From: Flavobacteriales bacterium 33_180_T64
GTDB lineage: Bacteria; Bacteroidota; Bacteroidia; Flavobacteriales; Flavobacteriaceae
Assembly: GCA_002162685.1 (NCBI GenBank)
Contig: MAAQ01000013.1
Span: 124,001-188,000, forward strand
Direction of reading: 5' to 3'
DNA: 64,000 nucleotides
How positions within the stretch are numbered: the stretch's first letter is position 1; every line of letters starts with the position of its first letter. The translations under genes were made by a program, and so were the position numbers. Under the pieces are notes generated by a model. That model had not been told where the DNA came from. It worked only from the letters and a program-made list of their open reading frames with translations, and did no database searches. This document shows positions 1 through 64,000 of the stretch, one piece after another.

Positions 1-830
1 AGCGTGTGGTTACTGTCTATTCTGCTTTAGCAGCAGGCTATACAGATGCTGGAGCTATTGTTACTCAAATTCAAAATGAAATGAAATCTTTTGATGACAA
101 ACCAGATGATGTCAACATTGATTATACAGGTCAAATTGAAGAACAAAATAAACAAATGGCGTTTTTGATGTCGGCATTCTTTATTGGTCTAGGGTTAATT
201 TTCTTCTTGTTAATATTTCAGTTTAATTCGATTTCAAAACCTGGAATCATTATGCTAGCAATTTTCTTAAGTCTTATTGGTGTATTTGGTGGTTTGATTA
301 TTACTGGAAGTGCATTTGTAATTATGATGACTATGATGGGTATTATTTCACTTGCAGGTATTGTAGTGAATAATGGTGTTGTTCTTTTAGATTATACACA
401 ACTTCTTGTAGATAGAAAAAAAATAAAAAGAAATATTGATGATGATCAATATTTAGAGAAAGACGATTTATTAGATGCTATTGTAAAAGGAGGAAAAGCA
501 CGTTTACGCCCTGTATTACTGACAGCTATAACTACTATTTTAGGGTTAATTCCATTAGCAACTGGTTTAAACATCAACTTCTTTACATTATTTAGTGAGT
601 TTGATGCCAACATATATGTTGGAGGTGATAATGTGATTTTTTGGGGACCATTAGCTTGGACTGTGATCTACGGATTGTTCATTGCAACCTTCCTAACATT
701 GATTGTAGTACCTATCTTGTTTTACTTAGTAACACGTTTAAAAAAGTGGATGAAAGGGGAGAATACATCTCATAAAATTATTGAACAAGAAGAATTTAAT
801 ATGGACAAAAGAATTGAAGGTCAATTCTAA
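1..830 (+). CDS. RND efflux transporter permease, C-terminal part (5' cut by window edge)
   Basis: This is the last ~275 residues of an AcrB/CzcA-type resistance-nodulation-division inner-membrane pump, which exports drugs, metals or other solutes using the proton gradient with a periplasmic adaptor and an outer-membrane channel. The reading frame is open to the first base, so the GTG near base 6 is not the true start. Visible are a run of transmembrane helices (about residues 50-115), the family-typical stretch GIISLAGIVVNNGVVLLDY, a cytoplasmic charged loop with the motif RLRPVLLTAITTILGLIPLA, and two final helices ending in VPILFYL. A basic and acidic cytoplasmic tail follows. Partner adaptor and channel genes would lie upstream, outside the window. 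Substrate cannot be deduced. Confidence 0.92.
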   Translation, partial: RVVTVYSALAAGYTDAGAIVTQIQNEMKSFDDKPDDVNIDYTGQIEEQNKQMAFLMSAFFIGLGLIFFLLIFQFNSISKPGIIMLAIFLSLIGVFGGLIITGSAFVIMMTMMGIISLAGIVVNNGVVLLDYTQLLVDRKKIKRNIDDDQYLEKDDLLDAIVKGGKARLRPVLLTAITTILGLIPLATGLNINFFTLFSEFDANIYVGGDNVIFWGPLAWTVIYGLFIATFLTLIVVPILFYLVTRLKKWMKGENTSHKIIEQEEFNMDKRIEGQF

Positions 831-902
831 CAATATACTTTGTTTTTATATCAAAGTATGATAAACCTTTTAGGGAATTAGAAAAGGTTTGATTAATAGC
901 AG

Positions 903-933
903 AAAAAGCCATAACATTATGTTATGGCTTTTT
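903..933. terminator. Bidirectional intrinsic terminator
   Basis: A 13-bp perfect stem (AAAAAGCCATAAC / GTTATGGCTTTTT) with loop ATTAT is flanked by A and T runs. It separates the RND gene from the convergent TonB receptor gene and can end transcription from both sides. Confidence 0.9.
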
Positions 934-993
934 TATTTTTAGTACTGCGTCTTAAGAGAATTGAAATATTTAAGACGATTTCATTCTATCTTT

Positions 994-3975
994 TTATTTG
1001 ATAGTAAAATTTAATCTTGCAAACAAAAAGCGTCCATTATTACCAAACTGAGATACTCTACGAGAGTAAACAAATTGGTTACTTGATGTTAAATATGTTG
1101 GTAATTCATCTGGATAGACATCTAATAAATTATTAGCTCCAACAGTTACTCTAAATGCATCACTAAAATTATAGCCTACAGTTAAATCTGTAACAATAAC
1201 TTCACCTATTTCTGGATGAATTGTATTATTTCCAAATTCATCGGTAAGTGCATCTCCATTTCCATCTCTTAATGTTCCCGTGTCTTCAACACTTCCAAAA
1301 AAGGCATTTCTTAAAAAGAAGTTCCATTTACCAACTTCATATGTATGCGATAAATTAGCTTTTACTCTTGGTACTGCTAATTCTAAATACACTCTAGATC
1401 CTTCATCAAAATAAGTATCCAAAAGACCAGCATCTGTTAAAATATCACTTCCTTTAGTTGCTCCTATTTTATATGTTTTAGAATATGTAGCAGCTAAATT
1501 ATTAGTTAATTTGCCATTTTCTCCAATGGTTGCTTTATGAGACACGACTAAATCTACACCCTTAGTTTCAGTATCAATAGCATTTGCAAAAAAGGCTGCT
1601 CTTCCTATACCTAAGTTAGTAAAAATATCGGCTAATTGACTTCCATCATTTGGGCTAGAAAAATTACCTGTATATGTAATACGATCATCAATAGCTATAA
1701 AAAAGCCATCAACAGTAATCGTTAAATTTGCATCAGGTATTTTTGTTGTAAATCCTAAACTTGCATTTAACGATGTTTCTTCTTTTAATTCAGGAATACC
1801 AAACAATTTTGCTGCTCTAGAATTATTTGTAAACGTACCTACTTCTTGGGCAACACCATTATCATTAAATAAAGTATTAGACTTACTGTAGAACTGCTGA
1901 TGTAAAGAAGGAGCTCTAAATCCAGTACTTACTGCTCCCCTTATATTAGTGTTATCAGTAAGTTTATAACGCATTGCTAATTTTCCATTTAAAGTACTTC
2001 CAAAATCGCTAAAGTCTTCAAAACGTACAGCTAGATTCATTAAAAAATCTTCAGATAAATCGGCTTCAATATCAGCATATAAAGCCATACTGTTTCTTTT
2101 AGCATCAATAGCATTATCTGGTGTGAACCCTGAAAAAACTTGAGCTCCAGCAGAGGCTTGATTTCCATAGAAATCGGTAACTTGTAATGTAGGATCTAAA
2201 CTCGCTGTTACTGTTTCTACTTCTCCATTAATATCATATTTAGCATAAGATGATTCCTCTCCTGCTTCAATAAAATAATTATCAACGCGATATTCTGCAC
2301 CAAAAGCAACGTTCAATCCAGAAAAAATATCATCATAAAATTTTGATATATCTAAGTTTACTGTGTTTTGCTGAAACCCATTTAATCCTGCATCAAACTC
2401 TGTTGGAGACCCCGAACCTAAATAAAAATTCGTTGTATTTGTAATGTTATAAGCGAATGTATTTTTCCCCCAAGTATGAGACAAATCAACATTCCAATCA
2501 TTTATTTTTCCACTTATACCAAACCCAAGAGATTTATCTACAATATCAGATTCTATATTTGGTAAAAAACCATTAATGTAAGACAAGGTATTTCCTCTAC
2601 CAGAACCATGACCAGCCGTTCTATAAAACCCTGAAGCATCTCCGTGTCTATATGACAATCCTCCAAAAGCATATAACTTTGCTTCATTTTCTTCATCTCC
2701 AAAAGGGATTTCTAAGTTTCCCATAAATTGCCCCTGTTCAAGGCCAGATTGACCAACACTCATATTATAATCACTACGAGACTGACCTCTAACAGCAAGT
2801 TCTGCATCTGTGACATCAATTCCACTCAATATCCCTGTAGACTGCGCTCCTGTTGTTGTATTATATCCAGATAATGCTTCAATAGAAGTTGCTCCTGCAA
2901 TTTGACTTTGTAGTGCAGCATCAAAATGTGGTACTTGTCCAGCATAGAACTGTATAGCACTTAAATCATTTCTCAAATCAGACAAATTAAAACCATCTTG
3001 GTTAGCTTGCCATTCAATAGCGTTATAGGCGTGAAAAATTTGACCAGTTCTATCTCTAGCTCTAGACGTTCTCTTACGAGTTGTTAAAGAACCTGTAAGG
3101 TTAATAAACCCTCCATTCTCCCCTAAAGGAATACCATAATTGGCATCTATTTGGGTTTTTTCGCCATCAACTCCTCCATCATGATCATTAGCATTTTCAG
3201 ACACATTAGCTCCAGATGTAATTGTTAAAGATAGCTCGTTTACTTTATTTTTTAGTACAATATTAATCACACCAGCAATGGCATCAGATCCATATTGTGC
3301 AGCTGCTCCATCACGCAATACTTCAATACGTTTAATAGCTGCTGCAGGAATTGCATTTAAATCTGTACCAACAGAACCTCTTCCTGGCGTTCCATTAACA
3401 TTTACTAAAGAAGACGTATGACGTCTCTTCCCATTAATAAGGACTAATACTTGATCCGGTCCCAAACCTCTCAATTGAGCAGGGTCAATGTGATCTGTTC
3501 CATCAGATACAGTTTGTGTATTTGAAGAAAAAGATGGTGCCACATAATTTAAAATTTGTGTAACAGAAACCTGAGGTCCAGCACTCGTAAGTTCAGACAT
3601 ATCAATTACATCAACAGCAACTGCTGTATCAACAGCTGTTCGACTTGGATTTCTAGAACCAACTAGCAAGATTTGATCTAGAGCTACTCCAGATTTCAAT
3701 GTTACATTTACTTGGTTTCCGGTTACTACAATTTCTTGTGTATCATACCCAACATAAGAAAAAACAAGGGTATCACCATTGTTTGCACTAATTGAATAGT
3801 TACCATCAAAATCTGTGGTTGTTCCAGTACTTGTTCCTTTAATAATTACGGACACGCCTGGCACTGGTCCAGAATCGTCTGTAACTGTTCCTGAGACTTC
3901 TTGGGCGAACAGTGATCCAGAGACGCCTAAAAGCATTAAAAACAGTAATGATTTTAAATGTAATAATTTACTCAT
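994..3975 (-). CDS. TonB-dependent outer-membrane receptor with carboxypeptidase-like N-terminal domain
   Basis: Outer-membrane 22-strand barrel receptor that imports a large or scarce ligand using TonB-ExbBD energy; ligand unknown. I place the start at the ATG at 3975, which gives a clean signal peptide ([19 protein letters not shown], cleaved after FAQ) and 993 residues; an upstream in-frame ATG would add 20 non-signal residues. Domains in order: signal peptide, CarboxypepD_reg-like beta-sandwich (about 26-100, with [16 protein letters not shown]), plug domain (about 115-250, with [20 protein letters not shown] and [19 protein letters not shown]), then the barrel ending in RLNFTIK with a terminal aromatic-containing strand. 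The plug type is the ordinary TonB receptor, not SusC. It lies downstream of the SusC/SusD pair on the same strand but is separated by a terminator and 350 bp, so it is probably its own transcription unit. Confidence 0.93.
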
Positions 3976-4325
3976 AATTTTATTTATTTTGAATTCGTAA
4001 TAGCTAATATATGTATTTAACATCCTCAATAGCAATAAATTCTAAAAAAAATACATAAAAACTTACAGATAGTGTGGAATTTTATTTAAAAAAATAAATA
4101 TTTCGTAAAATCATTCTCTTAGTAATTTTCATAACTAGGACAAATATCAATACAGAAGCAACCCACAGATATTGATCTCAAAGATTGCGAATGAAATATT
4201 AGAATTTAGGCCTAAAGTAATTCAAGAGACAATAATGCTTTTAAGAAAACATAAAAAATTTGATAGATAACGAAAAAACCTCAACAATAATTGTTGAGGC
4301 CTTCGACTATAAACAACTCAATTGT
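3976..4325. other. Intergenic region with leader/promoter of the TonB receptor gene
   Basis: This 350-bp stretch has no convincing gene. It holds the terminator of the SusD-like gene near its right end. On the minus strand there is a promoter-like octamer GATATTTG (7 of 8 matches to TAnnTTTG) at 4141-4148, about 165 nt before the receptor start. A long untranslated leader would result if that octamer is used. Nothing else stands out. Confidence 0.4.
4273..4299 (-). terminator. Intrinsic terminator after susD-like gene
   Basis: Perfect 9-bp stem CCTCAACAA / TTGTTGAGG with a 3-nt loop; read on the minus strand it is followed by six T residues. It ends the susC-susD transcript 27 bp after the stop codon. 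Confidence 0.9.
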
Positions 4326-5639
4326 TTATTGATTCTCAGTAAATGGTGTAGGAAATGCATCAAGAATATTATCTCCTGCTCTATCTAAAGGAATGTAAGT
4401 TTGATTTAATTTATTTAATCTTCTAAGATCAACCCATCGATGTCCTTCAGCTATCAACGAATATCGTCTTTGCCTTAAAACCTCATCTAACAATTCTGAA
4501 GTATCCGTTTGACTTCCTGAATAGTTTGGTAATCCTGCAGCATTTCTAACTCTATTAATCGCTGCTACAGTTTGTCCATTATCAGTACCTATATTAGCTT
4601 CTGCATATATTAAAATAAGCTCCTCATTTCTAATAAGATATACAGGATCTGTGTTCGTATCATAAACCGCAACCTGATAATTTGCTGAAAGTCCATCAAA
4701 CATTGTTCCTCCTATGAGTTCAAAAGATTTATCGACAACTCGATTATCTCCTGTTTCAGCATCTGCAATCCAAGAATCATGAATCATAAATTCCTGCCCA
4801 GATTGTCCTGGAACATGAAATTGTGCATTAAGAATATCATTACCAGTAGCCCCAAAAATATGAGCAGGACCATTATATAAATCACCATTAATATCAAAAA
4901 ATGAATTTCCTAATAATGAAATCACTAATGAATTACTCCCTTGATATAATGCTACTCTAGCCGCAATCGCTCTATTGAATTCTCTATAAGTAGCTGCTGT
5001 ATCAAATCCTGCAAAACCAGAACTAATACTAAAATCAAAATTTGAAGAGGCATTTGTTAAATCATCATTAGCTTCATTTAATAAGCTCATGACTCCTGTT
5101 AATGCCTCAGTATAACCTACATTTGGCCCAAGGTTGTCTGGATCAGCTACATCTAATCGAATACCATTAGCATGCTGCCTATTTGCTACCATAAGTAATG
5201 CATAAGCTTTTAATGTTTTTGCGTAACCAAAGTAACTGTTCTTGACATCATCTGTAAATCCTGCTGAAGAATTTTCAACAGCCTCAATTAAAACATTTGC
5301 AGATTTAACAATCTTATACCATGCTGCATATGATCTCGTAGTTAAAAATCCATTGTTATCTAATGGGCCTTTTAATATTTCACCTGTATAACGAGGATCG
5401 ACACCTGTTAAATCATAATATTCTCTTCCAAGAATACTAACGGTATTATAATGAAATGCCAAGTCACTTCTCATAATAGCCTCAAGTCCAGAAGCTAACA
5501 AATGAACATCTGCTTGACTAGCTCCATTACCAAAACTTCCAACTGTTGGAGCATTTGGGTTTTCTATTTCATCTAATTGACATCCAGCTAAAGAGATAGC
5601 TAAACTAAAAAAGATTATTTTTATAATTCTATTTTTCAT
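4326..5639 (-). CDS. SusD/RagB-family surface lipoprotein
   Basis: Ligand-binding lid lipoprotein that works with the adjacent SusC-type channel to capture oligosaccharides, peptides or other nutrients at the cell surface. The 437-residue product starts with a lipoprotein signal ending in the lipobox LAGC (Cys20). The rest shows the SusD/RagB pattern: the helical TPR-like N-terminal half with AWYKIVKSANVLIEA, the NRAIAARVALYQG helix, and the family C-terminal motif RNEELILIYAEA followed by AAINRVRNAAGLPNYSG, ending with LRQRRYSLIAEGHRWVDLRR. It lies 20 bp downstream of the susC-like gene, so the two are co-transcribed. It is shorter than many SusD proteins (about 500-550). No glycoside hydrolase or peptidase gene is adjacent, so the substrate is unknown. 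Confidence 0.95.
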   Translation of the reverse strand: MKNRIIKIIFFSLAISLAGCQLDEIENPNAPTVGSFGNGASQADVHLLASGLEAIMRSDLAFHYNTVSILGREYYDLTGVDPRYTGEILKGPLDNNGFLTTRSYAAWYKIVKSANVLIEAVENSSAGFTDDVKNSYFGYAKTLKAYALLMVANRQHANGIRLDVADPDNLGPNVGYTEALTGVMSLLNEANDDLTNASSNFDFSISSGFAGFDTAATYREFNRAIAARVALYQGSNSLVISLLGNSFFDINGDLYNGPAHIFGATGNDILNAQFHVPGQSGQEFMIHDSWIADAETGDNRVVDKSFELIGGTMFDGLSANYQVAVYDTNTDPVYLIRNEELILIYAEANIGTDNGQTVAAINRVRNAAGLPNYSGSQTDTSELLDEVLRQRRYSLIAEGHRWVDLRRLNKLNQTYIPLDRAGDNILDAFPTPFTENQ

Positions 5640-5659
5640 AATTCTGTATATTATTAATT

Positions 5660-8617
5660 TTAGAAAGTAACATTTAAATGAAAGTTTATAAACTTTGATG
5701 TAGGGTACGGAGTAACTTCAACATTGTTTCCTAGTACATTATTTCCAAAGTTTGAAACTTCGGGATCATAACTATTATAATCAAAAATATTGATTAAGTT
5801 TCTTCCAGATATACCAACTTTAATTTTATTAGCATACTTTATTAAATCCTTTGGTAATGTATAAAACAAACCAATTTCTCTTAGCTTTAAATACCCTGCA
5901 TCTTCAATTACAGGATCTGGATTAACAAATGCTTGACTAGCTCTATAATCTCCATTTGATAATTGACCACTTGGATCTAGCCCTGTATCATTATAATCCC
6001 ATGTAGTTCCTGCTAAATCATAAAGCAATGTTGTTAAATTAATATTATCACCTCCTTTTTTCCAATGCCATAAAAATGTAAAATCAAAGTTTTTGTAGCT
6101 AATCTCATTAAACCATGACATTTGAAAATCTGGTTCAGCATTTCCATAAACAAAAAAGCCATCTCCTTCTGGATCTCTTGCTGCGATTTCTTCAGGAGTA
6201 TAGGCCGATGCATCATAGGTCCCTACGATTTGAGTTGCACTTTGCCCTTCTTGAATCAAGAATGTTCCAAGTGAGGCAGCAAAACCACCAGTAGTAAACG
6301 ATGGTACATCTAAACGTGTTACTTCTGATTTATTTTTCCACCATTTTAAACTCGCATTCCATGAAAAATCTTCTTTTTTAAAGATCTCAGCATTTAATCC
6401 AAGTTCAATACCTTTGTTTTCTAATTCTCCTCCATTAACCACTTGATTTGTAAATCCAGATGATGTTGGTATTTGAGATCTAATCAACAGGTCATCTATC
6501 TTTTTATTATAAAATGAAATTTCAACGTTAAAACGATTGTCAAGAATTCCAAAATCAAGACCATATTCTAATTCAGATTGGCGTTCAGGGCCTACATCTG
6601 GATTTCCACGTAAATTCCCTGGACTTAAACCAGATTGTCCTCCAACAAACTGAGCGTTCATTAATGTGAATCGGTCATTAAAATTAGAGAATCGCCCCGA
6701 TTGACCATAAGCAATTCTTGGTTTTATATACGTAACTTTATCATAACCCCAAAAACCAAACTTATGTAAATTCACAGCCAAATTTGCTTTAGGATAATAA
6801 TACATCTTATTAGCATCTCCATTATTTGTTGACTTATCACCTCTTACACCTACTGTACCTATAATTTTATCATTGAAATTAATTTCTTCCTGAGCAAAAA
6901 ACCCAGTATCTTTTTGTGGTCTAATAACTTGTTGTGTAGACACGTTTGATGATTGCCCTAAATTAGTTTGAGATCCATTTAATCCAGTTGCAATAGTAAT
7001 AACTGTATTACGATCAAAGTTTTGATAGAAACTACCAACTTGAGTTGTAAAACTTAAACCATTGTCTAAATCTAAATCATGTACTAAAAAGGCCGATAAA
7101 TTATAATTTGTATTAATTGTTGTTCCAGAAATTGAAACACCACCTAAAGATGTAGAAGAAGCAAAATAAGATAGTGCTTTAGGAAAAATACTTGTCGTTC
7201 TTAATGTGTATTGATCAAAACCACCTTCAAAAACAAGTTTTAACCTGTTTTTATCTGTTGTAAGTAACTTCATATTTGATTTAGCACTTCCAATAAATCG
7301 ATTGACTTCTTCTCTATTTGTCGTTATTGCTATAGTCTCTAAAACATTAGAACCTGCTCCACCTTGAGGGTAAGCACCATCAACAGGAGATAAATTTTCC
7401 CACGGATAAGTAAACGCTAATGCATATCCTACCGTTCTATTAGCATTTCCATTATTGAAGAACCCTCTATCTGATTTCGAATTAATATAATTAGAAGTCA
7501 CATAAAGGTCTAACCAATCATTAAACCGTTGTCCAACATTAAGTCGAACAGAGCTTTTAGTATACCCTGTATTATCGACTAAACCAGGCTCATCTCTATG
7601 TGTAACACCTAAAAAGTAATCTGTATCTTCTTTAGCTCCAGATGTTGAAAACCTTGTTGTGCTTGAGACTCTAGTGTGATCAAATATTTCTGCTTCATAA
7701 TCTCTAAGTGTTGGATTATTTGGACCTCCAAGTGCTGTAATCTGAGCCTGCGTATAATCTCTTAAACCTAAGAGTTGTGTCGGACTTCTTAAACCTACAA
7801 CTTGTGAAAATTGCACTATTGGCTTACCTTGTTTTCCTCGCTTAGTTTTTATTATTACAACACCACCTGCTGCTCGAGACCCATATATAGCGGCTGCCGA
7901 AGCACCTTTAAGAATCTCAACACTTTCAATATCTTCTGGGTCAATATCTGCAATCCTATTAGAAGCATCATCTTGATTTGTTGAAGGATTACCTCCACCA
8001 GCAGCTTGACTTACTATATTATTTCCTAAACCAATTGAAGAGTTATCTACATAAACTCCATCAACAACAAACAAAGGTTGCTGATCACCAAATATTGATG
8101 TAACACCTCTAAGCCGCATTGAAATACCGCCACCTGGAGCTCCAGAATTAGCTTTAATCTCTGCGCCATTAAACTTACCATAGAGTGCTCCATCTAAGCC
8201 AGATTGAACAGTCACTCCTGTTAGATCTGATGCAGCAATTGTTGCAACGGCGTTTGCAGAATTAGATCTTTTTGTAGTTGAAGCTAATCCTGTTACAATA
8301 ATCTCGTTTAATGCAGTAGTAGATTCTTTAAGTGTAACATTTACTACTTTAGGTTCGTTCACTATTTCTTCAACCGTTTCAAAACCTAATGAGGAAATAA
8401 CAAGTGTTACTGGAAAACTATCAACGTTAAGAGAGAAATTTCCATCAAAATCTGTTGTTGTTCCTGTAGACGTTCCCTTTATGATGACATTAGCACCAAG
8501 TAAAGGTTGATTTGTACTCCCATCCAACACCTTTCCCGTAACATTCTGACTATAAGTCAATAACGGAATAAAAATAAATGAAAAAAGAAGCAACTTCAAT
8601 GATAAAGTGTAGTTCAT
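5660..8617 (-). CDS. SusC/RagA-family TonB-linked outer-membrane channel
   Basis: TonB-dependent nutrient importer that forms a complex with the SusD lipoprotein encoded just downstream. It has 985 residues: a signal peptide (cleavage near TYSQ, residue 24), a CarboxypepD_reg-like domain (about 25-100, with [16 protein letters not shown]), a plug domain with the SusC signature MRLRGVTSIFGDQQPLFVVD and the conserved ASAAAIYGSRAAGGVVIIKT, and a long barrel ending FINFHLNVTF with a C-terminal Phe. The SusC/SusD tandem gene order is diagnostic. Upstream (8618-8806) no perfect promoter box was found on the minus strand; GATTTTTG is the best partial match to the -7 consensus. Confidence 0.96.
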   Translation of the reverse strand: MNYTLSLKLLLFSFIFIPLLTYSQNVTGKVLDGSTNQPLLGANVIIKGTSTGTTTDFDGNFSLNVDSFPVTLVISSLGFETVEEIVNEPKVVNVTLKESTTALNEIIVTGLASTTKRSNSANAVATIAASDLTGVTVQSGLDGALYGKFNGAEIKANSGAPGGGISMRLRGVTSIFGDQQPLFVVDGVYVDNSSIGLGNNIVSQAAGGGNPSTNQDDASNRIADIDPEDIESVEILKGASAAAIYGSRAAGGVVIIKTKRGKQGKPIVQFSQVVGLRSPTQLLGLRDYTQAQITALGGPNNPTLRDYEAEIFDHTRVSSTTRFSTSGAKEDTDYFLGVTHRDEPGLVDNTGYTKSSVRLNVGQRFNDWLDLYVTSNYINSKSDRGFFNNGNANRTVGYALAFTYPWENLSPVDGAYPQGGAGSNVLETIAITTNREEVNRFIGSAKSNMKLLTTDKNRLKLVFEGGFDQYTLRTTSIFPKALSYFASSTSLGGVSISGTTINTNYNLSAFLVHDLDLDNGLSFTTQVGSFYQNFDRNTVITIATGLNGSQTNLGQSSNVSTQQVIRPQKDTGFFAQEEINFNDKIIGTVGVRGDKSTNNGDANKMYYYPKANLAVNLHKFGFWGYDKVTYIKPRIAYGQSGRFSNFNDRFTLMNAQFVGGQSGLSPGNLRGNPDVGPERQSELEYGLDFGILDNRFNVEISFYNKKIDDLLIRSQIPTSSGFTNQVVNGGELENKGIELGLNAEIFKKEDFSWNASLKWWKNKSEVTRLDVPSFTTGGFAASLGTFLIQEGQSATQIVGTYDASAYTPEEIAARDPEGDGFFVYGNAEPDFQMSWFNEISYKNFDFTFLWHWKKGGDNINLTTLLYDLAGTTWDYNDTGLDPSGQLSNGDYRASQAFVNPDPVIEDAGYLKLREIGLFYTLPKDLIKYANKIKVGISGRNLINIFDYNSYDPEVSNFGNNVLGNNVEVTPYPTSKFINFHLNVTF

Positions 8618-8781
8618 AATGTTAATTTTTTGAATTAATCTTGTTAAAGATCATAATAAAAACTTAAAAAGCTTGTTTTTTTTGTTAAAAATATGCAAAA
8701 ATCAATTATTTGAAATATCTAAAAATCAATCTCTTTAAGCAGAAATTATAACGAAACATGGAAATAAACATATTAACTTAT

Positions 8782-8789
8782 TAAATTTG
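8782..8789 (+). promoter_or_regulatory. -7 promoter box of aspS
   Basis: TAAATTTG matches the Bacteroidota -7 consensus TAnnTTTG at every defined position and lies 17 nt before the aspS start codon. No clear -33 TTG is visible at the expected distance. Confidence 0.7.
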
Positions 8790-8806
8790 CAGTTCAAATT
8801 TTTACT

Positions 8807-10561
8807 ATGTACAGAAGTCATAACTGTGGTGAATTAAGAGCATCACATATCAATACAGAAGTTACCTTATCAGGTTGGGTTCAAAAATCACGTGACAAAG
8901 GGTTTATCGTTTGGATAGACTTACGTGACCGCTACGGAATGACACAACTTGTGTTTGATGAAGAACGCACACCAAAAGACATGATGAAGCAAGCACAAGG
9001 CTTAGGACGTGAGTTTGTAATTCAAGTTAAAGGTCAAGTTATTGAGCGTGCTTCAAAAAACCCAAATATGCCAACTGGTGATATAGAAATCTTAGTTTCA
9101 GAATTAACCATTTTAAATGAAGCTCAATTGCCTCCATTTACAATTGAGGACGAAACCGATGGTGGTGAAGAATTACGAATGAAATATCGCTATTTAGATA
9201 TTCGTCGTAATCCTGTAAAGAATAACTTAATATTTAGACATAAAGTAACTCAAGAAGTGAGAAACTATTTATCTAAAGAAGATTTTATTGAAGTTGAAAC
9301 GCCTTACTTGATTAAATCTACTCCTGAAGGCGCTCGTGATTTTGTTGTTCCTTCACGTATGAATGAAGGTCAATTTTATGCCCTACCTCAATCACCTCAA
9401 ACGTTCAAACAACTCCTTATGGTTGGTGGAATGGATAAGTATTTTCAAATTGTAAAATGTTTTAGAGATGAAGATTTACGTGCCGATAGACAACCAGAAT
9501 TCACACAGATTGATTGTGAAATGGCGTTTATTGAACAAGAAGATATTTTAAAGGCATTTGAAGGCTTAACACGCCACCTACTTAAAGAAGTAAATGGTGT
9601 TGAGGTTGAAAAATTCCCAAGAATACTATACGATGATGCGATGCGTCTCTACGGAAATGACAAACCAGACATCCGTTTCGGAATGGAGTTTGGAGAACTT
9701 AATGAAGTCGCTAAACACAAAGACTTTAAGGTTTTTAATTCTGCAGAATTAGTTGTTGGTATTGCCGTTCCTGGTGGCAACACTTATACCAGAAAAGAAA
9801 TTGATAAATTAATAGATTGGGTAAAGCGACCTCAGGTAGGTGCTTTAGGAATGATATACTGTAGATGTAATGACGATGGAAGCTATAAATCTTCAGTAGA
9901 TAAATTCTACGACCAAGAAGATTTAGCAAAATGGGCAGAGGCTACAGGGGCAAAACCTGGTGATTTAATATGTGTTTTATCTGGAAACACAACTAAAGTA
10001 AGAGCGCAACTAAGTGCATTACGTATGGAATTAGCAGAACGTTTAGGTTTACGTAAACCAAATGAATTTGCACCTCTCTGGGTCTTAGACTTTCCTTTAT
10101 TAGAATGGGATGAAGACACAGAACGTTACCACGCTATGCACCATCCATTCACCTCTCCAAAACCTGGACAATTAGAATTATTAAAAACGAATCCTGGCGA
10201 TGTAAAAGCTAATGCTTATGATTTAGTACTTAATGGAAATGAAATTGGAGGTGGTTCAATTCGTATTCATGATAAAGAAACACAAGCTTTAATGTTTGAT
10301 TATTTAGGATTTACTCCAGAAGAAGCAAAAGCACAGTTTGGGTTTTTAATGGACGCCTTCCAATATGGAGCGCCTCCTCATGGCGGACTTGCTTTTGGCT
10401 TAGATAGATTAGTCGCTATTCTTGGCGGACAAGAAATCATTCGTGATTTTATCGCTTTCCCAAAAAATAATAATGGTCGAGATGTCATGATAGATGCTCC
10501 TGCTCCAATTGATGATCAGCAATTAACAGAGCTAAGTTTAAAACTTAACTTAAAATCATAA
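8807..10561 (+). CDS. aspS: Aspartyl-tRNA synthetase
   Basis: Class II aminoacyl-tRNA synthetase that charges tRNA-Asp with aspartate in the cytoplasm. The 584-residue length is normal for the bacterial type. Visible parts are an N-terminal OB-fold anticodon-binding domain (about 15-105, with [20 protein letters not shown]), the [20 protein letters not shown] region, motif 2 ([19 protein letters not shown], about 218-236), the bacteria-specific GAD insertion in the middle, and motif 3 ([15 protein letters not shown], near the C-terminus). The ATG is preceded by a good -7 box and no competing in-frame start. An intrinsic terminator follows immediately, so it is monocistronic. Confidence 0.99.
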
Positions 10562-10564
10562 ATT

Positions 10565-10592
10565 AAAAATCCTGCTTCTTGCAGGATTTTTT
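10565..10592. terminator. Intrinsic terminator after aspS
   Basis: Stem AAAAATCCTGC / GCAGGATTTTT with loop TTCTT and a T run, starting 4 nt after the aspS stop codon. Confidence 0.93.
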
Positions 10593-10606
10593 AGTAGATT
10601 TAAGAC

Positions 10607-12385
10607 ATGCCAACTCAAAATTTCATAAAACGATTGCACATTTTGAGATACAAACATATCTCGCAAAAAAACTTCGTTTTTATTTTAGCTATACTTATTG
10701 GACTGCTATCTGGTTTGGTTTCTGTAATCATTAAAAATATTACGTTTGCTATTGAATGGCTTTTAGAAAAAAGTATCATCCTATCACAAAACAGTATTTA
10801 TTTCATTTTACCTGTTATTGGTCTTTGGCTCGTGTATTTATTTGTTAAACATGTTTCTAAACGACCCGTTGAACATGGTATTCCAAGCATCTTATTTTCG
10901 CTTTCTAAAAAAAGTGGCTTATTAAAACGAAGTAAAATGTATTTACCACTAATTACAGCACCTTTAACGGCTGGGTTTGGTGGTTCGGTTGGATTATTAG
11001 GACCTGCAATTGCTTCGGCTTCGGCAATAAGCTCAAATATTGGCCAATTATTTCATGTCGATAGAAAAACGCGGTCTTTACTTATTGGTTGTGCAGCAGC
11101 AGGTGCCATTGCTTCTATCTTCCAATCTCCTATTGCAGCTATTCTTTTTGCAGTAGAAGTGTTTAGTCTCGACCTAGCGTTTGCATCACTATTACCATTA
11201 TTAATTGCTTCTGTATCTTCTGTTTTGACGTCTTATTTTTTTCTCGGAAACGGTGTACTTTTCAATTACAACATATCAAATCCATTTGAATTAAGAGACA
11301 CCTTATTTTTTATCGTTTTAGGTATCGGAACTGGAATAGCTTCTATATACTTTTCAAAAATATACTTTGCAGTCTATACGTTTTTTGAACGTTTTAAAAC
11401 CAGTGGTCAAAAACTTATTGTAGGCGGCTTAGCTATTGGAGTAATGCTTTATTTTATTCCTCCTCTATATGGTGAAGGCTTTGGGTTTATAAATGATTTG
11501 CTCGATGGAAATCATTTACATGCCTTAGGAAAAACACCTTTTGATGATTACTTAGACAATATTTGGATAGTGATTGCTTTACTTATAGGCATTACTATTT
11601 TTAAAGCTGTTGCTATGAGTACAACCTTTGCAGCAGGTGGTGCTGGTGGAATTATTATACCAACCATGGTAATGGGAAGTGCTTTAGGAAATGTCATGGC
11701 AAAAATTATCAATAATATCGGATTAGGGTTCCAGGTTTCAGAATCAAATTTCACACTTATTGGTATGGCAGGATTAATTGCAGGTGTTTTGCATGCACCT
11801 CTAACAGCAATTTTCTTAATTGCTGAAATTACTGGTGGCTATCAATTGTTTGTTCCGTTAATGATAACGGTTTCTATGTCGTTTATTATTACTAAAAATG
11901 CCATTGAACATACAATTTACACTAAAGAGCTCGCCGAAAAAGGAGCGCTCTTAACACATGACAAAGATCAATCGGTTCTAACCCTAATGTCTTTAGATAG
12001 TGTTATCGAACAAGATTTCACAATTCTAAACCCAGAAATGTCTCTTGGCGAAATGCTTCATAAAGGGGTAGCAAAATCAAATAGAAATTTATTTCCAGTA
12101 GTAGATGAATCTCACTATTTAGTTGGTATTATTTTACTTGATGATATTAGAACTGTGATGTTTGATCAATCGCTTTATGAGACAACTTCAGTCGATACCT
12201 TTATGCATAATCCGCCAGATTATATATCTTATGAAAAAGATTCTATGAAAATGGTCATGCGCAAATTTCAAGATAGTGGTGCATGGAATCTTCCAGTAAT
12301 AAAAGATAGTCATTATTACGGATTTGTTTCAAAATCTAAATTATTAACTGCTTACAGACGCGAATTGATTAATTTTACAACCTAG
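10607..12385 (+). CDS. ClC-family chloride channel/transporter with C-terminal CBS domains
   Basis: Inner-membrane anion transport protein of 592 residues. The N-terminal ~430 residues hold about ten or more hydrophobic helices with the ClC anion-site motifs HGIPSI (about 90-95), GGSVGLLGP (125-133) and GGAGGIIIP. Two CBS domains, which usually bind adenine nucleotides, occupy about 445-585. The canonical motif GREGP reads GLLGP here, so Leu131 replaces the gating glutamate (E148 in E. coli ClcA). The next proton-path residue (E203 in ClcA) is Val185, after Glu184. By homology to animal ClC channels this suggests passive anion conduction rather than proton-coupled exchange; that is inference. 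A near-consensus -7 box (TAGATTTA, 10595-10602) ends 4 nt before the ATG. Confidence 0.93.
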   Translation: MPTQNFIKRLHILRYKHISQKNFVFILAILIGLLSGLVSVIIKNITFAIEWLLEKSIILSQNSIYFILPVIGLWLVYLFVKHVSKRPVEHGIPSILFSLSKKSGLLKRSKMYLPLITAPLTAGFGGSVGLLGPAIASASAISSNIGQLFHVDRKTRSLLIGCAAAGAIASIFQSPIAAILFAVEVFSLDLAFASLLPLLIASVSSVLTSYFFLGNGVLFNYNISNPFELRDTLFFIVLGIGTGIASIYFSKIYFAVYTFFERFKTSGQKLIVGGLAIGVMLYFIPPLYGEGFGFINDLLDGNHLHALGKTPFDDYLDNIWIVIALLIGITIFKAVAMSTTFAAGGAGGIIIPTMVMGSALGNVMAKIINNIGLGFQVSESNFTLIGMAGLIAGVLHAPLTAIFLIAEITGGYQLFVPLMITVSMSFIITKNAIEHTIYTKELAEKGALLTHDKDQSVLTLMSLDSVIEQDFTILNPEMSLGEMLHKGVAKSNRNLFPVVDESHYLVGIILLDDIRTVMFDQSLYETTSVDTFMHNPPDYISYEKDSMKMVMRKFQDSGAWNLPVIKDSHYYGFVSKSKLLTAYRRELINFTT

Positions 12386-12430
12386 TCATTTAGGTTTATA
12401 TTTAATTATAAAAACAATAAGTATTAACAC

Positions 12431-12658
12431 ATGAAATACATTATTCTTATAGCATTTTTAGCCTCATTAGGAAGTATCTTATGCGGTTACTTTTTAAATG
12501 TAGCCTATTCTGAAAAGTTAATAGGTTTTGGTGTTATTGGTCTTTTTATAGTTGTTTTTCCTCTTTTTGCATTTTACAGGTGGAAAGGCAAAAACATCAA
12601 AGATTACATGCTAACTCAAGAAAATTTGGAAAAAATGCGTCATCACAAAGAAAAATAA
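12431..12658 (+). CDS. Small two-helix membrane protein, unknown function
   Basis: A 75-residue protein with two predicted membrane helices (about 2-21 and 32-50) and a basic cytoplasmic tail (RWKGKNIKDYML, ending MRHHKEK). It starts 45 bp after the ClC gene on the same strand and may be co-transcribed. Short proteins of this layout are common in flavobacterial genomes; I do not recognise a function. The positive charges after the second helix suggest both ends face the cytoplasm. Confidence 0.7.
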   Translation: MKYIILIAFLASLGSILCGYFLNVAYSEKLIGFGVIGLFIVVFPLFAFYRWKGKNIKDYMLTQENLEKMRHHKEK

Positions 12659-12678
12659 TTCTTTCCTTCTTGGCGATC

Positions 12679-13269
12679 TTAATCTTTAACACACCTACAA
12701 CTATTCATAATGCCAGAGCTGGCTGCTGCATTTAACCCTACAGATTCTCCAGGATAGAACGTTAAATATTTAAAAGAATTCGGAAGCCCTCCATCTGTAG
12801 CTGTGTAATAATACCCTCGGGTAGTAACATCTTGAAAATTTGCAAAATAACGTCCTCCTGCTAATAAATTAAAATTTATTTCATTTCCTTGTTGAGTTCC
12901 GTATGGTGCTAAAAAAACATGAGCAACATCAATACCTCCCAAATAGTCTATTAACACTTCCCACTCTTCTACAGTAGGCAAATGCCATCCTTCTGGACAA
13001 ATCGTTTGAACAGTATTTCCCTCATACAATCTTCCATATACAAAACAATTAGCCAGGTCGTTTTCATAGCATTTGCTCGTATTGTCTATTGGATCATAAT
13101 TTAAATTTTGGGCAAACCATGTCTGTGTGCCAATCTTAACTGTCTGGTAAACCTGTCCATCTCGAGCATCAATCATCTCATTTTTCATAACATGTCCATC
13201 ATCATCGCTTGAACAAGACCAAAAACAAATTAAGCCAATACTTAAATATTTAAAAAACTTCATCTTCAA
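12679..13269 (-). CDS. FISUMP-domain (Fibrobacter succinogenes major paralogous domain) lipoprotein
   Basis: A 196-residue lipoprotein: short signal peptide with Cys19 (FWSC) followed by SSDDDG, an acidic stretch like the surface-export signal of Bacteroidota lipoproteins. The rest is one FISUMP domain: DGQVYQTVKIGTQTWFAQNL, a Cys-containing middle, CPEGWHLPTVEEWEVLIDYL, and the typical C-terminal RCVKD. These domains are found on cell-surface proteins of Bacteroidota and Fibrobacter; the biochemical role is not established. Either of two ATGs two codons apart could be used. The gene is convergent with the small membrane protein gene to its left and stands alone. Confidence 0.88.
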   Translation of the reverse strand: MKMKFFKYLSIGLICFWSCSSDDDGHVMKNEMIDARDGQVYQTVKIGTQTWFAQNLNYDPIDNTSKCYENDLANCFVYGRLYEGNTVQTICPEGWHLPTVEEWEVLIDYLGGIDVAHVFLAPYGTQQGNEINFNLLAGGRYFANFQDVTTRGYYYTATDGGLPNSFKYLTFYPGESVGLNAAASSGIMNSCRCVKD

Positions 13270-13488
13270 AAATTGAAATTAGATTGCTTCATACAACCAC
13301 ATAAAGTTACTAAAAAAACAATGTACTCAACTGATATCCAAACGAAATGCATCTATTTAACGTAAAAACTATCATTTTAAAAATTTTAGAATCTAAAATA
13401 CCCCTTAAAAAAGAACGAATCTAAAATCATTGACCCTCAATATTTTAAAAAATCACCATTTATTAACACATCGCATTATTATAAATCT

Positions 13489-13496
13489 TACATTTG
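13489..13496 (+). promoter_or_regulatory. -7 promoter box of cold-shock gene
   Basis: TACATTTG matches TAnnTTTG at every defined position, 27 nt before the ATG of the cold-shock gene; the short T-rich leader after it is typical. The 13270-13488 stretch to the left has no gene. Confidence 0.7.
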
Positions 13497-13523
13497 CAGC
13501 TTAATTAATATATTTTTTTTACA

Positions 13524-13715
13524 ATGACTGGAACAGTTAAATTTTTTAATGATTCAAAAGGATTTGGATTCATTACCAACGAAGAAACAGGAAAAGACAT
13601 TTTCGTACATGTATCAAACCTTAATGGTGTTGAGTTACGTGAAGGCGATAATGTAGAGTACAACGAAGAAGAAGGAAGAAAAGGACTAGTAGCGGCTAAC
13701 GTGCAAGTACTTTAA
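13524..13715 (+). CDS. Cold-shock domain protein (CspA family)
   Basis: A 63-residue single-stranded nucleic acid-binding beta-barrel that acts as an RNA chaperone. The RNP1 motif (KGFGFIT, about 12-18) and RNP2 motif (DIFVHVS, about 25-31) are intact, and the start [16 protein letters not shown] is characteristic. The length is slightly below the usual 65-70. It has its own promoter box and terminator, so it is monocistronic. Nothing indicates whether it is cold-induced or constitutive. Confidence 0.97.
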
Positions 13716-13740
13716 GAGATATACTTTATATTACAGTTTC

Positions 13741-13770
13741 AACGTCTAACGAAAGTTAGGCGTTTTTTTT
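13741..13770 (+). terminator. Intrinsic terminator after cold-shock gene
   Basis: Hairpin AACGtCTAAC / GTTAGgCGTT (one T-G pair) with a GAAA tetraloop, followed by eight T residues. Confidence 0.9.
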
Positions 13771-13772
13771 GT

Positions 13773-13852
13773 GCGTTACCCAACTACGTTAGGTCAGGCT
13801 CTCGGCAGTCGCTCTTTTCAAGGAGCTCCAACAAAGCCTCTATCCTTAACGC
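13773..13852. repeat. REP-like intergenic element A
   Basis: An 80-bp non-coding stretch bounded by the inverted pair GCGTTA / TAACGC and richer in G+C than its surroundings. It contains AGGTCAGGCTCTCGGC in its left half and CCTCTATCCTTAACGC at its right end. The layout matches the element at 63812-63887. Such elements are widespread between genes of Flavobacteriaceae in my recollection; origin by REP-type mobilisation is an inference. Confidence 0.5.
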
Positions 13853-13862
13853 GAATTTCAAC

Positions 13863-14312
13863 TTAATTCAAATTTCGTTTTTCAATAAAAAATCGTTTTA
13901 ACAAAGCTGAAGCTTCATCAGCCAAAACACCACCAATCATTTTAGTTTTAGGATGCAACTTTGTTTCAAGAGCGATACAGCCACGTTCTTTATCTCTTGC
14001 GCCATATACAATTTTTGAAACCTGACTCCAATACAAGGCGCCAGCGCACATTTGACAAGGCTCTAGGGTTACATATAAAGTACAATTGGTTAAATATTTT
14101 CCACCTAAGAAATTAGCAGCAGCTGTAATAGCTTGCATTTCGGCATGTGCTGTAACATCATTTAGCAATTCAGTAAGATTATGAGTTCGTGCAATAATTC
14201 TATCATTAATCACCACAACAGCACCAACAGGAACTTCTCCTTTACCAAAAGCTTCTTCCGCTTCTTGTAAAGCTTTCTTCATATAATAGACGTCATCAAA
14301 AGGGTTTTCCAT
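13863..14312 (-). CDS. tadA: tRNA-specific adenosine deaminase TadA
   Basis: Zinc enzyme that converts adenosine-34 to inosine in the anticodon of tRNA-Arg(ACG). The 149-residue protein shows the cytidine/deoxycytidylate deaminase fold signature: HAE at 56-58 (zinc His and catalytic Glu) and PCQMC at 85-89 (two zinc Cys). The context VPVGAVVV and EPCQMCAGAL is TadA-like, distinguishing it from guanine or cytosine deaminases. On the minus strand a perfect -7 octamer (TATTTTTG) ends 5 nt before the ATG, which would give a leaderless or nearly leaderless mRNA. Confidence 0.95.
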   Translation of the reverse strand: MENPFDDVYYMKKALQEAEEAFGKGEVPVGAVVVINDRIIARTHNLTELLNDVTAHAEMQAITAAANFLGGKYLTNCTLYVTLEPCQMCAGALYWSQVSKIVYGARDKERGCIALETKLHPKTKMIGGVLADEASALLKRFFIEKRNLN

Positions 14313-14390
14313 AAATGCAAAAATACAATTCTAAATGAATCCATAACAAATCGGCAAGAAATTTGATACATACATACAAATCATAACCTC

Positions 14391-15368
14391 ATGAAATCAC
14401 ACTACGCTATTTCCATTCCAAAACCTTGTCATGAAAACTGGCTGGAAATGACACCTAATGAAAAAGGTAGATTTTGTCAATCCTGCTCAAAAACAGTTAT
14501 TGATTTCACCCAAATGAATACCAGCGATCTTCAAAAATTTATTCATAACAACAAACAACAACGCATTTGTGGCTATATAAAGCAAAGCCAATTAAACCGT
14601 ATAAATTTACAAATTTCAAATGTTGTTTTTGAACAAAGTATGAGTTTTCACAAGCTATTCTTATTAGCTTTACTATTAGCTATGGGTACATCCCTTTTTA
14701 GTTGTTCAGATGACAAAGGGAATACACAAAAAATTGAAAGTGTTAAAATTATTGAAAAGACTATTGATTCTACTTTAGTTAAAAAGACACAAAAAATAGA
14801 TACAACGACAAGTTGTTCCCCAAAGCAAAAAAATATGGATAGCATTATTTTTAAAAAACCTAAAACTCATCAAATCATAACAACCGGATTAATTATAATA
14901 GGAGATGTCATTACCACTATAAATGAGCCTACTTCACCAGATTCCATTAAGGAGCCTCAATACGACGATATTGAAGGAATCATTGAAATTGAGAAAAAAA
15001 ACAATCATCCAATGATTTGTTGGACTACCGACCTATTTGTTGAATTTCCAGAAACTCCAAGTCATTTATCGCGAACAAACAAAAAAGACTATTTCAATAA
15101 CAGAATGCAAGCATTTGTTTTAGAAAATTTCAATCTAAGCACAACCAAAAACCTAGGTTTATCTGGAAAACAAAAAATATATGTAAAATTCATTATAGAT
15201 GAACTTGGAGAAATACAAGCTATTGAAACAAGATCACCTCATCCTATATTTGAAAAAGAAGCAAAACGCGTAATAAATCTATTACCACGATTTATTCCCG
15301 CGCAACATCGCAAAAAATATGTTGCTATAACTTATAGCCTACCTATTATTTTTACTATTGAAGACTAA
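14391..15368 (+). CDS. TonB-like protein with N-terminal cysteine-rich domain
   Basis: A 325-residue protein. The N-terminal ~65 residues carry a Bacteroidota-specific cysteine-rich segment (PKPCHENWLEMTPNEKGRFC, SCSKTVIDFTQM), probably cytoplasmic. A hydrophobic segment follows (about 85-105, LFLLALLLAMG), then a low-complexity lysine/threonine linker. The C-terminus (about 245-325) resembles a TonB_C domain: KIYVKFIIDELGEIQAIE and EKEAKRVINLLPRFIPAQ. TonB proteins span the periplasm to drive outer-membrane receptors, several of which are encoded in this window. Whether this one energises receptors or only shares the fold is unclear, since no ExbBD genes are nearby. It is followed 22 bp later by dxs. 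Confidence 0.8.
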   Translation: MKSHYAISIPKPCHENWLEMTPNEKGRFCQSCSKTVIDFTQMNTSDLQKFIHNNKQQRICGYIKQSQLNRINLQISNVVFEQSMSFHKLFLLALLLAMGTSLFSCSDDKGNTQKIESVKIIEKTIDSTLVKKTQKIDTTTSCSPKQKNMDSIIFKKPKTHQIITTGLIIIGDVITTINEPTSPDSIKEPQYDDIEGIIEIEKKNNHPMICWTTDLFVEFPETPSHLSRTNKKDYFNNRMQAFVLENFNLSTTKNLGLSGKQKIYVKFIIDELGEIQAIETRSPHPIFEKEAKRVINLLPRFIPAQHRKKYVAITYSLPIIFTIED

Positions 15369-15378
15369 TTAATTCTCG

Positions 15379-15386
15379 TATTTTTG
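15379..15386 (+). promoter_or_regulatory. -7-like box abutting the dxs start codon
   Basis: TATTTTTG fully matches TAnnTTTG and ends 4 nt before the GTG start of dxs. If functional, transcription would begin at or next to the start codon. Confidence 0.4.
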
Positions 15387-15390
15387 TGAT

Positions 15391-17172
15391 GTGAAAAAAC
15401 GACTATTAGACCATATCAATTTCCCAAAAGATTTAAGACAATTAAATTCTAATGAATTACCTCAACTCGCAAAAGAATTACGGGAGTTTATCATTACTAT
15501 TGTAGCAACTAAAGAAGGCCATTTAGGGGCCAGTCTAGGTGTTGTTGAACTCACTTTAGCATTGCATTTTGTGTTTGACACCCCTAAAGATATCTTGGTT
15601 TGGGATGTTGGTCATCAAGCTTATGGTCATAAAATACTCACTGGAAGGAAGGACAATTTTCACACAAACAGACAACAAGGCGGGATTAGTGGTTTCCCAA
15701 AACGGGATGAAAGTGATTATGATGCATTTGGTGTAGGACATTCTTCGACCTCAATTTCTGCTGCCTTAGGGATGGCAATTGCATCTCAGCTAAAAGGTGA
15801 AGACAAACAACATATTGCTATTATTGGTGATGCATCAATAGCTAGCGGAATGGCTTTTGAAGGCCTCAATCATGCTGGTGTTACTAATGCTAATTTATTA
15901 GTGATTTTAAATGACAATGCTATTGGTATTGACCCAAGTGTTGGAGCTTTAAAACAATACCTCACCAATGTCAAAAAAGGAAAAGAAAAACAAGACAATA
16001 TTTTTGAAGCTTTAAATTTTGATTATTCAGGACCTGTTGACGGTCATGATTTGCCCGCTTTAATTGCAGAATTAGAACGATTAAAAACTGTTAAAGGGCC
16101 AAAGTTTCTTCATGTAATTACGACTAAAGGCAAAGGTTTAAAGCAAGCAGAAGACGATCAGGTAAAATATCATGCGCCTGGAAAATTTAATGCTAAAACA
16201 GGTGATCTATTTCCGAAGGAGGCTATAGAACAAGCTCCAAAATTTCAAGACGTATTTGGATATACTATTGTTGAATTAGCTAAAACCAATCCAAATATTG
16301 TTGGTATTACACCTGCAATGCCTACTGGTAGTTCTTTAAAGTATATGATGGAACAAATTCCTGAACGTGCTTTTGATGTTGGTATTGCAGAGCAACACGC
16401 TGTGACTTTAGCTGCCGGAATGGTTACTCAAGGTTTAGTCCCCTTTTGTAATATTTATTCAACATTTTTACAACGAGCTTATGATCAATTGATTCATGAT
16501 GTAGCGCTTCAAGATCTCCCTGTTATTTTTTGTTTGGATCGAGCTGGTTTAGTTGGCGAAGATGGTGCAACACATCATGGCATTTTCGATTTAGCCTATT
16601 TAAGATGCATTCCGAATATGATTATTTTCGCACCTCGAAATGAGATAGAATTACGTAATATCATGTATACCGCTCAATTAGGATTAAATCATCCTATTGC
16701 TATTCGATATCCTAGAGGGCGTGGTCATATTATAGATTGGAAACTGCCGTTTTCAACAATTGAAATAGGAAAAGGTATTCAGCTTAAAAAAGGAAAAAAA
16801 ATAGCAATTTTATCAATAGGCACCATAGCTAACAACATTAAGGAAGCTATTTTAAGCTGTAATACTCCAGAAATGATATCACATTATGATATGCGTTTTA
16901 TTAAACCTATAGATGAAACTTTATTGCATTCTATTTTTAAAACTCATGAATACATAATCACTGTTGAAGATGGTACAATAACTGGTGGTTTTGGAAGTGC
17001 TATTTTAGAATTTGCTTCTAACTATGATTATAATATCCCACTAAAAACACTAGGAATCCCTGATAATTTTATTGAACATGCCTCTATAAAACAACAGCAT
17101 CAATCTATAAAGATTGATGCTGAAAATTTATGTGTTTTATTTAATTCTATTATTCTTCATTATCAGTTGTAA
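15391..17172 (+). CDS. dxs: 1-deoxy-D-xylulose-5-phosphate synthase
   Basis: First enzyme of the methylerythritol-phosphate route to isoprenoids: condenses pyruvate and glyceraldehyde-3-phosphate using thiamine diphosphate. Its 593 residues show the transketolase-like order: the N-terminal half with DVGHQAYGHKILTGR, GHSSTSISAALGMA and the cofactor motif GDASIASGMAFEG...NDN, then the Pyr domain (DVGIAEQHAVTLAAGM, DRAGLVGEDGATHHGIFDL) and the C-terminal domain. The start is GTG; no better in-frame start is available. The 3' end overlaps the small convergent gene by 23 bp. The length is a little short for the family (600-640). Confidence 0.98.
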   Translation: MKKRLLDHINFPKDLRQLNSNELPQLAKELREFIITIVATKEGHLGASLGVVELTLALHFVFDTPKDILVWDVGHQAYGHKILTGRKDNFHTNRQQGGISGFPKRDESDYDAFGVGHSSTSISAALGMAIASQLKGEDKQHIAIIGDASIASGMAFEGLNHAGVTNANLLVILNDNAIGIDPSVGALKQYLTNVKKGKEKQDNIFEALNFDYSGPVDGHDLPALIAELERLKTVKGPKFLHVITTKGKGLKQAEDDQVKYHAPGKFNAKTGDLFPKEAIEQAPKFQDVFGYTIVELAKTNPNIVGITPAMPTGSSLKYMMEQIPERAFDVGIAEQHAVTLAAGMVTQGLVPFCNIYSTFLQRAYDQLIHDVALQDLPVIFCLDRAGLVGEDGATHHGIFDLAYLRCIPNMIIFAPRNEIELRNIMYTAQLGLNHPIAIRYPRGRGHIIDWKLPFSTIEIGKGIQLKKGKKIAILSIGTIANNIKEAILSCNTPEMISHYDMRFIKPIDETLLHSIFKTHEYIITVEDGTITGGFGSAILEFASNYDYNIPLKTLGIPDNFIEHASIKQQHQSIKIDAENLCVLFNSIILHYQL

Positions 17173-17326
17173 CAATATCTGATTGGTTGTTTACATCTGA
17201 TGAATCATAAACTTCAACATTATTTCGCTGTTCATGATTACCATTACTTGTAATATCATCTAACATCAATAAAAAGGCTAATGTTACGAAAAAAATGACT
17301 GTAGCTCCAAAGATATTCTTTTTCAT
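17150..17326 (-). CDS. Small single-pass membrane protein with acidic tail
   Basis: With the start at the ATG at 17326 the product is 58 residues: MKKNIFGATVIFFVTLAFLL as a membrane helix, then an Asn/Asp/Glu-rich tail ending TTDNEE. An upstream in-frame ATG (17359) would add 11 residues ahead of the typical MKKN start. The gene overlaps the 3' end of dxs tail-to-tail by 23 bp. No function is recognised. Its own terminator is not evident, so the antisense overlap with dxs could matter for transcript stability, but this is speculative. Confidence 0.5.
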   Translation of the reverse strand: MKKNIFGATVIFFVTLAFLLMLDDITSNGNHEQRNNVEVYDSSDVNNQSDIVTTDNEE

Positions 17327-17411
17327 AATTGATAGGTTTAAAAGATTAAGGTTAAACAAATATAACTAATTGCCGCTTAAATACAAATTTAATCGATGAA
17401 ATGCACTAAAT

Positions 17412-17440
17412 AAAAAAGGGAGCCCTTAAAAGGCTCCCTT
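17412..17440 (-). terminator. Intrinsic terminator after BNR-repeat gene
   Basis: Stem AAGGGAGCC / GGCTCCCTT with a 7-nt loop; on the minus strand it runs into TTTTTTA. It ends the dgt-BNR transcript. Confidence 0.9.
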
Positions 17441-17462
17441 CTCTCAGCAACAAATGTGCTGC

Positions 17463-20231
17463 TTATTTAATAATAATTTTTTTAGTTTCAGAATAATTAT
17501 CAACACTAATGTTAACAAAGTAGATTCCTGAATTTAAATTAAGTTTAATATTGTAATTAGATGTCGACAAGTAGAGTTTAGTATTGAATACTCTTTGACC
17601 ATTTAAACTATAAACTTCGATATTAGCATCACCTAAATCTTTTTCAGATTTGATCGTTATCTCTCCTTCTGAAATTGTAGGAAAAAGTGTTACAATATTT
17701 GTTGTAAACTCACTTTCTATAACACTTAATGGTTGTGCTGTAAATGTACTGGTAAAGAACCCTCTACCATGTGTTGTTGCTAAAATAGTATTATCTAATG
17801 CTCTTAAATCTAAATCTACAACTTTCACATCACTCATTCCATTATAAGCCTGAATCCAAGTAGGATTAGCAACTGTATAATCTGGAGTTGCCCAAACACC
17901 AAGGTCTGTCCCTATAATAAGTTCTTCAGGAATTAATGGATTCTGCAATACACATTTCACAGGAACATCAGGTAAATTTCCTTCAAGACTTCTCCAACTA
18001 GATCCTCCATCATCAGTAAACCAAATACTTTGCACACCGTAGTTATGCATCGTAACAAACATTTCCATTTCAGTTTGTCCAAACTCTATATCTGAAATAC
18101 TTCCAACAAAACCAGGTCCAGAAATATTAGTCCAAATAGGATTAAAATTAGCAAGAATACATTTTAATAGACGCCCGTTTCTTAATCCTGCAAAAAGGGT
18201 TGATGATCCTGTAGTGAAAGGAGATATCTTCATTGCGCTTGGAGAAGAATTAAGTAATGCATTGGTTAAAGCCACATTTGTTTGTGGAGCTCCACCTGGT
18301 ATAAACTCAGCAATACGTTCAATTTGAGCAGTACCCGTAGTTGCATTAACATATAGTATATCAAAATTTTTATCTAACTCAGCTTCATTTATAAAATTAC
18401 CACCACCTAAAGTAGATAATGATAAACCTCCTGCAACATTAGGGAATCCATATAAAAAATGGCTATTTCCTGGATTAGATAAGATCGCGTAAGTTCCACT
18501 ATCATCAATTTCAGTATAAGCACCATCTCCACCACGTTCTTCATTGAAATTATTAGCTCCAGCACCTGCTCCAATAACAAACATAGATCCATTATCTTGC
18601 AACCCTCCACCTATATTATCATTCAAACTTGATTCATCAATAGCACCATAATAAAACTGAGTTGTATTGTAATCTTTATTTCTTGTTTGGATGATATTTG
18701 TATTATTAACTGCCGCAGCCATATTTGCAGCATAATAAACACCGCCATCATTACCAAAAACGGCTTCATTACCATTTGTACCTGGTCTAAAAACTATAGC
18801 ATGTTGATCTGCATGTACTAAAGACCCTGTAAAACCACCTACATTATACCATTCAGAAATTTGGGACCAAAAAGCACCATTAGTAGTTGACACGAATAAG
18901 TCGATTCCACCAACATAAAGCTTATTATTTTCATCGGCTTCAATAGGTAGATCATAAAAAGCTTGCCCTCTAGTAAAATCTCCAGCAGGAATAGTTGCAG
19001 CATCAGCATCAACAGGAAGGTTCATTGCTGTAAAATTAGCAGGCATTGTAAATGCATCTGATGTTGTAAACAATCCAACTCCATTTCCGAGATCGGCAGC
19101 AACCCAAAATCTATTAGCATCTGTACTAGACACTTCTAACTCTGTTCGTCTTGCACCAGGAACATTTTGGACAAGATTAAATGTAACACCATCTGTAGAA
19201 CTATAGATATCTCCACCTAGATTCCCAAAGGCATTACTCGTTGTAGTAAACCAAATATTATTATTAATATCGATTTCTATATCGCTTGGGTTTTTAAAAC
19301 TCCCATCAGCATGTGTAATATTAAAACGGCTCCAGTTAGCACCATCATCTACAGATTTATATAATCCTTGTTCGGCTAAACCTTGAAAGTTTACTGGACT
19401 ACCTGCATCAAAATATTGCCTTCCAACAATTCCAGCATAAATCTCTGTTACACCTCCATTATCTCTTGCAACAATATCGTTTACATAAAAAATACCGTTT
19501 ACAAATCCTTGTCCTCCGTTAGAAGTAAAACTATCATAACCACCAAAAATATTAGTCCATGTTAACCCTGCATCAGTAGATTTCCAAACACCTCTACCAA
19601 CAGCAGTAGCTTGAAATGTAAAAGATTCTCCAGAAGCGATATAAAAAACATTGCTATCGTTTGGATCTGATATAATTTGAATAACCGATATGTTAGCTTG
19701 TAATCCTGTAAGAAGAGTCCATGACGAATTAGCATCTGTAATATCATCATTCACCCATAATCCACCAGAGACACCACCAGCAAACACACGAGTATAATCA
19801 TCGGCAGGATTTGGATTCCCTATATCATTAGGATCAAACATGATACCTCTTGTACGACCACCTTGATTATTTGGACCTCTATCTATCCATGGATTAGCGC
19901 CATCACCTCCAACACCTCTTGAGACATCTCTTTGTGCTCTTAATTCTTCTTGTAATTCTAAAACACGTTCTGGCATTGGTCTTCCAGTTACTGGATCCAT
20001 AGTTAATTCCCACAATTGCTCATTATACGCATTTGGAGGTAAACCTTGAGCCTTTCTTTCGGCTCTTGTTAATTTTAAAGATTCTATAAAAGGACTATTT
20101 TTTAGATGTGATATATGCTGTTGCCTTAATTCTTCGACAGCATCATTATTTTCACTATTAGATTTGATTAGTACTACAGCGACAATTGACAACGTTACAA
20201 TTGAAACTAAAGCTAGTAATTTTCTTTTCAT
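17463..20231 (-). CDS. Secreted BNR/sortilin-like beta-propeller protein with type IX sorting domain
   Basis: A 922-residue exported protein. An N-terminal hydrophobic signal (about 4-24) is followed by a charged helical segment (about 30-95) and a long body of BNR-type repeats with the Asp-box pattern (STDAGLTW, SVDDGANW, STTNGAFW, TDDGGSSW), which fold as beta-propellers like those of sortilin/VPS10 and of glycosidases. The end (about 845-922) is a Por secretion tail: LFPTISEGEITIKSE, IEVYSLNGQRVF, LNSGIYFVNI, KKIIIK. This domain directs export by the type IX secretion system to the cell surface or medium. No catalytic domain is visible; an adhesive or binding role is possible. It starts 18 bp after dgt, so the two are likely co-transcribed, though functionally unrelated. 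Confidence 0.92.
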   Translation of the reverse strand: MKRKLLALVSIVTLSIVAVVLIKSNSENNDAVEELRQQHISHLKNSPFIESLKLTRAERKAQGLPPNAYNEQLWELTMDPVTGRPMPERVLELQEELRAQRDVSRGVGGDGANPWIDRGPNNQGGRTRGIMFDPNDIGNPNPADDYTRVFAGGVSGGLWVNDDITDANSSWTLLTGLQANISVIQIISDPNDSNVFYIASGESFTFQATAVGRGVWKSTDAGLTWTNIFGGYDSFTSNGGQGFVNGIFYVNDIVARDNGGVTEIYAGIVGRQYFDAGSPVNFQGLAEQGLYKSVDDGANWSRFNITHADGSFKNPSDIEIDINNNIWFTTTSNAFGNLGGDIYSSTDGVTFNLVQNVPGARRTELEVSSTDANRFWVAADLGNGVGLFTTSDAFTMPANFTAMNLPVDADAATIPAGDFTRGQAFYDLPIEADENNKLYVGGIDLFVSTTNGAFWSQISEWYNVGGFTGSLVHADQHAIVFRPGTNGNEAVFGNDGGVYYAANMAAAVNNTNIIQTRNKDYNTTQFYYGAIDESSLNDNIGGGLQDNGSMFVIGAGAGANNFNEERGGDGAYTEIDDSGTYAILSNPGNSHFLYGFPNVAGGLSLSTLGGGNFINEAELDKNFDILYVNATTGTAQIERIAEFIPGGAPQTNVALTNALLNSSPSAMKISPFTTGSSTLFAGLRNGRLLKCILANFNPIWTNISGPGFVGSISDIEFGQTEMEMFVTMHNYGVQSIWFTDDGGSSWRSLEGNLPDVPVKCVLQNPLIPEELIIGTDLGVWATPDYTVANPTWIQAYNGMSDVKVVDLDLRALDNTILATTHGRGFFTSTFTAQPLSVIESEFTTNIVTLFPTISEGEITIKSEKDLGDANIEVYSLNGQRVFNTKLYLSTSNYNIKLNLNSGIYFVNISVDNYSETKKIIIK

Positions 20232-20249
20232 CTTTTTTACAATTTTTGT

Positions 20250-21593
20250 TTATAAATGGTTTCCTTTTAACTTTTGATAGGTTAACATAGCATTACTATC
20301 GGACATTTTTGAGACGAAAAAGCAGACAGACAATAAACTATTATATGTATTATCTTTTTTTAAGTCTACATTAGGCTCTAAAACTTTCAAAATAAGTCTA
20401 TCAAAGTTAGAGATTTCTCCTTTCAAATTATTTATAACCGATTTTGTAAAGATATTTAAAAGTTCATTAATAACCTTATAACCCAAAATCTCTTTATGTA
20501 TGACTTCTGTAGATTGATATACATTAGCAACACTTAGTTTTATGATATCATTTATTTGAGCTTCATAGGCACTATAATCCATTAATGCTTTAGAAAATTC
20601 ACCAGACAAAATAGCCTCTTCATGTTCCATAAATAAATCAACAGCTTCATTAATTAATGTATTAATTGCTAATGACCGTAAGTAGCTCAATCTATCTTGT
20701 GTACTTTGTAAAGCGTGATAGGTTTTTGTTTGAATATCATCACGAACCAAATTAATAAGATACTCTAAAGCATACTCTTCTTGAATAAGACCTAAATTTA
20801 TACCATCTTCAAAATCTATTATGGTATAGCAAATATCATCAGCGGCTTCAACCAAATATACCAATGGATGTCTGCAATAACTAATATCAATATTCTCTCC
20901 TCTTTTAATTAACCCTAACTCTTCAGCAACATCTTTGAATAAGTCTTTTTCATTTTGAAAAAACCCATATTTTTTATCTGCAATGTGTTTGGTAGGTTTC
21001 TTAGGAAGTGATTCTTTAGGATACTTTGCAAAAGCACCAAGTGTCGCATAACTGAGTCTTAAACCTCCAATACGTCCTTGTCTACTTTCGGTTAATATCT
21101 TAAATCCATTAGCATTACCCTCAAAACTGCAAAGGTCTTCATATTGTTTTGCTGTTAACTGATCTTCAAAATAACGTCCTTCTCCTGTTTTAAAAAATTC
21201 TCCAATTGCTTTTTCTCCTGAATGTCCAAAAGGCGGATTTCCAATATCATGTGCTAAAGCAGCTGCTGCGACAATAGCACCGAAATCATTCATTTGATAT
21301 CCATGAACATCTCTTAAATGAGGGTGCTTTTCTAATAATTTCTGGCCTACTTTTCGTCCTAAAGATCGCCCTACGACACTTACTTCTAAACTATGAGTTA
21401 ATCGTGTATGAACGAAATCGGTTTTTGACAATGGCACCACTTGAGTTTTATCCTGAAGACTTCTAAATTCTGAAGAAAAAATGATACGATCATAATCAAC
21501 CTCAAAACCCAATCGCGTTTCGTCTTGTTCTTTTCGTAAGCGTTTATGAGTGTCTCCAAATCGTTTTAAAGAGAGTAATTGTTCCCAGTTCAT
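20250..21593 (-). CDS. dgt: Deoxyguanosine triphosphate triphosphohydrolase (dGTPase)
   Basis: HD-domain phosphohydrolase that splits dGTP (or other dNTPs) into deoxynucleoside and triphosphate, controlling the dNTP pool. The 447-residue protein has the N-terminal signature FRSLQDKTQV, the first metal His in HTRLTHSLEVS, the HD pair in AAALAHDIGNPPFGHSGE, and the later DDICYTIIDFEDG metal Asp. It is shorter than the E. coli enzyme (about 505) but typical of the Bacteroidota type. The gene heads a transcript that continues into the BNR gene. On the minus strand, 38-55 nt before the start, are two 11-bp-spaced hexamers resembling those of the neighbouring phosphate-type promoters. Confidence 0.95.
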   Translation of the reverse strand: MNWEQLLSLKRFGDTHKRLRKEQDETRLGFEVDYDRIIFSSEFRSLQDKTQVVPLSKTDFVHTRLTHSLEVSVVGRSLGRKVGQKLLEKHPHLRDVHGYQMNDFGAIVAAAALAHDIGNPPFGHSGEKAIGEFFKTGEGRYFEDQLTAKQYEDLCSFEGNANGFKILTESRQGRIGGLRLSYATLGAFAKYPKESLPKKPTKHIADKKYGFFQNEKDLFKDVAEELGLIKRGENIDISYCRHPLVYLVEAADDICYTIIDFEDGINLGLIQEEYALEYLINLVRDDIQTKTYHALQSTQDRLSYLRSLAINTLINEAVDLFMEHEEAILSGEFSKALMDYSAYEAQINDIIKLSVANVYQSTEVIHKEILGYKVINELLNIFTKSVINNLKGEISNFDRLILKVLEPNVDLKKDNTYNSLLSVCFFVSKMSDSNAMLTYQKLKGNHL

Positions 21594-21630
21594 AAATAAG
21601 TTTTAGTAGCAGCAATATAAGCTATTTCAA

Positions 21631-21648
21631 TGTTAATTTAATGTTTCC
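21631..21648 (-). promoter_or_regulatory. Two-hexamer Pho-box-like site facing dgt
   Basis: On the minus strand: GGAAACATTAAATTAACA, i.e. GAAACA and TTAACA at 11-bp spacing. It is almost identical to the porin promoter site (GGAAACATTAAGTTAACA, 26744-26761). A convincing -7 box at the matching distance is lacking (best: TTATATTG), so function for dgt is uncertain. Confidence 0.35.
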
Positions 21649-21673
21649 AATTAACAAAAAACAGCAATTTCAT

Positions 21674-21751
21674 GTAACACTTAATTAACCTTTTTATCAC
21701 TTAGGTTTAATCTGTCATTAACACAAAATTTACACTACGAACCTTTCTTTG
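21674..21751 (+). promoter_or_regulatory. Six-repeat Pho-box-like array plus -7 box of the lipoprotein gene
   Basis: Hexamers at exactly 11-bp steps: GTAACA (21674), TTAACC (21685), ATCACT (21696), TTAATC (21707), TTAACA (21718), TTTACA (21729). The spacing and the TT(A/T/C)ACA consensus resemble PhoP boxes of Bacillus and similar 11-bp-phased Pho boxes elsewhere. Nine nt after the last hexamer lies TTTCTTTG (21744-21751), 7 of 8 matches to the -7 consensus, with no separate -33 element. That is the layout of an activator-dependent promoter. The regulator has not been identified in this window. Confidence 0.6.
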
Positions 21752-21793
21752 CATCAATAATTAAAAACACAAAAACTATTTAAAAATAATATC

Positions 21794-23068
21794 ATGAAAA
21801 AATTAGTATTATCCGCTTTAATCGTTTCTTCTTTAATATTTACTGGCTGTTTTAAAGATGATGACACTCCTATCATTATAGAAGAGACAACGATTATCAA
21901 TCAAAATGGTAACGGAACTAGTGGAGAAGAATGTCCTATAGTAAATATTACTGGCTCTATCACTGAAAGTACAACATGGACGAATAATAATATTTATAGA
22001 TTAAACCAAAAAGTAGTTGTTGATAACGGAGCTACTTTAACAATACAAGAAGGAACAATTATTAAAGGTTCTCCAGGAACAGGATCTTTAGCTTCTGCTT
22101 TAATTATTGCTAGAGGAGCAAAAATTAACGCTGTTGGTACTGCTGCTCAGCCTATTATTTTCACATCAACAAGTGATAACATTTCTTGCGATGAAACTGC
22201 AGGAACAAATCTTGACGAAAACGACAGAGGTCTTTGGGGAGGCTTAATCATTCTTGGCAATGCACCTTGTTCATTCTCTGGAGATATTACTGAAGCTCAA
22301 ATTGAAGGCATCCCAGCCGATGACAGCTTTGGATTATATGGTGGTACTGATGCTGCTGATAATTCTGGTGTTGTTTCTTACATCTCTATTCGTCATGGTG
22401 GCACTTTAATTGGTGAAGGAAATGAAATTAATGGATTAACATTAGGTGGTGTTGGAAACCAAACTGTAATCAACAATATTGAAGTTGTTGCTAATGTTGA
22501 TGATGGTATCGAGTTTTTTGGTGGAACTGTAAATGCTACTAATCTATTAGTATGGGCTCAAGGTGATGATGCATTGGATATTGACCAAGCCTATTCAGGA
22601 ACAATTGATAATGCAGTTGTAGTATTAGGTAATTTCTCTGATCATGCTTTTGAAATTGATGGCCCTGAAGGCTCTGCTCTTGGTTCATTTACATTACAAA
22701 ACGCAACTATTATTGGTAACACTGTTACTGAAAATGGAGAATATGCTGATTACAGAAGTGGTGCAACAGGAACAACTAACAATATTTATGCTTTCGGATT
22801 CAAAACGTCTTCAGATATTGAATTAGATAATGATGGTGTAGCAACAAACTATAACAACTCAAATTTAATCTTCGGAGCTTGGGAAATTGTATTACCATCA
22901 GGCGTTACAGATGTAACTACTCCTTTTGTAAATAAAGCTGAAATTGTAACCGTAATAGGATTTGGCTCTACTGCAACTGCAATAACTCAAGGAAATAATA
23001 CTGTTGGAGCAACAACTTCAGATTTAAGCTGGACTTATTCTAATACTGCCGGAAATTTAGGATTCTAA
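21794..23068 (+). CDS. Surface lipoprotein with right-handed beta-helix fold
   Basis: A 424-residue lipoprotein. The signal ends in the lipobox FTGC (Cys19) and continues FKDDD, which matches the Lys-Asp-rich lipoprotein export signal that sends Bacteroidota lipoproteins to the outer surface. The body has repeated short strands and Asn/Gly turns typical of parallel beta-helix proteins (VVDNGATLTIQEGTIIKG, RGLWGGLIILGNAPC, VVSYISIRHGG, DDGIEFFGGTVNATNLLVWA, DDALDIDQAYSGTIDNAVV). Catalytic residues are not recognised. It is followed 84 bp later by a TonB receptor gene, and such lipoprotein-receptor pairs are often functional partners in uptake. The promoter carries a six-hexamer Pho-box-like array and two phosphate-transport genes lie downstream, so a role in acquiring phosphate or a phosphorylated compound is inferred. 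Confidence 0.85.
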   Translation: MKKLVLSALIVSSLIFTGCFKDDDTPIIIEETTIINQNGNGTSGEECPIVNITGSITESTTWTNNNIYRLNQKVVVDNGATLTIQEGTIIKGSPGTGSLASALIIARGAKINAVGTAAQPIIFTSTSDNISCDETAGTNLDENDRGLWGGLIILGNAPCSFSGDITEAQIEGIPADDSFGLYGGTDAADNSGVVSYISIRHGGTLIGEGNEINGLTLGGVGNQTVINNIEVVANVDDGIEFFGGTVNATNLLVWAQGDDALDIDQAYSGTIDNAVVVLGNFSDHAFEIDGPEGSALGSFTLQNATIIGNTVTENGEYADYRSGATGTTNNIYAFGFKTSSDIELDNDGVATNYNNSNLIFGAWEIVLPSGVTDVTTPFVNKAEIVTVIGFGSTATAITQGNNTVGATTSDLSWTYSNTAGNLGF

Positions 23069-23100
23069 CTGAACAAATAAACATAATCCCTTTGAAAACA

Positions 23101-23136
23101 AAACTACTACTCATCACTTAAGCTGAGTAGTAGTTT
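23101..23136. promoter_or_regulatory. 13-bp perfect intercistronic hairpin without T run
   Basis: AAACTACTACTCA / TGAGTAGTAGTTT with a 10-nt loop, between the lipoprotein gene and the TonB receptor gene. The downstream side is AAATAATTAAATAATC, not a U tract. It could act as a weak terminator or protect the 3' end of the upstream message, so that the lipoprotein is made in excess over the receptor. Confidence 0.6.
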
Positions 23137-23152
23137 AAATAATTAAATAATC

Positions 23153-25981
23153 ATGCAAAAAAACATATACTCACTTCTTTTCTTTTTATTTATAATTACT
23201 GGTTATGCCAATGCTCAAAAAGGAAAAGTAGCAGGAAATGTAATTGATGGTGAATTTGTAGAGCCTATGGCTTTTTCCAACATACTTATAAAAGGCACTA
23301 CAACTGGAACAACTTCTGATTTTGATGGTAAATACGAGTTAGAATTAGAGCCAGGAACTTACACTATAGTATTTTCATTTGTTGGATATAATACCCAAGA
23401 AATTAGTACTGTTATTATTAAAGCCGGAGAAGTAACCATTTTAGATGTAACCTTAGAAACTAATTCGCTAGACACGGTAATTGTTACAACAAGCGTAAAA
23501 CGAAATACTGAAAATTCTGTTTTAAATTTACAAAAGAAATCGGCAGTTGTAATGGATGGCTTATCTGCTCAAGCTATAAAAAGCACAGGTGCTAGCAACT
23601 TGGCAAGTGCCGTTAAAAGTGTTCCAGGCGTTTCTATTGAAGGTGGTAAATATGTATATGTTCGTGGTTTAGGTGACCGTTATACAAAATCTATTTTAAA
23701 TGGAATTGATATTCCTGGTTTAGATCCTGATCGTAATACAATTCAGATGGATTTATTTCCTACTAATATATTAGACAATGTTATCGTACTAAAATCTGCC
23801 TCAGCAGAATATCCTGCAGATTTTACTGGTGGCATTATTGATATTGTCACTAAAGATTTCCCTACAAAAGCAGAATATACGATTTCATTAGGCACAAGTT
23901 ACAACCCAGATATGCACTTTAATGATAACTATCTTAGTTCAAAAGGGAGCAATACAGACTTTTTTGGATTTGATGACGGCACAAGAGATTTACCAATACA
24001 TAGATACCAACAAATTCCTGGCACTTTTGAAAATCAATTATTATTAACATCTCTTACTAATAGATTTCAAAAAGAATTACAAGCTAAACAAGAAACTAGC
24101 GGTATGAATTTCGATTTTGGTTTCACATTAGGTAACCAATACGACATTGGAGATCATAAGTTAGGATATCAAGCATCATTCTCATATAAAAACGAAACAA
24201 CCTTTTATAAAAACAGAGAAGACGGTGCTTTTGTAAAGAATAATGCAGATTCATCTGATAATGATTTAAATTTTGTTTTAAACTCAAATGGTTCTGAAGG
24301 TATAAATAATATTATTCTTAACGGAATGCTTGGACTAACTTATAAAACCGATAAAGCAAAGTATAAAGTCAACTTATTACACATCCAGAATGGAGAATCG
24401 TCAGCAGGTTTATTTAACCAAGTGATTTCCCAAGATGGTGTTGGAGGAGGCTTAGAGCCATTAACTAAAAATTCTATTACTTATACAGAACGCTCGATTA
24501 CTAACTTATTACTAACAGGTAAACACCGTTTAAGCAATAACGAAAATGCTTTTAATTTAGAATGGAAACTATCACCAACCTTTTCTAAAGTTATGGATAA
24601 AGCACATCGAATTACGCCATTTCAACAATCTGGAGAAGGCGATTTTTTTATTAGTCCAAGTGCATCAACATATCCAATTCAACTGTGGAGAAATCTTATT
24701 GAAGAAAACTGGGCTGGAAAAATAGATTTAAACAAAACAGTAGAATTATTTGGAAGACCTGCCAAATTAAAATTTGGAGGAGCTTACACCTATAAATTTA
24801 GAGATTTCAGTATCGATGATTACACCTTTAATATTCAAGGTGATGATTCTTTTATAGCAAATGGAAATGCTAATAATTTATTAGTTTCTGAAAATATTTG
24901 GAACCCTACCTCAGATTCAGGCACATACTTAGTGTTTGGAGATCAATTCAATCCAAACGATGCTTATGAAGGTGAGCAAACTATTGGAGCAACTTATTTT
25001 TCTGCTGAATTTAATGTGTCTGAAAAACTTAAATCTGTTTTAGGTATTAGAACCGAATATTTTCAATCATTCTATACAGGACAAAATAATACCACTCAAT
25101 TTGATAGAGAGCGTATTTTAGACGAACTAGATATATTCCCTTCAGCTAACTTAATCTATGCTGCAACTAATAATTCAAATATAAGAGTGTCATATTCTCG
25201 TACAACTGCTCGACCTTCTTTTAAAGAAGCTTCAGTCGCACAAATTTTTGACCCAATTACGAATCGTTTGTTTATTGGTAATATTAATTTAGCACCTACT
25301 TATGTTAACAACTTTGATTTAAGATTCGAACGCTTTGGTGATAATGGACAAATGTTTGCAATAAGTGGTTTTTATAAAGATTTCAAAGATCCAATTGAGC
25401 AAGCATTCTTCTTACAAGCACCTACTCAATTAACTGTTGGTAATTTAGGAAACGCTAAAGTTTATGGCGCAGAATTAGAGTTTAGACAACGTCTTGGTTT
25501 TATTACTGAAGGTTTGAACAACTTAAAATTTAACGCTAATGTTTCTGTCATAAAATCTGAATTAACAATGTCTGAGGCCGAATTTACGAGTCGTCAATTA
25601 GCAGCTAGAGATGGTGAAAGCATAGATAAAGAAAGAGAATTACAAGGTCAAGCACCTTACCTTATAAATATTGGTTTAGATTACAACAACAAAGATTTAG
25701 GTCTTCAAACAGGTTTATTTTATAACGTTCAAGGTGAAACATTAGAAGTTGTAGGCATAGGCTTAGTTCCAGATGTATTTACACAACCTTTTAGCAGTTT
25801 AAATTTCACTTTAAACAAAGCTTTTGGAGAAAAAAAGAACTCATCTATAGATTTAAAAGTATCAAATATTTTAAACAGTGTTAGAGAAAGTGACTACCAA
25901 TCCTTTGGAGCACGTAATCAAACATTTTCTTTGAGAGAACCTGGAACAGAAATATCTCTAGGATATACTTTTAAATTCTAA
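23153..25981 (+). CDS. TonB-dependent receptor paired with beta-helix lipoprotein
   Basis: A 942-residue outer-membrane TonB receptor. It has a signal peptide (cleaved near NAQ, residue 21), a CarboxypepD_reg-like domain (about 25-105, with GTTTGTTSDFDGKYEL), a plug with NLASAVKSVPGVSIEGGKYV, VRGLGDRYTKSILNG and ASAEYPADFTGGIIDI, and a barrel ending ISLGYTFKF. The plug sequence (VRGLGDRY, LNG) marks a receptor subfamily common in Flavobacteriaceae that is not SusC. No SusD gene is adjacent; the beta-helix lipoprotein upstream probably takes the lid or ligand-binding role. The two genes share a transcript starting at the Pho-box-like promoter, interrupted by a hairpin. A terminator follows. 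The ligand is not known; the context suggests phosphate-containing compounds. Confidence 0.93.
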   Translation: MQKNIYSLLFFLFIITGYANAQKGKVAGNVIDGEFVEPMAFSNILIKGTTTGTTSDFDGKYELELEPGTYTIVFSFVGYNTQEISTVIIKAGEVTILDVTLETNSLDTVIVTTSVKRNTENSVLNLQKKSAVVMDGLSAQAIKSTGASNLASAVKSVPGVSIEGGKYVYVRGLGDRYTKSILNGIDIPGLDPDRNTIQMDLFPTNILDNVIVLKSASAEYPADFTGGIIDIVTKDFPTKAEYTISLGTSYNPDMHFNDNYLSSKGSNTDFFGFDDGTRDLPIHRYQQIPGTFENQLLLTSLTNRFQKELQAKQETSGMNFDFGFTLGNQYDIGDHKLGYQASFSYKNETTFYKNREDGAFVKNNADSSDNDLNFVLNSNGSEGINNIILNGMLGLTYKTDKAKYKVNLLHIQNGESSAGLFNQVISQDGVGGGLEPLTKNSITYTERSITNLLLTGKHRLSNNENAFNLEWKLSPTFSKVMDKAHRITPFQQSGEGDFFISPSASTYPIQLWRNLIEENWAGKIDLNKTVELFGRPAKLKFGGAYTYKFRDFSIDDYTFNIQGDDSFIANGNANNLLVSENIWNPTSDSGTYLVFGDQFNPNDAYEGEQTIGATYFSAEFNVSEKLKSVLGIRTEYFQSFYTGQNNTTQFDRERILDELDIFPSANLIYAATNNSNIRVSYSRTTARPSFKEASVAQIFDPITNRLFIGNINLAPTYVNNFDLRFERFGDNGQMFAISGFYKDFKDPIEQAFFLQAPTQLTVGNLGNAKVYGAELEFRQRLGFITEGLNNLKFNANVSVIKSELTMSEAEFTSRQLAARDGESIDKERELQGQAPYLINIGLDYNNKDLGLQTGLFYNVQGETLEVVGIGLVPDVFTQPFSSLNFTLNKAFGEKKNSSIDLKVSNILNSVRESDYQSFGARNQTFSLREPGTEISLGYTFKF

Positions 25982-26004
25982 AATTTAATTTAACCTACAA
26001 ACAG

Positions 26005-26035
26005 AAAAGGTTCCAACACTGTTGGAACCTTTTTT
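26005..26035. terminator. Bidirectional intrinsic terminator
   Basis: Stem AAAAGGTTCCAAC / GTTGGAACCTTTT with a 3-nt loop ACT, between the convergent TonB receptor and MORN-protein genes. Confidence 0.93.
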
Positions 26036-26055
26036 ATAATATTAGAATTAGTTTA

Positions 26056-26412
26056 CTAATTGTTAACTGCTAATTGAACTTTATCTGTCCATTCACCTAC
26101 GCTAGTAATTCTCGAATCGACATAATCCACTTCTCTTAGTTTGTCTCCCGACCAAAATAACCATTTACCTACCTTCTTTCCATTAAGATATTCACCAACA
26201 GTAACCTTATTTCCTTTTATATCATAACTTGTCCAAACACCTTGAAGCTCACCTTCTGCGTTAAAAGTTCCTTGTTGTTCAATCATTCCATTATCATAAA
26301 AATATGTTGCAACAGTTAATTTCCCTTCTTTTTTTAAATCTACTTTAGCGTCTTTTTGAGCATAAGTAAAAGTGACACTTAACATGAACACTATTGCAAA
26401 TAACTTTTTCAT
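26056..26412 (-). CDS. Small exported MORN-repeat-like protein
   Basis: A 118-residue protein with a signal peptide (MKKLFAIVFMLSVTFTYAQ, cleaved after AQ). The mature part shows MORN_2-type repeats: YFYDNGMIEQQGTFNAEGEL, GVWTSYDIKGNKVTVGEY, NGKKVGKWLFWSGD. Such repeats form short beta-hairpins; in Bacteroidota they occur in many small secreted or toxin/antitoxin-like proteins, and the biochemical role is unknown. The promoter contains a well-formed -7 box and a five-hexamer Pho-box-like array, and the gene sits inside a phosphate-type gene group, so phosphate-responsive expression is inferred. Confidence 0.8.
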   Translation of the reverse strand: MKKLFAIVFMLSVTFTYAQKDAKVDLKKEGKLTVATYFYDNGMIEQQGTFNAEGELQGVWTSYDIKGNKVTVGEYLNGKKVGKWLFWSGDKLREVDYVDSRITSVGEWTDKVQLAVNN

Positions 26413-26443
26413 CTCTTTTCTTTTTTAATTAAACATCTCCTAT

Positions 26444-26474
26444 CAAATTTAATAAAAAATTTACATTTTACAAA
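26444..26474 (-). promoter_or_regulatory. Promoter of the MORN-protein gene
   Basis: On the minus strand: TTTG (26474-26471) as -33, a 19-nt spacer, then TAAATTTG (26451-26444) as a perfect -7 box, 31 nt before the ATG. Both elements and the spacing fit the Bacteroidota promoter model. Confidence 0.7.
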
Positions 26475-26509
26475 CATTTACTTAACATTAAATTAACATT
26501 GAATTAACA
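26460..26509. promoter_or_regulatory. Five-repeat Pho-box-like array
   Basis: Hexamers at exact 11-bp steps on the plus strand: TTTACA (26460), CAAACA (26471), TTAACA (26482), TTAACA (26493), TTAACA (26504); the last three are perfect with near-identical spacers. The array overlaps the -33 region of the divergent MORN gene and begins 8 nt from its -7 box. Relative to that gene the repeats are in inverted orientation, compared with the porin and lipoprotein promoters. Confidence 0.6.
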
Positions 26510-26589
26510 TTGAAGATGCAATTAACTCATAAATAGCGTTTTATACAAAATCAAAAAATATTAATAATTACATAATATTAGCATTACAA

Positions 26590-26616
26590 TTAACTTACGT
26601 TAGTTAATCATATTTG
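26590..26616 (+). promoter_or_regulatory. Imperfect palindrome and -7-like box of an unannotated transcript
   Basis: TTAACTTACGTTAGTTAA (26590-26607) is an 18-bp imperfect palindrome. It is followed 1 nt later by CATATTTG (26609-26616), 7 of 8 matches to the -7 consensus. There is no gene downstream until a terminator about 80 nt on. Confidence 0.4.
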
Positions 26617-26620
26617 TATA

Positions 26621-26725
26621 GTGTTTAAAACACACTATTAGTTTTTCATTTTTAAATCTATTAGTTTTTGTCGACTAGGTAAATATGATTACTAATAAGG
26701 CTGCTTTTTTTAGCAGCCTTTTTTT
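26621..26725 (+). ncRNA. Candidate small RNA upstream of the porin gene
   Basis: Predicted transcript of about 105 nt from the -7-like box at 26609-26616 to a strong intrinsic terminator at 26697-26725. It contains two copies of CTATTAGTTTTT (26635-26646 and 26658-26669). The second copy lies in TATTAGTTTTTGTCG (26659-26673), the perfect reverse complement of CGACAAAAACTAATA (26782-26796), which is the predicted 5' end of the porin mRNA just ahead of its ATG. The only short frame inside runs through the terminator and looks accidental. An alternative is that the region is an untranslated relic or an inverted repeat with no RNA product. Confidence 0.4.
26697..26725 (+). terminator. Strong intrinsic terminator without an annotated upstream gene
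   Basis: Stem AAGGCTGCT / AGCAGCCTT, loop of six T, then seven T. It lies about 80 bp before the porin start and more than 600 bp after the previous plus-strand gene, which has its own terminator; hence something short must be transcribed towards it. Confidence 0.88.
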
Positions 26726-26733
26726 ATTTAAAG

Positions 26734-26778
26734 TTAATCATTAGGAAACATTAAGTTAACATAAGAGTTGGTTATTTG
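26734..26778 (+). promoter_or_regulatory. Pho-box-like array plus -7 box of the porin gene
   Basis: Hexamers TTAATC (26734), GAAACA (26745) and TTAACA (26756) at exact 11-bp steps, then a 9-nt gap, then the octamer GTTATTTG (26771-26778). The last six bases TATTTG fit a -7 box loosely. The 9-nt gap equals that of the lipoprotein promoter at 21734-21744. The predicted start of transcription near 26783 leaves a leader of only about 20 nt. Confidence 0.6.
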
Positions 26779-26803
26779 CAGCGACAAAAACTAATACATA
26801 CTA

Positions 26804-28003
26804 ATGAAACTTAAATTCACACTTGCACTATTGTGCATTGTATCCTATGTAAATTCACAAGAAATTAGTGATACTTCATTCGGAAAAGGACTAATAAATT
26901 TTACAGCAAAAGACAGCTCATTTAGCGTAAAGTTTGCGCCGCGTTTTCAAGTACGCTCAATTTCATCATGGGATCATGATGGAAACCAATACGGAAGTCC
27001 AGAACATAATTTCATCGTAAGACGAGCACGTTTAAAGTTTAGCGGTTTTGCGTATAGTCCAAAATTAAAATACAAAATTGAACTAGGATTATCAAATAGA
27101 GATATCTCTGGCGCAAACGAGTTTAATAGAAATACGCCTCGCTATATATTAGATGCAGTAATAATGTGGAATTTTTCAAAAAACTGGGAGCTTTGGGCAG
27201 GTCAAACTAAACTACCAGGAAATGTTGAACGTGTTGTGTCTTCAGGGAATCTACAATTAATTGATCGCTCTTTACTAAATAGCCGTTTTAATATTGATCG
27301 TGATTTAGGAGTTCAATTACGTCATAAAAGTAATTTAGGAGGTGAATTTTTAATGCGTGAAAAAATCGCAATCACACAAGGAGAAGGTCGTAATGTAAGT
27401 GAAGGAAACCAAGGTGGTTTACAATATACAGCTCGCGTTGAATTTTTACCGTTTGGAACCTTTAAATCTAAAGGGGATTATGTACAAGCAGATTTAAAAC
27501 GTGAGAAGAAACCAAAACTAATGCTTGGTTTCACATACAATCTTAATCAAGATGCAGTTAGAGAACGTGGAGTAGCAGGAGATTATATGTTTAAAAGTGA
27601 TGGATCGCTTTACGAAACAGATATCACAACTGTTTTTGCTGATGCAATGTTTAAATACAACGGCTTTTCTTTTATGGGAGAATATGCAAAAAGAACAGCA
27701 GACAATCCAGCAGCTATAGACATAGATGACACGACTCCAACAGGTGATGTTGTATTAGCTGGTAATGCATTAAACCTTCAAGCAGGTTACTTATTTAAAA
27801 GTAATTATGAAATCGTAGGTCGTTTTACAACTGTAGATTATGAGTCTATTACTGGAACACTACCAAAAGAGCAATACACTATAGGAGCCTCAAGATATAT
27901 TGTAGGACATAAACTAAAAGTTCAATCAGATATTAGTTACACTACTTTAAATGGAAATGATGATAACATTACATTCAGACTAGGGTTTGATATTCATTTT
28001 TAA
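26804..28003 (+). CDS. OprP/OprO-type (phosphate-selective) porin
   Basis: A 399-residue outer-membrane protein of the Porin_O_P family, whose Pseudomonas members form phosphate- or polyphosphate-selective channels. It has a signal peptide (KLKFTLALLCIVSYVNSQ) and alternating beta-strand pattern through the whole length, with FAPRFQVRSISSWDHDGN, NFIVRRARLKFSGFAYSPKL, AGQTKLPGNVERVVSSGNLQ (the family hallmark near residue 130) and the C-terminal ITFRLGFDIHF strand. It precedes a PiT phosphate transporter by 90 bp, which strongly supports a phosphate role. Phosphate selectivity itself rests on the family and context. Confidence 0.9.
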   Translation: MKLKFTLALLCIVSYVNSQEISDTSFGKGLINFTAKDSSFSVKFAPRFQVRSISSWDHDGNQYGSPEHNFIVRRARLKFSGFAYSPKLKYKIELGLSNRDISGANEFNRNTPRYILDAVIMWNFSKNWELWAGQTKLPGNVERVVSSGNLQLIDRSLLNSRFNIDRDLGVQLRHKSNLGGEFLMREKIAITQGEGRNVSEGNQGGLQYTARVEFLPFGTFKSKGDYVQADLKREKKPKLMLGFTYNLNQDAVRERGVAGDYMFKSDGSLYETDITTVFADAMFKYNGFSFMGEYAKRTADNPAAIDIDDTTPTGDVVLAGNALNLQAGYLFKSNYEIVGRFTTVDYESITGTLPKEQYTIGASRYIVGHKLKVQSDISYTTLNGNDDNITFRLGFDIHF

Positions 28004-28092
28004 ACTATAAAAACATAACAATTAGGTAACGTCTTAAAGAGAAATAATAAAGATATTTGCAGGCCTTTTTAAACTATTTAAATTAAAAGATT

Positions 28093-30393
28093 ATGGATAA
28101 TATTTATTTTTATATGATTATAGCGTTGGCCATTTTAGCAATAGCTGATTTGGTTGTAGGTGTTAGTAATGATGCAGTAAACTTTTTAAATTCAGCAATA
28201 GGTTCTAAAGCTATTTCATTTAAAACTATAATGATTGTTGCTAGCCTTGGTGTTGCTGTTGGTGCAGTATTCTCAAGCGGCATGATGGAAGTTGCTAGAA
28301 AAGGAATTTTTAATCCGAGTGAATTTATGTTCAACGAGATTATGATCATTTTTATGGCTGTCATGATTACAGACATACTTCTTCTTGATTTTTTCAATTC
28401 AGTGGGTATGCCTACTTCTACAACTGTATCTATTGTATTTGAATTATTAGGTGCAGCAGTTGCTATAGCCTTGATAAAGATTTATGCAGGTGGAGGTAGT
28501 TTTGGAGATGTTATAAATTACATCAACACTTCTAAAGCCTCACAAATAATATTTGGTATACTGCTCTCGGTCGTCGTCGCGTTCTCCATTGGAGCGCTAG
28601 TACAATGGATCTCAAGACTATTATTATCCTATAATTTTGAAAAGAAAGCACACTGGGTTGGTGCCTTATTTGGAGGTTTTGCTTTAACAGCAATAACTTA
28701 TTTCATTTTTATGAAAGGTTTAAAAGGCACTTCATATGCAAAAGAATCATTTGATATTCTTGGAGGAGGAACGATGAAGAATTTCTTAGAAACTCAAGTA
28801 TTACCTATTATTTTGGTGAGTTCTGTATTCTGGTCATTATTTTCTTATGCATTAATCCACTTTTTAAAAACAAATATTTACAAGCTTATTATCATTGTTG
28901 GGACTTTTGCCTTAGCATTAGCTTTTGCTGGTAATGATTTAGTGAATTTTATTGGTGTTCCAGTAGCAGCATTCAATGCTTTTACAGAATGGACGGCATC
29001 TGGATTAGCTGCTGATAAATTTCCGATGACTGTTTTAGCTGAAAAAGTGCCAACTAATAACTGGTTATTGTTTGGAGCAGGAATGATAATGGTATTAACC
29101 TTATGGTTTTCTTCCAAAGCAAAAAACGTTGTAAAGACATCTTTAGATCTTTCAAGTCAAGGAGCAACTCAAGAGCGTTTTCAACCAAACTTTCTATCTC
29201 GTGGATTTGTAAGAACTGCGATAGCCTTATCCCAGTTTTCAGCTTACATATTGCCAACAACTTGGCAGGCCAAAATTGAAAAACAATTTGAGACTCCTGA
29301 TGTTACCCTAACAAAAATTGAAGACAAAGATCTCCCTGCTTTTGATATGGTTCGTGCTGCCGTAAACTTGATGGTTGCAGCAGTATTAATTTCAATTGCA
29401 ACTTCATATAAATTACCATTATCTACAACCTATGTAACCTTTATGGTTGCTATGGGTACATCTTTAGCCGATCGTGCTTGGGGAGCAGAAAGTGCTGTTT
29501 ATAGAGTAGCAGGTGTGTTAAATGTTATTGGAGGTTGGTTCTTTACCGCCTTTAGCGCCTTTACTGCTGCTGCATTAGTAGCATATCTATTAAACCTTAA
29601 TTTAGATGTCATGTTTCCAATTTTATTGGTTACTGCTTTTGGGTTACTAATTAGAAGTTCAATAGTTCATAATAAAAAATCTAAAAAAGGGAAAGCTGAA
29701 GACAGTTTAAAAGAAACTGGCAGTAGTTCTGTACAAGGTGTTATTCTTGAAAGTGCAAGTAATATTTCAAATGTTGTAAAACGCGGAAATAGAATTTATA
29801 CAAATGCTGTAAAAGGATTAGCAAAACAAGATTTAATTTTATTAAAAAAGAATAAGAAACAAATTGACAAACTGTCTGACGAAGTAGATAGCTTACGTGA
29901 TAACATCTTCTATTTTATTAAAAACTTAGATGAAACTAGTCTTAGAGCAAGTAGTTTTTACATTAATATCTTAGGCTATTTACAAGATATGACTCAATCT
30001 TTGGAATACATTTCTAAAACAAGTCATAAACATATTAATAACAATCATAAAAAACTTAAGTTTAGTCAAATTAAAGAGCTTAAAGAAATTGATGATGCCC
30101 TTGAAGCCCTTTTTAATGATACTAAAACTGCATTCGATTCTCATTCATTTGAACAGATAGGCTCTATTATTAATCGCAAGAAGGAACTCTTTGATTTAGT
30201 AACAGATAAAATTGTTAAGCAAGTTGCTAGAACAAGAACTGAAGAATCTAGTCCTAAAAATACAACCTTATACTTTGGCTTATTATTAGAGACCAAAGAT
30301 TTACTAACTGCAACTATGAATTTATTAGAAGAGTATTACAACTCACATGATAGCTCTGTAGAGCCAGCAAAGGTTAATGATACTGAAGAATAG
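28093..30393 (+). CDS. PiT-family inorganic phosphate transporter with PhoU-like C-terminal domain
   Basis: Inner-membrane low-affinity phosphate permease of 766 residues. The two family signatures are present: VVGVSNDAVNFLNSAIGSKA (about 22-41) and FAGNDLVNFIGVPVAAFNAF (about 277-296). About ten to twelve membrane helices end near residue 520. Residues about 540-755 form a charged, helical region (NVVKRGNRIYTNAVKGLAKQ, EVDSLRDNIFYFIKNL, ISKTSHKHINNNHKKLK) resembling a PhoU/DUF47 helical bundle, a domain that often regulates Pi transport and is usually a separate gene beside PiT. The fused layout is seen in other Bacteroidota. It has a possible own -7 box (GATATTTG, 28052-28059) and a weak hexamer pair (ATAACA 28015, GTAACG 28026), so it may be expressed both with the porin and alone. 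A terminator follows. Confidence 0.93.
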   Translation: MDNIYFYMIIALAILAIADLVVGVSNDAVNFLNSAIGSKAISFKTIMIVASLGVAVGAVFSSGMMEVARKGIFNPSEFMFNEIMIIFMAVMITDILLLDFFNSVGMPTSTTVSIVFELLGAAVAIALIKIYAGGGSFGDVINYINTSKASQIIFGILLSVVVAFSIGALVQWISRLLLSYNFEKKAHWVGALFGGFALTAITYFIFMKGLKGTSYAKESFDILGGGTMKNFLETQVLPIILVSSVFWSLFSYALIHFLKTNIYKLIIIVGTFALALAFAGNDLVNFIGVPVAAFNAFTEWTASGLAADKFPMTVLAEKVPTNNWLLFGAGMIMVLTLWFSSKAKNVVKTSLDLSSQGATQERFQPNFLSRGFVRTAIALSQFSAYILPTTWQAKIEKQFETPDVTLTKIEDKDLPAFDMVRAAVNLMVAAVLISIATSYKLPLSTTYVTFMVAMGTSLADRAWGAESAVYRVAGVLNVIGGWFFTAFSAFTAAALVAYLLNLNLDVMFPILLVTAFGLLIRSSIVHNKKSKKGKAEDSLKETGSSSVQGVILESASNISNVVKRGNRIYTNAVKGLAKQDLILLKKNKKQIDKLSDEVDSLRDNIFYFIKNLDETSLRASSFYINILGYLQDMTQSLEYISKTSHKHINNNHKKLKFSQIKELKEIDDALEALFNDTKTAFDSHSFEQIGSIINRKKELFDLVTDKIVKQVARTRTEESSPKNTTLYFGLLLETKDLLTATMNLLEEYYNSHDSSVEPAKVNDTEE

Positions 30394-30414
30394 ATTTCTT
30401 TAAATACAGGTCAT

Positions 30415-30446
30415 ATAAAAGCCATCTCTTTTGAGATGGCTTTTAT
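30415..30446. terminator. Bidirectional intrinsic terminator
   Basis: Stem ATAAAAGCCATCTC / GAGATGGCTTTTAT with loop TTTT, between the convergent PiT and RDD genes. Confidence 0.9.
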
Positions 30447-30448
30447 AT

Positions 30449-30955
30449 TTATTCGCCTATTCTTCCTATTTCACTAAGACCTTCAATAGTCTGCTTTTTA
30501 GCTTCAAACTTCTCTATATCTACAACATAAGTTTTAGACATTGTATCGTGCCATCCTTTACCTATATCTCCTAGAAATGAAAGCCCTTCTAAAGGGATCA
30601 TTCGACATAATGTTCTCACCAAAACTTCATTAAATGTTGGTTTAGAACCATCAAATAAAACCACTTTAGTTTTAGTTATATATTTACCTATTGACCGTCC
30701 AGTAAGTGTTTCAACTGTTGTATAATACACTAGTAGTATCATGTATGCAAATACATAATCTACTATTCTGCTATCAGATTCAATAATGATATCATACAAT
30801 GCATAACTCCCTGTTAATTCTGAAATTATACCAATAAGAATACCTACAATAAAAATTAGTATCACTCGTATAATATAATCAATTATTAGATTTGCAAACC
30901 GTACACCTTTTGTAGCTAAGACATCTTCTGTAACAGTATATTTTATATGATTCAT
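30449..30955 (-). CDS. RDD-family membrane protein (copy 1)
   Basis: A 168-residue integral membrane protein of the RDD family. The family motif region is ATKGVRFANLIIDYIIR with Arg and Asp, followed by three helices (about 30-55, 75-97) and the conserved GRSIGKYITKTKVV loop. The C-terminus carries LVRTLCRMIPLEGLSFLGDI and KGWHDTMSKTYVV, where RDD proteins are most conserved. Function of RDD proteins is not well established (some link to ion or antimicrobial transport). It is a paralogue of the gene at 31762-32271. On the minus strand a perfect -7 box TATATTTG (30981-30988) precedes it. Confidence 0.88.
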   Translation of the reverse strand: MNHIKYTVTEDVLATKGVRFANLIIDYIIRVILIFIVGILIGIISELTGSYALYDIIIESDSRIVDYVFAYMILLVYYTTVETLTGRSIGKYITKTKVVLFDGSKPTFNEVLVRTLCRMIPLEGLSFLGDIGKGWHDTMSKTYVVDIEKFEAKKQTIEGLSEIGRIGE

Positions 30956-30980
30956 AAAAATTGTGTTAATTAGTTAATTT

Positions 30981-30988
30981 CAAATATA
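30981..30988 (-). promoter_or_regulatory. -7 promoter box of RDD gene 1
   Basis: Minus-strand TATATTTG, a full match to TAnnTTTG, 25 nt before the ATG. Confidence 0.6.
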
Positions 30989-31042
30989 ATATTCTACAAA
31001 TAAAATCAAATAGTTTAACTTAGAATATTCAAATTCATCTGT

Positions 31043-31765
31043 ATGAGGTTTCTTTCAATTATAATAATTGCAATTATTAGTATTCAATCTTTAGTCGCTC
31101 AAAATATAAATGGCCAAATGCTTTTAGAGCGTAGCATTGAGTATCATGATCCAAATCAAAAATGGACAACTTTTAGTGGCGAACTTTATATAACTATGGA
31201 AACGCCTAATAGTCCAAATAGAGATAGTAAAATTCAAATAAATCTACCTTTAGAATACTTTTATATCAATTCTATTCAAGGAGACATAAGTTATGAGTTT
31301 ACAGTTAATAAAGGAGATTGTGGAACTTCAACTATGAATGCTGGAGCTATAAAAAAGTTTGGAACCTTGCCAAAAGACGCATGGTGTGACAAAGCTAAAC
31401 TTTATAAAAATTATTATACTTACCTCTATGGATTACCCATGAAATTGAAAGACCCAGGAACCATTATAGATGACACTGTAGAACGCAAATCTTTTAAAGG
31501 CAAAGATTTCCTCGTATTAAAAGTGTCTTACGACAAGAGTGTTGGCAGTGATGTATGGTATTTCTATTTTAACCCTAAAACTTATGCCATGGAAATCTAT
31601 CAGTTTTTTAAAACGGATAAGAATGGTGAACTAAAATTAGATAGTGGTGAATATATTTTACTAACTGATACTAAAACCATAAATGCTATTAAAATACCCA
31701 AAATAAGAGCTTGGTATTACAATAAAGATGATACGTATTTAGGAACAGATATTCTAAAAGATTAA
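31043..31765 (+). CDS. Exported DUF6503-like protein
   Basis: A 240-residue exported protein with a signal peptide (RFLSIIIIAIISIQSLVAQ). The mature part begins NGQMLLERSIEYHDPNQKW, the pattern of a Bacteroidota-specific family (DUF6503), which looks distantly like the LolA/LolB lipoprotein-carrier fold: repeated beta-strands and threonines in TFSGELYITMETPNSPN and MEIYQFFKTDKNGELKLDSG. The match to this family is from memory of its N-terminal motif, so the domain name is tentative and no function is known. Its 3' end overlaps the convergent RDD gene by 4 bp. Confidence 0.7.
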   Translation: MRFLSIIIIAIISIQSLVAQNINGQMLLERSIEYHDPNQKWTTFSGELYITMETPNSPNRDSKIQINLPLEYFYINSIQGDISYEFTVNKGDCGTSTMNAGAIKKFGTLPKDAWCDKAKLYKNYYTYLYGLPMKLKDPGTIIDDTVERKSFKGKDFLVLKVSYDKSVGSDVWYFYFNPKTYAMEIYQFFKTDKNGELKLDSGEYILLTDTKTINAIKIPKIRAWYYNKDDTYLGTDILKD

Positions 31766-32271
31766 AGCTCTTGCCCTATTTGTCCTATTTGATCTAACTC
31801 AAAAACAGAATCCTTTTTTTCGTTGAATTTACCAGCTTGAACAACATAAGTTTGTGCGATAGAATCATGCCATCCTTTTCCATTTGCTCCAAGAAAAGAC
31901 AAGGCGTCAAAAGGAATCCATCTACTCAAACTTCTCTTAAGAATTTGTTTTGTAGTTGGCACTTCTCCATTAAAAGAGACGACCATTGTATTGGTTACAA
32001 GTTTACCTAAAGTTTTATAACTATATTTTTCCATTGAAAAATAGTACAAAAACATCAATAAATAACTTACTACAAGGTCTTCAAAGCCAGACATCTCATT
32101 CCAATAATCATTTAAGGTATAATTTCCTGTAAATTCACCTAAATAGTAAAAGCCATATGACAAGCCATACATTACAGCATATTGCGGAATTAAATCTATA
32201 AAATGATGTAATAATCGCTGTCCTTTACTTGCTAATAAATCTTTAGAAACATAAAACGAATTATTAGACAT
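31762..32271 (-). CDS. RDD-family membrane protein (copy 2)
   Basis: A 169-residue membrane protein, paralogous to the gene at 30449-30955: both share the end pattern FLGxxGKGWHDxxxxTYVV, an FxxKK segment, and a final IGxIG. The N-terminal LASKGQRLLHHFIDLIPQ holds the family Arg/Asp, and three helices follow. Two RDD genes on the same strand separated by an unrelated plus-strand gene suggest a local duplication, possibly with later insertion of the middle gene. Function unknown. Confidence 0.88.
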   Translation of the reverse strand: MSNNSFYVSKDLLASKGQRLLHHFIDLIPQYAVMYGLSYGFYYLGEFTGNYTLNDYWNEMSGFEDLVVSYLLMFLYYFSMEKYSYKTLGKLVTNTMVVSFNGEVPTTKQILKRSLSRWIPFDALSFLGANGKGWHDSIAQTYVVQAGKFNEKKDSVFELDQIGQIGQEL

Positions 32272-32302
32272 TATTTAATTGGTATTAGAAACATTCAAAC
32301 AT

Positions 32303-32335
32303 AAAAAAACCATCCTTAAAAAGGATGGTTTTTTT
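32303..32335. terminator. Bidirectional intrinsic terminator
   Basis: Perfect 15-bp stem (AAAAAAACCATCCTT / AAGGATGGTTTTTTT) with a 3-nt loop AAA. On the minus strand it terminates the nrdB-nrdA operon; it stands between nrdA and RDD copy 2. Confidence 0.93.
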
Positions 32336-32352
32336 ATATTAATACAACACTA

Positions 32353-34830
32353 TTAAGATCCACACATTAAGCAGTCATCACCTTCAGCTTCTTTAGCTTG
32401 AGCAATTAATGCTTTCATTTCATCTGCACTCATTGGTTCTACTTCTATTTTCTCTGTAGTTTGCTTTGCAAATTTCACAGCAGTTTCAGCAGCTTTTTGT
32501 TGCTTTTTCACAATATTATCGACTTCAACCTCCTGCACTTCTGCTACAGGCTCTGCTTTTTCTGCTCTAGTAATTGTTATTTTTTTCGCATCAACTGCAC
32601 TCTTTGTACGCAAATAGTACATCCCTGTTTTTAATCCGCTCTTCCATGCATAGAAATGCATTGACGTTAATTTCGCCATAGTTGCACCTTCCATAAATAA
32701 GTTTAGTGATTGTGATTGATCAATAAAATAACCTCTATGACGAGACATATCTATAATATCTTTCATCGATAATTCCCAAACCGTCTTGTACAACTCTTTT
32801 ATGTCTTTAGGAATATTATCTACCGCTTGTATAGAACCGTTGGCTCTCATGATTTCATTTTTCAAATCTTCATTCCAAAGCCCTAAATCTATTAAATCTT
32901 CTAATAAATGTTTATTAACTACGATAAACTCACCAGATAAGACACGACGTGTATAAATGTTAGATGTATAAGGTTCAAAACACTCATTATTTCCTAATAT
33001 TTGAGATGTAGATGCGGTTGGCATTGGTGCAACTAATAATGAATTACGCACGCCATTTTTTAAGATTTGCTTACGTAATTTTGCCCAATCCCAAAGTCCG
33101 CTCAGTTCTTCATCTTTAATTCCCCAAAGGTTAAATTGAAATTCACCTTTACTTATAGGAGAGCCTTCATAACTTTGATAAGGCCCATCAACTTTTGCTT
33201 CTTCCATACTTGCTGTAACAGCAGCAAAATACAATGTTTCAAAAATATCGTGGTTTAATTTTTTAGCTTCATCACTGGTAAAAGGCATTCTCAATTTGAT
33301 AAATGTATCTGCTAATCCTTGTACACCTAAACCAATTGGTCTGTGGCGAAAATTAGAATTCTCAGCTTCTTTTACAGGATAATAATTTCTATCAATAACT
33401 TTATTTAAGTTTTTAGTAACACGTTTTGTAATTCTAAATAACTCTTTATGATCAAACTCTCCGTTTTTAACAAACATTGGCAAAGCAATAGATGCTAAAT
33501 TACATACAGCAACTTCATCTGGAGAGGTATACTCCATAATTTCTGTACATAAATTTGAAGAACGAATGGTTCCTAAATTCTTCTGGTTAGACTTACGATT
33601 TGCTGCATCTTTATACAACATGTAAGGCGTTCCTGTTTCAATTTGAGATTCTAATATTTTCTCCCAAAGTTCACGTGCTTTTATAGCTTTACGCCCTTTA
33701 CCTTCTGTTTCATATTTGGTATATAATGCTTCAAACTCTTCGCTATGCACATCACATAACCCTGGACATTCATTAGGACACATTAAGGTCCATTCGGCAT
33801 TTTCCTGCACACGTTTCATGAATAAATCTGGCATCCACATTGCGTAAAACAAATCACGAGCACGTAATTCTTCGGCTCCATGATTCTTCTTTAAATCCAA
33901 GAAGCTCATGATATCAGCATGCCATGGTTCTATATACATTGCAAAACTTCCTTTTCGTTTTCCGCCACCTTGATCTACATAACGTGCAGTATCATTATAC
34001 ACTTTAAGCATTGGCACAATACCATTACTTGTTCCATTTGTTCCTGCGATATAACTTCCTGTCGCTCGTACATTATGGATAGATAAACCTATTCCACCGG
34101 CAGATTGTGAAATCTTAGCGGTTTGTTTTAATGTATCATAAATACCATCTATACTATCATCTTTTATCGTTAATAGAAAACATGATGACATTTGTGGTTT
34201 TGGTGTACCTGAGTTAAATAATGTTGGTGTAGCGTGTGTAAAATACTTTTTAGACATTAACTCATACGTCTCAATTGCTGCTTCTAAATCGTTAAGATGA
34301 ATACCAATAGACACTCGCATTAACATGTGTTGTGGTCGCTCTGCAATTTGTCCGTTTAATTTTAAAAGGTATGAACGTTCTAAAGTTTTAAATCCAAAAT
34401 AATCATAACCAAAATCACGATTATATATGATAGCTGAATCTAATTGTTCTTTATTATCCTGAATTACTTTGTAAACCTCATCACTTAATAAAGGTGCCTT
34501 TTTACCATTTCTAGGATTTACATAAAGATATAAATCTGTCATTACCTCGCTAAAGGTTTTTTTTGTGTTTTTATGTAAATTAGAAACCGAAATACGGGCA
34601 GCCAAACGCGCATAATCTGGATGAGCAGTTGTCATTGTTGCTGCTTGCTCTGCTGCCAAATTATCCAATTCACTTGTAGTTACACCATCATATAAGCCAT
34701 CAATTACTCGCATTGCTACTTTAATTGGATCAACAAGTTCATTAAGTCCATAACACAGTTTACGTACTCTCGCAGTAATCTTGTCGAACATTATTGGCTC
34801 TTTTCTTCCGTCTCTTTTTAATACAAACAT
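32353..34830 (-). CDS. nrdA: Ribonucleoside-diphosphate reductase class Ia, alpha (catalytic) subunit
   Basis: Large subunit of aerobic ribonucleotide reductase, which makes dNDPs from NDPs in the cytoplasm with the NrdB radical subunit. The 825-residue protein opens with an ATP-cone allosteric domain ([16 protein letters not shown], about 1-95), then the reductase barrel with [20 protein letters not shown] (active-site Cys in SSC), [20 protein letters not shown] (second active-site Cys and Glu), and [17 protein letters not shown]. The C-terminus DDCLMCGS is the redox CxxC tail that is re-reduced by thioredoxin or glutaredoxin. A Lys/Glu-rich linker (about 745-800) precedes it. It is the second gene of an operon behind nrdB, with a 213-nt structured spacer. 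Confidence 0.99.
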
Positions 34831-34850
34831 ACTTTACACATTTTTAGTTT

Positions 34851-34964
34851 TTTTTCTGAAGCCATCTTTCAGAAAAAGGGTTAGTTAGTTACCATTAATC
34901 AGCAGGAAACTGATTAGTAGTTGAATTAATTATTAGGTTTTATATTGAAATTAAAACCGGTTTT
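34851..34964 (-). promoter_or_regulatory. Structured nrdB-nrdA intercistronic leader
   Basis: The 213-bp spacer contains three perfect-stem hairpins in series: TTTTTCTGAA / TTCAGAAAAA (34851-34877), TAATCAG / CTGATTA (34896-34916) and GGTTTTA / TAAAACC (34936-34958). A palindrome AAAACCGGTTTT (34953-34964) overlaps the third stem, so the two folds would be mutually exclusive. No open frame of interest lies here. A role in setting NrdA levels is inferred. Confidence 0.4.
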
Positions 34965-35043
34965 GCCTTTTTGAGGTCAACAAGACACTCAAGCGATTAT
35001 CAAACCAGTTAAAATATTTCTGTCTTAGATTTACGTTTTGGTT

Positions 35044-36033
35044 TTAGAAGTCGAAACTATCTGAACCAAAATCGTACTTATTTTCTTCTTCTTCTTTGTT
35101 AAGAACACCTGCTTTTTGGTATTCAGAGACGCGTTTTTCGAAGAAGTTAGTTTTTCCTTGTAGTGAAATCATGTCCATGAAATCAAAAGGATTGGCTGTA
35201 TTATAAACTTTTTCACAGCCTAGATCGGCAAGTAAGCCATCTGTTACGAACTCTAAATATTGTGCCATTAACTTCGAATTCATTCCTATTAAACTTGCAG
35301 GAAGAGATTCTGTAATAAACTCTCTTTCAATATTTAATGCATCTACAATAATTTCTTTAATACGTTCTTTTGGCACTTTATTTACCAGGTGATGTTCGTG
35401 TAGATGTACTGCAAAGTCACAGTGCATACCTTCATCACGAGAGATGAGCTCATTAGAGAACGTTAAACCTGGCATTAAACCACGTTTTTTTAACCAAAAA
35501 ATCGAACAAAACGACCCAGAAAAGAAAATACCTTCTACAGCTGCAAAGGCGATTAAACGCTCAGCAAAACTTGGAGAGTCAATCCACTTTAATGCCCAAT
35601 CTGCTTTCTTTTTAATTGCAGGAAATGTTTCAATAGCATTAAAAAGCATTGCTTTTTCCTTTTCGTCTTTTACATAAGTATCAATTAACAATGAGTAGGT
35701 TTCACTGTGAATATTTTCCATCATAATTTGGAAGCCATAGAAAAACTTAGCTTCACTATACTGCACTTCATTCACGAAATTTTCAGCTAAATTTTCATTT
35801 ACAATACCATCGCTAGCCGCAAAAAATGCTAAAACATGCTTGATAAAGTAACGCTCATCATCAGTTAATTTGGTTGTCCAATCTGTAATGTCTTGATGTA
35901 AATCAATTTCTTCGGCAGTCCACATACTTGCTTCAGATTTCTTATACCATTCCCATAAATCATGATGCTGAATAGGAAAAATAACAAATCGGTCTTTATT
36001 TTCTTGCAAAATTGGTTCTACAACTTGAGACAT
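35044..36033 (-). CDS. nrdB: Ribonucleoside-diphosphate reductase class Ia, beta (radical) subunit
   Basis: Small subunit that houses a diiron-tyrosyl radical passed to NrdA. The 329-residue protein shows the ferritin-like iron ligands in [15 protein letters not shown] (Asp or Glu at about 46-52), [15 protein letters not shown] (Glu and His with the adjacent radical Tyr), EGIFFSGSF and [15 protein letters not shown]. The C-terminal tail DFGSDSFDF carries the acidic/Phe segment that docks into NrdA. It lies first in the operon. A partial promoter box (AATATTTG on the minus strand, 36093-36100) lies about 60 nt before the start. Confidence 0.98.
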
Positions 36034-36338
36034 ATTTAATTGGTTTTTTAATTAAAAAATTAACTGAAAAAGTTAGTGTGATTTGGGACTAACAAATATT
36101 GAAAAATGTATGAGATATTTCACTGTTTTTCTAGAAAGCTTTTCAACAAGTTTTTAACAATTGATAAATTAGCAAAAAAATTAAAGAATTGTTAAAAATA
36201 ATTTTAACTAATTGATAGTTAAATACTTACAAATGTTTTGTTTTACTAAAAAAAGTAGGTAATATCCTATTAAATAGACTGTCGCAAGTGATGTTTACTA
36301 TAGATGTATAGCATCTAAAACAGCGTGAAAATTGAACA

Positions 36339-36369
36339 AAAAAAAGAGAACATTCTATTGCTCTCTTTT
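36339..36369 (-). terminator. Orphan intrinsic terminator (minus strand)
   Basis: AAAAGAGA / TCTCTTTT stem (36342-36349 and 36362-36369) with a 12-nt loop. On the minus strand it runs into eight T. No annotated minus-strand gene lies to its right within 700 bp. Confidence 0.7.
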
Positions 36370-36440
36370 CTTCCTTATAATTAACTAAACTAACCAAAAC
36401 GACTTACTAATAAGGTTTTGCTAATTGAAACTAAAATTAA

Positions 36441-36468
36441 AAAAAGTCAGGTTTCACCCTGACTTTTT
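36441..36468. terminator. Orphan bidirectional intrinsic terminator
   Basis: Perfect 11-bp stem AAAAAGTCAGG / CCTGACTTTTT with loop TTTCAC. No annotated gene is directed towards it on either side. Confidence 0.85.
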
Positions 36469-36726
36469 AATGACTAATAGCATTAATCAAAATAGGAAAT
36501 CCCCACGATCACCCTATATTCTTTATTCAACTTGGCCTTCTTAATTTCAATTCAAATATGACAAATTATATCTGATTCTTCACTTCAATTTGTATCGTTG
36601 GTTACAAAAAGTGTATAATTGGTAATCGAATATTGTTATTTATAACTCTACACATCCTTTAAAACACATTATACAGGAAATAGTGCTAACTATACATAAT
36701 ACAGATCGAAATATTATATTATATTC

Positions 36727-36734
36727 TATATTTG
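36727..36734 (+). promoter_or_regulatory. -7-like box abutting the response-regulator start
   Basis: TATATTTG fully matches TAnnTTTG and ends 5 nt before the ATG at 36740, implying a leaderless message if used. Confidence 0.45.
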
Positions 36735-36739
36735 ATATT

Positions 36740-37474
36740 ATGATTAAAGCAGTAATAGTTGACGATGAACCTAAAGCCATACAAGGGCTATCTTGGGAAC
36801 TCACAAACTTTAGTAATGATATTGAGATTATTAAGACCTTTTCAAATCCCGAAGAGGCCATCATCTATTTAAATACGACTACACCAGATTGCTTATTTCT
36901 GGATATCCAAATGCCAACAATGGATGGTTTTCAGTTTCTAGAAAAATTATCTAATAAAGATTTTCCAGTAGTAATTACTACAGCTTATGATGAGTATGCA
37001 ATAAAAGCATTAAAACACGAAGCTATTGACTATTTATTGAAACCGATAGATTCTGACGATCTAGAAGACACAATACAAAAAATAAAAAAGTTCAATTCTA
37101 GATCAATAAGCTCTTCTAAAATAGAAGAAGTATTATTGAGTTTTAATGAAAAGTTTGACAAAAAGAAAATCACTATTAATACTGATGGAAAACTCATCTT
37201 TCTCGATATTGAAGACATTATATTTGTAGAATCTGACGGCAATTATAGCACTATAGTCACAACCAAACAGCAAAACATTGTGATTACAAAAAAGCTTAAA
37301 GAAGTTGATGCCATTTTACCTGAACATTATTTTTTTAGAATTCATAACTCTTTTATCATTAACTTGAATAAAATTAAAGAATTCATCAAGAGTGAAGGCT
37401 ATGTTGTTATGGAGTCAAATCACAAAATACCTGTTGCCAGACAACGTAAATCTGATTTTTTAGAAAAGCTATAG
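36740..37474 (+). CDS. LytTR-family response regulator
   Basis: A 244-residue two-component regulator. The receiver domain (about 2-120) has the acidic pair in VDDEP, the phospho-acceptor Asp55 in LFLDIQMP, the Thr in ITTAY and the Lys in YLLKPI. A LytTR DNA-binding domain follows (about 150-244: FVESDGNYSTIVTT, VITKKLKEVDAILPEHYFFR, HNSFIINLNKIKEF). I place the start at the ATG at 36740, giving the classic MIKAVIVDDEP beginning; a GTG 57 bp upstream would add an atypical extension. It is followed directly (1 bp) by its histidine kinase gene. Targets are unknown. Confidence 0.96.
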   Translation: MIKAVIVDDEPKAIQGLSWELTNFSNDIEIIKTFSNPEEAIIYLNTTTPDCLFLDIQMPTMDGFQFLEKLSNKDFPVVITTAYDEYAIKALKHEAIDYLLKPIDSDDLEDTIQKIKKFNSRSISSSKIEEVLLSFNEKFDKKKITINTDGKLIFLDIEDIIFVESDGNYSTIVTTKQQNIVITKKLKEVDAILPEHYFFRIHNSFIINLNKIKEFIKSEGYVVMESNHKIPVARQRKSDFLEKL

Positions 37475-37475
37475 T

Positions 37476-39461
37476 TTGAAATCCTTTAAAATAAATACGA
37501 TTAATATTAGCACTAATTCTTTATTAGCTATACTCTTATTCTGTTTTATAAACTTTAACACATTATGTGCTCAAAATGAGAGTAACACAGAATTTGATAA
37601 AAGCATCGCTAAACTCACATCGCTAAAACCCACACAGTATGTAACCTTAGATTCTTTATTTAAAAAACACACTCGAGATAGCATTAAAATGAAAACCTTA
37701 ATTAATGCTTCTAAATCCCTTAACTACATTGAAGGCGAGAGTTATGCTCTAAACGCATTAGGTGTCATTTATAGAAACACCTCTTATTATGAGCAGTCTA
37801 TAGAAACTCATGAAAAAGCCAAAACACTTGCCGAGCAAGTCAAGAATACAGAATTAACAATAGTTAGTTTAAATAACATAGGTGTTGCATATCGTAGAAT
37901 GGATCTTGTAAAACCTGCCTTAGATTTCCATACAAAAGCCTTAGATATTGCGCGCTCTGTTAAAAATCCTTCAAAAACTATATCCTACAATATTGCTGTT
38001 TCGCAAAATAGCATTGGAAACATTTATCTTGTTTTAGAACAGTATGAATTAGCATCTAAGCAGTTTCAAAAATCATTAGTAATAGAAAAAAAATCGGGGA
38101 ATAGATTAGGCTTAGCTATCAATTACCAAAATATTGGTTATGCTTATGAAGCACAAGGTGATTTAAAAATTGCGCTTCGCAACTACAAACTATCTTTAGA
38201 ATATAACGAACAAATTAATTCTAATTTAGGTCGTGTAATATGCTATAATAGTATTGGGCAAGTCTATATCAAACAAAAAAAATATACTGATGCTAAAGCC
38301 ATTATAGAAAAAGCTCTTGAGAAAGCATTATTAATAGGTGATCAATTTTATATTGCATCCTCTTATATCAATTTGGGGTGGACTCAAAAGGAAATGGGAG
38401 AGCTTTTGACTTCAGAAAAGAATCTAAAAGCTGGATTAGAAATTGCCAAACAATATAATCTTAATTTATCTATTGTTGAGGCAGACAAACATCTTTCAGA
38501 ATTATATAATAAAACAGGAGATTATCAAAGTGCTTTTAATCACTATAGAGAATCTATTGTCATAGAAAAGACTATCAATAATGATCGCAACCTAAGGTAT
38601 GTTAACGATGTAATTATTCAATATGAAAATGAAGCCAAAAACAAAGAAATAAAGGCACTTGCCAACGAAAATCAAATCGTAAAATCTAAACTAGAACGTA
38701 ATAAAAAAATTTTCTGGTACTCTATGTTAGCCTTGGCAATTATTATAGGCATATTGGTAGCCCTTTATAGAAACCGTCAATTAAAACAAGAAAAACAAAT
38801 ACTGACATTAGAACAAGATATGTTACGAAGTCAAATGAATCCGCATTTCATCTTTAACTCCTTAAATTCCATTAAGCTATACATTATTAATAATGAAAAG
38901 GAAAATGCTGTTTATTACTTAAATAAATTCTCTAAACTCATTAGGAAAATTTTGGTGGCTTCCTCAGAAAAGGAAAGCTCTTTAGAAGATGAGTTAGATA
39001 CCATGAAGCTTTATATGAATATTGAAAATATTAGATTTTCTAATGAAATAGATTTTGAAATTATTGTTGACAATATCATTAATACAACCAATATAAAAAT
39101 ACCTTCATTAGTACTACAGCCTTTTCTAGAAAATGCGGTTTGGCATGGATTATCATCAAAAAAAGATAATAAGAAAATCATACTACATGTTTATAGAGTT
39201 AAAGAGGATTTTGTAAGGATTTCTATTGTAGATAATGGTATTGGCAGAAAAGAGGCGGAAAAAATTAACAGAGACAAACTCCTTAAGCGAAAATCTGTTG
39301 GTATAGCTATTACAAAAGCTCGATTAACAAACTTCTCTAAAAGCTACACCAACGATTATAATATTGATATTGAAGATTTATATGATGACAATCAAACACC
39401 TACTGGAACAAAAGTTATTGTAGATATTCCAACTCGCTCAACGAACATACGAACAGTTTAA
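37476..39461 (+). CDS. LytS-type sensor histidine kinase with TPR sensor domain
   Basis: A 661-residue membrane sensor, cognate to the LytTR regulator. It has an N-terminal signal/membrane segment (LLAILLFCFINFNTLCAQ), a periplasmic region of six to seven tetratricopeptide repeats (about 75-390, e.g. ALNALGVIYRNTSYYEQSIE, AINYQNIGYAYEAQGDLKIA), and a membrane helix at about 411-430. The cytoplasmic His_kinase domain has the phospho-acceptor His457 in MNPHFIFNSLNSIKLYI, followed by a HATPase_c domain (LQPFLENAVWHGL, SIVDNGIGR, PTGTKVIVDIP). Start is TTG with no better alternative. The TPR-LytS-LytTR pairing is common in Bacteroidota. The ligand is unknown. Confidence 0.93.
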   Translation: MKSFKINTINISTNSLLAILLFCFINFNTLCAQNESNTEFDKSIAKLTSLKPTQYVTLDSLFKKHTRDSIKMKTLINASKSLNYIEGESYALNALGVIYRNTSYYEQSIETHEKAKTLAEQVKNTELTIVSLNNIGVAYRRMDLVKPALDFHTKALDIARSVKNPSKTISYNIAVSQNSIGNIYLVLEQYELASKQFQKSLVIEKKSGNRLGLAINYQNIGYAYEAQGDLKIALRNYKLSLEYNEQINSNLGRVICYNSIGQVYIKQKKYTDAKAIIEKALEKALLIGDQFYIASSYINLGWTQKEMGELLTSEKNLKAGLEIAKQYNLNLSIVEADKHLSELYNKTGDYQSAFNHYRESIVIEKTINNDRNLRYVNDVIIQYENEAKNKEIKALANENQIVKSKLERNKKIFWYSMLALAIIIGILVALYRNRQLKQEKQILTLEQDMLRSQMNPHFIFNSLNSIKLYIINNEKENAVYYLNKFSKLIRKILVASSEKESSLEDELDTMKLYMNIENIRFSNEIDFEIIVDNIINTTNIKIPSLVLQPFLENAVWHGLSSKKDNKKIILHVYRVKEDFVRISIVDNGIGRKEAEKINRDKLLKRKSVGIAITKARLTNFSKSYTNDYNIDIEDLYDDNQTPTGTKVIVDIPTRSTNIRTV

Positions 39462-39515
39462 TTAGCTACCAAAAGCAGACATCACTGAATCCCATTTTGA
39501 TTTTCAATTGAAAAG

Positions 39516-39711
39516 CTAGTATTCTCCCAAATCAACACAATACAGTGTCATACTGTTTTTATATTTCTTTTTATCAACATAAATTATTACGCTAAGGATA
39601 TTATCCACAAACATAAAGATTTTCGCATCTGTACTTGACTTGCTCATTTCTGGAAAATCAAAACACTTACCATCTTCTTTTAAATAATAATATCTTTTTT
39701 TTGTATGTCAT
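39516..39711 (-). pseudogene. Possible frameshifted short gene
   Basis: On the minus strand an ATG at 39711 begins MTYKK, then an eight-A run (39702-39695) puts the frame out by one base. Skipping one A restores an open frame of 59 codons reading YYYLKEDGKCFDFPEM, FVDNILSVIIYVDKKKY and TLYCVDLGEY before a TAG at 39518-39516. The composition looks protein-like and ends with a sensible stop. This may be a decayed gene, a sequencing error in a homopolymer, or chance. No family is recognised. Confidence 0.35.
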
Positions 39712-39744
39712 TGGGAATTATTCCATTAAAAAAATAAATTTTAT

Positions 39745-40800
39745 TTAAGGTCTTGCTTCTAATATTAAATTAAAAGGCGTTTCTGTTGCGCGTTTAAATC
39801 TTGAAAAACCACCTTTAGAAATCACATCTTTTAATTGCTTTTCTCCTGCTTGAGCGCCTAAAGCCATTCCTACTTCTTGATTTAAAGAACATGGTGTGCA
39901 AAGCATTGTTGAAAAAGCGTAAAAAGCTCTTCCAACTGGGTTTAGATTTTCTTCTAAAGTATCTTTTGCAAAAGGCTCAACAATCATACATGTTCCGTCT
40001 GGCTTTAAAGCTGCTTTTGTATGCGCACAAGCACCAACTGGATCTCCCATATCATGCAAGCAATCAAAATATGTGATAAAATCATAATCCTTTCCTGGGA
40101 AATCTTTAGCGGTAGAGACTTCAAAAGACACATTAGATAATCCAGCATCCTTTGCTCTTTCTTTAGCTTGGTCTATAGATGCAGCATGAAAATCGAAGCC
40201 TATAAAAGTAGAGTTTGGAAATGCTTTTGCCATTATAATTGTAGATGCAGCATGACCACATCCTATATCGGCTACTTTTGCACCTTTTTCTAATTTTTCA
40301 ACAACGCCTTCCATTGAAGGAAGCCAACTCGAAATAAGGTTACCTTCATAAGACGGGCTAAAAAACTTCTCTGTTCCACAAAACAGACAAGAGTTATGAT
40401 CTCCCCAAGAAACACCTTCTCCGGTTTTAAAAGCATTTTCTATTTTAGATTCATCGTGATATAAAGAAGATATCGCATAAAAGGCACCTGTCATAAACAC
40501 AGGACTTTTTCTGTTTCCAAAAACCATTGATTGTTCTGGTGTCATAAAAAACTTCTGACTAGAAGCTTCATATACAACATACCCTGAAGCTGCTTGAGCA
40601 GACAACCATTCTCTGACATATCGTTCAGCTGTATTGGTTTTTGCCGCCAACTCATGAGATGTTAAATGGCCTGACTCAGACAACGTTGTATACAGTCCCA
40701 GTTTATCTCCAATTGTTATTAATGGCCCATTTGCTGCTGCTCCCATTTCGGTTACCACTTTACCTAATAAGTCGTGTAATTTATCTTCATTTAATTCCAT
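39745..40800 (-). CDS. Class I SAM-dependent methyltransferase with winged-helix N-terminal domain
   Basis: A 351-residue protein. The N-terminal ~115 residues form a winged-helix dimerisation domain of the O-methyltransferase kind (LGLYTTLSESGHLTSHELAA, AERYVREWLSAQAASGYVVY). The Rossmann-type domain has the SAM motif I KVADIGCGHAASTIIMAKAF (about 172-191), the acidic end of strand 2 in STFIGFDFHAASIDQA, and motif III in YDFITYFDCLHDMGDPVGA. A segment with SCLFCGTEKFF lies between. Substrate is unknown: the layout matches small-molecule methyltransferases seen in other bacteria and eukaryotes. No operon partner is adjacent and the gene faces away from its neighbours. Confidence 0.85.
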   Translation of the reverse strand: MELNEDKLHDLLGKVVTEMGAAANGPLITIGDKLGLYTTLSESGHLTSHELAAKTNTAERYVREWLSAQAASGYVVYEASSQKFFMTPEQSMVFGNRKSPVFMTGAFYAISSLYHDESKIENAFKTGEGVSWGDHNSCLFCGTEKFFSPSYEGNLISSWLPSMEGVVEKLEKGAKVADIGCGHAASTIIMAKAFPNSTFIGFDFHAASIDQAKERAKDAGLSNVSFEVSTAKDFPGKDYDFITYFDCLHDMGDPVGACAHTKAALKPDGTCMIVEPFAKDTLEENLNPVGRAFYAFSTMLCTPCSLNQEVGMALGAQAGEKQLKDVISKGGFSRFKRATETPFNLILEARP

Positions 40801-40927
40801 TATGATATTATTTAATTGATTAATAGTTACTTATTAGTACTTTATTTAAAAAAAAGTAAACAGGTCTTATTCATTTTTTTATTTTTACTCTTCATGTTTA
40901 CTTTAAAAAGAAGCCAACACTAATATT

Positions 40928-41476
40928 ATGACAGATGCAACTGTTATTGAAGCCTTAAAAAATAGAGATCAAAAAACGCTTAAATACATTTATGAAGATA
41001 ATAGATTGGCTTTTATAAGCTTTGCTAAAAAATATCCTATTGTAGAAGACGATATTTTAGATATCTATCAAGATGCTATTATTGCATTACGAGAAAATGC
41101 TATCAATGGAAAGATTGACAATCTAAAAAGCGAATTAAAGACCTATTTATTTAGTATTGGCAAGTACATGATTTATGATAAACTAAAACAGCAAAAGAGA
41201 ATGCATTTAGTAGAAGACAATTCTAGTTTTATTGAAAATGAAGACACTTTTACTTTTAGCATTAATAACGATGAGCTAACTAGTGAACAAAAGCAATTGC
41301 AAGTAGCTTTTAAAACCTTAGGTCAAAAATGTAAAGATGTTTTAACCTTATTTTACTATAGAGGGTTTGACCTTGAAGACATAATGAATGCTCTAAATTA
41401 CACAAATAAAGACGTTGTTAAAAGTCAGAAATCACGTTGTGTAAAATCCTTAAAAAGGATGATTTTTAAAAATTAA
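40928..41476 (+). CDS. ECF-type RNA polymerase sigma factor
   Basis: A 182-residue sigma-70 family protein of the extracytoplasmic-function class. Region 2 (about 10-85) has FISFAKKYPIVEDDILDIYQ and the -10-binding stretch LKTYLFSIGKYMIYDKLKQQ; region 4 (about 125-175) has a helix-turn-helix in KDVLTLFYYRGFDLEDIMNA and TNKDVVKSQKSRCVKSLKRM. There is little linker between. It is followed 2 bp later by a membrane TPR protein that probably acts as anti-sigma factor, and then by a convergent TPR-CHAT gene. Its target promoters are not known. Confidence 0.93.
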   Translation: MTDATVIEALKNRDQKTLKYIYEDNRLAFISFAKKYPIVEDDILDIYQDAIIALRENAINGKIDNLKSELKTYLFSIGKYMIYDKLKQQKRMHLVEDNSSFIENEDTFTFSINNDELTSEQKQLQVAFKTLGQKCKDVLTLFYYRGFDLEDIMNALNYTNKDVVKSQKSRCVKSLKRMIFKN

Positions 41477-41478
41477 TT

Positions 41479-42189
41479 ATGGACAAAAAAGAATTAATAG
41501 CACAATATCTCACTCAAAAACTCTCCCACGAAGCACAAAAAGAGTTTGATCATTTGATAGCCACTGACACTGAATTTGCTAAAGAAGTGACTTTTCAAAA
41601 TAACTTAAAAGCTGTTATTAAAAAAGAAGAATACGAGACAATAAAGTTACAGTTACAAGGTTTTGAAGCTGAAAAAAAATCAACTTTTAATTATAAAAAC
41701 TGGTTAGTAGCAGCAACTGTAGTTGTATTATTAGGATTGTCTAGTTTTTGGTATTTTAATACGCCTATTGATACAGAAAAACTCTATAATGAACACTTTG
41801 AACCCTATAGAAATATCGTGCAACCTATTGTAAGAGGCGAAGTAAAAACCGATTTAAAAACAAAAGCTTTTACTGCTTACGAAGCTAAAAATTATGATGA
41901 GGCATTACAGTATTTCAATCTGATGTTACAAGAAAGCTATGATGAAACTATTGCATTTTATAAAGCGAATACGTTGTTAGAACTTAATAAAACAGAAGAT
42001 GCAATTGCTATTTTAAAAACTAATTTAAAAACCACAGATAGCCTTGATGCTAAAAACAGTTGGTATCTTGCTTTAGCACATTTACGTTTAAATGATATTA
42101 AAAAAGCTAAGACTATTTTAGGTTCCTTAAATGCTACTTCCTCATTTAAAAGTAAAGCGATAAAGCATTTACTTAAACAACTTGAATAA
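41479..42189 (+). CDS. Membrane-anchored TPR protein, probable anti-sigma factor
   Basis: A 236-residue bitopic protein: a cytoplasmic N-terminal part of about 72 residues (KKELIAQYLTQKLSHEAQ, LIATDTEFAKEVTFQNNL), one membrane helix (about 75-93, WLVAATVVVLLGLSSFWYF) and a periplasmic C-terminal part with tetratricopeptide-like repeats (about 130-236: KAFTAYEAKNYDEALQYFNL, SWYLALAHLRLNDIKKAKTI). The N-terminal segment resembles anti-sigma domains of Bacteroidota in position and length, and the gene is translationally coupled (2-bp gap) to the sigma gene. The TPR domain is on the periplasmic side, like that predicted for the convergent CHAT protein. The anti-sigma role is inference. Confidence 0.75.
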   Translation: MDKKELIAQYLTQKLSHEAQKEFDHLIATDTEFAKEVTFQNNLKAVIKKEEYETIKLQLQGFEAEKKSTFNYKNWLVAATVVVLLGLSSFWYFNTPIDTEKLYNEHFEPYRNIVQPIVRGEVKTDLKTKAFTAYEAKNYDEALQYFNLMLQESYDETIAFYKANTLLELNKTEDAIAILKTNLKTTDSLDAKNSWYLALAHLRLNDIKKAKTILGSLNATSSFKSKAIKHLLKQLE

Positions 42190-45100
42190 TTGTTTTCTAA
42201 ATAAAAACACCACAAGAATTATTATAAAAATTAATACAATTAATCTACTATTTGAATTAGACTCCAATGCAGAGACATCTCCAGAAACCACAAACCCAGA
42301 CCAATAAAAAGGATGTTTTAAAACAGTGTCATCTGTTGTTTCCAGATACTTCATTTTTGCTTTTTTAAGCGCCTCATCTTTTGAGTTTCCAGCTATTAAA
42401 TACTTATAAAATAATTCCATAAGTTTAGCGGTTTCTTTATCTGGCACTTTCCACAAACTCATTACTGTGCTTCGTACACCTGCATATTGAAAAGCTCTAG
42501 ACATACTCATGACACCTTCACTTTTTTCTAACTTCCCATATCCTGTTTCACAAGCACTCAACACTGCTAATTCGGCATTAATTGTTAGTGTATAAATATC
42601 TGAAGCTGTTAATACCGAATCTTGAGAGAATATTAATTTACTATACAATGGATTATTCGCATCAATCTCTGCATGCGTAGCCAAATGCAAAATGGAAGAA
42701 TTTTGAGCGCATTTTTTAAAATTATTTAGGGTTGCTTGTTCCTTCAAAAACACATCCCCTTTCATTAATTTAGCAACAGATTCTATTTCTATTTCACTTG
42801 AAACAAGCGTGTTATTCATTTTGAAATCTGGCGCAAAACCACTCCAATTAGTCGTAAACTTAAAATTGGTAAAATCTTCCTGTTGGATTTTTAATAAACT
42901 TGCAGAACCCGAATAACAAATGATATAGTCTTCAATTAAAAAGGCATCTTCATACATTAAAGCTTCAAAGGGTAAATGGTTTAGTTCTTTATCGGGAATT
43001 ATAATCAATCGCTTTGTGACTAAATTCAATTTTTTTACTAACAGGTCGTATAACGTTTTTGATAGTTGTGTCACATCTTCTCTTTTATCTAATCGCTCCC
43101 TATATTCTTGTAAAACAGACCTAATGTCTTGAACTTTTGGAAGCTCTAGGAAATTAATCTTAGATTTAGATATTGTAAAAACATACGCTTGATTTTTAGT
43201 CAAAAAATATTCAATTACAGTTTCATCATCTTTTAATATATTGTTTTGAAGTGCCGAAATACCAATTCCTTTCTCGCTATATTTTAACTGATAATACTTT
43301 GGGTGTTCTATTTCAATTTTTGTAAAAAGACTATCTAATGTTGCCCTACAAATGAGCTGATCACTTAATAACTCGTCTATATATTCACGTTCTGGGTTCT
43401 CTGCATTTTCCTCATTATAGATTTCCTTTTTTAAACGCGCTAACTCATGATTTAATTTGTTCTCTTTTAGTAATAGTAGCTCAGGAACATGTGCCATTTT
43501 TTTAAATCGAACATCTTGTATCCCTGAAACGAGGGCACTACTCCTATTTAATTCAGATAACTCAAAAGCTTTTTCAACATACACAGAATTGTTAGTTATA
43601 CTATATAATATATATGATGCTTTAATAGCTTTAGCTACAAAATCATTCATGCCATTATTGACATAAATTCTAGATTTACTACTCGGATAATCTTTCTTGA
43701 TCTTGAATATTAATTGTGTAGCTTTATCAATATTCTGAATGTTTTTTTCGAGAAGTTTCATATCTTCTGTTTCATTATAATAATGTAAAGCAATATCTAG
43801 TTCTAATGTTAAGGCATCTAAACCATAAAATAAATTAGAATTTGTAGCATTCGCTTTTATAACTTCAATAATTTGCAATGCAATCTCTAACTCTCCTTTT
43901 TTAAAATAATTCTCGGCTTCAAGTACTAATACACTTAAATGTGTCTCATGATAATTTCCATAAGCATTTATAAATTTTTCTTTTGCTGCTTTTAAAACTA
44001 TTATTGCCATATCATGCTGATTCGTTTCAACATAAATAGTTCCTAATCCAATTTCTGCGTAAGCTTGAATAAGATTATTATTAATTGACTTTGCAATGGT
44101 AATGACTTCATTATAATTTTTTTCGGCTTCAACAAACCGCTTAAGTTCTACTTGACTTTCAGAAATAGACAATAAGCTTTCAGCCGTCCATCTATGATTG
44201 GGTCCATAGGTTTTTCTTCTTATTTCAAGTGCCTTTTTCACATATTCAATACTCTTTTTATAATTGCCTTTTAATTCAAAAATATTAGAATATGCTATAT
44301 ATACAAAACTAGTATTTGGGCTGTCTTCTCCATACCTTCTAATCGCAATTTGTAATGCTTTTTCGGCAAACTCTTCTGCTTTTTCAAGGTCGTTTTTTTT
44401 AAAATAGGTGTTTGTAAGTGCTGCATAAATATCTGACAGAAACCCGACTTCTTCACCTCTATCTAATAAATCATGATATGCGGCTTTATTATAAAACTTG
44501 ATAGCTTTGTCATAATCCCCTAAATCTTCTTGTACAATTCCAATATTGTACGTTGCTATAGCAAGTTGGTAATTATCTGCATTTATATCTTGTTTTATTT
44601 TATAAGAGGCATTATAATAATAAGAAGTACTATCTAATTGATCCTTAAAATAAAATCCTACACCAATGATATTTAATAAAGCAGCCTTTCGTTCTTGACT
44701 CTCACCGTTATTGTATGACAACGCTTTTTTCGCCGAAATAATTGAGCCCTCATAATTTCCTAAATCTATTTCTACACGGCTTTTAATTTGATAAGCATTA
44801 GCCAAATATTTATTGGTTTCCTTTTCTGTTTCTAAACGATTGATTAATGAGTTAGTAGTAGTAAATGCGTGCTTAAACTCTCCTAGAAATCTTAAGTTTA
44901 AAGCTTTGCTCGACATTAATTCAGCATAAATGCTATCATTATTAATCTTATTCTGTTTTAAATAAGACAAGGCTTCAATACTATAATTTAAAGAAGACTT
45001 ATAATCACTTTGAAGACTTTTAATCGTTGAAATGTATGATAGACAAATAACAACATTTAAAGTGTTTTGCTGATTTAAAAATTGCGTTTTAGCTAATTGG

Positions 45101-45234
45101 AAGTTTTCTAGAGATTGCTGGTAGACTTCAGCACGATACTGTTCAAGTGCTTTTTTGTAATAGGAGTTATTGTTTTGCGAGAAACAAGGAAACGTTCCAA
45201 TAAAAAAAAGAATGATTATTAAACTAAATCTCAT
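42169..45234 (-). CDS. Membrane-anchored TPR-CHAT caspase-like peptidase
   Basis: A 1021-residue protein. A signal peptide (RFSLIIILFFIGTFPCFSQ) leads to a long array of tetratricopeptide repeats (about 25-480, with IATYNIGIVQEDLGDYDKAI, AEEFAEKALQIAIRRYGEDS, KKSIEYVKKALEIRRKTYG) and a coiled-coil-rich middle (about 560-680). The CHAT peptidase domain (about 700-985) follows, with His854 in LHLATHAEID and Cys895 in AVLSACETGYGKLEKSEG, the caspase-type catalytic dyad, and AFQYAGVRSTVMSLW after it. A C-terminal membrane helix (about 993-1014, LIVLIFIIILVVFLF) ends in KQLFKLFK. The signal and basic tail suggest the TPR and CHAT domains are in the periplasm. The 3' end overlaps the anti-sigma gene by 21 bp. 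A link with that sigma system is inferred from gene order. Confidence 0.9.
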   Translation of the reverse strand: MRFSLIIILFFIGTFPCFSQNNNSYYKKALEQYRAEVYQQSLENFQLAKTQFLNQQNTLNVVICLSYISTIKSLQSDYKSSLNYSIEALSYLKQNKINNDSIYAELMSSKALNLRFLGEFKHAFTTTNSLINRLETEKETNKYLANAYQIKSRVEIDLGNYEGSIISAKKALSYNNGESQERKAALLNIIGVGFYFKDQLDSTSYYYNASYKIKQDINADNYQLAIATYNIGIVQEDLGDYDKAIKFYNKAAYHDLLDRGEEVGFLSDIYAALTNTYFKKNDLEKAEEFAEKALQIAIRRYGEDSPNTSFVYIAYSNIFELKGNYKKSIEYVKKALEIRRKTYGPNHRWTAESLLSISESQVELKRFVEAEKNYNEVITIAKSINNNLIQAYAEIGLGTIYVETNQHDMAIIVLKAAKEKFINAYGNYHETHLSVLVLEAENYFKKGELEIALQIIEVIKANATNSNLFYGLDALTLELDIALHYYNETEDMKLLEKNIQNIDKATQLIFKIKKDYPSSKSRIYVNNGMNDFVAKAIKASYILYSITNNSVYVEKAFELSELNRSSALVSGIQDVRFKKMAHVPELLLLKENKLNHELARLKKEIYNEENAENPEREYIDELLSDQLICRATLDSLFTKIEIEHPKYYQLKYSEKGIGISALQNNILKDDETVIEYFLTKNQAYVFTISKSKINFLELPKVQDIRSVLQEYRERLDKREDVTQLSKTLYDLLVKKLNLVTKRLIIIPDKELNHLPFEALMYEDAFLIEDYIICYSGSASLLKIQQEDFTNFKFTTNWSGFAPDFKMNNTLVSSEIEIESVAKLMKGDVFLKEQATLNNFKKCAQNSSILHLATHAEIDANNPLYSKLIFSQDSVLTASDIYTLTINAELAVLSACETGYGKLEKSEGVMSMSRAFQYAGVRSTVMSLWKVPDKETAKLMELFYKYLIAGNSKDEALKKAKMKYLETTDDTVLKHPFYWSGFVVSGDVSALESNSNSRLIVLIFIIILVVFLFRKQLFKLFK

Positions 45235-45288
45235 ATAGAATAAATATTTAATAAATATACTAAATGGATTGTTGTTTAATAAAACTTG

Positions 45289-45855
45289 CTACTTATGTTT
45301 TTCAGCAACCTTTTCTAGTTCAGCATACCAATCTTCACCAAATTTTCTTACAAGAGCTTCTTTTACGAATTTATAGACAGGCACTTGCAATTCTTTTCCT
45401 AAAGTACAAGCGTCATCACAAATATCCCATTTATCATAATTAACAGCGGAGAACTCTGAGTAGTCTTTAACACGAATAGGGTACAAATGGCATGACACAG
45501 GTTTTTTCCAAGAAACCTCACCTTGATTATACGCTTCTTCTATTCCGCAAAGTGCCGTATTCTTATCATCAAAAATCACATAAGCGCAATCAGCACCATT
45601 AATTAAAGGCGTTTCAAAATCGCCAAAATCTGTAACTACAGACGTGCCTTGTTGCTCAATAACCTTAATACCTTCTTGACGTAAAAACGGCTTCACGTTT
45701 GGGTATATGTCTTTAAGAATCTGAACCTCTTCAGCATCTAATGGAGCACCAGCATCACCATCAATACAACAAGCACCTTTGCATGCTGACAAATTACACA
45801 CAAAATCTTTTTCGATGATGGCCTCTGAAACTATTGTTTTTCCTAACTGAAACAT
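45289..45855 (-). CDS. DUF3109 cysteine-rich protein
   Basis: A 188-residue cytoplasmic protein of the DUF3109 family, which is common in Bacteroidota. Conserved cysteines are concentrated in CNLSACKGACCIDGDAG (about 20-36), then in NGADCAYV, ALCGIEEA, PVSCHLYPIRV and WDICDDAC, a pattern that suggests binding of iron-sulfur or zinc, similar to the YkgJ family. Function is unknown. A perfect minus-strand -7 box (TATTTTTG, 45880-45887) precedes it by 24 nt, and it lies head-to-head with the marC operon. Confidence 0.88.
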   Translation of the reverse strand: MFQLGKTIVSEAIIEKDFVCNLSACKGACCIDGDAGAPLDAEEVQILKDIYPNVKPFLRQEGIKVIEQQGTSVVTDFGDFETPLINGADCAYVIFDDKNTALCGIEEAYNQGEVSWKKPVSCHLYPIRVKDYSEFSAVNYDKWDICDDACTLGKELQVPVYKFVKEALVRKFGEDWYAELEKVAEKHK

Positions 45856-45879
45856 GCGTTTATTCTAAAATATTTGAGA

Positions 45880-45887
45880 CAAAAATA
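45880..45887 (-). promoter_or_regulatory. -7 promoter box of the DUF3109 gene
   Basis: Minus-strand TATTTTTG, full match to TAnnTTTG. Confidence 0.6.
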
Positions 45888-45933
45888 GCTAAACTTTACG
45901 ATTATTTAATGTTATAAATCACTCTTAAAGACC

Positions 45934-45941
45934 TATTTTTG
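45934..45941 (+). promoter_or_regulatory. -7 promoter box of the marC operon
   Basis: TATTTTTG fully matches TAnnTTTG, 17 nt before the ATG. It is divergent from the DUF3109 promoter 46 bp away. Confidence 0.65.
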
Positions 45942-45958
45942 CGGAAAATTTAGATATC

Positions 45959-46552
45959 ATGGATATTCAATTAAACTTTAAAGAGATATTTACGGCATTT
46001 ATGATCTTATTTGCTGTAATTGATATTATTGGAAACATTCCTATTGTTATTGATTTACGTAAAAAAGTAGGTCACATTCAAAGTGAAAAAGCATCTATCA
46101 TTGCTGGTGTAATTATGATTTTGTTTTTATTTCTGGGTAAGACCATCCTATCGTTTTTAGGTGTTGGTGTAAACTCATTTGCGGTAGCTGGTGCTTTTAT
46201 TCTATTTTTTATAGCACTTGAAATGATTTTGGGGATCACCTTGTATAAGCAAGAAGAAGGTGCTGCTATGACTGCATCTGTATTTCCATTAGCATTCCCA
46301 CTTATTGCAGGACCAGGAAGCCTAACAACACTATTATCATTAAGAGCAGAATACAGAATTGAAAACATCATAATTGCAGTTATATTAAATGTTCTTATTA
46401 TCTTTATAGTATTAAAAACATCAACTAAAATTGAACGCTTAATTGGGCAAAACGGAATCAATATTATCCGTAAAGTATTTGGAGTTATCCTTTTAGCTAT
46501 TGCTGTAAAATTATTTGCTCATAACATTAAAGCGCTTTTTGAATTGGCTTAA
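45959..46552 (+). CDS. marC: MarC-family integral membrane protein
   Basis: A 197-residue protein with six membrane helices and the family pattern FAVIDIIGNIPIVIDLRKKV near the N-terminus, FPLAFPLIAGPGSLTTLLSL in the middle and IIRKVFGVILLAIAVKLFAH near the end. MarC/UPF0056 proteins were once linked to multiple antibiotic resistance in E. coli, but that link has not held up, and their function is unknown; some members are annotated as small-molecule transporters. The gene heads an apparent three-gene operon (17-bp gap, then a one-base overlap). Confidence 0.93.
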   Translation: MDIQLNFKEIFTAFMILFAVIDIIGNIPIVIDLRKKVGHIQSEKASIIAGVIMILFLFLGKTILSFLGVGVNSFAVAGAFILFFIALEMILGITLYKQEEGAAMTASVFPLAFPLIAGPGSLTTLLSLRAEYRIENIIIAVILNVLIIFIVLKTSTKIERLIGQNGINIIRKVFGVILLAIAVKLFAHNIKALFELA

Positions 46553-46569
46553 TTTTCGAACTCGAACAG

Positions 46570-46773
46570 ATGAAATATTTCACCATTTTAGTAACTATTA
46601 TTGCATTAGGACTTATTGTTTATAATGCCACAATGCTTGACTTTGATAATTTATTTGAAGGTAAAAGCATCATTGCACTTATTACTATTTTAGCATCACT
46701 TTGTGCTATAGCTTTATTGCAAGTTTTAAGATTATCAAAACGCGTAGATCAAAAACTAAAAGGACGTAATTAA
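46570..46773 (+). CDS. Small two-helix membrane protein
   Basis: A 67-residue protein with two membrane helices (about 3-20 and 34-54) and a basic tail (RLSKRVDQKLKGRN). It sits between marC and an FAD-dependent oxidoreductase gene, sharing one base with the latter (TAATG). The tight spacing on both sides supports a real gene and translational coupling. No function is recognised. Confidence 0.8.
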   Translation: MKYFTILVTIIALGLIVYNATMLDFDNLFEGKSIIALITILASLCAIALLQVLRLSKRVDQKLKGRN

Positions 46774-47375
46774 TGTTTGATGTTTTTATTATTGGAGGTG
46801 GTGCAGCAGGAATGTCTTGTGCTTTAGTTTTAGGCTCTGCAAAATCAAAACCTTTTGCAGAAAATAAACGTATTGGCATTGCCATGCATCAACGTAATTC
46901 GCATTTACAAAATGCATTATTTAATAATGTTCTAGGCTTGACTCCTGGAACATTAGGGACCGATATTTTACAAGATGGAAAAACACAACTCCACAATCTA
47001 TATCCTCATGTTGAGCAAATCGAAAATGAAAAGGTAAACGCTATAGTAAAGTCTTCGGAAGGTTTTACCATCACAACAAACAAAGGCTTTTACCAATCAA
47101 AACTTGTTGTAATTGCTGTAGGTTACACCAATTTATTAACTATAGAGGGATTAGAAAGCTACATAGAACCACACCCAAAAGCAGTAACTGAAAAAGAACG
47201 CATTTGGTTAAAAAACGAAAATCATTTAATTGATAACGGGTTATACGTCGCTGGAACTTTAGCAGGCTGGAGAAGTCAATTTGCTATCGCTTCGGGAAGC
47301 GGAGCACAAGTAGCCACAGATGTTTTAACACTTTGGAATAATGGAAAACATACTAAAATTCATGATAAAATCTAA
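46773..47375 (+). CDS. Short FAD-dependent oxidoreductase (thioredoxin reductase-like)
   Basis: A 200-residue flavoprotein. The N-terminus DVFIIGGGAAGMSCALVLGS is a dinucleotide-binding Rossmann motif and the C-terminal part LYVAGTLAGWRSQFAIASGS resembles the second FAD-binding segment of thioredoxin reductases. The length is about two-thirds of thioredoxin reductase (about 300): the NADPH-binding insert and its redox CxxC are missing, so it cannot act as one. Possibly it uses a different reductant or binds FAD as a sensor. Co-transcribed with marC and the small membrane protein. Confidence 0.82.
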   Translation: MFDVFIIGGGAAGMSCALVLGSAKSKPFAENKRIGIAMHQRNSHLQNALFNNVLGLTPGTLGTDILQDGKTQLHNLYPHVEQIENEKVNAIVKSSEGFTITTNKGFYQSKLVVIAVGYTNLLTIEGLESYIEPHPKAVTEKERIWLKNENHLIDNGLYVAGTLAGWRSQFAIASGSGAQVATDVLTLWNNGKHTKIHDKI

Positions 47376-47378
47376 AAC

Positions 47379-49010
47379 CTAATCTTCATTATCTTCCGAA
47401 AGGTTAACTTCAAAATAATCATCGCCTTGACTTAATGAGATTACTTCTTCAATCATACCATCAACTTGGTTAAGAATTTTTTCAGCAACATTACTACCAT
47501 AAAGCTGTTGTGCTAATTCCGATTTTATAAGGCGACGCATTTGATCATGATACGCTACAAATGCAATATTAGTCCGCTCTTTTAGATTTACATAATCCTG
47601 AAATTTAATAACAATATCATCACTTATTTCAACGGTTTTAATAAAATCATTTGCTGCTACGTCTTCATAAATACTTCGGTCTTTATCTAACTCTTCAAAC
47701 ACAAAATTACTAATGTATTCTTGACGTTTTAAATAGTTTAACGTTTCATTTTGATGTGCCGTATTTATAGGCACAAAGATGTCTGGAATAATTCCTCCTC
47801 CTCCATAAACAATCTTTCCTCCAGGTGTTTTAAATTTTAAAGAATCTGCAACTTCAATACGTTCTGCATCTTCAAATTCGCCACTACTTAATCGTTTATT
47901 ATAATCATTATAATAATCGTTGTTTTCACCATTATTATATGGCCGTTGAATAGAGCGACCTGTTGGTGTATAATATCTAGAAACTGTTAATCTCACTGCG
48001 CTACCATCTCCTAATGACATTTCCCGTTGCACCAAACCCTTACCATAACTTCTACGCCCAACAATGGTTCCTTTATCATTATCCTGTAATGCTCCAGCAA
48101 TAACCTCACTAGCAGAAGCTGAATTTTCATTTATTAAAATATAAATTTCACCGTCTTCAAAATCACCATGTTGAGTTGCGTAAACGTTCTCGATTTTTCC
48201 AGTCTTATTCTTAGTAAACAAAATAAGCTTGTCATCTTCTAAAAACTCATCTACAATTTGCTCTGCGATACCTAAAAAACCTCCTGGATTATCACGTAAA
48301 TCTAATGCTAATTGCGTAGCGCCTTTATCTTGAAGTTTATCTAAAGCCTTTTTAAATTCTTTATACGTTGATTCTGCAAAACGGTTAATTTTTATATAGC
48401 CTAATTTATCAGTAAGCATATAGGCAGCATCAACACTTTTTATAGGTACAACACCTCGTTTAACCTTAAATTCTAATAACGCATCTTCTCCTTTTCTGTA
48501 AACTCCAAGCTTAACCTTTGAACCTTTTTCGCCCTTTAGTTTTTGAATGATATCTTTATTACTCCATTCTTTTCCGAAGATAGAATCGCCATCGGCCATT
48601 AATATCCGATCGCCAGCTTTAATTCCTGCTTTTTCACTTGGTCCTCCTTCAATAGTTCTAATAACTGTTATTGTATCGTTATAAGTGTAAAAATTAACCC
48701 CTAAACCAACAAAATCACCTTTCATATTATTAGTGACACGCTCTAATTCACTCTTAGGAATATATGTAGAATGTGGATCGAGATTCTTTAAGATTCCATT
48801 TACTGTAACATCAACAATACTATCTGTATTAATATCATCAACATACTCATAATCGATATAATCAATAAGCCTATTAAGTTTATCTTTTTTACTGTTTGAG
48901 GTAAATAATCGATCGGAAGTATCAGTAAAATTTAATTTTCCGCCAATAAAAACACCAGCTGCTATTGCAACACCGATGATGAATGGTATGTATTTTTTAT
49001 CAAATGCCAT
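47379..49010 (-). CDS. ctpA: S41-family C-terminal processing protease
   Basis: A 543-residue periplasmic serine protease that trims or degrades proteins from their C-terminus. An N-terminal membrane/signal segment (about 9-23) anchors it. A PDZ domain (about 85-175, with GGPSEKAGIKAGDRILMADG) recruits the substrate tail. The peptidase core has a Ser-Lys dyad: Ser299 in NENSASASE and Lys324 in GRRSYGKGLVQ, spaced 25 residues as in E. coli Prc. The C-terminal ~130 residues form a helical extension. The ATG directly abuts the stop of the dCMP deaminase gene, so the two are translated from one transcript, an order often seen in Bacteroidota. Confidence 0.95.
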   Translation of the reverse strand: MAFDKKYIPFIIGVAIAAGVFIGGKLNFTDTSDRLFTSNSKKDKLNRLIDYIDYEYVDDINTDSIVDVTVNGILKNLDPHSTYIPKSELERVTNNMKGDFVGLGVNFYTYNDTITVIRTIEGGPSEKAGIKAGDRILMADGDSIFGKEWSNKDIIQKLKGEKGSKVKLGVYRKGEDALLEFKVKRGVVPIKSVDAAYMLTDKLGYIKINRFAESTYKEFKKALDKLQDKGATQLALDLRDNPGGFLGIAEQIVDEFLEDDKLILFTKNKTGKIENVYATQHGDFEDGEIYILINENSASASEVIAGALQDNDKGTIVGRRSYGKGLVQREMSLGDGSAVRLTVSRYYTPTGRSIQRPYNNGENNDYYNDYNKRLSSGEFEDAERIEVADSLKFKTPGGKIVYGGGGIIPDIFVPINTAHQNETLNYLKRQEYISNFVFEELDKDRSIYEDVAANDFIKTVEISDDIVIKFQDYVNLKERTNIAFVAYHDQMRRLIKSELAQQLYGSNVAEKILNQVDGMIEEVISLSQGDDYFEVNLSEDNED

Positions 49011-49442
49011 TTATGCTTTGACGTCTTCTATTAACTCTAGTTCTATTCCTGCTTTTTCTAAAAAATCTATTCCAGAACAATCTTTATATGCTTCATGGTA
49101 TACGACTCTTATAATACCTGCTTGATGAATAAGTTTACTACATTCTTTACAAGGTGAAAGTGTTATGTACAATGTTGCTCCTTTACATGATTGCGTTGAT
49201 GCTGCAACTTTTAATATGGCATTAGCTTCTGCATGCAACACATACCATTTTGTATAACCTTCATCATTTTCACAGTAATTATCAAAACCAGTTGGTGTAC
49301 CATTAAAACCATCAGAGATTATCATTCTATCTTTAACAATTAATGCACCTACTTGCTTGCGTTTGCAATGGGATAATTTCCCCCACTCTTTTGCTATTCT
49401 TAAGTAAGCTTTATCGTATCGTAATTGTTTGTTTTCTAGCAT
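49011..49442 (-). CDS. comEB: dCMP deaminase
   Basis: Zinc deaminase converting dCMP to dUMP for thymidylate synthesis. The 143-residue protein has HAEANAIL (zinc His, catalytic Glu; about 71-78) and SPCKECSKLIHQAG (two zinc Cys). The N-terminus RIAKEWGKLSHCKRKQVGAL and the DNYCENDEGYTKWY segment with additional zinc Cys/His are typical of dCMP deaminases rather than of riboside deaminases. It lies directly upstream of ctpA with no spacing and about 140 bp downstream of the hupE-like gene. Confidence 0.93.
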   Translation of the reverse strand: MLENKQLRYDKAYLRIAKEWGKLSHCKRKQVGALIVKDRMIISDGFNGTPTGFDNYCENDEGYTKWYVLHAEANAILKVAASTQSCKGATLYITLSPCKECSKLIHQAGIIRVVYHEAYKDCSGIDFLEKAGIELELIEDVKA

Positions 49443-49581
49443 TATTTAGGTTTAGCATCAAGTACTTTCCGTAGAAAAAGACCTCTTATAATTCAAATGT
49501 AATAATTATTCAAAATGTTTCTTAGATTTTAAGACTTTGATAACATTAAAATTTTATCAAAACTTACATTTGAAGAATAAT

Positions 49582-50172
49582 TTAAGATAATAAATCGCTA
49601 TGAATTAGCATTGGTAATATAAATCCAACTACAATTGCCGAAATTACCATAATCCAATCACGTTTTGAAAATCTAAATATAGTTTGGCAAAGGAAGCTTA
49701 AAAATATCACAATAAAAACAACAACTAATTGACCGACTTCAATACCTAGGCCTATTTCTAAAAGGGCAAGTAATTTATTTTCTGAATTTAAAATCATACT
49801 CTCAAAAGCGCCCACAAAACCTAAGCCGTGTATTAACCCAAAAAATAGGGTTATGAAAAACAGTAATCCTATTGTATTTCCATGAGATTTCTTTCCCGCA
49901 GTAAACACATTAAAAAGCGCCACAATTAAAATAGTTAATGGAATTAGGAATTCTACTAATTTCACATTTACACTAATAATACTATATGACGTTAATGCTA
50001 ATGACACACAGTGCCCAATAGTAAAAACAGTAACTAATAACAATACACGTTTCCATTCTTTAAAAAGATAAGGCAAGGCGAGTACAATTAAAAATAGAAT
50101 ATGATCGTAGGCATTTAAATGAAGTACATGAAACACTCCATCTTGAAAGTTTGACAGAAAGTTATCAATCAT
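49582..50172 (-). CDS. HupE/UreJ-family membrane protein
   Basis: A 196-residue protein with six predicted membrane helices. Family features are HLNAYDHILFLIVLALPYLF near the N-terminus, VFTIGHCVSLALTSY (the conserved GH), and LIHGLGFVGAFE with His and Gly in a helix; HupE/UreJ proteins are putative nickel or cobalt transporters tied to hydrogenase and urease systems in proteobacteria. No hydrogenase or urease gene is near, and in Bacteroidota these proteins are usually free-standing, so metal specificity is not known. Confidence 0.87.
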   Translation of the reverse strand: MIDNFLSNFQDGVFHVLHLNAYDHILFLIVLALPYLFKEWKRVLLLVTVFTIGHCVSLALTSYSIISVNVKLVEFLIPLTILIVALFNVFTAGKKSHGNTIGLLFFITLFFGLIHGLGFVGAFESMILNSENKLLALLEIGLGIEVGQLVVVFIVIFLSFLCQTIFRFSKRDWIMVISAIVVGFILPMLIHSDLLS

Positions 50173-50226
50173 AGTAATTTTATTTGGGTTGAACCAAAGT
50201 TACATTTTAAAATTGATTTTGAAAAC

Positions 50227-50260
50227 AAAAAAGGCTTTAACATTAATGCTAAAGCCTTTT
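50227..50260. terminator. Intrinsic terminator after tRNA-Leu
   Basis: Stem AAAAGGCTTTA / TAAAGCCTTTT with a 10-nt loop. On the minus strand it runs into TTTTTTG two bases after the tRNA 3' end. Confidence 0.9.
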
Positions 50261-50261
50261 G

Positions 50262-50343
50262 TACTCAAGGTGGGAATCGAACCCACACGACCGAAGTCAC
50301 TGGATTTTGAATCCAGCGCGTCTACCAATTCCGCCACTTGAGC
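50262..50343 (-). tRNA. tRNA-Leu (anticodon CAA)
   Basis: Minus-strand sequence GCTCAAGTGGCGGAATTGGT begins a class II tRNA with a long variable arm. The acceptor stem is GCTCAAG / CTTGAGT (one G-T pair), the D-loop has GGTAGACGC, the anticodon arm is CTGGA-TTCAAAA-TCCAG (anticodon CAA), the variable arm TGACTTCGGTCG forms a hairpin, and the T arm is TGGGTTCGATTCCCA. The discriminator is A and CCA is not encoded. It reads UUG codons. Confidence 0.97.
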
Positions 50344-50355
50344 AATTTCAGACTG

Positions 50356-50363
50356 CAAAATTA
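50356..50363 (-). promoter_or_regulatory. -7 promoter box of tRNA-Leu
   Basis: Minus-strand TAATTTTG matches TAnnTTTG in full, 12 nt before the tRNA 5' end. Confidence 0.6.
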
Positions 50364-50429
50364 TAAAATATTTTTTTACAATCTATCAAAAATAGTAGGT
50401 TTTATGCTTTTTCAGTTGAAATAAATTCC

Positions 50430-50437
50430 TAAATTTG
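50430..50437 (+). promoter_or_regulatory. -7 promoter box of prs
   Basis: TAAATTTG, a full match to TAnnTTTG, 49 nt before the prs start codon. Confidence 0.6.
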
Positions 50438-50486
50438 CACCTCGTTAAAAGAAAGCGTTTTACAAAACACAAATAATTCATTACCA

Positions 50487-51428
50487 ATGCCAAACGGAGT
50501 AACAGAAGCAAAAATTTTTGCATGTGGACAAAGTAAAGAACTCGCAAAGAAAATTGCGACAACTTTCGGCGCTCCTTTAGGTAATGTAATTACATCAACA
50601 TATAGTGATGGCGAATTCCAACCGTCTTATGAAGAGTCTATAAGAGGTACACGAATTTTTATTATTGGCTCTACTCATCCTGGTCCAGAAAACTTAATGG
50701 AAATGTTGTTAATGATTGATGCAGCAAAACGTGCATCGGCAAGACACATTACTGCTGTTTTACCTTACTTTGGCTGGGCAAGACAAGATCGTAAAGATAA
50801 ACCTAGAGTTCCAATTGCGGCAAAATTAGTCGCTAAAATGCTAGAAGCTGCAGGTGCTACTCGTATAATCACTATGGATTTACATGCCGATCAAATTCAA
50901 GGATTTTTTGAAAAACCTGTAGATCACTTATTCGCTTCAACTATATTTTTACCTTACTTAAAATCACTAGCATTAGATAATCTTACTATAGCTTCACCTG
51001 ATATGGGTGGATCAAAAAGAGCTTATGCATATTCTAAAGCCTTAGAGAGTGATGTTGTAATCTGTTACAAACAACGTGCAAAAGCCAATGTGATTTCTCA
51101 TATGGAACTTATTGGAAATGTTACTGGGAAAAATGTTGTTTTAGTAGATGATATGGTAGATACAGCTGGAACGTTAACTAAAGCCGCAGATTTAATGATG
51201 GAAAAAGGAGCACTTAGCGTTAGAGCTATTTGTACACATCCAATATTATCTGGCGATGCTTATAATAAACTAGAAAACTCTAAACTAGAAGAATTAATTG
51301 TAACAGACTCAATTCCTCTAAAACAAAAAAGTGATAAAATTAGAGTTTTAAGTTGTGCCGATTTATTTGCTGAAGTGATGCATAATGTACACTACAACAA
51401 ATCAATTAGCTCAAAATTTTTAATGTAA
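50487..51428 (+). CDS. prs: Ribose-phosphate pyrophosphokinase
   Basis: Makes PRPP from ribose-5-phosphate and ATP, feeding purine, pyrimidine, NAD, His and Trp synthesis. The 313-residue length is standard. The class I signature is intact: the N-terminal FACGQSKELAKKIATTFGAP, the flexible loop with FGWARQDRKDKPRVPIAAK, the metal-binding ITMDLHADQIQGFF and the PRPP-binding VVLVDDMVDTAGTLTKAA (about 213-230). It probably forms an operon with rplY, 25 bp downstream. Confidence 0.98.
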   Translation: MPNGVTEAKIFACGQSKELAKKIATTFGAPLGNVITSTYSDGEFQPSYEESIRGTRIFIIGSTHPGPENLMEMLLMIDAAKRASARHITAVLPYFGWARQDRKDKPRVPIAAKLVAKMLEAAGATRIITMDLHADQIQGFFEKPVDHLFASTIFLPYLKSLALDNLTIASPDMGGSKRAYAYSKALESDVVICYKQRAKANVISHMELIGNVTGKNVVLVDDMVDTAGTLTKAADLMMEKGALSVRAICTHPILSGDAYNKLENSKLEELIVTDSIPLKQKSDKIRVLSCADLFAEVMHNVHYNKSISSKFLM

Positions 51429-51453
51429 TTTAATATTAATATAAACACAAACA

Positions 51454-52086
51454 ATGAAATCAATTACAATCAATGGATCTCAAAGAGAAAGCGTAGGCAA
51501 GAAAGCAACAAAAGCCTTACGTAATGCTGGTCAGGTTCCTTGCGTATTATACGGAGGAGAACAAACTGTGCATTTCTCTGCACCAGAATTAACATTCTCT
51601 AAACTTGTATACACGCCAAATGCGCATACAGTTGTGATTGCTATAGAAAATGGCGAAACTTACGATGCTATCTTACAAGACATCCAATTTCACCCTGTAA
51701 CAGATAGAATCTTACACATAGATTTCTACCGTTTATTTGAAGACAAAGAAATATCTATGGATATTCCTGTACACGTTATCGGAACATCTAAAGGTGTTTT
51801 AAATGGAGGTGTTCTTCGTAGAAACAAACGTAAATTAAGAGTAAAAGCTTTACCTTCTAATTTACCCGATTTTCTAGAAGTTGATATTACACCTCTTAAA
51901 ATTGGTAGTAAACTTTACATCACTGCTTTAGAAAACGAAGCATTCAAATTCTTACACCCAGATAACACTGTAGTATGTCAAGTAAGACGTTCTAGAGCTG
52001 CTGTTGTAGAAGATGAAGATGAAGATGAAGAAGAAGGAGCAACTGCAGAAGGAGGAGCAACTCCAGCAGCCGAAGCTCAAGAATAG
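51454..52086 (+). CDS. rplY: Ribosomal protein bL25 (general stress protein Ctc type)
   Basis: A 210-residue protein of the large-subunit 5S-rRNA binding family. The N-terminal L25 domain (about 3-95: [40 protein letters not shown]) is followed by the TL5/CTC C-terminal domain (about 100-185, with [20 protein letters not shown]). The tail is highly acidic, ending [10 protein letters not shown] and then Ala/Glu-rich; such tails are common in Bacteroidota CTC proteins. It follows prs, as in many Bacteroidota and Firmicutes. Confidence 0.96.
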
Positions 52087-52110
52087 AACATATTTATTCT
52101 ATAATTATAT

Positions 52111-52141
52111 AAAGCATTCTATTTATTTAGAATGCTTTTTT
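52111..52141 (+). terminator. Intrinsic terminator after rplY
   Basis: Stem AAAGCATTCT / AGAATGCTTT with an 8-nt loop and a T run. Confidence 0.88.
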
Positions 52142-52236
52142 ATTTTTACACAAATAACATATCAATTATCTGGAAATTTATACGTAATCTATTTAAATGG
52201 AATTCAATAGTAAATCCTATTGAAGAAACAAATTCT

Positions 52237-52803
52237 ATGAAAAAATTTCTCATTGTCGGACTTGGCAATATTGGCGACAAATATGCAAATACCAGACACA
52301 ATATAGGGTTCAAAATTTTAGATGCTCTAGCAGAAAAAGAAGACCTTAAATTTGAAACTCAAAAACTTGGGGATCTTACTACTTATAAATTTAAAGGGCG
52401 AACTTTTATTCTCTTAAAACCAAGCACCTACATGAATTTAAGTGGGAAGTCTGTTCTATATTGGTTAACAAAAGAGAAAATCCCTTTAGAAAATGTCCTT
52501 GTGGTTACAGATGATCTAAATCTTCCCTTCGGAAATATTAGATTAAAAACTAAAGGTAGTGATGGTGGGCACAATGGCCTAAAAGACATTCAAAACAAAC
52601 TTCAAACAACAAAATATAACAGATTCAGATTTGGAATTAATGACGAATTTAGCAAAGGAAGACAGGTTGATTATGTATTAGGTGAATGGACTGATGATGA
52701 ATACAAACAACTTCCCGAACGTTTTAATAAAGCTATAGAACTCATAAAATCTTTTGGTACAGCTGGCATCAATAACACTATGAATGCATTTAATGGAAAA
52801 TAA
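52237..52803 (+). CDS. pth: Peptidyl-tRNA hydrolase
   Basis: Releases tRNA from prematurely dropped peptidyl-tRNA. I choose the ATG at 52237, giving 188 residues starting KKFLIVGLGNIGDKYANTRH; the frame is open for 35 further codons upstream through the rplY terminator, but these do not belong to the family. Catalytic His is in NTRHNIGF (about 20), with Asn in KPSTYMNLSG and DDLNLPFGNIRLKTKGSDGG, HNGLKDI following. It follows the prs-rplY terminator and may have its own promoter. Confidence 0.96.
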   Translation: MKKFLIVGLGNIGDKYANTRHNIGFKILDALAEKEDLKFETQKLGDLTTYKFKGRTFILLKPSTYMNLSGKSVLYWLTKEKIPLENVLVVTDDLNLPFGNIRLKTKGSDGGHNGLKDIQNKLQTTKYNRFRFGINDEFSKGRQVDYVLGEWTDDEYKQLPERFNKAIELIKSFGTAGINNTMNAFNGK

Positions 52804-52895
52804 CACCAGTTTTCCTGTTAATTTCGAAAAATAGACGTGTTTTTTATTGAAAAATTCTTAATTTGGGAAAATTAATTTTTTTAAATAAATCTATA

Positions 52896-54863
52896 ATGAG
52901 AAAAATTACCCTTAATTTCCTATTAATGAGCTTTTTGTTGGGAGCATTTTCGCTTCATGCACAACAAGAAAAAAGCACTAATATGCCAGAACCAGTAAAT
53001 GGTTTTATTAGATGTGCTGCTGATGAATATAATAGTTCACTCTTAGCAAACAACCCTAGAATGATGGGAAGTGATGCTTATGAGCAATTATTGGCTCCAA
53101 AAATTGCTGCTGCAAAGGCACTAATGCAATCTAGCCCACAACGTGTTTTACAATTTACAATCCCTGTGGTTGTTCATGTAATCCATAATGGAGAAGCTAT
53201 TGGAACTGGTGCTAATATTTCTGATGCACAAGTGATCTCACAAATACAAGTTCTAAATGAAGATTTTAGACGTATAGTTGGTACAAGAGGATTTAATACA
53301 GATCCAAACGGAGCTGATATTGAAGTTGAATTCTGTTTAGCAAAACGTGATCCTAGTGGATGTATTACTAATGGTATTGACAGATTAGACATGTCTGCAG
53401 TAAGTACATCTTGGGGAGGATCTGAAGCAACGAGTAATACAAATACAATTTTAAAACCAACAACAACTTGGGATGCATCTCAATATATGAATATGTGGTC
53501 TGTGAATTTTTCTAATGGCACATTACTTGGGTTTGCTCAATTTCCTGGAGGACCAGCTAATACTGATGGCGTTGTTTCTAACTACACTTATTTTGGTAGT
53601 AACGATGCTGCTGGTGTATCAATTCCTGGTGCTTTTAACTTAGGAAGAACAATGACTCATGAAGTAGGTCACTACTTAGGACTATATCATACTTTCCAAG
53701 GCGGTTGTGCTGCTCCTGGTGATTTATGTGATGATACTCCTGCTGTTGATGCTCCAAACTTTGGTTGTCCAACAACACACCAGTCTTGTGGAACTTTAGA
53801 CATGGTAAGAAATTATATGGATTATACAGATGATGCCTGTATGAACGTATTTACTAATGATCAAAAAGCAAGAGTTATTGCTGTAATGAATACGCAACTA
53901 AATAGACCAAATACTGTAACTTCAAATGTATGTACACCTCTAGCAGATGTTAGTCAGGATGGTAGTATAAACATTATTAGTTTAACTGAAGGGTCTGCAT
54001 GTTCTGGAGAGTTAACACCTAGTGTTAGAATCCAAAATTTTGGAACTACAACCTTAACTTCTGCAACAATTTCTTATGATGTTGATGGAGGTACACCTAC
54101 TAACTATAACTGGACAGGAAGTTTAGCAACTAATGCTTTTGAAGATATAGATTTACCGGTATTTAATTCAGGTGGTGGTGCACATACATTTAACATCTCT
54201 GTATCTGCTCCTAACGGAACTTCAGATGAACGTGCTTGTAATGATACTGATGATATTGCTTTTACTGGTACAGATTCTTATGCCGAAACTACTGAAGTGA
54301 GGCTTACTATCACTCCTGATGATTACGGTACTGAAACTACTTGGTCATTTAGTGATGAAAATGGGGAATTATACGCTGGAGGACCTTATGCTAATAATGA
54401 CTCTACACCTATAAATCAAGTATTCCCAGTTGTTCCTGGTATGTGTTATACATTTACAATTAATGATGCATTTGGTGATGGTATTTGTTGTGCTTATGGA
54501 GTTGGATCTTATAACCTAAGAACAGATGATGATACAGTTATTTTCTCTGGTGGAGAATTTAGTGATGCTGAATCTACGCAAATATCAACTTTTGCACTTA
54601 GTGTAGATGATTTCTTTGCTAATAACAACCTATACCTTTACCCTAATCCAGCTGGTGATCAGTTAAACATTAAGCTAGACAACGCTAATGATTTACCTAC
54701 TAGCTATGAAATTGTAAATATTTTAGGGCAATCTATTACTAGAAATACTATTGAAACTAATGAAGATCTATCAATAAACACATCTTCATTAAGTAATGGA
54801 GCTTACTTTATTAGAATTACGAAAAATCGTTCTTCAGTGACAATACCTTTCATTAAAGAATAA
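52896..54863 (+). CDS. Secreted M43 (pappalysin-type) zinc metalloprotease with type IX sorting domain
   Basis: A 655-residue exported protease. The start is taken as the ATG at 52896, which gives a good signal peptide (MRKITLNFLLMSFLLGAFSL, cleaved after HAQ); a TTG 33 bp upstream in frame is less likely. The M43 domain (about 90-350) contains the extended zinc-binding motif HEVGHYLGLYH starting at His255 with the met-turn later in RNYMDYTDDACMNVF, and Cys pairs that fit cytophagalysin-like enzymes. A beta-sandwich region (about 360-560) follows. The C-terminus (about 580-655) is a Por secretion tail: YLYPNPAGDQLNIKLD, YEIVNILGQSI, LSNGAYFIRI. Substrate is not known. A terminator follows. 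Confidence 0.93.
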   Translation: MRKITLNFLLMSFLLGAFSLHAQQEKSTNMPEPVNGFIRCAADEYNSSLLANNPRMMGSDAYEQLLAPKIAAAKALMQSSPQRVLQFTIPVVVHVIHNGEAIGTGANISDAQVISQIQVLNEDFRRIVGTRGFNTDPNGADIEVEFCLAKRDPSGCITNGIDRLDMSAVSTSWGGSEATSNTNTILKPTTTWDASQYMNMWSVNFSNGTLLGFAQFPGGPANTDGVVSNYTYFGSNDAAGVSIPGAFNLGRTMTHEVGHYLGLYHTFQGGCAAPGDLCDDTPAVDAPNFGCPTTHQSCGTLDMVRNYMDYTDDACMNVFTNDQKARVIAVMNTQLNRPNTVTSNVCTPLADVSQDGSINIISLTEGSACSGELTPSVRIQNFGTTTLTSATISYDVDGGTPTNYNWTGSLATNAFEDIDLPVFNSGGGAHTFNISVSAPNGTSDERACNDTDDIAFTGTDSYAETTEVRLTITPDDYGTETTWSFSDENGELYAGGPYANNDSTPINQVFPVVPGMCYTFTINDAFGDGICCAYGVGSYNLRTDDDTVIFSGGEFSDAESTQISTFALSVDDFFANNNLYLYPNPAGDQLNIKLDNANDLPTSYEIVNILGQSITRNTIETNEDLSINTSSLSNGAYFIRITKNRSSVTIPFIKE

Positions 54864-54884
54864 TTCATATTTCTTAAAATATTA

Positions 54885-54917
54885 AAAAAGAGGGTTGATT
54901 TTTTCAACCCTCTTTTT
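54885..54917. terminator. Intrinsic terminator after M43 protease gene
   Basis: Perfect 14-bp stem AAAAAGAGGGTTGA / TCAACCCTCTTTTT with loop TTTTT. Confidence 0.93.
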
Positions 54918-54959
54918 ATTTACCTCCGATTATAACTATTTTTACCAAAAATCAGAGTA

Positions 54960-55889
54960 TTGAAATCTAACTCTTCAAATACAGAACCTGTAAAAGCTTC
55001 AGTAATTACCATAGGCACTTTTGATGGTGTACATATTGGGCATCAAAAAATTATTAAAAAGCTAGTTAAAGCAGGACAAAAGAAACACCTCAAATCGGTT
55101 GTTTTAACGTTTTTCCCTCACCCAAGAATGGTGCTTCAACCTGATTTCGAAATTAAGCTCTTACATACTATAAATGAACGTGAAAGCATATTGTCTAATT
55201 TTGGACTAGATGAACTAGTTATCAAAACATTTTCCAAAGAGTTTGCTAACTTATCAGCTCATGATTATGTAAAACAAATACTTGTTACCGAGCTAAATGC
55301 TAAGCATATTATAATAGGTTATGATCATCACTTTGGAAAAAACAGAACAGCTAACATAGACGATCTTAAAGCTTTTGGTAAAGAATTTGATTTTACTGTT
55401 GAGGAAATTTCGGCACAAGATATTAAAGACGTTGCAGTAAGCTCAACCAAAATAAGACAAGCACTCTTAGAAGGTAATATTAAAACAGCTAATTCATACT
55501 TAGGCTATCCTTACTTCTTAACTGGAAAAGTTATTAAAGGCAAAGGTATTGGCAAAACGATAGACTTTCCAACAGCAAATATTAATATCGAAGAATCATA
55601 TAAGCTAATCCCAAAAAATGGCGTTTATATTGTAAAATCAATTATTGAAAACAAACCTGTTTTTGGAATGATGAATATCGGTACAAATCCAACCTTTAAT
55701 GAAAAAAAACAGTCTATTGAAGTTAACTTTTTTGATATTGACACTAATCTTTATGATGAAATATTAAAAATTGAAATCTTACATCGCTTAAGAGACGAGC
55801 ATAAATTTGAGTCAATAAAACTCTTACAAGCACAACTTAAGGTTGATAAAACCAATGCCTTTGAATTTATTAGAACCTATAATGAATAA
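54960..55889 (+). CDS. ribF: Bifunctional riboflavin kinase / FAD synthetase
   Basis: Makes FMN from riboflavin and FAD from FMN. The 309-residue protein has the nucleotidyl-transferase N-terminal domain with ITIGTFDGVHIGHQKIIKKL (HIGH motif, about 17-36) and VSSTKIRQALLEGNIKTAN, and the C-terminal flavokinase domain with GKVIKGKGIGKTIDFPTAN and NGVYIV. The start is TTG, with the N-terminal MKSNSSNTEP extension typical of flavobacterial RibF; no better in-frame start is seen. The HTTM gene overlaps its end by 8 bp, so the two are coupled. Confidence 0.95.
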   Translation: MKSNSSNTEPVKASVITIGTFDGVHIGHQKIIKKLVKAGQKKHLKSVVLTFFPHPRMVLQPDFEIKLLHTINERESILSNFGLDELVIKTFSKEFANLSAHDYVKQILVTELNAKHIIIGYDHHFGKNRTANIDDLKAFGKEFDFTVEEISAQDIKDVAVSSTKIRQALLEGNIKTANSYLGYPYFLTGKVIKGKGIGKTIDFPTANINIEESYKLIPKNGVYIVKSIIENKPVFGMMNIGTNPTFNEKKQSIEVNFFDIDTNLYDEILKIEILHRLRDEHKFESIKLLQAQLKVDKTNAFEFIRTYNE

Positions 55890-57204
55890 ATTTTTATTTA
55901 AACATATAGATAATAGTTCGCTTATTGTTTTTAGAATATGCTTTGGTGCATTAATTTTTTTAGAAAGCTTTGGCGCAATACTCACTGGTTGGGTAAAGCG
56001 TACACTTATAGAACCACAATTTACTTTCAATTTTATAGGCTTCGATTGGCTTCAACCGCTTCCTGGTCAATGGATGTATGTATACTACTTCGTTATGGCA
56101 ATCTTCGGGTTTTTTGTCATGGTTGGATACAAGTACAGATTAAGTATGTTAAGCTTCACTTTACTTTGGGCTGCTACATATGCAATGCAAAAATCATCTT
56201 ACAATAATCATTACTACTTTTTAATGATTTTAAGTGCTATTATGGTGTTTTTACCTGCGCATAAATATGCATCTATTGATGCGAAACAAAATCCAAATAT
56301 CAAGAGTTTATCTATGCCTAATTGGTGTCGTTGGATTTTCATCATACAACTATTTATTTTATACACATACGCATCAATAGCGAAAACATATCCAGACTGG
56401 TTAGACACAACGGTAGCTGAACTCTTAATGAAAAGCAAAAAACATTATGTTCTAGTAGGTGACCTACTTCAGCAAAAGGTTGTGCACTATTTTGTAGCTT
56501 ATGGAGGCATCCTATTTGACGGACTCATAATCCCACTGCTCTTGTGGAAACCAACCCGAAAAATAGCATTCTTTGCATCTATCTTTTTCCACTTATTCAA
56601 CTCATTTATTTTTCAAGTTGGAATTTTCCCCTATTTATCATTGTCATTTGCACTTTTCTTTTTCGAACCAAAAGTAATCCAGAAGCTATTTTTAAAACGA
56701 AAACCAATATATTCTAAAGAACAAATAGTTCTACCTAACTATACTAATCTATTTAAAACTGTATTTGTTCTCTATTTTATAGTTCAAATCATACTTCCAT
56801 TACGACATCATTTCATAAAAGATAATGTATTATGGACAGAAGAAGGTCATAGACTATCTTGGAGAATGATGCTACGCTCAAAAAGCGGGAACACGAGTTA
56901 TAGAGTTATTGATAAAGCTACAAAAAAAGTTATCCAAATAAATCTCAATGATTTCCTCACTAAGAAACAAATTCGTAGTGCAAGTTCTAAACCAGATGTT
57001 ATGTGGCAATTTTCTAAACGCCTTAAACGTATTTATACCGAAAAAGGTATGGATGTTGAAGTCCATATAAGATCTTACATTAGCATTAACGGAAGACAAA
57101 GTCGACGCTTTATAGATCCAAATATTGATATTGCAAGTGTTAAATGGAGTCATTTTAAGCATCATGATTGGATTTTACCCTCAAATCTAGATGAGAATAA
57201 CTGA
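55882..57204 (+). CDS. HTTM / vitamin K-dependent gamma-carboxylase-like membrane protein
   Basis: A 440-residue protein with about six to eight helices in the first ~300 residues (e.g. LIVFRICFGALIFLESFGAI, YVYYFVMAIFGFFVMVGYKY, HYYFLMILSAIMVFLPAH, WCRWIFIIQLFILYTYASIA) and a hydrophilic C-terminal domain. The pattern FFHLFNSFIFQVGIFPYLSL is the conserved heart of the HTTM domain of vitamin K-dependent gamma-carboxylases. Bacterial members occur in marine bacteria; their substrates are not known. The start at 55882 (ATGAATAA with the ribF stop) gives the natural beginning MNKFLFKHIDNSSL; a longer reading would lie inside ribF. Confidence 0.82.
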   Translation: MNKFLFKHIDNSSLIVFRICFGALIFLESFGAILTGWVKRTLIEPQFTFNFIGFDWLQPLPGQWMYVYYFVMAIFGFFVMVGYKYRLSMLSFTLLWAATYAMQKSSYNNHYYFLMILSAIMVFLPAHKYASIDAKQNPNIKSLSMPNWCRWIFIIQLFILYTYASIAKTYPDWLDTTVAELLMKSKKHYVLVGDLLQQKVVHYFVAYGGILFDGLIIPLLLWKPTRKIAFFASIFFHLFNSFIFQVGIFPYLSLSFALFFFEPKVIQKLFLKRKPIYSKEQIVLPNYTNLFKTVFVLYFIVQIILPLRHHFIKDNVLWTEEGHRLSWRMMLRSKSGNTSYRVIDKATKKVIQINLNDFLTKKQIRSASSKPDVMWQFSKRLKRIYTEKGMDVEVHIRSYISINGRQSRRFIDPNIDIASVKWSHFKHHDWILPSNLDENN

Positions 57205-57281
57205 CAATTCATTAAATTTGGCGTTTTAAAAAACATAGCCATCGTTGAGAGACCTTGACATATTTAATCTAAAAGAATACC

Positions 57282-58556
57282 ATGTTACAAGTTGCTTTTA
57301 TTAGAGAACACAAAGAAGATGTTATTAAACGTTTAACAAAGCGAAATATTGATGCATCTCAAATGATAGAAGAAGTAATTACACTTGATGAAGAGCGTAG
57401 ACAGCTTCAAACTCAACTTGATAATACACTTGCTGAATCCAATAGTATTTCAAAAGAAATTGGTGCGCTTTATAAATCTGGGAAAGCTTCTGAAGCTAAT
57501 GTATTAAAAGAAAAAACAACACAGCTTAAAGACGATTCTAAAACATTAAACGAACAGCTTAATGACAAAGAAGAAGCCTTAAATAATTTACTGTATAAAA
57601 TACCAAATGTTCCTCATATATCTGTCCCTACAGGTAATACAGACGAGGATAATGAAGAGGTTTTTAGAGAAGGAGCTATTCCAACACTTCACCCTAACGC
57701 AAAACCGCATTGGGAATTAGTAAAAGAATATGATATCATTGATTTTGAACTTGGTACTAAAATTGCCGGAGCTGGCTTTCCTGTCTATAAAGGCAAAGGT
57801 GCAAAATTACAACGTGCATTAATTGCTTATTTTTTAGATAAAAACACAGCAGCAGGCTATAATGAAGTTCAAGTTCCTCACTTAGTTAATGAAGCCTCTG
57901 CACTTGGAACAGGGCAATTACCAGATAAAGATGGTCAAATGTACCATGCTGCTAATGTTGACCCTAGCCTATATTTAATTCCTACTGGAGAAGTTCCTGC
58001 AACAAATATCTATAGAGGTGATTTATTAACCAATACTCAACTACCACAAGCTCTTACCACATATACACCATGCTTTCGTGTAGAAGCAGGTAGTTATGGT
58101 GCTCATGTAAGAGGTTTAAATCGTTTACATCAATTTGATAAAGTTGAAATTTTACGCGTTGAACATCCTGACCGCTCATATACTGCTTTAGATGAAATGG
58201 TAAATCACATTAAAGGAATTCTTCAAGAGTTAAAATTACCATATAGAATTTTACGTTTATGTGGAGGTGATTTAGGATTCACTTCTGCGCTAACCTATGA
58301 TTTTGAAGTGTTTTCAACAGCACAAGATCGCTGGTTAGAAATATCAAGTGTTTCTAATTTTGAAACATTTCAAGCAAATCGCCTAAAATTACGTTTTAAA
58401 AATCAAGATGGTAAAATACAATTATGCCATACACTTAACGGTAGTTCTTTAGCATTACCGAGAGTTTTGGCTGGTATTTTAGAAAACTATCAAACCGAAG
58501 ATGGCATTCAAATTCCAGAAGTTTTAATCCCATATACAGGATTTAATAAAATTTAA
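57282..58556 (+). CDS. serS: Seryl-tRNA synthetase
   Basis: Class II synthetase that charges tRNA-Ser (and tRNA-Sec where present). Its 424 residues show the long antiparallel coiled coil at the N-terminus (about 28-100, binds the tRNA long arm) and the catalytic core with motif 1-2 region PTGEVPATNIYRGDLL, TPCFRVEAGSYGAHVRGLNR and HQFDKVEIL, and motif 3 LEISSVSNFETFQANRLKLR, with NGSSLALPRVLAGILENYQ at the end. The gene is followed by a terminator, so it ends a transcript. Confidence 0.98.
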   Translation: MLQVAFIREHKEDVIKRLTKRNIDASQMIEEVITLDEERRQLQTQLDNTLAESNSISKEIGALYKSGKASEANVLKEKTTQLKDDSKTLNEQLNDKEEALNNLLYKIPNVPHISVPTGNTDEDNEEVFREGAIPTLHPNAKPHWELVKEYDIIDFELGTKIAGAGFPVYKGKGAKLQRALIAYFLDKNTAAGYNEVQVPHLVNEASALGTGQLPDKDGQMYHAANVDPSLYLIPTGEVPATNIYRGDLLTNTQLPQALTTYTPCFRVEAGSYGAHVRGLNRLHQFDKVEILRVEHPDRSYTALDEMVNHIKGILQELKLPYRILRLCGGDLGFTSALTYDFEVFSTAQDRWLEISSVSNFETFQANRLKLRFKNQDGKIQLCHTLNGSSLALPRVLAGILENYQTEDGIQIPEVLIPYTGFNKI

Positions 58557-58587
58557 TTTGTAAGAATTTTACTTATATTTATCGTTT

Positions 58588-58633
58588 AAATGCTAAAAAA
58601 TAACGTTATTCAACGATTTTTTAGCATTTTTCT
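58588..58633 (+). terminator. Terminator after serS
   Basis: Stem AAATGCTAAAAAAT / ATTTTTTAGCATTT (58588-58601 and 58616-58629) with an inner CGTT / AACG pairing, followed by a short T run. Confidence 0.8.
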
Positions 58634-58692
58634 TTGTTTTATAAATAATAATGATGAAGTTAGTATACCCAATAAGAACTAACCTACTTATT

Positions 58693-58761
58693 ATGAAAAA
58701 CATCAAACGCCTCGTCTTATTAGCAACATTAATTGTTATAGCAAGTAAAGTCTTTTTTTAA
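58693..58761 (+). CDS. Candidate 22-residue hydrophobic peptide gene
   Basis: ATG to TAA encoding 22 residues, beginning MKNIKRL, with a hydrophobic run LVLLATLIVIA and ending SKVFF. The basic start and single short helix resemble a small membrane peptide or an isolated signal sequence. A -7-like octamer TTTCTTTG (58629-58636) lies upstream, and a strong terminator lies about 90 bp downstream, so a transcript of about 240 nt could carry it. No homology can be assessed by eye. Confidence 0.35.
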   Translation: MKNIKRLVLLATLIVIASKVFF

Positions 58762-58852
58762 CAGACAAGACACTATATACAACTTTAAAAGCCATTGCAG
58801 AATAACTGAATCATTTGAAAAAACTGATTAATAGCACATTTATTTTGTTGGT

Positions 58853-58882
58853 AATGCCTAAACTCTCGTTTAGGCATTTTTT
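58853..58882 (+). terminator. Intrinsic terminator in the serS-TPR gap
   Basis: Stem AATGCCTAAA / TTTAGGCATT with loop CTCTCG and eight or more T. No annotated plus-strand gene ends here other than the candidate 22-residue peptide. Confidence 0.9.
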
Positions 58883-58962
58883 TTCCACTTCATAGAATTA
58901 ATTATAAAAACATTCACAATATCTAGTAATCGCATTTGTTATATTTACATAAATTATTGAAT

Positions 58963-60738
58963 ATGAATCGCTTTTTAATTTTACTAACCTTCTTTAGTTC
59001 TGGACTACTATTTTCACAAAGTGAACAATTAGCCGAGGACTATTTTAATCGTGGTGAATTTGAAAAGGCTCTTCATTCATACCAAAAATTAAACGAGAAT
59101 AAAAAAAGCTCAAAATATATCTATAAAATTATTGAAACACTTCAACAATTAGAACGTTATGATGACGCTCAAGCGGTCATTGAGCAACGTATGAAAGAAA
59201 TAAACTATCCAGCACTTTTAGTAGAGTTAGGTTATAATTACCAACTTAAAGACAGTATAAATCTGGCAAATAAGTACTATAAGGACGCCTTGTTAAAAGT
59301 TGAAGAAAAACCTAGTTATACTTACGGAATTGCCAAAAAATTTGAAGATCATTCCCTTTTAGAAGAAGCGCTTCAAGCTTATAAAAAAGGAATGGAACTT
59401 AATCCAGATTTCAATTTCAATATGCAAATGGCTCGCATTTATGGAGAGCAAGGAAATATAGAATTACTCTTTTCAAATTACATAGATTATATTGAAAAGA
59501 AACCCAGCTTTCTTAGTAATGCTAAACGAGCATTTAGTGATTTCGTTTCAGAGAATAAAAACAATGAAAACAACCTTATTCTAAGAAAATTGCTACTCAA
59601 AAAATTGCAATCTAACCCAGACCCTTTTTGGTATGATTTATTAAGTTGGTTATATATTCAGCAAAAAGAATACAATAAAGCATTTACTCAAGAAAAAGCA
59701 TTATATCGCAGAAACCAGGAAAGCCTTAGCAGAATTTTAGATTTAGCATTAACAACGGTTAAAGAAAAAGAAAATGATATTGCAAATTCTATTTTTGAGT
59801 TTATATTAAACAATTCACAAGACATAGAAACGAAACTTACAGCACATCAATATATGCTAGACATTGAGATTGAAAATGCAGATAAAAAACAACTTGAAAT
59901 AATTGACAAAAAGTTCAATAACCTATTTACTCAATATGGTAAGTACGAACAAACCATTGCGTTGCAAATTGCCTATGGAAATTTTCTTGCTTTTAATAAA
60001 CACCAACCAAAAGCAGCTAGTGAGTTCTTAAAAAAGAGTTTAGGTTTGCAGCTCTCTACATTTCAAGAAGCCACAGTAAAATTAAAATTAGGAGACATAT
60101 TAGTACTTCAAGAACGGTTTAATGAGGCTTTAATTTACTATTCTCAAATTCAAATAAATTTAAAAAATAGTACCATTTCGCAAAACGCACGTTTTAAAGT
60201 GGCAAAAACAAGTTACTATAAAGGTGATTTTGAATGGGCAGAATCACAATTAAAAATATTAAAATCTTCAACATCGCAACTAATTGCTAACGATGCTTTA
60301 GAATTAAAACTACTTATTTCAGATAATAAAGATGAAGACTCTTTGCAAACCGCTTTAAAATTATATTCGAAAGCAGATTTAATGTCCTTTCAAAACAAGA
60401 ACGAAGAAGCCATTTCTCTTTTAGAGAAAATCTTAGTAGAGCACAAAGGGGAAACCATTGAAGATCAAGCTTTGTTTATGCAAGCAAAACTATTTGAAAA
60501 AACAAAACAAATTGACAAAGCAGTAGCGAGTTACGAATATATTATCGCCAATTATAGAGATGAAATTCTAGCAGATGATGCCTTATATTTCTTAGCTGAA
60601 TTATACCAAAACAAACTAGCACAACCCGAAAAGGCAAAAGTACTCTACGAGAGTATCATTTTTAATCATGAAGACAGTATCTACTTCATAGAAGCGAGGA
60701 AACGCTTTAGAATGTTACGTGGTGATGTGATAAATTAA
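58963..60738 (+). CDS. Exported tetratricopeptide-repeat protein
   Basis: A 591-residue protein with a signal peptide (MNRFLILLTFFSSGLLFSQ) and TPR-like helices throughout, for example QLAEDYFNRGEFEKALHSYQ near the N-terminus, FAKAxxx-type pairs in the middle, and VASYEYIIANYRDEILADDA, LYFLAELYQNKLAQPEKAKV near the end. The C-terminal repeats resemble those of YbgF/BamD-like outer-membrane assembly proteins, but no specific family is certain. The ATG at 58963 is chosen because it starts the signal peptide; an upstream in-frame ATG adds 9 residues. Function unknown, likely a protein scaffold in the periplasm. Confidence 0.8.
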   Translation: MNRFLILLTFFSSGLLFSQSEQLAEDYFNRGEFEKALHSYQKLNENKKSSKYIYKIIETLQQLERYDDAQAVIEQRMKEINYPALLVELGYNYQLKDSINLANKYYKDALLKVEEKPSYTYGIAKKFEDHSLLEEALQAYKKGMELNPDFNFNMQMARIYGEQGNIELLFSNYIDYIEKKPSFLSNAKRAFSDFVSENKNNENNLILRKLLLKKLQSNPDPFWYDLLSWLYIQQKEYNKAFTQEKALYRRNQESLSRILDLALTTVKEKENDIANSIFEFILNNSQDIETKLTAHQYMLDIEIENADKKQLEIIDKKFNNLFTQYGKYEQTIALQIAYGNFLAFNKHQPKAASEFLKKSLGLQLSTFQEATVKLKLGDILVLQERFNEALIYYSQIQINLKNSTISQNARFKVAKTSYYKGDFEWAESQLKILKSSTSQLIANDALELKLLISDNKDEDSLQTALKLYSKADLMSFQNKNEEAISLLEKILVEHKGETIEDQALFMQAKLFEKTKQIDKAVASYEYIIANYRDEILADDALYFLAELYQNKLAQPEKAKVLYESIIFNHEDSIYFIEARKRFRMLRGDVIN

Positions 60739-60749
60739 AATCAGAGAAG

Positions 60750-61262
60750 ATGATTATAGCCGAAACTTCCAGACTCTTAATCTCCAAAATCTCAGTAGAC
60801 GATGCACCTTTCATTCTAGAATTAATGAATTCGCCGCATTGGATTAAATACATTGGAGATCGCAATGTAACAACTCTTGAACAAGCAGCGACTTACATAA
60901 CAAACAACCAACTTAAAAGCTATGAAACCTACGGGTTTGGGTTTTACAAAGTTCAAGTAAAAAGCGAAAAATTAAAATCTATTGGTTTTTTCGGATTAAT
61001 AAAACGGGATGAACTTGAGCATGCAGATATTGGGTTTTCACTACTTCCAGAACACGAAGGAAAAGGCTATGGTTTTGAAGCTGCTACCGAAATTATGAAA
61101 CTCGCCAAAAACACCTTCGATATTAAAATACTCTATGCTATTACTATTCCAGAAAACAAACCATCCATTCATCTTTTGGAAAAATTAGGCTTATCTTACC
61201 AAAAAAGAGTAAAACCTTTTGATGACAACGAAGAACTTCTGTTATTTGCAAAAGATTTATAA
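60750..61262 (+). CDS. GNAT-family N-acetyltransferase (RimJ/RimL type)
   Basis: A 170-residue acetyltransferase. The N-terminal pattern TSRLLISKISVDDAPFILEL is of the RimJ/RimL group (Acetyltransf_3). The acetyl-CoA motif A is LLPEHEGKGYGFEAATEIMK (about 111-130: the Q/RxxGxG/A loop as HEGKGYG), and the late IPENKPSIHLLEKLGLSYQK is characteristic. It acts on amino groups of proteins or small molecules; substrate is unknown. It lies 11 bp after the TPR gene and may share its transcript. Confidence 0.9.
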   Translation: MIIAETSRLLISKISVDDAPFILELMNSPHWIKYIGDRNVTTLEQAATYITNNQLKSYETYGFGFYKVQVKSEKLKSIGFFGLIKRDELEHADIGFSLLPEHEGKGYGFEAATEIMKLAKNTFDIKILYAITIPENKPSIHLLEKLGLSYQKRVKPFDDNEELLLFAKDL

Positions 61263-61302
61263 AATATAGCCCTTTTTGTATCACACAAAATCTTTAAATA
61301 AA

Positions 61303-61626
61303 ATGTACATATATAACGTAACTATTAATGTTGATGATACCATTCATGATGAGTGGTTACTTTGGATGAGAGCACATATTCCTCAAGTATTAGCAACTGG
61401 AAAATTTGAAAAAGCGACCTTGACTAAGGTTTTAGTTGAAGATGACATAGAAGGCCAAACTTACTCTATTCAATACCGCTCATACTCAAGAGAAGCATTA
61501 GACGCCTACTATAAAGAAGATGCTGAAAGATTAAGAGCAGAAGGTTTAAAAAAGTTTGCAGATAAAATGCTAGCCTTTAGAACCGAACTTCAAATTGTAG
61601 ACGAATACAACGTAAAATTTAAATAA
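61303..61626 (+). CDS. DUF4286 family protein
   Basis: A 107-residue protein beginning [20 protein letters not shown], the hallmark of the DUF4286 family of Bacteroidota, with [20 protein letters not shown] and [20 protein letters not shown]. It looks like a ferredoxin-fold dimer (similar to antibiotic-biosynthesis monooxygenase-type small proteins), but no activity is known. The start is the ATG at 61303; a TTG 27 bp upstream would add nine atypical residues. The rsmA start follows its stop by 1 bp. Confidence 0.9.
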
Positions 61627-61627
61627 C

Positions 61628-62416
61628 GTGGCAAACAACCATCAAGTTAAAGCAAAAAAATATTTAGGTCAACATTTCTTGACAGACGAATCTGTAGCTC
61701 AAAACATAGCAGACACCTTAGATTTAAAAGGGTACAAGCATGTCCTTGAAATTGGACCAGGAATGGGTGTTTTAACTAAATACTTACTTGAAAAACCTAT
61801 TAAAACTCACGTTATAGAAATCGATACAGAATCGGTTGATTATCTAAAAGCAAACTATCTCAACTTAGCTGATCGTATATATGAATACGACTTTTTAAAA
61901 TACGATTTGACCGAGATATTTAATGATGAACCTTTTGCTATTATAGGCAATTTCCCCTATAATATTTCAACTCAAATTGTTTTTAAAACCTTAGACATGC
62001 GTGAACAAATTCCTGAGTTTTCTGGAATGTTCCAAAAAGAAGTCGCTAAACGAATTTGTTCTAAAGAAGGCTCTAAAGTCTATGGAATTCTTTCAGTTTT
62101 AACACAAGCATTCTACGAAGCTGAGTATTTGTTTACAGTACCACCAACAGTGTTTAATCCGCCACCAAAAATAGATTCTGGTGTTTTACGACTTAAAAGG
62201 AAAGAGAACTTCACACTTCCTTGTAATGAAAAATTATTTTTTAGAGTGGTAAAAACAGCATTTCAACAACGCAGAAAGACCTTACGAAACAGTTTAAAAA
62301 CCTTCAATCTTTCAGATAATTTAAAAGCAAATGTTATATTTGACAAACGTCCAGAACAACTGAGTGTAGATTCTTTTATAGAACTTACACAATACATTGA
62401 AAATGACGATGCTTAA
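61628..62416 (+). CDS. rsmA: 16S rRNA (adenine-1518/1519 N6)-dimethyltransferase
   Basis: Dimethylates two adjacent adenines in the 3' hairpin of 16S rRNA during 30S maturation (KsgA family). The 262-residue enzyme has the family start [20 protein letters not shown], motif [19 protein letters not shown], the acidic [18 protein letters not shown], and the NxPY-type catalytic motif [15 protein letters not shown]. The C-terminal helical domain holds [18 protein letters not shown]. Start is GTG; the gene directly follows the DUF4286 gene (1-bp gap), which is a frequent pairing in Bacteroidota. Confidence 0.97.
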
Positions 62417-62433
62417 TAGCAAAACCTTCAAGT

Positions 62434-63804
62434 TTGATCGAAGAGAAAGAAAATATCCAATTTGAACTTACCAATGAACTCATTGAAAAAGTAGAACTTC
62501 TTGTTACTCATAATGAAGACAAAGAATTAAAACTGCTTTTAAAAGAGTTTCACTATGCTGATGTTGCCGAAATTTTAGATGAACTCGATTTAGACGATTC
62601 AATTTACGTTATCAAATTGTTAGATTCTGAAACGACATCAGATATCTTAACAGAACTTGATGAGGACATCAGAGAAAAAGTACTTGAAAATCTTTCAGCA
62701 AAAGAAATTGCCGAAGAAGTTGAAGAGTTAGATACCGATGATGCAGCCGATATTATTGCCGAACTACCCGAAGAACGTCAAGCTGAAGTTATTTCTAGAA
62801 TTGAAGACGAAGAACATCGAGAAGAAATTACAGAACTTCTAACCTATGATAAAGATACAGCTGGTAGCCTTATGGCAAAAGAATTGGTTAAGGTTTATGA
62901 AACCTGGACCGTAGCAGGATGCTTACGTCGCATTAGAAGCCAAGCAAAAGAAGTTACGAGAGTACATTCAATTTACGTTGTAGATAAAGAAGAAAAATTA
63001 ATTGGTCGCTTATCCCTAAAAGATTTAATTGTCGCCAAAAGCGAACAAAAAATAGCCGAAATTTCTAATAGTAATGTAGATTATGTTAATATAAATGACG
63101 ATGTTGAAGATGTCGCTAAAGTGATGGTGAAATATGATTTAGAAGCCATTCCTGTTATTGACGATAAACATACCTTATTAGGTAGAATTACTATTGATGA
63201 TATTGTCGATGTATTAAAAGAAGAAGCCGATAAAGATTACCAATTAGCAGCAGGTATTACACAAGATGTAGAAGCAGATGATAGTATTTTAGAACTTACT
63301 AGAGCACGTTTACCTTGGTTGTTTTTAGGACTCGTTGGCGGTATTGGTGCTTTTTTAATCATGAAAAATTTTGATGATTTATTTAACGAATATGTTATTC
63401 TCTTTTTATTCACACCACTAATTGCAGCCATGGCAGGAAATGTTGGTGTACAATCCAGCGCTATAATTGTACAAGGTTTAGCTAATGATGATGTTAAAGG
63501 AAGTATCAATAATCGATTGATAAAGGAAATGTTTTTAGCTGCCCTTAATGGTATTATTCTCGCCATATTTTTATTCCTTTTTGTATGGATTTATAAAAAC
63601 GATATTTATACAGCATTAGCCATTTCTGTTTCGTTAGTTGTTGTTATCATCGTCGCTGGAATAATAGGCACCTTTGTTCCATTATTTCTAGACAAACGAG
63701 GTATAGATCCAGCCATAGCTACAGGTCCATTTATTACCACAAGTAATGATATTTTTGGAATTCTTATTTATTTCTGGATTGCTAAATTGATTTTAGGTAT
63801 TTAA
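62434..63804 (+). CDS. mgtE: MgtE-family magnesium transporter
   Basis: Inner-membrane Mg2+ channel of 456 residues. The MgtE N-terminal acidic helical domain (about 5-130, with LLKEFHYADVAEILDELDLD and LPEERQAEVISRIEDEEHRE) is followed by two CBS domains (about 140-260, with AGSLMAKELVKVYETWTVAG) that sense Mg2+. Five membrane helices form the C-terminal part (about 285-455), with the ion-pore signature MAGNVGVQSSAIIVQGLAND and IDPAIATGPFITTSNDIFGI. Start is TTG, 17 bp after the rsmA stop. MgtE-type channels open at low Mg2+ by release of ions from the cytoplasmic domains. Confidence 0.96.
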   Translation: MIEEKENIQFELTNELIEKVELLVTHNEDKELKLLLKEFHYADVAEILDELDLDDSIYVIKLLDSETTSDILTELDEDIREKVLENLSAKEIAEEVEELDTDDAADIIAELPEERQAEVISRIEDEEHREEITELLTYDKDTAGSLMAKELVKVYETWTVAGCLRRIRSQAKEVTRVHSIYVVDKEEKLIGRLSLKDLIVAKSEQKIAEISNSNVDYVNINDDVEDVAKVMVKYDLEAIPVIDDKHTLLGRITIDDIVDVLKEEADKDYQLAAGITQDVEADDSILELTRARLPWLFLGLVGGIGAFLIMKNFDDLFNEYVILFLFTPLIAAMAGNVGVQSSAIIVQGLANDDVKGSINNRLIKEMFLAALNGIILAIFLFLFVWIYKNDIYTALAISVSLVVVIIVAGIIGTFVPLFLDKRGIDPAIATGPFITTSNDIFGILIYFWIAKLILGI

Positions 63805-63811
63805 AATTCTG

Positions 63812-63887
63812 GCGTTCCCTTTCAGGTCGTGCTTTTCGTTACAATCTTTTACAAAAGCAAAAGGATTTCCTCTACAATCACTAACGC
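63812..63887. repeat. REP-like intergenic element B
   Basis: A 76-bp non-coding stretch bounded by GCGTT and AACGC, with AGGTCGTGCTTTTCG in the left half and CCTCTACAATCACTAACGC at the right end. It shares ends and order of blocks with element A at 13773-13852 but diverges in the middle. Confidence 0.5.
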
Positions 63888-63925
63888 AAAACTTCGTAAC
63901 TTTAAACACATAAAATCATTTTATC

Positions 63926-64000
63926 ATGCAACCCATAAACATTAAAGAAAAGCATTCCCTTTTTACCAAACAATGGCACCCACACCGTATTGCCACAGTA
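63926..64000 (+). CDS. Start of a probable cupin-domain protein (3' cut by window edge)
   Basis: The last 75 bases are open from an ATG: 25 codons, beginning MQPINIKEKHSLFTKQ and continuing WHPHRIATV. This N-terminus resembles small cupin proteins that occur widely in Flavobacteriaceae (the family continues with a metal-binding His motif that would lie beyond the window). Function is unknown and the call rests on the short N-terminal pattern only. Confidence 0.5.
   Translation, partial: MQPINIKEKHSLFTKQWHPHRIATV

Follow-up and report, generated by a model that had tools for sequence, protein, structure and literature searches.

Comparison across genera indicates that many flavobacteria carry a small RNA gene upstream of a phosphate-uptake porin, and that pairing with the start of the porin mRNA has shaped the evolution of this RNA. 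The gene described here was found in the window, by which we mean the whole 64-kb stretch of DNA analyzed (Table 1). With a probability of about 0.72, we read it as encoding a base-pairing small RNA (sRNA) that acts on the mRNA of the adjacent porin, as a brake that would be co-induced with its target in the Pho response and would likely block translation initiation.

Table 1. Features of the sRNA-porin locus, in coordinates of the window
Feature	Position	Strand	Basis
Four 11-bp direct-repeat units TTAATAATTAC / ATAATATTAGC / ATTACAATTAA / CTTACGTTAGT, sRNA promoter	26561..26604	+	Sequence, consensus
-7 box CATATTTG, sRNA promoter	26609..26616	+	Sequence; consensus TAnnTTTG
Candidate small RNA gene, ~105 nt	26621..26727	+	Predicted +1 = G26621; fold z-score, RNA model match
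Hairpin P1	26621..26633	+	Fold; 5/5 pairs changed on both sides; 79.0% of cells paired
Hairpin P2, long stem presenting the pairing loop	26636..26697	+	Single folds and fitted alignment
Pairing segment TATTAGTTTTTGTCG, top of P2	26659..26673	+	Invariant columns, pairing table
Hairpin P3 and T tail (intrinsic terminator)	26697..26727	+	10/10 pairs changed on both sides
Three 11-bp units TTAATCATTAG / GAAACATTAAG / TTAACATAAGA, porin promoter	26734..26766	+	Consensus of 104 porin promoters
-7 box GTTATTTG, porin promoter	26771..26778	+	TTTG present, consensus TA absent
Target site GACAAAAACTAATA, first 14 nt of predicted porin mRNA	26783..26796	+	Pairing table, covariation
Porin (target gene), 399 aa, Pfam Porin_O_P (PF07396)	26804..28003	+	E = 4.4e-12
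PiT-type phosphate transporter (PHO4, PF01384), 766 aa	28093..30393	+	Pfam

A candidate small RNA gene in a phosphate-uptake cluster

The locus lies in a genome of 3.75 Mb, in a neighborhood composed of a lipoprotein gene, a TonB-dependent receptor gene, an opposite-strand gene of 118 aa, the candidate RNA, the porin and the PiT-type phosphate transporter. Pfam assigns the porin to the phosphate-selective porins O/P (46.4 bits versus a cut-off of 20.9). The original prediction had placed here an sRNA of some 105 nt that has a promoter and a terminator of its own and could pair just ahead of the porin start, a proposal that the cross-genus comparison supports. All the sequences that it named were found at their positions, including the -7 box of the sRNA promoter and an 11-nt partial copy of the pairing segment at 26636-26646.

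Promoter, terminator and a conserved fold are all present at the candidate sRNA, as judged by sequence comparison. The intrinsic terminator, which had been recognized before, consists of a stem at 26697-26720 followed by a T tail; one was found, against a mean of 0.0 in shuffled sequences, and its stem covaries among relatives. The sRNA (26621-26727) has a folding energy of -26.8 kcal/mol (z -4.79), equaled by none of 200 shuffles, and the RNA model described below matches its own locus with 86.5 bits, spanning 26616-26723. The 18-bp palindrome that had been noted ahead of the -7 box did not hold: we read it as the last 11-bp repeat units of the promoter, and by eye it is not palindromic in relatives.

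As previously stated, no gene is apparent at the locus, and no ORF of at least 60 aa lies between 26413 and 26803. We discarded a small protein encoded at the sRNA locus, since no sense reading frame is open through the sRNA and the lengths of the homologs vary by 1-2 bases. The sRNA and the porin lie on one strand, about 55 nt apart, and the RNA is thus not a cis-antisense transcript. A search of 26560-26850 with 4227 Rfam models returned no matches at the gathering score. At E up to 10, the sRNA region gave only 11 weak matches, the best with 19.1 bits versus a cut-off of 50; at E up to 0.1, the search of three related loci (L041, L136 and L120) gave three matches, all at 2128-2266 of L041 and outside the sRNA. 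In the whole window, the only matches at the gathering score were a Flavo-1 RNA (55.4 bits, 63821-63892, minus strand) and a tRNA-Leu (50262-50343, minus strand).

Conservation and distribution of the RNA

We searched 57 genomes for a close porin (E below 1e-100) and for a match to the DNA of the region (E below 1e-10), with a DNA query that contained the first 27 nt of the porin gene. Both were found in the identical 19 genomes, our own included, while the other 38 had neither at those cut-offs. Within the same genus (n = 23), porin and DNA match occurred together in 14 genomes and were both missing in 9. We then used an RNA model with the three-hairpin structure, built from 17 aligned homologs in which 14 adjacent columns at the pairing segment show no variation. 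This model matched 114 of the 299 sampled Flavobacteriaceae genomes, corresponding to 97 of 236 genera.

The 114 carriers hold 116 model matches. We inspected 110 of them with their surroundings (L041-L070 and 80 of the 82 others, without G205 and G211), and the remaining four are our own and those of G024, G027 and G030 (L001, L019, L017 and L016, respectively). A sample of 296 genomes at the level of the order returned eight matches, six of them in the family, one false and one doubtful. The false one (L301, in G452) is a terminator-like hairpin with no loop. The doubtful one (L300) comes from a genome of another family that is 64% complete (G580), and its RNA and leader are nearly identical to those of L120 (G195), a likeness likely due to contamination or misassignment. 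The plasmid collection held no match.

An exact search for the 18-mer ATTAGTTTTTGTCGACTA in named genomes returned at least 117 stretches. Among the matches listed are Algibacter, Maribacter, Tenacibaculum, Winogradskyella, Polaribacter, Arenibacter, Lacinutrix and Olleya, and the named relatives with the exact loop are, among these listed matches, Flavobacteriaceae or unclassified Bacteroidia bins. In 78 of the 80 18-mer matches listed, GACAAAAA stands behind a downstream TTTG or TTTA; the two without it are L196, where the site is altered, and L202.

The stems of the RNA covary, with 29 of 33 base pairs changed on both sides in a fitted alignment of 100 homologs. Because this alignment was fitted to the model it leans towards it, and the 89.2% of cells that are paired are to be read against the lower values of the shuffled (77.8%) and slid-partner (at most 45.5%) controls. 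Two P2 pairs are unpaired in 57 and 60 of the 100 homologs, and one P1 pair in 42. The RNAalifold structure of the first MAFFT alignment lacked the lower part of P2, which is visible in individual folds and in the fitted alignment; the final version of the latter omits ten weak extra matches of an earlier one.

Several loci depart from the common arrangement. Three of them, L055 (100.4 bits), L093 (82.9) and L112 (56.1), have kept the RNA with no adjacent porin and no downstream site, and four porin loci have the site without a recognizable RNA. At L061 and L076 loop and site are kept, and the porins lie beyond the reach of the search protein in those genomes. By eye, RNA and site precede at L109 and L150 a different outer-membrane-type protein of 336 aa, followed by PstS- and PstC-like genes that stand in place of the PiT gene. 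RNA and porin leader are duplicated in G185 (L095 and L097); the porin is absent downstream of L095, where the next ORF reads by eye as an HD-domain protein. G166 has a broken RNA copy upstream of the porin (L305, contig C107), forming with the porin promoter an inverted repeat that by eye spans about 33 nt, and a fuller copy with 48.8 bits (L128) on contig C108, which has no porin.

These data bear on the possibility that the element works mainly in cis, with the loop folding onto the porin start in mRNAs that read through the terminator, so that the porin is insulated from the upstream promoter. RNA and target are indeed in tandem on the same strand at short distance, and the inverted repeat would form in every read-through mRNA. 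We nevertheless consider this quite improbable: the terminator itself covaries at every pair of P3, the conserved P1 and P2 would be left without a role, the fuller RNA copy and the porin of G166 are on different contigs, and L055, L093 and L112 retain the RNA without a site.

Pairing of the loop with the porin leader

The segment at 26659-26673 is the exact reverse complement of 26782-26796, so that the 15-nt complementarity first described is exact in the DNA. In flavobacteria, the -7 consensus TAnnTTTG is located at -12 to -5, according to the accessible part of PMC9723704. This spacing places the porin +1 at G26783 and gives a leader of 20 nt. C26782 would therefore be untranscribed, and the match between the two RNAs shortens from 15 to 14 nt.

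A match of this length is rarely produced by chance. Under a first-order Markov null, exact complements of at least 14 nt occurred in 5 of 20,000 pairs of 107-nt and 24-nt segments (P = 0.00025). The 64-kb window contains six other exact 15-nt inverted repeats with arms within 250 nt, from three places, and their arms are nearly adjacent, like those of ordinary hairpins. In the own genome, exact 13-mer matches fall only in the porin leader and on the opposite strand of the sRNA.

To follow the pairing across relatives, we tabulated it at 104 of the 110 inspected loci, leaving out L055, L093, L105 (which ends at a contig end), L112, L115 and L128. At 97 of the 104 a porin matches at E of 1e-20 or better, and the porin start usually lies about 190 nt past the RNA start. 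The target site was located through its core of 8 nt, with at most one mismatch allowed, and for this reason the pairing of the core is partly by construction, while the flanks are independent of the choice of the site. Loop positions -1 to -6 pair in 101, 100, 98, 95, 79 and 73 of the 104 loci, and position -7 in 21. On the other flank, +1 pairs in 98 loci and +2 in 13; if the porin +1 is G26783, the base tabulated at +1 is untranscribed. Farther out, the counts range from 11 to 57, with the exception of 89 at +7, where a conserved promoter T stands opposite a conserved A of the RNA.

Loops paired with their own leaders give a mean duplex energy of -19.9 kcal/mol; the mean is -17.9 when the pairs are swapped and -6.9 when the leaders are shuffled. 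In 71 of the 104 loci the own leader is better than the median swapped leader. Counted by locus, complementarity to the target mRNA has been maintained in evolution. The comparison supports a predicted sRNA that lies in a phosphate-uptake cluster and can pair with the first nucleotides of the porin mRNA.

Covariation and joint loss of loop and site

Loop and leader change together at several loci. The flanks ATTAG in the loop and CTAAT in the leader are exchanged for TTAAG/CTTAA, TAAAG/CTTTA (as in L143 and L147), TTACAG/CTGTAA or CTTTG/CAAAG; at -3, T-A is swapped to A-T in eight loci, and L131 has TGG with CCA. The core pair TTTTTGTC/GACAAAAA becomes TTTTAGTC/GACTAAAA at L410 and L442, with both sides changed, and the core itself is altered on both sides also at L120. 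The original prediction had pointed to co-variation of the two segments in relatives as a check, and in most loci this is what we observed: of the 26 loops that vary, 24 pair better with their own leader than with the median of the 78 consensus leaders, the exceptions being L098 and L130. When compared to the best consensus leader, 9 of the 26 beat all, one ties and 16 are beaten. L124, where the loop has changed without a matching change in the leader, is a counter-example. All these counts refer to loci rather than to events, and several of the variants fall in the same clade.

A close porin accompanies the RNA in 105 of the 114 carriers; 48 more genomes have a close porin without a model match, and 137 have neither. 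We took as a second sample the porin upstream regions of 45 of the 48 model-negative genomes. Loop and site were both recognizable at 14 of these loci, only the site at 4 and neither at 27, and none had only the loop, which points to joint loss of loop and site (P-value = 1.8e-8, Fisher test). At all 14 loci with loop and site, the own leader was better than the median consensus leader; at 9 it was better than any consensus leader, and at the other 5 the best consensus leader wins. L408 (CTTTG/CAAAG), L415 (TTACAG/CTGTAA) and the two loci with the changed core, L410 and L442, beat every consensus leader, and L440 (TCTTAG/CTAAGA) beats the median only. Since we judged L444 to be a chance palindrome, the loci with loop and site may be 13 rather than 14. 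L410 and L442, as well as L419 and L449, are near-identical pairs from one genus each and hence are not independent.

To account for kinship, we placed the changes on a tree of 96 porin loci built with FastTree. At -3, four independent changes were detected, 3.8 of which on average had a matching change in the target, too few for the sign test (P-value = 0.125) to be able to reach 0.05. Three changes at -4 (1.9 matching), seven at -5 (3.1 matching versus 0.7 opposite) and eight at -6 (0.7 versus 0.2) gave a signal that is weak at the last two positions. Outside the site, we counted twelve changes at -7 (1.1 matching), eight at -8 (2.3 matching versus 1.7 opposite) and nine at -9 (1.1 versus 2.0). 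As no single position is significant on the tree, the case for pairing is built on several positions taken together, on the core changes, on the joint loss and on the sharp borders of the match. On the same tree, changes in the loop and in the site number 0 and 10 at -1, 4 and 11 at -3, 5 and 9 at -4, and 8 and 19 at -5; the order is reversed at -6 (19 and 8) and even at -2 (4 and 4).

Template switching between inverted repeats, or quasi-palindrome correction, could also maintain the match between the arms, in place of selection for pairing. The long inverted repeat of L305 in G166, which runs from the loop into the porin promoter, is as expected from this process and shows that such events occur and could create matching arms without selection; the loop of L149, which matches its leader over about 21 nt, fits as well. 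As the source of the general pattern, we find template switching very improbable, because the matching ends sharply at -7 and +2 over the 104 loci, a G-U pair, which the process does not make, is retained at -1 in 11 of them, loop and site are lost jointly, and P1 to P3 covary by themselves. A chance inverted repeat, or a DNA element without RNA function, would suit a region that is AT-rich and intergenic, but the presence in 114 of 299 family genomes, the pairing table, the covariation of the stems, the joint loss and the Markov null leave it with a negligible probability.

Search for other targets

The lipoprotein gene (start at 21794) had been suggested as a second target of the RNA. The 10-nt match in its leader exists (P = 0.017 for a match of at least 10 nt), but it did not hold up among orthologs. 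Lipoprotein matches were found in 28 of 31 genomes, and of the leaders of the 14 closest, 3 contain ACAAAAACTA, namely those of the window, G009 and G016. Others have ACATAAAAACTA, CAAAAAAACTA or similar sequences. G016 has the match although it lacks porin and sRNA matches. The second seed that had been proposed at 26636-26646 met the same fate: the 11-nt sequence is there, but relatives mostly have TTAGTATTTCAT, and the segment is the 5' arm that pairs inside hairpin 2 rather than a conserved seed. We also rejected the PiT transporter, for which 77 starts were located among the 110 loci. The mean loop-leader energy over 76 PiT leaders was -5.92 compared to -5.06 (sd 2.22) when shuffled.

Exact patterns revealed no further trans targets. 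The 13-mer with at most one mismatch had 22 matches in the own genome versus 40 for the reversed control, and none of the 20 inexact ones resembles by eye a promoter-proximal leader. The pattern TTTG-N1-8-ACAAAAACT had 7 matches in the own genome (33 in the control), of which the porin alone resembles a leader, and 82 in 10 genomes (158 in the control); in the 29 of those 82 that we inspected, leader-like sites occur solely behind the sRNA. Similarly, GACAAAAACT-N1-16-ATGA was found 124 times in 40 genomes, sRNA and porin loci included, and 129 times in the control.

Additional targets are possible, given that the RNA persists at L055, L093 and L112 with neither a porin nor a site next to it. 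In an extended scenario, which we regard as unlikely, the RNA would be a hub of the phosphate response, and the 5' end of the porin mRNA would be both its first target and its sponge, freeing or sequestering the RNA with respect to other mRNAs that bind the same loop. This would account for the retention of the RNA at those three loci, and for the smaller number of changes in the loop than in the porin site at -1 and at -3 to -5.

Promoters and PHO-like repeats

Both the sRNA and the porin have PHO-box-like repeats of 11 bp at a fixed distance from the promoter (by eye). With the units delimited by eye, they start at -52, -41, -30 and -19 from TTTG in the sRNA promoter and, in equal register, at -41, -30 and -19 in the porin promoter. 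The consensus of the sRNA promoter derives from 86 of 104 promoters, the remaining ones being without the anchor pattern. We take these repeats to resemble PhoB/PhoP boxes, and from this likeness and from the downstream genes we infer that they act as a PHO box. Since similar repeats are present in both promoters, sRNA and porin are probably both induced by low phosphate, and the 'feedback arm' in phosphate uptake that had been envisaged is plausible. Two observations count against the main reading. First, the TA of the -7 consensus is missing in the porin -7 box. Second, in Flavobacterium johnsoniae at low phosphate, induction was strong for a TonB receptor and a lipoprotein and absent for an OprP-type porin of the same cluster, which is however a different locus (PMC8115612, in its accessible part).

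Similar repeats occur elsewhere in the cluster. In relatives, the PiT gene has a separate TTTG promoter with PHO-like repeats. Three further repeats of the TTAACATT type, 11 bp apart, lie at 26473-26510, about 100 bp upstream of the sRNA -7 box; they are present by eye in several relatives of the same genus and perhaps serve the divergent 118-aa gene. At 21718-21755, the promoter of the lipoprotein and TonB receptor carries the 11-bp repeat ATTAACACAAA/ATTTACACTAC ahead of CTTTG, so that the entire cluster may be phosphate-controlled.

Proposed mode of action

The main, and perhaps only, target of the sRNA would be the mRNA of the adjacent phosphate-selective porin. In the model supported by the comparison, the loop of hairpin 2 (UAUUAGUUUUUGUC) would pair with the first 14 nucleotides of the porin mRNA (GACAAAAACUAAUA), 7 nt ahead of the start codon. 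Flavobacterial mRNAs lack Shine-Dalgarno sequences, as described in the accessible parts of PMC9723704 and PMC6847099. In such a host the A-rich leader is the expected landing site of the ribosome, and pairing would most likely block translation initiation and expose the porin mRNA to decay. The phosphate response regulator would probably switch on both the RNA and the porin through their similar repeat boxes in the same register, and the sRNA may thus be the brake in an incoherent feed-forward loop, capping or delaying the synthesis of the porin during phosphate starvation.

With pairing over nucleotides 1-14 of a 20-nt leader, a block of initiation is the likeliest outcome and protection of the 5' end is the main rival. 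With the opposite sign, the RNA might cover the 5' end of the porin transcript, shield it from decay that depends on this end, and thereby raise porin output. Consistent with shielding, pairing begins at the predicted +1 of the porin mRNA, a coherent loop would likewise have RNA and target activated together, and deletion of the Rfp18 sRNA of F. psychrophilum lowered two target mRNAs (PMC9723704, as far as its accessible part goes). We hold a positive effect to be improbable all the same, since an RNA bound 7 nt from the AUG in so short a leader should hinder the ribosome, and the leader is predicted to be unpaired, which leaves the RNA no structure to open.

Relation to known systems and significance

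Enterobacterial sRNAs of the MicF, MicC and RybB type repress porins, and the genes of MicC and OmpN are adjacent. Like them, the RNA described here is small and ends in a terminator hairpin, and its predicted partner is the 5' region of the mRNA for an outer-membrane porin. Unlike them, it has no Rfam family, lies in tandem directly upstream of its target, would pair from the predicted +1 of the mRNA, has one target found, and occurs in a host without Shine-Dalgarno sequences. MicC and OmpN are the subject of PMC5745476, to judge from its accessible part.

Other RNAs are closer in phylogeny or in physiology. In their regulon and targets, GibS and DonS of Bacteroides thetaiotaomicron differ from the candidate RNA. 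They belong to the same phylum and are likewise base-pairing sRNAs (accessible part of PMC7366714). Rfp18 of F. psychrophilum is also a conserved and structured flavobacterial sRNA with predicted mRNA pairing. By the description in the accessible part of PMC9723704, the predicted partners of its third stem-loop are metalloprotease and adhesin mRNAs, unlike the present RNA, where hairpin 2 would pair with the porin leader and hairpin 3 is the terminator. Proteobacterial sRNAs appear in papers on PhoB or phosphate limitation, for example MavR (PMC8565329) and an sRNA at lapA (PMC12131859); they come from another phylum, and an sRNA in tandem with a porin is not evident in the accessible parts of these papers. 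In the open-licence literature, searched by titles and the starts of abstracts, nothing described the candidate RNA, and work in print elsewhere may differ. To our knowledge, base-pairing RNAs of Bacteroidota come mostly from transcriptomes, and few have targets with comparative evidence.

Here, an RNA family present in 97 of 236 sampled genera has a target site that changes along with the RNA, which allows the base pairs to be predicted to the nucleotide. In common marine bacteria, the locus connects regulation by RNA with the uptake of phosphate, and the pairing would most likely limit the amount of porin made. It also offers a clean test of whether a pairing RNA stops or protects an mRNA that has no Shine-Dalgarno sequence and a leader of only about 20 nt.
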